Source: DATDCY01 sp031406795 [NCBI: Candidatus Rokuibacteriota bacterium] (GTDB taxonomy: Bacteria > JAUVQV01). Taken from it: DNA of 15,364 bases. The notes beneath the pieces are model-generated. The model was not told where the DNA came from. It made no database searches and saw nothing but the letters and a program-made list of their open reading frames with translations. Position 1 is the first letter of the stretch, and each line of letters opens with the position of its first letter. Made by a program: the position numbers and the translations under genes. Location of the stretch: NCBI GenBank assembly GCA_031406795.1, contig JANOHV010000115.1, forward strand, positions 1 to 15,364, in the 5' to 3' direction. Positions 1 through 15,364 of the stretch are shown piece after piece.

Positions 1-67
1 CTCGTAACTCGCCTTCGGCTCAAACAACGAGCCCGCGTCCCTGCGGGACCGCCCCGGGCGGCACTCC
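1..67 (-). repeat. Structured repeat motif, copy 1 (window-edge truncated)
   Basis: Read on the minus strand from 67 to 1, this stretch folds as a GC-rich hairpin (GTCCC-GCA-GGGAC, 49-37) followed by a second stem CTCGT/ACGAG (31-27 with 5-1). The second stem encloses an internal loop TGTTTGA/GAGTT and an apical GCC-GAA-GGC hairpin. The same order of elements and the same loop bases recur on the plus strand at 256-329, with different stem bases. The two copies also share a GGAG(C)TGCCGC block at their 5' side. I do not recognise the family. It could be a noncoding RNA motif or a REP-like extragenic repeat, and it may continue beyond base 1. Confidence 0.5.
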
Positions 68-204
68 GCGCTGATCGGCGTCTTCGCGCATCTTCCCTCA
101 GTGACGCCCCCGCCGCCTTGCCGTGATCTGTGTCGTTCTGATCGTGATGTCCGTTCACAGGAACTCTCTCTCTGAGTCCGGATAACTGAGTTTGAACGGG
201 TCAG

Positions 205-399
205 GGCGGTGGCGGTACGGTGTTGTGCGGCCGCGTGGCGGAGCGCGAGGGAACCGGAGCTGCCGCACCGGAGCGTCCCCGAAGGGGCGAAGCGTGCTGT
301 CTGAGCCCGCAGGGCGAGTTGCACGCTTCGAGCGCAGGGGCGGACAGGCTCCGGTCGAGCGCGGAGCTGGCGGCCGCACGACACCGTGCCGCCGCCGCC
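205..399 (+). ncRNA. Candidate structured RNA / large palindromic element
   Basis: Bases 205-234 pair with 370-399 over 30 positions: 27 Watson-Crick pairs and three G-U pairs (T210-G394, T216-G388, T224-G380) when read as plus-strand RNA. On the minus strand these three would be A-C mismatches, so the plus strand is the better candidate for the transcribed strand. Inside are an 8-bp stem (253-260 or 267-274 with 348-355), a CCCC-GAA-GGGG hairpin (277-287), and an 8-bp stem (289-296 with 322-329). The last encloses the CTGTCTGA / GAGTTG internal loop and a GCCC-GCA-GGGC hairpin. No gene is supportable here and I see no convincing plus-strand promoter. It may be a noncoding RNA or a palindromic mobile repeat. 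It lies just downstream of ilvC and could also act as a transcription barrier. Confidence 0.45.
256..329 (+). repeat. Structured repeat motif, copy 2
   Basis: This is the plus-strand counterpart of the motif at 67-1. It runs GGAGCTGCCGC, then the CCCC-GAA-GGGG hairpin, then stem GAAGCGTG/CACGCTTC, internal loop CTGTCTGA/GAGTTG, and an apical GCCC-GCA-GGGC hairpin. The stems differ in sequence from copy 1 yet stay paired, while the loop bases are kept. That is the pattern expected of conserved structure. It sits inside the 30-bp outer stem 205-234/370-399. Confidence 0.5.
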
Positions 400-424
400 C
401 CGAAACGGTCGCTTGATCTGTCGG

Positions 425-1522
425 CTAGTACTTGCGGCCGGAGACGCCCTTCGTGCTCTTGCTCGTCACGTGGGCTTTCTCCGCCGGCCGCAGCGAGCGG
501 ACGGCCGCGCCGGCCCGCCACATCTCCGAGTCGCGGATGATGCCCAGCTCCTTGGCGAGCTGCTTCTGGTAATCCCGCTTGCCGCACTCCTTGATCACCC
601 GCTCGGCTTCCTTGCCCGAGGCGACCCGCGCGTACAGCTCCTTGAAGACGGGCAGGGTGGCCTTCTTGAACTTCGGCTTCCAGTCCAGCGCCCCGCGCTG
701 CGCCGTCACCGAGCAGTTCGAGTACATCCAGTCCATGCCCTTCTCGTCCACGAGCCGGATCAGGCTCTGCGTGAGCTCCTCGACGGTCTCGTTGAACGCC
801 TCGCTCGGCGAGTGGCCGTTCTTGCGCAGCACGTCGTACTGCGCCTCCATGATGCCCGCCAGCGCGCCCATCAGCACGCCGCGCTCGCCCGTCAGGTCGC
901 TGTTGGTCTCGTTCGGGAACGTGGTCGGGAACAGGTAGCCCGAGCCGATGCCGATGCCCAGCGCGATGCAGCGCTCTGCGGCGCGCCCCGTCGCGTCCTG
1001 GAACACCGCGAAGCTCGAGTTGATGCCGGCGCCGGAGAGGAAGTTGCGCCGGACGCTGGTGCCGGAGCCCTTGGGCGCCACCATGATCACGTCCACGTCG
1101 CGCGGCGGCACGACGCCGGTCTTCTTGCTGTAGGTGATGGAGAAGCCGTGCGAAAAGTAGAGCGCGTCGCCGGGCTTGAGGTTCTTCTTGACGGCCGGCC
1201 AGATCTGCCGCTGCGCCGCGTCGGACACCAGCACCTGGATGACCGTGCCCCGCCGCACCGCCTCCTCGATGTCGAAGAGCGTCTTGCCCGGCACCCAGCC
1301 GTCTTTGAGGGCGCGGTCCCAATCGCGCTTGAACGACTTCGCCTGGCCGATGATGACCTTGAAGCCGTTGTCCTTCAGGTTCAGCGCCTGGGCCGGACCC
1401 TGGACCCCGTAGCCGATGATCGCGATGACCTCGTTCTTGAGAACCTTGCGGGCTTTCGCCAGAGAAAACTCCTTGCGCGTCACCACGGTTTCCTTCGAGC
1501 CGCCGAAATCAATAATCGCCAT
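425..1522 (-). CDS. ilvC: Ketol-acid reductoisomerase (eukaryote/Bacteroidota-like type)
   Basis: This 365-residue cytosolic enzyme isomerises and reduces acetolactate or acetohydroxybutyrate with NAD(P)H and Mg2+, the second common step of valine and isoleucine synthesis. The Rossmann motif GYGVQGPAQALNL is at 37-49 and FSHGF at 123-127. Metal ligands are expected in NSDLTGERG (207-215, D209 and E213) and NETVEE (244-249). The sequence resembles mature yeast Ilv5 (AQYDVLRKNGHSPSEAFNE at 227-245, DPW-like end SEMWRAG) rather than the 330-340-residue enzyme usual in bacteria with this gene order. A basic tail of about 17 residues follows the last conserved block. The ATG start has GGGGGAG eight bases upstream. 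It is last in the ilv operon, separated from leuA by 94 bases. Function is secure; the type assignment rests on remembered sequences. Confidence 0.96.
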   Translation of the reverse strand: MAIIDFGGSKETVVTRKEFSLAKARKVLKNEVIAIIGYGVQGPAQALNLKDNGFKVIIGQAKSFKRDWDRALKDGWVPGKTLFDIEEAVRRGTVIQVLVSDAAQRQIWPAVKKNLKPGDALYFSHGFSITYSKKTGVVPPRDVDVIMVAPKGSGTSVRRNFLSGAGINSSFAVFQDATGRAAERCIALGIGIGSGYLFPTTFPNETNSDLTGERGVLMGALAGIMEAQYDVLRKNGHSPSEAFNETVEELTQSLIRLVDEKGMDWMYSNCSVTAQRGALDWKPKFKKATLPVFKELYARVASGKEAERVIKECGKRDYQKQLAKELGIIRDSEMWRAGAAVRSLRPAEKAHVTSKSTKGVSGRKY

Positions 1523-1542
1523 CAGTTACTCTCCCCCTGGTT

Positions 1543-1562
1543 GACCGTGCGCGTGCACGGTC
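1543..1562. promoter_or_regulatory. Perfect 8-bp inverted repeat in the ilvC leader
   Basis: GACCGTGC-GCGT-GCACGGTC forms an 8-bp stem with a 4-base loop, ending 20 bases before the ilvC start and just upstream of its ribosome binding site. There is no T tract on either side, so it is not an obvious terminator. It may be an mRNA-processing or stabilising hairpin, or an operator. A second short palindrome (CGGCAC-G-GTGCCG, about 1599-1611) lies between it and the leuA stop. Confidence 0.4.
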
Positions 1563-1616
1563 GTTTCGTGCGTTGTTGGTTGCGCAATGCCGCCCGTCGG
1601 CACGGTGCCGGGCGCG

Positions 1617-3164
1617 TCACGGCTGGTCGGACGCGGGCTTTTCCGGTCCGGCCTGGGTCGCCAGCATTCTGTTCACGCCCGACACGTACGCCCGCACCGA
1701 GGACTCGACGATGTCGGTCGATACCGCCCGCGCGGAGATCTCGCGACCCCCCTCGAACTGCACCTTGATGCTGGCCTCGCCGAGAGCGTCCTTCCCGGAG
1801 GTCACGGCGCGGATCTGGTAGGAGAGCAGGGTCCCGCTGACACCCGTGATCCGGTCCACGGCATGGTAGGCCGCGTCGACGGGACCGTCGCCCGTCGCGG
1901 AGTCCTGGTGGGTCTCGTCACCGCGGCGCAGCACCACGGTGGCGGTGGGGATGGAGCGGGTGCCGCTCGTGGTCGCCAGATACTCGAGCGACCAGATTTC
2001 CGGCACCACCGCGAGGATCTCCTGCTCGACGAGCGCGGTGAGATCTTCGTCGAAGACGTCCTTCTTCTTGTCGCAGAGTTCCTTGAAGTGCACAAAGGCG
2101 CTGGTGACCAGCTCCTTGTTGAGATCGAAGCCCAGCTCCTGGAGGCGTTTCGCGAAAGCGTGCCGCCCCGAGTGCTTGCCGAGGACCAGTTGGACCTTGG
2201 AGAGGCCGACGGAGGCCGGGGTCATGATTTCGTACGTGCGCGCGTCCTTGAGCACGCCGTCCTGATGGATCCCGGATTCGTGCGCGAACGCGTTTCGCCC
2301 GACGATCGCCTTGTTCGGCTGGACATCGATCCCGGTGATCCCCGAGAGCAGGCGGCTGGTGCGCATGATCTCCTCGGCCTGGATCCCCGTCGTCGCGTCG
2401 AAGAGCGCAGGGCGGGTCTTGAGCGCCATCACGATCTCCTCGAGACTGGCATTGCCCGCGCGCTCGCCGATGCCGTTCACCGTGCACTCCACCTGTCCGG
2501 CGCCGTTCTGGATCGCCGCCAGCGAATTGGCGACGCCGAGGCCGAGGTCGTCGTGGCAGTGGACCGAGAGCACCGCGCGGGCGATGTTCGGCACCCGCGC
2601 GCGGACGATCCTGATCAGTTCGCCGAACTCCGAGGGGATCGCGTACCCCACGGTGTCGGGGATGTTAATCGTCGTCGCGCCGGCCTCGATCGCGGCCTCG
2701 ACGACGGTGCAGAGGAATTCCCAGTCCGAGCGGAAGGCGTCCTCGGCCGAGAACTCCACGTCTTTGGTGAGGGAGCTGGCGTGCCGGACCGCCGCCACCG
2801 CGCGCTTGAGGATCTCCTCGCGGGTGGTGTTGAATTTCTTCTGGATGTGGATGTCGCTGGTGGCGATGAACGTGTGGATGCGCGGCCGGGCGGCGTGGCG
2901 CACCGCGTCCCAGCAGCGGTCGATGTCGGCGGGGACCGCGCGCGCCAGGCCCGCGATCACCGGGCCCCGCACCTCCCGGGCGATCTCGCGGACCGCTTCG
3001 AAATCGCCGTCCGATGCCACGGGGAAGCCGGCCTCGATGACGTCGACGCCGAGGCGCGCGAGCTGCCGGGCGAGGGTCAGCTTCTCGGTGTTGTTCATCG
3101 AGAACCCCGGTGACTGCTCGCCGTCCCGCAGCGTGGTGTCGAAGATCAGGATCCGGCGGTTCAC
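1617..3164 (-). CDS. leuA: 2-isopropylmalate synthase
   Basis: This 515-residue enzyme condenses acetyl-CoA with 2-ketoisovalerate to give 2-isopropylmalate, the committed step of leucine synthesis. The TIM-barrel signature FDTTLRDGEQSPG is at 8-20. Metal ligands are D10 and HCH in VHCHDDLGLG (201-210). GIGERAGNASLEE is at 231-243 and HESGIHQDG at 295-303. The C-terminal LeuA dimer/allosteric domain covers about 400-505 (GDGPVDAAYHAVD at 425-437), so leucine feedback inhibition is likely. Length is normal for the bacterial LeuA type. The GTG start is chosen because the homologous region begins there (VNRRILIFDTTLRDG), a GGGGGGAG ribosome binding site lies eight bases upstream (3173-3180), and the GTG overlaps the pssA stop as GTGA. 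Upstream in-frame codons belong to pssA and psd DNA read in another frame. Confidence 0.97.
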   Translation of the reverse strand: MNRRILIFDTTLRDGEQSPGFSMNNTEKLTLARQLARLGVDVIEAGFPVASDGDFEAVREIAREVRGPVIAGLARAVPADIDRCWDAVRHAARPRIHTFIATSDIHIQKKFNTTREEILKRAVAAVRHASSLTKDVEFSAEDAFRSDWEFLCTVVEAAIEAGATTINIPDTVGYAIPSEFGELIRIVRARVPNIARAVLSVHCHDDLGLGVANSLAAIQNGAGQVECTVNGIGERAGNASLEEIVMALKTRPALFDATTGIQAEEIMRTSRLLSGITGIDVQPNKAIVGRNAFAHESGIHQDGVLKDARTYEIMTPASVGLSKVQLVLGKHSGRHAFAKRLQELGFDLNKELVTSAFVHFKELCDKKKDVFDEDLTALVEQEILAVVPEIWSLEYLATTSGTRSIPTATVVLRRGDETHQDSATGDGPVDAAYHAVDRITGVSGTLLSYQIRAVTSGKDALGEASIKVQFEGGREISARAVSTDIVESSVRAYVSGVNRMLATQAGPEKPASDQP

Positions 3165-3970
3165 GGCCGGTGCTCCCCCCTGGGATGGTGCCGGTGGGTC
3201 TCGTCCGGGACGCGCGCGAGACGGGTCCGCCGCGCGGAGGAGCGACGCAGCAGGAACATGAGCACCGGTTCGACCGGGCCGGAGAGCAGGTACAGGACCG
3301 CCAGGGAGAACAGCGAAATCTGCGGGTGGATGGCGATCAGCGAGATCAGGATGATGACCGAGACCATCAGGTAGAAGGCGCGGTGCGGCTTGGTCTCGAG
3401 CTGCTTGAAGCTGCGGTAGCGCACCGTGCTGACCATCAGGAAGGAGAGCAGGTAGGTCAGCAGCACGAAGAGAATTCCCGAGGTCTCGCGTCCGCCCGCG
3501 TGCATGTGGTGGAAGAACAGCACGGTGACGGCCAGCGTGCCTCCGGCCATCGGGATCGGCATCCCGGTGAACCAGCGTTTCTCGGTCGAAGCCGCCTGGA
3601 CGTTGAACCGCGCCAGGCGCAGCGCGCCGCACGCCACGAACAGAAACGCGGCGACCCAGCCGATGCGCGTGAAGGCCTTGAGCTCCCAGACGTAGATCAG
3701 CAGCGCCGGGGCGACTCCGAAGGAGACGAGGTCGGCGAGCGAATCGAACTCCACGCCGAAGCGGCTCGAGGTGCCGGTCATCCGTGCGACCTTGCCGTCG
3801 AGGCCGTCCATGAAGGCGGCGATGATGATCGCCACTGCGGCGTACTCGAACTTCAGGTTCATGGAAGACACGATGGCGTAGAACCCGGCGAACAGGTTGC
3901 CCGCGGTCAGCAGGTTCGGGAAGATGTAGGCGCTCTTGGGCGGGGGGGGGCGCAGGGCGGGTTCGCTCAT
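3161..3970 (-). CDS. pssA: CDP-diacylglycerol-serine O-phosphatidyltransferase
   Basis: This integral membrane enzyme of 269 residues makes phosphatidylserine from CDP-diacylglycerol and L-serine. The CDP-alcohol phosphotransferase motif D-x2-DG-x2-AR-x8-G-x3-D-x3-D is complete at 55-80 (DGLDGKVAR ... GVEFDSLAD). Several hydrophobic segments follow, at about 83-95, 105-120, 143-155, 164-181, 199-214 and 218-242. After 242 comes an Arg/His-rich tail (RRSSARRTRLARVPDETHRH) that need not be functional and carries the leuA ribosome binding site. The start is the ATG that overlaps the psd stop by one base (TGATG). A C9 run spans codons 7-10 near the start. Its partner is the psd product, which uses its phosphatidylserine. 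Confidence 0.95.
   Translation of the reverse strand: MSEPALRPPPPKSAYIFPNLLTAGNLFAGFYAIVSSMNLKFEYAAVAIIIAAFMDGLDGKVARMTGTSSRFGVEFDSLADLVSFGVAPALLIYVWELKAFTRIGWVAAFLFVACGALRLARFNVQAASTEKRWFTGMPIPMAGGTLAVTVLFFHHMHAGGRETSGILFVLLTYLLSFLMVSTVRYRSFKQLETKPHRAFYLMVSVIILISLIAIHPQISLFSLAVLYLLSGPVEPVLMFLLRRSSARRTRLARVPDETHRHHPRGEHRP
3942..3950 (-). repeat. C9 homopolymer in the pssA 5' coding region
   Basis: Nine consecutive C on the coding strand (G on the plus strand) encode part of the run RPPPP at PssA residues 7-11. A one-base slip would shift the frame at codon 8 and stop nearly all PssA synthesis. This is the longest homopolymer I noticed in the window. Confidence 0.9.
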
Positions 3971-4593
3971 CAACTGGTCCTCCAGCGGGCGATGACGTCG
4001 GAACCGCCGCGCAGGCGATCGCCGATGCGCACGGCGGGTTCGGCTGCCGGGGGCAGGAACAGATCGACCCGGGAACCGAAGCGGATGAGCCCGTAGCGCT
4101 CGCCGCGCGCGACGACCGCGCCGGGCGCCAGGTGACAGACGATGCGCCGGGCGATGAGCCCGGTGATCTGCACGAAGCGCACGTCCCCGCGCGGCGTGCG
4201 CACGGTGACCGAGGCCTGGACGTTGTCGCTCGAGGCCTCGTGCTTCCAGGCGGCGAGAAATTTCCCCGGGCGGCGCGTGACATCGATGACCTCGCCCGCG
4301 ACGGGCGAGCGGTTGACGTGGACGTTGAAGATCGAGAGGAAGATGCTGATCTGCGTGCCGCCGTCGGGCTGGCGGACGATCTCGATCACCCGGCCGTCGG
4401 CGGGCGAAACCAGCGTCGCCGGGTCGGCGGGTATCTGCCGGACCGGGTCGCGGAAGAACCAGGTGACGAACAGCGCGAGCACGAACGCCACCCCGGCGGC
4501 CGCCCGCCACTGCAGGACGGCGCAGAGCAGCACCAGCGCGAAGGCGGGGAGAATGAAGGGCCAGCCTTCGCCGGCGATCGGGAATCGTGTCAC
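3970..4593 (-). CDS. psd: Phosphatidylserine decarboxylase proenzyme (short form)
   Basis: This enzyme converts phosphatidylserine to phosphatidylethanolamine with a pyruvoyl cofactor. At 207 residues it matches the short, archaeal-like family of Psd rather than the E. coli type of about 320 residues. Two N-terminal hydrophobic segments (about 11-28 and 32-46) anchor it to the membrane. SPADG (63-67) and FNVHVNRSPVAG (89-100) are family motifs. RFGSR (171-175) contains the self-cleavage site, so cleavage between G173 and S174 should release the small alpha chain with an N-terminal pyruvoyl group. The start is GTG, 13 bases after the ilvN stop. Its product pathway pairs with pssA immediately downstream, with overlapping stop and start. 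Confidence 0.95.
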   Translation of the reverse strand: MTRFPIAGEGWPFILPAFALVLLCAVLQWRAAAGVAFVLALFVTWFFRDPVRQIPADPATLVSPADGRVIEIVRQPDGGTQISIFLSIFNVHVNRSPVAGEVIDVTRRPGKFLAAWKHEASSDNVQASVTVRTPRGDVRFVQITGLIARRIVCHLAPGAVVARGERYGLIRFGSRVDLFLPPAAEPAVRIGDRLRGGSDVIARWRTS

Positions 4594-4606
4594 GGGCCGG
4601 CTCGTC

Positions 4607-5095
4607 TCAGCCGCGGCCGTCGCGGGCGCGGGCGATGGCCGCCCGCCCGGTGCGCACGACCTCCTTGATGCCGAGCGGCTGGAGTATCTCGAGGAGGGCC
4701 TCGACCTTGTTCTGGTCGCCCGTGGCCTCGAGCGTGTAGGAGCGCGGGCTGACGTCGACGACCTTGCAGCGGAAGATGTCGACGATGCCGAGCAGCTCGG
4801 CGCGGTTTTCGGGGCTGGCGTGCACCCGCACCAGCACCAGTTCGCGCTGCACGACGTCCTCGCCGGTGAAGTCCGTGACCTTGATCACGTCGATCAGCTT
4901 GTTGAGCTGCTTGGTGATCTGTTCGACGATCTGGTCGTCGCCCCGCGTGACGATCGTCATGCGCGAGGCGGTCGGATCCTGCGTTTCGGCGACCGAGAGG
5001 CTGTCGATGTTGAAGCCGCGCCCGGAGAACAGACCCGCGACGCGGGCGAGTACGCCGAACTTGTTCTCCACCAGGACCGAAATCGTGTGTCGCAC
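4607..5095 (-). CDS. ilvN: Acetolactate synthase small (regulatory) subunit
   Basis: This is the regulatory subunit of acetohydroxyacid synthase. Its N-terminal ACT domain (about 1-75, HTISVLVENKFGVLARVAGL) binds valine for feedback control and activates the catalytic IlvB. The C-terminal half (about 80-160) is the usual small-subunit domain. I place the start at GTG 5095, giving 162 residues that begin VRHTISVLVEN as in most homologues, because GAGGTGA at 5101-5107 lies five bases upstream. An in-frame GTG at 5104 would add three residues but would destroy that ribosome binding site. It lies 22 bases after ilvB and 13 bases before psd. Confidence 0.95.
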   Translation of the reverse strand: MRHTISVLVENKFGVLARVAGLFSGRGFNIDSLSVAETQDPTASRMTIVTRGDDQIVEQITKQLNKLIDVIKVTDFTGEDVVQRELVLVRVHASPENRAELLGIVDIFRCKVVDVSPRSYTLEATGDQNKVEALLEILQPLGIKEVVRTGRAAIARARDGRG

Positions 5096-5100
5096 CGTTG

Positions 5101-5107
5101 TCACCTC
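5101..5107 (-). promoter_or_regulatory. Ribosome binding site that decides the ilvN start
   Basis: GAGGTGA on the minus strand matches the extended Shine-Dalgarno consensus over seven bases and is followed by a five-base spacer to GTG 5095. It overlaps the alternative GTG at 5104, which therefore would have no usable site. Confidence 0.6.
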
Positions 5108-5117
5108 GTCGCCGCCG

Positions 5118-6824
5118 TCAGATCAGGATCATCGTTTTGAGCGAGGCGCCCGCGGGGACCATCGGGTAAACGTTCTCCTCGGGGGAGACCCGCATGTCCA
5201 CCATCACGGGGCCCGGCGTGGCGAACGCCCGCTCGAGGGTCGGCACGACCTCCTCGGGCCGGGTCGCCCGCAGCCCGGTCGCGCCGTAGGCCTCGGCGAG
5301 CTTCACGAAGTCGGGAGCGCAACTCAGGCAGGTCGAGGAGTACCGCTTGTCGAAGAAGAGCTCCTGCCACTGCCGGACCATGCCGAGAAAGCCGTTGTTC
5401 AGGATGACCACCTTGACGGGCAGCCGGTACTGAACGGCCGTCATCAGCTCCTGGATGTTCATCTGGATGCTGCCGTCCCCGGCGATGTTCACCACGAGGC
5501 GGTCGGGAAAGGCGACCTGCGCGCCGATGGCGGCCGGCAGCCCGAAGCCCATCGTGCCGAGCCCCCCGGAAGTGATGAACGAGCGGGGATGAGCGAACTT
5601 GTAGAACTGGGCGGTCCACATCTGGTTCTGCCCGACCTCGGTGCAGATGATCGCCTCGCCGTGGGTCAGCTCCCAGATCTTCTCCACCACGTACTGCGGC
5701 TTGATCGTCTTGGGATCGAGCTTGTACGAGAGCGGCTGTTCCGTCGCCCACTCGCGGACCCGGGAGAGCCAGGGCTGGTGCTTGGCCTGCCAGTCGACCT
5801 TTCCCGGGCGCAGGTGCGGGAGCAGGTCGTGGAGAACGCTCTTCACGTCGCCGACGATCGGCAGGTGCGCGCGGACGTTCTTCGAGATCGAAGTCGGATC
5901 GATGTCCGCCTGGATGATCTTCGCGCCGGTGGCGAATTCGTCGACCTTGCCGGTGACGCGGTCGTCGAAGCGCGCCCCGAGAGCGACGATCAGGTCGGCG
6001 TGCGAGATCGCCAGGTTCGCCGCGTAGGTCCCGTGCATGCCGAGCATGCCGAGCGCCAGTTCGTGTGTGCCGGGGAAACCGCTGAGCCCCATCAGCGTGC
6101 AGGTCACCGGGACGCGGGCAATCTGCGCGAGTTCGAGCACCTCCGCCGCGGCGTTCGCGCCGACGACGCCCCCGCCGACGAGCACGACCGGACGCGCCGC
6201 CTCGGCGAGCATTTCGGCGGCGCGGCTGATCTGCTTGGGGTGGCCCTTGTAGGTCGGGTTGTAGCTGCGGAATTCCAGCTTCTCGCGCCAGTGCGGCTCG
6301 GTCTTGTTGCTGAGCACGTCCTTGGGCAGATCGACGAGGACGGGACCCGGGCGGCCTGTGGTCGCGATGTAGAAGGCCTCCTGGATGGTCTCGGCGAGAT
6401 CCTTGACGTCCTTGACCAGATAGCTGTGCTTGACGCACGGGCGCGTGATGCCGACGATGTCGGCTTCCTGGAAAGCGTCGTTGCCGATCAGCTGCGTCGG
6501 CACCTGGCCGGTGAGGACCACGAGCGGGATCGAGTCCATGTAGGCCGTCGCGATGCCGGTGACGGCGTTGGTCGCACCCGGCCCGGAGGTGACCAGCGCC
6601 ACGCCCGGGCGTCCCGAGGCGCGGGCGTAGCCGTCGGCGGCATGCACTCCGCCCTGCTCGTGGCGGACGAAAAAGTGCTGCAGCGGGCTGGAGAAGAGCA
6701 CGTCGTAGACGCCGAGAATCACGCCGCCCGGATAGCCGAACAGGTGGGTGACTTTCTCGCGGATCAGGCTCTCGATGAGGATCTCCGCGCCGCTCTTCTT
6801 CGCGGAGGTGCGGCTCGCGCTCAC
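5118..6824 (-). CDS. ilvB: Acetolactate synthase large (catalytic) subunit
   Basis: This 568-residue thiamine-diphosphate and FAD enzyme condenses two pyruvates, or pyruvate and 2-ketobutyrate, at the first common step of valine, leucine and isoleucine synthesis. The N-terminal PYR domain has the cofactor-activating glutamate E56 in [16 protein letters not shown] central FAD-binding-type domain covers about 195-340. The C-terminal PP domain has the ThDP/Mg motif GDGS (449-452) to NN (476-477). Length is typical for IlvB. The GTG start overlaps the stop of the upstream DUF465 gene as GTGA. IlvN follows directly, as expected for a two-subunit enzyme. The gene is expected to be transcribed from the promoter at 7082-7110. 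Confidence 0.97.
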
Positions 6825-7048
6825 CGCCCGGCCGCCTCGCGCAGGATCGCCGTCATCTTGTCCTTGCCGGCCAGCTTGAGTTTCTGGATGGTGCGCCGGT
6901 CCAGCTCCTGATTCGGCTGGAGATGGTGCAGGCGGTCGAATTCGGCGAGTTGCTGCTCATAGCGCTGGTGCTCGGCCCAGAGCCGGCGGAACGCCTCGTT
7001 TTCGGCCAGCAGTTTCTTCGCGACCGGACTCTCGATCTCTATCGGCAC
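6821..7048 (-). CDS. DUF465 (YdcH-like) small coiled-coil protein
   Basis: This small charged protein of 75 residues has two predicted helices (about 9-38 and 47-72). The pattern [16 protein letters not shown] at its N-terminal half and a Lys-rich LKLAGKDKM segment near the end match the DUF465/YdcH family as I remember it. The biochemical role of that family is unknown. There is no signal peptide or membrane segment. I choose GTG 7048 because GGAGGG (7056-7061) lies seven bases upstream. An in-frame TTG at 7063 would overlap that site. It is the first gene of the ilv operon, about 25-30 bases from the likely transcription start, and its stop overlaps the ilvB start. Confidence 0.8.
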
Positions 7049-7055
7049 TCCAGCA

Positions 7056-7061
7056 CCCTCC
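7056..7061 (-). promoter_or_regulatory. Ribosome binding site for the DUF465 gene
   Basis: GGAGGG on the minus strand, seven bases before GTG 7048, supports that start over the upstream TTG at 7063. Confidence 0.6.
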
Positions 7062-7081
7062 AACCGGTTGATTCTCTTGTC

Positions 7082-7110
7082 ATGTTAACGGATGGGGTCC
7101 GACGTGTCAA
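7082..7110 (-). promoter_or_regulatory. Sigma-70-type promoter of the ilv operon
   Basis: On the minus strand a perfect -35 box TTGACA (7110-7105) is followed by a 17-base spacer and a -10 box TAACAT (7087-7082, four of six consensus bases including the first and last positions of TATAAT). Transcription would start near 7075, giving a leader of only about 25-30 bases before GTG 7048. That leaves no room for a leader-peptide attenuator or a T-box. It lies in the gap between tsaB and the DUF465 gene and should drive the whole set through ilvC. Confidence 0.8.
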
Positions 7111-7123
7111 CGAAACGGGCGGC

Positions 7124-7141
7124 GCGCGCACGTCGGCGCGC
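7124..7141 (-). terminator. Hairpin after tsaB (weak terminator candidate)
   Basis: GCGCGC / GCGCGC pair around a six-base loop 27-44 bases past the tsaB stop. The nearest Ts (GTTTCGTT) start seven bases later and are interrupted, so this is a poor intrinsic terminator. It lies just upstream of the ilv promoter -35 box. Confidence 0.25.
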
Positions 7142-7167
7142 AATCGGGCGGCACGGCGCGAAAAGCG

Positions 7168-7908
7168 TCAGGACCCGGCGCGGCAGGCCACGGCGTCGCA
7201 GGGCCGCAGATAGTGCGGCATCAGCGTCGTCAACTCGGAGTCGCGCACGTCGCTGAGCGCCTCGGCGCCGAGGAGGGCGATCACCGCGGCGCGCGGGTGA
7301 GCCAGCGGCGGGGGGACGAAGCGGACGGTGCGCCCGGCGGGGAGCAGCCCGCAAAAGACGGCCGGCACTTCGCCGACCACGAGGCAGCCGGCGGGAAGCT
7401 CCTCGGCGAAAGCCGTGAGCGGCAGCAGGGCGTCCGGCTCCAGGCGTCGAGCGCCTGCGGGACCGCGGTCGAAGTAGGCCCGGAAGACCTCGCCCCGGCG
7501 CGCGTTGAGCACGGCGCAGACCGGAGATGTTCCGGGCGGGGCGTTTGCGGCGAGCGCGGCGAGGGTCGGAATGCCGTAAAGCGGCACGCCGAGCGAGAAG
7601 GCGAGGCCCTTGGCGGTGGCGATGCCGGCGCGCAGGCCGGTGAACGACCCCGGACCCTGCGAGACGGCCACCGCCGCACAATCGCGCAGGGAGCGGCCGA
7701 GTGTCGCGAGCAGCCACTCGAGGGCCGGCAGCATCCGCTCCGAGTGGCTCTCGTGGTTGCGCAGGGTGATCTCGCCGAGCAGCTCCCCGCCGGCCGAGAC
7801 GAGGGCGACCCCGCCCATGACACTGGCGGTCTCGATGCCGAGCACGAGTCCCGTCGGCGGCTGGTCGGGTCTCTTCTTCAACGCGGCACGCCGATCACCC
7901 GACTTCAA
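7168..7908 (-). CDS. tsaB: tRNA t6A37 synthesis protein TsaB
   Basis: TsaB (YeaZ) is an ASKHA-fold partner of TsaD, TsaE and TsaC in making N6-threonylcarbamoyladenosine at position 37 of ANN-decoding tRNAs. The ASKHA start VLGIETASVMGGVAL is at 22-36, and the strongest family signature, SQGPGSFTGLRAGIATAKGL, is at 83-102. At up to 246 residues the length is normal. The start is uncertain. TTG 7908 is the upstream limit used here, while TTG 7881 or GTG 7845 would give a more typical N-terminus, and none has a good ribosome binding site. Upstream lies a 170-base gap filled by a palindromic element. No TsaD, TsaE or TsaC gene is in the window. Confidence 0.93.
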   Translation of the reverse strand: MKSGDRRAALKKRPDQPPTGLVLGIETASVMGGVALVSAGGELLGEITLRNHESHSERMLPALEWLLATLGRSLRDCAAVAVSQGPGSFTGLRAGIATAKGLAFSLGVPLYGIPTLAALAANAPPGTSPVCAVLNARRGEVFRAYFDRGPAGARRLEPDALLPLTAFAEELPAGCLVVGEVPAVFCGLLPAGRTVRFVPPPLAHPRAAVIALLGAEALSDVRDSELTTLMPHYLRPCDAVACRAGS

Positions 7909-7931
7909 TGGTGTTCTTCACGCTGCAGTAC

Positions 7932-8075
7932 CGGTCGACCCGCGTGAGGGCGCGATTTTTCGTCCCGGCAAGGCAGCCCGGGAGATCGCGCGGAGGCGTA
8001 CTGGTGTACGCCGCACAAGCGAATCGACGGGCAACGCCGCCGGGGCGGAAAAGCGCCCCTCACGCGAGCCGGCCA
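7932..8075. repeat. Large imperfect palindromic element upstream of tsaB
   Basis: The arms CGCGTGAGG-GCGC (7941-7953) and GCGC-C-CCTCACGCG (8053-8066) are inverted copies. They continue inward through TTTTCGTCCCGG (7957-7968) against CCGGGGCGGAAAA (8040-8052). The centre is a perfect hairpin GGCGTAC-TGGT-GTACGCC (7995-8012). The symmetry axis is near 8003 throughout, so it is one nested structure of about 130-145 bases filling almost the whole gap between the stress-protein gene and tsaB. It looks like an extragenic repeat or a small non-autonomous mobile element. It may also end transcription of the upstream gene. I found no second copy in this window. Confidence 0.6.
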
Positions 8076-8079
8076 ACGT

Positions 8080-8532
8080 CTATTTCGCGGGGGGTTTGAC
8101 GGAGAGGACGGGGCAGTGGGCCTTGCGCACCACCTTCTCCGCCGTGCTCCCGAAGATGATGTGCTCCATCCCCGAGCGGCCGTGGGTGCCGATGACGATC
8201 ATGTCGACGTCGTTGTCCTTGGCGTAGCGGATGATCTCCAGGAACGGCATCCCGTACAGGATCACATTCTCCCATTCGAGCCCCTGGCGCCTTTCCGCGG
8301 GAATGAGCATCTTGAGCTGCCGGCCGGCCTCGGCCGTCATCTCCTGTTCGAGCGCTTCGGGGGCGGAGACGCGGGCGAGACTGAGGCCCTCGGAAAAGAT
8401 CTTCTCGTTGACCACGTGCATGAGGATCAGCTTGGCCCGGCAGTTGTGGGCGAAACTGACGGCGTAGTCGAGTGCCTCGAGTGAAGCCTCGGAGAAATCC
8501 GTCGGGTAAAGAATCTTCTTGAGTTTGAACAT
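8080..8532 (-). CDS. Universal stress protein (UspA family)
   Basis: This is a single-domain cytosolic protein of 150 residues with the UspA/Rossmann-like fold. It opens with KKILYPTDFSEAS (5-17). The ATP-binding motif G-x2-G-x9-G-S is intact at 115-129 (GTHG ... GS), so it is likely of the nucleotide-binding class. It ends with the typical CPVLSVKPP. Such proteins help cells survive starvation and stress, and the exact role here is not evident. The ATG start has AAGGGAGG about six bases upstream. It appears to be a single-gene unit with its own promoter at 8583-8610. Confidence 0.93.
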   Translation of the reverse strand: MFKLKKILYPTDFSEASLEALDYAVSFAHNCRAKLILMHVVNEKIFSEGLSLARVSAPEALEQEMTAEAGRQLKMLIPAERRQGLEWENVILYGMPFLEIIRYAKDNDVDMIVIGTHGRSGMEHIIFGSTAEKVVRKAHCPVLSVKPPAK

Positions 8533-8582
8533 GGCCGCCTCCCTTGCGTCGAGATCAGGATGAAACGCTTACTCGCGGAAAA

Positions 8583-8610
8583 ATTCTATCATGGTTCTCG
8601 AATCTCACAA
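8583..8610 (-). promoter_or_regulatory. Sigma-70-like promoter of the stress-protein gene
   Basis: Minus-strand -35 TTGTGA (8610-8605), a 16-base spacer and -10 TAGAAT (8588-8583) match the consensus at 4/6 and 5/6 positions. The predicted start near 8576 gives a leader of about 44 bases. The surrounding A/T-rich patch (8574-8612) stands out in otherwise very GC-rich DNA. Confidence 0.55.
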
Positions 8611-8635
8611 AAGGCCCCGTGCGGCTGCGGGGTCC
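8609..8635 (-). terminator. Hairpin terminator candidate after the tatD-radical SAM gene
   Basis: On the minus strand CCCCG and CGGGG pair across an eight-base loop, extended by GG/CC with one bulged base, and TTTTG follows directly. The T tract is short and overlaps the next gene's -35 box. It lies about 160 bases past the stop of the upstream gene. It may end the infB-to-tatD transcript. Confidence 0.4.
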
Positions 8636-8793
8636 TGACGCTGCGGACCTCCATCGTGCTCACTCCGTTCCGCCGCTGGAGACCTCCCCTCCGCGCCACC
8701 CCTCCGCCCAGTGCGTGCCTCACCCCAAGGGGTTCGTGGCCAAGCCGCCTGCCAGGCGTCCGGCACGCAAGCTGGACCTGCTGCCGAGACCCT
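8636..8793. other. Gene-free GC-rich spacer with short palindromes
   Basis: I see no supportable gene between the TatD-radical SAM stop and the stress-protein promoter. It holds the palindrome ACCCC-AA-GGGGT (8722-8733) and a CGCCTG-C-CAGGCG palindrome (about 8747-8759). Neither has a T tract. Open frames here are low-complexity and read through on several strands. Confidence 0.5.
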
Positions 8794-10194
8794 CTAGCCG
8801 ACCTCGTTGTAGGGCCGGATTCTAAAGGCTGCGCCGAGTTCCTTTTCGGCGATGCGCCGGCAGGCCTCGACATCGACGCCGGGCAGCGCCACGACGCTCG
8901 CGGTGACGCTCGGCACGAATGCTCGCGCCTCGCGGATGAATTCCCTGACGGCCGCGTAGGCGGCCTCGCCGGCGTCCGGGCGGCAGATCCGCGTGTACCG
9001 GGCGGCGTCCGGCGCGTTGAGGCTCACCGAGAGCGCGTCGACCACCCCGGCCATCTCGGGCAGGATGTCGCGGCCCAGGAAGAGCCGGGATTGCCCGTTC
9101 GTGTTGATGCGCACACGGGCGCCCCGGGTCTTCAACGCCTGGGCCACCTCGCGCACCACGTCCCAGCGCAGCAGCGGTTCGCCGAAGCCGCAGAAGACCA
9201 CCTCGTCGTAGCCGCCGATGTCGCCCGCGGCCTCGAGCACTTCCTGCGCCGTCGGTTCGTGTTCCAGGTGCAGGTCGTGCCCCTTGACGATCGGGCTGCT
9301 CTCCCGGGTGCAGAACGTGCAGCGATTGCTGCAGCGGCCGGTCACGTTGAGGTAGAGGGAGTTGCGGATCGGGTAGGCGATCTCGGGCGCCGGGGGCGGG
9401 CACGGGAGACCGAACAGGGCGCAGGCATTGCGGGTGCTGATGCGCCGCACGTCGCGCTCCGCGAGGCCCTTGAGCGCGGCCAGGGCGGCCGCGGTCTCGG
9501 CGACATAGGCCGGCTCGTTGCGCTGGCCGCGGTGCGCCTGGGGGGCGAGGAACGGGGCGTCGGTCTCGACCACCATTTTTTCGATCGGCAGCGCGCGCGC
9601 AACTTCGGGCAGCGTCGAGCGCGGGTAGGTCAGCGGGCCGGCGAGCGAGAGGATGAACCCGAGCGCGAGAGCCCGCTCCCCGTCCTCCCGGGTTCCCGAG
9701 AAGCAGTGCAGCACCCCGCCGATCTCGCCGGCGCGCTCGCGCTCCAGCAGCGCGAAGGTGTCCGCCGCGGCGTCGCGCGAGTGGATCACGAGCGGCTTGC
9801 CGAGGGCGCGGGCGAGCGCGATGTGGCGGACGAAGAGTTCGGCCTGCCGGTCGCGGGGCGATCGGTCCCGGTAGTAGTCGAGCCCCGTCTCGCCGATGGC
9901 GACCACGCGGGGGTCGGCGGCGAGGCGCGCGAGTTCCTCCCATTCCCCGCTCGTGACGGCGGCCGCGTCGTGCGGGTGCACCCCGGCGGTCGTCGTGACG
10001 AACCCCGGGTGGTCGGCGGCGATCGCGAGGTTCCGGTGCAGGGAGGCCAGGTCGATCGACGCGCTGACGATGTGGATGATCCCGGCGGCTCGCGCGCGAT
10101 CGAGGACAGCCGGGAGATCGGACGCGAACTCCGGCATGTCGAGGTGAGCGTGCGTGTCAATCAGCGGCGGCAGGGGCGAAAAGGGGGCGCTCAC
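8794..10194 (-). CDS. TatD-family nuclease fused to a TatD-linked radical SAM domain
   Basis: This two-domain protein has 466 residues. Residues 10-265 are a complete TatD metal-dependent hydrolase/DNase: DTHAHLD (13-19, H15 and H17), GETGLDYY (101-108, E102), IHSRDA (137-142), LHCFSG (162-167) and ETDAPFLAP (210-218). Residues about 275-466 are a short radical SAM domain with the [4Fe-4S] cysteines C288, C292 and C295 in CSNRCTFC, then FCGFGEPLLR (334-343) and RINTNGQS (362-369). TatD-associated radical SAM proteins are a known family whose substrate is unknown, and they occur beside or fused to TatD. Both domains keep their key residues. The GTG start overlaps the metG stop as GTGA. Confidence 0.93.
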   Translation of the reverse strand: MSAPFSPLPPLIDTHAHLDMPEFASDLPAVLDRARAAGIIHIVSASIDLASLHRNLAIAADHPGFVTTTAGVHPHDAAAVTSGEWEELARLAADPRVVAIGETGLDYYRDRSPRDRQAELFVRHIALARALGKPLVIHSRDAAADTFALLERERAGEIGGVLHCFSGTREDGERALALGFILSLAGPLTYPRSTLPEVARALPIEKMVVETDAPFLAPQAHRGQRNEPAYVAETAAALAALKGLAERDVRRISTRNACALFGLPCPPPAPEIAYPIRNSLYLNVTGRCSNRCTFCTRESSPIVKGHDLHLEHEPTAQEVLEAAGDIGGYDEVVFCGFGEPLLRWDVVREVAQALKTRGARVRINTNGQSRLFLGRDILPEMAGVVDALSVSLNAPDAARYTRICRPDAGEAAYAAVREFIREARAFVPSVTASVVALPGVDVEACRRIAEKELGAAFRIRPYNEVG

Positions 10195-11732
10195 TCGACG
10201 ATCCTCGGGAAGAGCGGCCCGGACGGACGCAGCGGCACCCCGGGAGGCAGCAAGTCGAAGGGTCCGGGGACGACCGCGGCCGGCGTCCCCGCCAGGCCGA
10301 GGTCGCGCCACATCCGCTCCGCGGTGCCCGGGAGGAAGGGCCAGAGCAACACCGCCGTTGCCCGCAGGGCTTCGAGGCAGCCGCGCAGACACCGTCCGAG
10401 CCGCGGGCCTGCGGCGGGATCCTTGGCCAGCGACCAGGGCTTCTCGTCGTCGATCAGCTTGTTCGCCTGGCCGACCAGAACCCAGATCGCCCCCAGCGCG
10501 GCGTGGGGAGCGATCCGCTCGATTGCCGCTGCGGTGTCGGCTGCCGCCCGAGCCGCAGCCGCAGCCAGCGGGCCTTCCGCCGAAGGCTCCCCGGGGACCA
10601 GCCCGGCGAAGTACTTGCCGGTCATGGCGAGGACGCGCGAGAAGAGGTTGCCCAGGTCGTTGGCCAGGTCCGCGTTGATCCGTCCGACCAGCGCCCGCTG
10701 CGAGAAATCGCCGTCGGGGCCGAACGGAACCTCGCGCATCAGAAAGTAGCGCAGCGGGTCGACCCCGTAGCGGTCGGCGAGTTCCCCGGGGTCGACGACG
10801 TTGCCGACCGACTTCGACATCTTGCGCCCCTCGATGGTCCACCAGCCGTGCGCGAAGATGGTATGCGGGGGCGCGATCCCGGCCGCGTGGAGCATCGTCG
10901 GCCAGTACACCGCGTGGGTCGTCAGGATGTCCTTGCCGACGAGGTGGAGCGCTGCGGGCCAGAAGCGCTCGAAGCGCGGGTCCGCGGTGCCGTAGCCCGG
11001 CGCGGTGATGTAATTGGTCAGCGCGTCGAACCAGACGTAGGTCACGTACTCCGGGTCGAACGGCAGCTCGATGCCCCAGGCCAGGCGCTTCTTCGGGCGC
11101 GAGATGCACAGGTCGCCGAGGGGCTGGCGCAGGAACCCGAGAATTTCATTGCGGCGCGACTCGGGCTGGATGAACCCGGGGTGGCTCTCGATGTGGGAAA
11201 GCAGCCACTCGCGGTGGCGGCCCATGCGGAAATAGTAGTTTTCCTCGGCGAGGCGCACCAGCTCCCGGCCGCAGTCGGGGCAGCGTCCGGCTGCGGCGTC
11301 CTTGTCGGTCCAGAAGCGCTCGTCGGGGACGCAGTACCACCCCTCGTAGGCGGCCTTGTAGATCTCGCCGCGCGCCAGCAGGTCGGTGAGGAGCCCCTGG
11401 ACCACGCGCACGTGCCGCGCCTCCGTGGTGCGGATGAAATCGTCGTTGCTGATGCCGAGTTTCTGCCAGAGCGCCGCAAAGCGCACGACCATGCGGTCGC
11501 AGTGCTCCCGGGGGGAGATGCCGAGTTTGTGGGCCGCCTGCTCGACTTTCTGGCCGTGCTCGTCGGTGCCGGTCAGGAAGAAGACCTCGGCGCCGCGCTG
11601 GCGGTGGAAACGGGCGAGCGCGTCGGCGACCACCGTGGTGTACGCGTGCCCGAGGTGCGGCACGTCGTTGACGTAATAGATCGGCGTCGTGACGTAGAAC
11701 GGCGCCGGCCCCTGAACCGCGCTGCCGGTCAT
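10191..11732 (-). CDS. metG: Methionyl-tRNA synthetase
   Basis: This class I synthetase of 513 residues charges tRNA-Met, including the initiator. HLGH (26-29) is the HIGH motif and KMSKS is at 304-308. LTGTDEHGQK is at 53-62. The connective-peptide region carries CPDC (151-154), with a further cysteine at WYC (134), which suggests a single reduced zinc knuckle. An alpha-helical anticodon-binding domain follows (about 345-480). It ends without the C-terminal EMAP/tRNA-binding domain found in MetRS proteins of about 650 residues. The ATG start overlaps the nrnA stop as ATGA. The upstream open frame is antisense to nothing real and is part of nrnA DNA read in another frame. Confidence 0.97.
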   Translation of the reverse strand: MTGSAVQGPAPFYVTTPIYYVNDVPHLGHAYTTVVADALARFHRQRGAEVFFLTGTDEHGQKVEQAAHKLGISPREHCDRMVVRFAALWQKLGISNDDFIRTTEARHVRVVQGLLTDLLARGEIYKAAYEGWYCVPDERFWTDKDAAAGRCPDCGRELVRLAEENYYFRMGRHREWLLSHIESHPGFIQPESRRNEILGFLRQPLGDLCISRPKKRLAWGIELPFDPEYVTYVWFDALTNYITAPGYGTADPRFERFWPAALHLVGKDILTTHAVYWPTMLHAAGIAPPHTIFAHGWWTIEGRKMSKSVGNVVDPGELADRYGVDPLRYFLMREVPFGPDGDFSQRALVGRINADLANDLGNLFSRVLAMTGKYFAGLVPGEPSAEGPLAAAAARAAADTAAAIERIAPHAALGAIWVLVGQANKLIDDEKPWSLAKDPAAGPRLGRCLRGCLEALRATAVLLWPFLPGTAERMWRDLGLAGTPAAVVPGPFDLLPPGVPLRPSGPLFPRIVE

Positions 11733-12709
11733 GGGCGGCTCACGACCGGCCGAAGGTGCCGCCGGGCGGCGGCGACCACGGCGCGTTCGACCTCCTCGAA
11801 CGTGCCGCGGGCCGTCGCGCCGGCCGCGTTCCGGTGCCCGCCGCCGTCGAACCGGGCGGCGAGTGCGGCAACGTCGACCGCGCCCTTGCTGCGGAAACTC
11901 AGCCGGATCAGCCCCGGCTCCGTCTCCTTCAGGCAGAACGAAATCACCGCGGTGTCCAGCGAACGGGGGAAACTCGCCCACTCCTCGCTCTCGGCCGGCG
12001 ATGCCAGTTTGCCGAGCACCGCGAACGGCAGGCGGATCCAGCAGATGCGCCCGTCCGGGGTGCGGCGCAGATCGGCGAGCGTCTGGCCGAGCACCCGGAG
12101 GGTATCGAACGTGACCGAGTCGTAGACGGCTTGCGCGATGCGCGCCGGGTCGACGCCGCTGCCGACCAGCAGGCACGCGATCCGGAAGGCGCGCGGGGAG
12201 GCGTTGCCGTGGCGGAACGAGCCGGTGTCGGTGAGAATCCCGGTGTACAGCGCCTCCGCGAGTTCGCCCGCGGGGCGCACGCCGAGAGACACGGCGAGCC
12301 CGTGGACGATCTCCGCGGTGGAGCAGGCTGCGGGGACGACCAGATTCAGATCGCCATAGCCCGGGTTCGAGGCGTGGTGGTCGATGTTCACCACCGTGAC
12401 CGGTGGACGCGGGTCGAGCAGTCCGCTCGCCCGGCGCGCGTCGCCGCAATCCAGCGCGATGACGGCGCGGTACGGTTTCCAGCTGCGGGGCGGGCGGGTG
12501 TCGAAGCGGGCGATCCCGGGCAGGAAACGGTACGCCCGCGGCACCGGATGGCTGTTCACGATGTCGGCGCGGCCGCCGCAGTGCCCGATCAGCAGCCGCA
12601 GCGCGCACTGGGAGGCGACCGAATCGCCGTCCGGGTTGACGTGGCCCGTGACGAGGAAGCGCCCCCCCCCGCGCAGCAGGGCCAGGATGCGGGCGCGGTC
12701 CCGGCTCAC
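11729..12709 (-). CDS. nrnA: DHH-family phosphoesterase, NrnA-like (nanoRNase/pAp phosphatase)
   Basis: This protein of 326 residues has DHH and DHHA1 domains. Motifs are GHVNPDGDSVAS (22-33, H23, D27, D29), LDCGD (86-90), the name-giving DHH at 110-112, TDTGSF (160-165) and the DHHA1 glycine loop GGGHRNAAG (289-297). NrnA enzymes degrade 2-5-mer RNAs and dephosphorylate pAp in the cytosol. The nrnA-after-rbfA position is common in Gram-positive and deltaproteobacterial infB operons. The start is GTG, overlapping the rbfA stop as GTGA. A C7/G7 run encodes GGG at residues 14-16. A cyclic-dinucleotide phosphodiesterase (GdpP-like) is unlikely because the extra membrane and GGDEF domains are absent. 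Confidence 0.94.
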   Translation of the reverse strand: MSRDRARILALLRGGGRFLVTGHVNPDGDSVASQCALRLLIGHCGGRADIVNSHPVPRAYRFLPGIARFDTRPPRSWKPYRAVIALDCGDARRASGLLDPRPPVTVVNIDHHASNPGYGDLNLVVPAACSTAEIVHGLAVSLGVRPAGELAEALYTGILTDTGSFRHGNASPRAFRIACLLVGSGVDPARIAQAVYDSVTFDTLRVLGQTLADLRRTPDGRICWIRLPFAVLGKLASPAESEEWASFPRSLDTAVISFCLKETEPGLIRLSFRSKGAVDVAALAARFDGGGHRNAAGATARGTFEEVERAVVAAARRHLRPVVSRP

Positions 12710-13086
12710 GGCGTCAAGTCTCCGCCGCCGCCCTCCGCGTCGCCCTCGTGCTTGAGTTTCTCGAGCACCTCGGAGATGTGGACGCTGTAGGCGATCGAGC
12801 GGTCGTGCACGAAGCGCAGCTCGGGGATCCGTTTCGCCTTGATGCGGTGCATCAGCACGCCGCGGATCATGCCGGCGGCGTGGCGCAGCGCCTCGATGGT
12901 GTCCTCGGCCTGGGACTCGTCGAGCAGGCTGACGTAGAACTTGGCGCTGCGCAGGTCTTCCGTCGTTTCGACCCGGGTGAAGCTCACGAAGCCGATGCGC
13001 GGGTCCTTGAGCTCGCGCTGCACGATGGTCGAAACCTCCTCGAGCAGGAGCCTGTTGAACCGTTCGCTGCGTTTGAACTGTTTCAC
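12706..13086 (-). CDS. rbfA: 30S ribosome-binding factor A
   Basis: This small KH-type ribosome assembly factor of 126 residues is needed for late maturation of the 30S subunit and 16S rRNA 5' end processing. The typical opening KRSERFNRLLLEEVSTIV (5-22), LKDPRIGFVSFTRVETT (26-42), and the late segment KRIPELRFVHDRSI (86-99) identify it. A glycine-rich tail (EGGGGD) follows. The start is GTG with an excellent site, TAGGAGGAA, whose TAG is the stop of the upstream DUF503 gene. The spacing to GTG is seven bases. Its stop overlaps nrnA. Confidence 0.96.
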   Translation of the reverse strand: MKQFKRSERFNRLLLEEVSTIVQRELKDPRIGFVSFTRVETTEDLRSAKFYVSLLDESQAEDTIEALRHAAGMIRGVLMHRIKAKRIPELRFVHDRSIAYSVHISEVLEKLKHEGDAEGGGGDLTP

Positions 13087-13097
13087 GATCGTTCCTC

Positions 13098-13379
13098 CTA
13101 GAGGATCTCGCTGCGCACGCTCTCGACGCTGGCGAGGTGGAGCTCCTCGATGAATGTTGCCACGTGGGCGAGGGTGCTCTCGACCTGGTCGCGGTCCTTG
13201 CTCACGCAGGCGACCCCGAGCGTCGAGCGCTGCCAGGCGTCGAGATCGCCGACTTCGGCGATCGAGACGTTGAAGCGGTTGCGCACCCGGTCCTTGACGC
13301 TCTTGAGGACCCTGCGCTTGCCCTTGAGATCGTGGTTCTCGGCGAGCCGCAGTTCGATCGTGCCGATGCCGACGATCAT
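13098..13379 (-). CDS. DUF503 / YlxP-like protein
   Basis: This 93-residue protein of the DUF503 family (B. subtilis YlxP) is usually encoded between infB and rbfA. The typical opening MIVGIGTIELRLAENHDLKG and the KRRVLKSVKDRVRNRFNVS stretch (21-39) are clear. The family is linked to ribosome maturation by its gene position, but its biochemical role is not established. The ATG is chosen because homology starts there; it is 23 bases past the infB stop, and only a weak TGAGG lies upstream. Its TAG stop forms part of the rbfA ribosome binding site. Confidence 0.9.
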   Translation of the reverse strand: MIVGIGTIELRLAENHDLKGKRRVLKSVKDRVRNRFNVSIAEVGDLDAWQRSTLGVACVSKDRDQVESTLAHVATFIEELHLASVESVRSEIL

Positions 13380-13402
13380 TGTCGCGGCCGCCGCCTCACG
13401 GG

Positions 13403-15364
13403 CTAGGAGAGCGTTCCCGCGACCTGGACCTGGGTGAACGCCTCGAGGATGTCGCCCTGCTTCAGGTCGTTGTAGTTCTCGACCCCGATGCCGCACTCGT
13501 AGCCGGCCGCGACCTCCCGCGCGTCGTCCTTGAAGCGGCGCAGCGAGCGCAGCTTCCCGGTATAGATCACGATGCCCTCGCGGATGACGCGCACCTCCGA
13601 ACTGCGGGTGATCTTGCCGTCGAGCACGCCGCAGCCGGCAACCGTGCCGATCTTGGGCACCTGGAAGAGCTCGCGCACCTCGGCCCGGCCCTGGATCTCC
13701 TCTTTGTAGCTCGGCGCCAGCAGGCCGGTCATGGCCTTCTTGATGTCCTCGGTCACCTGGTAGATGATGCCGTAGAAGCGCATGTCCACCTGCTCGTGGG
13801 CGGCGATGGCGGCGACCTTCGGCTCGGGGCGGACGTTGAAGCCGATGACTACGGCGTTCGACGCCGCGGCGAGCAGGATGTCCCCCTCGTTGATCGTGCC
13901 GACCCCCTTGTGGATCACCCGGACCTTGACCTGGCTCCCCGAGAGCTTGACGAGGGCGTCGGAGAGCGCCTCGACCGAACCCTGCACGTCGCCCTTGAGC
14001 ACGATCAGCAGCTCCTTCGCGTCGCCGTCCTTGACGCGGGAGAAGAAATCCTGGAGGTTCAGGCGCGGGCGGCTGACAACCTCGCCCCGGGTCTTCTGCT
14101 CGCGCATCGCGATGATCTGTCGGCCCTTGCGCTCGTCGGAGACGACCTGGAAGGATTCCCCCGGGGCGGGGACCCCGGAGAGGCCGAGGACCTCGACCGG
14201 GGTCGACGGCGGGGCGTCGCGCAGGGCTTCGCCGGCCTCGTTGTAGATCGCCCGGACCTTGCCGGACTGCACACCGGTCACGAAGAAGTCGCCGACGTGC
14301 AAGGTGCCGTCCTGCACGAGGACCGTCGCGACCGGGCCGCGCCCGCGGTCGAGCTTGGACTCGACGATGGTGCCGCGGCAGGGTTTGTTCGGATTGGCCT
14401 TGAGTTCGAGGACTTCGGCCTGCAGCAGGATCATCTCGAGCAGGTCTTCGAGGCCGATGCGCTTCTTCGCCGATACTTCGACGTAGATGGTCTGGCCGCC
14501 CCAGGCCTCGGGGATCAGGCCGCGTTCCGCCAGTTGCGTCAGCACCTGCTGCGGGTTGGCGCCCGGCTTGTCGATCTTGTTGACCGCGACGATGATCGGC
14601 ACCCCGGCCGCCTTCGCGTGGTCGAGGGCCTCGACCGTCTGCGGCATGACGCCGTCGTCGGCGGCGACGACGAGCACCACGATGTCGGTGACCTGCGCGC
14701 CGCGCGCGCGCATCGCCGTGAAGGCCTCGTGTCCGGGGGTGTCGAGAAAGACGATCGTCCCCCGCGGGTGAACGACGTGGTAGGCGCCGATGTGCTGGGT
14801 GATCCCGCCCTTCTCCTGCTCGGTGACGCTGGTGCTGCGGATCGCGTCGAGCAGCGAGGTCTTGCCGTGGTCGACGTGACCCATGATCGTGACCACGGGG
14901 GCGCGGTGCACGAGCACGCCGGCATCGACTTCCGCCGGGAGCCCCTCCTCTTCGAGGGAGACTTTCTGGACGAGCACGCCGAATTCCTTTGCCACGTCGC
15001 TGGCGCTGTCGAAGTCCAGGAACTGGTTCACGGTGTACATGCGCTGCTTCGACATCATCCGCTTGATGATGTCGTTCACCTTCACGCCGACTTTGTCGGC
15101 AAGATCCTTCACCGAGATCCCCTCACTGATCAGGATCGGCGTCGGGGCGGCGGGGGGCGGGGCGGGCGCTTCGGCGCTCGGGGCCGGAACCGCAGGCTGC
15201 GCGGCGGCCTGCGGCTTTTCAGGCGGCGGCGGTGCCGCCGCGGCCGGGGGGGGAGCCGGGGGCGCGGTCTGAGCCTTCGGTTCCGCGGCGGCCGCGGTGC
15301 GACTGGCCGGCCCCCGCGGGGCGGCAGCCTTCGCCGGGGTCTTTGCCGGTTTCGGGGTAGCGGT
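13403..15364 (-). CDS. infB: Translation initiation factor IF-2 (5' end outside the window)
   Basis: IF-2 is the GTPase that brings fMet-tRNA to the 30S subunit and promotes subunit joining. The open frame runs unbroken to the window edge, giving 653 visible residues. Residues 1-75 are a Lys/Ala/Pro-rich linker. An IF2_N helical module follows (about 79-125, [20 protein letters not shown]). The G domain has GHVDHGKT (162-169), [12 protein letters not shown] and SAK in order. Domains 2, 3 and the fMet-tRNA-binding C-terminal domain follow, ending VQVAGTLS. The N-terminal start and probably a further IF2_N module are missing from the window. nusA commonly lies upstream in this operon but cannot be seen. 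Confidence 0.97.

Follow-up and report, generated by a model that had tools for sequence, protein, structure and literature searches.

Two inverted copies of a conserved hairpin tip beside ilvC, probably part of a family of giant-hairpin, MITE-like interspersed repeats

Palindromic repeats of bacterial genomes are usually classified by the foot of the hairpin (GTAG, CGTC) or by their terminal repeats, whereas the repeats described here have their constant part at the tip of a ~120-290-nt hairpin. REPs are given as 21-65 nt long (PMC6006769), and the MITEs described include Chunjie of Geobacter uraniireducens, which measures 178-235 bp and has 37 copies besides the one of full length, and the ~190-bp QMITE2 of Coxiella burnetii (PMC10969869). 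As far as that description extends, the present repeats resemble these two MITEs in size, mostly intergenic location, terminal inverted repeats, direct repeats of the target and strong secondary structure, and differ from described MITEs in a tip loop common to elements with unrelated ends, a feature that goes unmentioned in that portion of the text (PMC10969869); Chunjie was compared by description and may carry the tip. With REPs and REPINs and their RAYT (TnpA-REP) enzymes, as presented in the accessible sections, they have in common intergenic palindromes, lineage-specific stems, mismatched internal loops, asymmetric strands and inverted pairs, and they differ from them in forming a giant hairpin and in keeping the tip rather than a foot tag GTAG/GTGG or CGTC (PMC6006769, PMC3733652). 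Relative to the same accounts of REPs and REPINs, they also differ in having target-site duplications in two genomes and in the absence of the tip beside RAYT genes. The multicopy sequences of Geobacter metallireducens and G. bemidjiensis, compared by description only and from the accessible parts of the sources, are likewise numerous, intergenic and partly palindromic (PMC2700814, PMC2996986). Overall, the ends of the family are MITE-like in two genomes and its tip is somewhat REP-like, and neither label covers the shared tip. The tip was not found described in the open-access literature, searched by words and by sequence strings with closed journals and supplements outside the scope, and within the literature searched it is new that elements whose ends are unrelated keep a constant tip; an earlier description under another name is possible, the Geobacter repeats and Chunjie having been compared by description only.

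The window, which is the whole stretch of 15,364 nt that was analyzed, contains both copies of the motif that the original prediction had placed in opposite orientation near its left end (minus strand 67-1 and plus strand 256-329; Table 1). That prediction was right but incomplete, since the larger palindrome around copy B was absent from it. The two copies are probably the tips of two neighboring, inverted giant-hairpin interspersed repeats, that is, of MITE-like, non-autonomous, mobile and almost wholly palindromic elements, mostly ~120-290 nt long, whose ends would be cut by transposases supplied in trans and whose tip would be read by a trans-acting factor.

Table 1. Positions of the two copies, their structural parts and the adjacent gene within the window
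Feature	Position	Strand	Remark
Copy A, truncated at window edge	1-67	-	GGAGTGCCGC block (67-58), side hairpin GTCCC-GCA-GGGAC, outer stem, tip
Copy A outer stem CTCGT/ACGAG	31-27/5-1	-	window edge directly beyond
Copy A tip TGTTTGA-GCC-GAA-GGC-GAGTT	6-26	-	0 matches in 300 window shuffles
Copy B giant hairpin, imperfect palindrome of ~230 nt (231 nt), ends approximate	190-420	+	predicted fold -157.6 kcal/mol, z -8.47
Copy B basal stem, 5' arm	194-234	+	inverted repeat I1, 41 nt, 83% complementary
Copy B basal stem, 3' arm	370-410	+	inverted repeat I1
Copy B middle stem, 5' arm CCGGAGCTGCCGC	254-266	+	pairs with 339-354 in predicted fold
Copy B middle stem, 3' arm GGCGGACAGGCTCCGG	339-354	+	predicted fold
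24-nt block ACCGGAGCGTCCCCGAAGGGGCGA, with side hairpin CCCC-GAA-GGGG inside (277-287)	267-290	+	identical in two G544 elements
Copy B upper stem, 5' arm CGAAGCGTGC	288-297	+	10/10 paired with 321-330
Copy B tip TGTCTGA-GCCC-GCA-GGGC-GAGTT	298-320	+	pattern match
Copy B upper stem, 3' arm GCACGCTTCG	321-330	+	10/10 paired with 288-297
ilvC, ketol-acid reductoisomerase, 365 aa	425-1522	-	Pfam KARI_N, KARI_C

The unusual features of the locus are a fixed loop amid changing stems and the larger fold. The pattern TGTYTGAGCN{3,14}GCGAGTT has two matches in the window and none in 300 dinucleotide-preserving shuffles, and the fold of the larger palindrome reaches a z of about -8.5 whichever strand is used. 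Accidental folding of GC-rich sequence would fit the short stretches, which folded alone do not exceed shuffles in stability (z 0.19 for copy A and -1.42 for copy B), but the empty shuffles, a 24-nt identical block in another genome (G544) and a permutation test over 35 genomes (both described below), the last of which refutes it, leave chance with a negligible probability.

Further copies exist in relatives. The tip, searched as TGTCTGAGCN{3,14}GCGAGTT, is present in 40 out of 395 sampled genomes of one Deltaproteobacteria-like phylum, the richest of which contain 110, 21, 20, 14, and 14 copies, whereas the reversed pattern gave a single match in each of three of the same 395 genomes. Within a Myxococcales-type phylum the tip matched in 1 out of 140 genomes and the reversed control gave six matches in five genomes; the tip match was rejected as chance because it was outnumbered by the control. 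Among 49 other genomes that were reached through ilvC, three contained a single match, and the match in G025 sits in a real giant hairpin. The relatives' loci comprise 80 regions of 14 genomes with 97 copies among the matches listed (the first ten places per genome, so that copy-rich genomes are partly sampled), and the family was compared by exact patterns, BLASTN and permutation. Representatives that were folded, up to two per genome, mostly form long, imperfect hairpins whose apex is the tip, and a few folds miss the tip. The copies are mostly intergenic; mechanical ORF calling placed four of them within an ORF of at least 200 aa.

The invariant part is an asymmetric internal loop, TGTYTGA facing GAGTT, flanked by an inner hairpin and an outer stem. 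The covariation proposed from the two window copies, in which the loop is kept while the stem bases change and still pair, extends to the stems of 35 other genomes. One copy per genome was chosen regardless of its stem from those 35 of the 40 motif genomes that had a fetched locus, the chance-looking sites L176, L179, L180, and L191 were kept, and the 3' flanks were permuted 2,000 times. A mean of 8.49 out of 10 outer positions was paired compared with 5.01 after permutation, and 26 out of 35 genomes had at least 8 out of 10 outer pairs compared with a permuted average of 2.0 (at most 7). The paired flanks lay outside the search pattern; the constancy of the loop is partly a selection effect because both halves of the loop stood in it. 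A relaxed, stem-aware scan of the loci gave 238 raw matches of which 136 passed the inner and outer stems, compared with 13 and 0 for its reversed control, and is to be read as a control on stems rather than a survey, as the tip had served to fetch most of the loci and some sites stand under two ids. The first inner pair of the 136 stem-passing copies is GC in 133, TA in two and AT in one; one of the TA copies belongs to an IMG/VR contig and is likely a chance site.

A DNA search with window positions 235-370 over the 395 genomes gave matches in two genomes. The 24 bases ACCGGAGCGTCCCCGAAGGGGCGA of copy B recur without a mismatch in the G544 elements L344 and L346, whose upper stems are unlike that of copy B and still paired. 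Both elements keep TGTCTGA, one keeps GAGTT while the other reads GATTT, and 3' of the loop they carry TCGAACGCAGGG where the window has TCGAGCGCAGGG. The loop was no part of the pattern in this search, and the two elements thus provide a direct test that the initial two-copy comparison passed. A further match (L345, in G342), whose inner stem is a variant one, was left out of the count.

Covarying pairs together with conserved unpaired positions, by which structured non-coding RNAs are recognized, are both found in the family. Apical loops of the 3-nt GNA form are common and 4-nt loops of the GNRA form (GTAA, GCAA, GAAA, GTGA) also occur. A second YGAG box is present in the 3' arm in 18 out of 31 cases compared with 9.0 in shuffles (at most 17 in 500), a post hoc test based on mononucleotide shuffles. 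If the loop is read as a kink-turn, with tandem G-A pairs by the inner stem, the C-stem side would depart from the kink-turn consensus.

The outer stems show a strand asymmetry. Within the outer stems of 98 copies the TGTYTGA strand contains 25 G-T pairs and 6 A-C pairs (p = 0.0009), where the 98 copies are those left from 201 rows after the exclusion of 86 rows with fewer than seven Watson-Crick pairs or cut flanks and of 17 identical repeats. The ratio is 14:2 in tail elements (described below) and 11:4 in the others, and over whole stems the difference is not significant (139 G-T vs. 108 A-C, p = 0.056). A symmetric cruciform predicts equal numbers of G-T and A-C pairs, and the excess therefore points to one strand that folds by itself, whether as RNA or in single-stranded DNA. 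The orientation of neighboring genes was analyzed for 73 copies with an ORF of at least 120 aa within 1.2 kb on each side. No bias was found, as the upstream gene reads into the element in 34 out of 73 cases and 15 sites are convergent and 15 divergent, which argues against terminators and leaders.

These results bear on two alternatives. A structured non-coding or cis-regulatory RNA family that has its own function and has spread by duplication, and in which the tip acts as a protein-binding RNA motif, would agree with the fixed internal loop, the covarying stems, the excess of G-T over A-C pairs on one strand, and the GNA and GNRA-form loops. This explanation is nevertheless unlikely given the absent orientation preference, the patchy distribution and the MITE ends in two genomes; the comparison with Rfam that had been suggested alongside the original prediction also speaks against it, as the window gave four matches (E 0.19-0.85), all of them far below their gathering scores, and 10 element loci gave a tRNA only. 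The second alternative, that the hairpins are bidirectional transcription terminators or mark mRNA ends, draws on their strength and intergenic location and on the basal arm of copy B, which ends 14 bp short of the ilvC stop codon, but it is very improbable because convergent sites are not enriched (15/73) and divergent sites are equally frequent, and because a fixed tip loop, terminal repeats and duplications are not required by terminators.

Signs of mobility come from two relatives. Elements in G545 end in the terminal inverted repeats GTAACTATTCAGC/GCTGAATAGTTAC and carry exact 8-bp target-site duplications at their ends in three out of six copies compared with 0 out of 30 mismatched pairs (here, below and in the pair counts above, copies within a genome share descent and the counts are not independent events); one more copy has an 8-bp duplication with one mismatch. 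The elements in G544 end in a different pair of terminal inverted repeats, GGAGTTTCC/GGAAACTCC, found by eye, and six out of eight measurable copies carry duplications of 8-12 bp at the ends or at most 3 nt off, compared with 1 out of 56 mismatched pairs with at least 7 bp. These duplications were measured from the terminal repeats, as automatic boundaries fell short, and 2 out of 10 copies were not measurable. Five other G544 copies have sharp ends, since 285-311 bp alone match a 2.6-kb query. The end-to-end length is 236-263 nt in G545 and 284-292 nt in seven out of eight G544 copies (366 in the remaining one), the G532 element measures ~120 by eye, and two copies in G509, which contain inserted repeats, extend to 465 and 532. 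The elements are short, non-autonomous and gene-free, as expected of MITEs, and those of G545 and G544 have the terminal inverted repeats and target-site duplications of MITEs as well. In ten further genome sets no duplication signal stood out clearly from mismatched pairs (automatic boundaries failed in some, e.g., G509), and cut-and-paste mobility is therefore established for two lineages only. The family as a whole is real, repeated and structured, and it is mobile in relatives. For the window copies themselves no terminal inverted repeats were found, and the only candidate target-site duplication in the flanks of copy B, TGATCTGT at 124-131/414-421, is at chance level (matched in 206 out of 2,000 shuffles); based on family resemblance, we infer that these copies have transposed too. 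A search for empty sites found no syntenic relative.

The ends of the G545 and G544 elements are unrelated and their tip is the same. A further type, the tail-type elements (G399, G321, G323, G294, G232, and some IMG/VR contigs), has a second hairpin just downstream on the same strand, about CTTTCTTTTG...AAAGAAAAG; no duplications were detected and no terminal inverted repeats were found for this type, which may spread in another way. Because the G545 ends, the G544 ends and the tail type differ, the same tip occupies at least two chassis, probably three. The second hairpin, about CTTTCTTTTGNNTACTTTTCTTTGG...CAAAGAAAAGTA, was observed at loci of these five genomes (e.g., L216, L225, and L246) and at L163, L178, L085, L088, and L133, and it is also present in tip-less loci of Pseudoalteromonas and Paraburkholderia megaplasmids (L306, L307). 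IS66, the sole DDE family tried, is present in 7 out of 44 genomes and absent from G545 and G406, and the G545 ends are missing from the examined stretches of 16 IS66 loci; IS66 was accordingly not supported as a partner, and no transposase was tied to any end type with this one DDE family checked.

A different source of mobility would be a REP-associated tyrosine transposase (RAYT, Y1 HUH) that reads the hairpin tip of REP elements in single-stranded DNA. A Y1 transposase is present in 21 out of 21 motif genomes with at least two copies compared with 15 out of 23 motif-free genomes (p = 0.004), the Y1 tree (rows enriched for motif genomes) contains a clade of 13 short RAYTs that all derive from motif genomes, and short RAYTs are found in 18 out of 40 motif genomes compared with 50 out of 355 others (p = 1e-5, 395 genomes; cut at E 1e-60 or better, set after inspection of the table). 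This explanation is nonetheless improbable. Not one of the 50 Y1 loci examined carries the tip, so that RAYT genes flanked by the element were not found, and short RAYTs are absent from 22 out of 40 motif genomes and from 6 out of the 12 richest (genomes that may be incomplete). The association of short RAYTs with motif genomes is thus neither necessary nor specific. Furthermore, the short RAYT genes have flanks of their own: GGGACA upstream and TGTCCC downstream, each within 120 nt, bracket 8 out of 14 genes (L298, L338, L324, L290, L295, L334, L289, and L342) and occur on one side of four more (L343, L341, L296, and L333), compared with a chance expectation of ~0.03 per side. The short RAYTs therefore seem to have their own repeat, possibly a separate repeat family. 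To our knowledge, target-site duplications of 8-12 bp are not expected from HUH Y1 enzymes, which also counts against a RAYT. The part that is kept here is the tip, whereas REPs keep a 5' tetranucleotide at the foot (PMC6006769). At the tip stem, inspected by eye in one copy from each of the 35 genomes, no GTAG/GTGG tag was seen. The original prediction had weighed two options, structured RNA and REP-like element, against chance; chance drops out, the RNA half stays putative and the REP-like half is the better one because the family is an interspersed palindromic repeat. The REP-like label needs to be corrected for the size of ~120-290 nt, the MITE marks in two genomes and the 0 out of 50 Y1 loci with the tip.

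Under the favored explanation of MITE-like giant hairpins, ordinary transposases that are supplied in trans and differ between lineages would cut and paste the elements at their ends. The TGTYTGA strand, when not in a duplex (either within a transcript or in DNA that is single-stranded during replication or transfer), would fold into the long hairpin and expose the tip loop, and a putative trans-acting factor would recognize this loop as RNA or single-stranded DNA. Recognition of the tip may help the element to persist or spread, in which case the tip would stay fixed while stems and ends turn over. That such an odd loop is kept despite differing stems and ends suggests that a factor reads the tip. 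More tentatively, and with somewhat less than an even chance of being correct, the elements may represent a tip-defined class of mobile giant hairpins with unrelated ends and presumably unrelated transposases in many bacterial lineages, served by one putative common tip reader (a single-stranded DNA- or RNA-binding protein, perhaps of the host), where the tip would be a module captured by, or parasitic on, several transposon chassis. A common reader is what a tip shared across unrelated ends predicts. TGTYTGA...GAGTT with paired flanks provides a sequence handle for the annotation of repeats in many poorly studied genomes. Long palindromes are normally unstable in bacteria, and the giant hairpins bear on how they are tolerated.

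Viral, plasmid and phage collections were also compared. A good outer stem was found in 11 out of 76 IMG/VR matches compared with 1.2 after permutation (at most 7), and by outer-stem pairing the IMG/VR matches were mostly rejected as chance sites rather than family members. The IMG/VR contigs L106, L111, and L151 contain several giant-hairpin copies with the tip and with long, nearly perfect arms, and these contigs may be bacterial rather than viral; one 42-kb IMG/VR contig contains at least four copies by pattern, some of them inverted. The window element had no match in the plasmid and phage collections, nor did one G545 element in the former or one G544 element in the latter. A G399 element matched three plasmid records over the tail stretch only, and the tip was absent from both loci inspected.

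Apart from the two copies, the window contains an ordinary series of minus-strand genes, with Pfam support for ilvC, leuA, pssA-type, psd, ilvH, ilvB-type, TsaB/TsaD-type, Usp, TatD/radical SAM, metG-type, DHH protein, rbfA, and infB genes. The infB gene is at most 62% identical to that of any genome tested, and the exact tip pattern is absent from the genomes nearest by infB (G253, G218, and G250). The ilvC product matches a "bacterium" record at 86% and Lentisphaerae- and Verrucomicrobiota-titled records at up to 84%, while infB, unlike ilvC, scores best in the Deltaproteobacteria-like phylum, and horizontal transfer is possible. A single reading frame at 8794-9900 combines TatD nuclease and radical SAM domains in a fusion protein.
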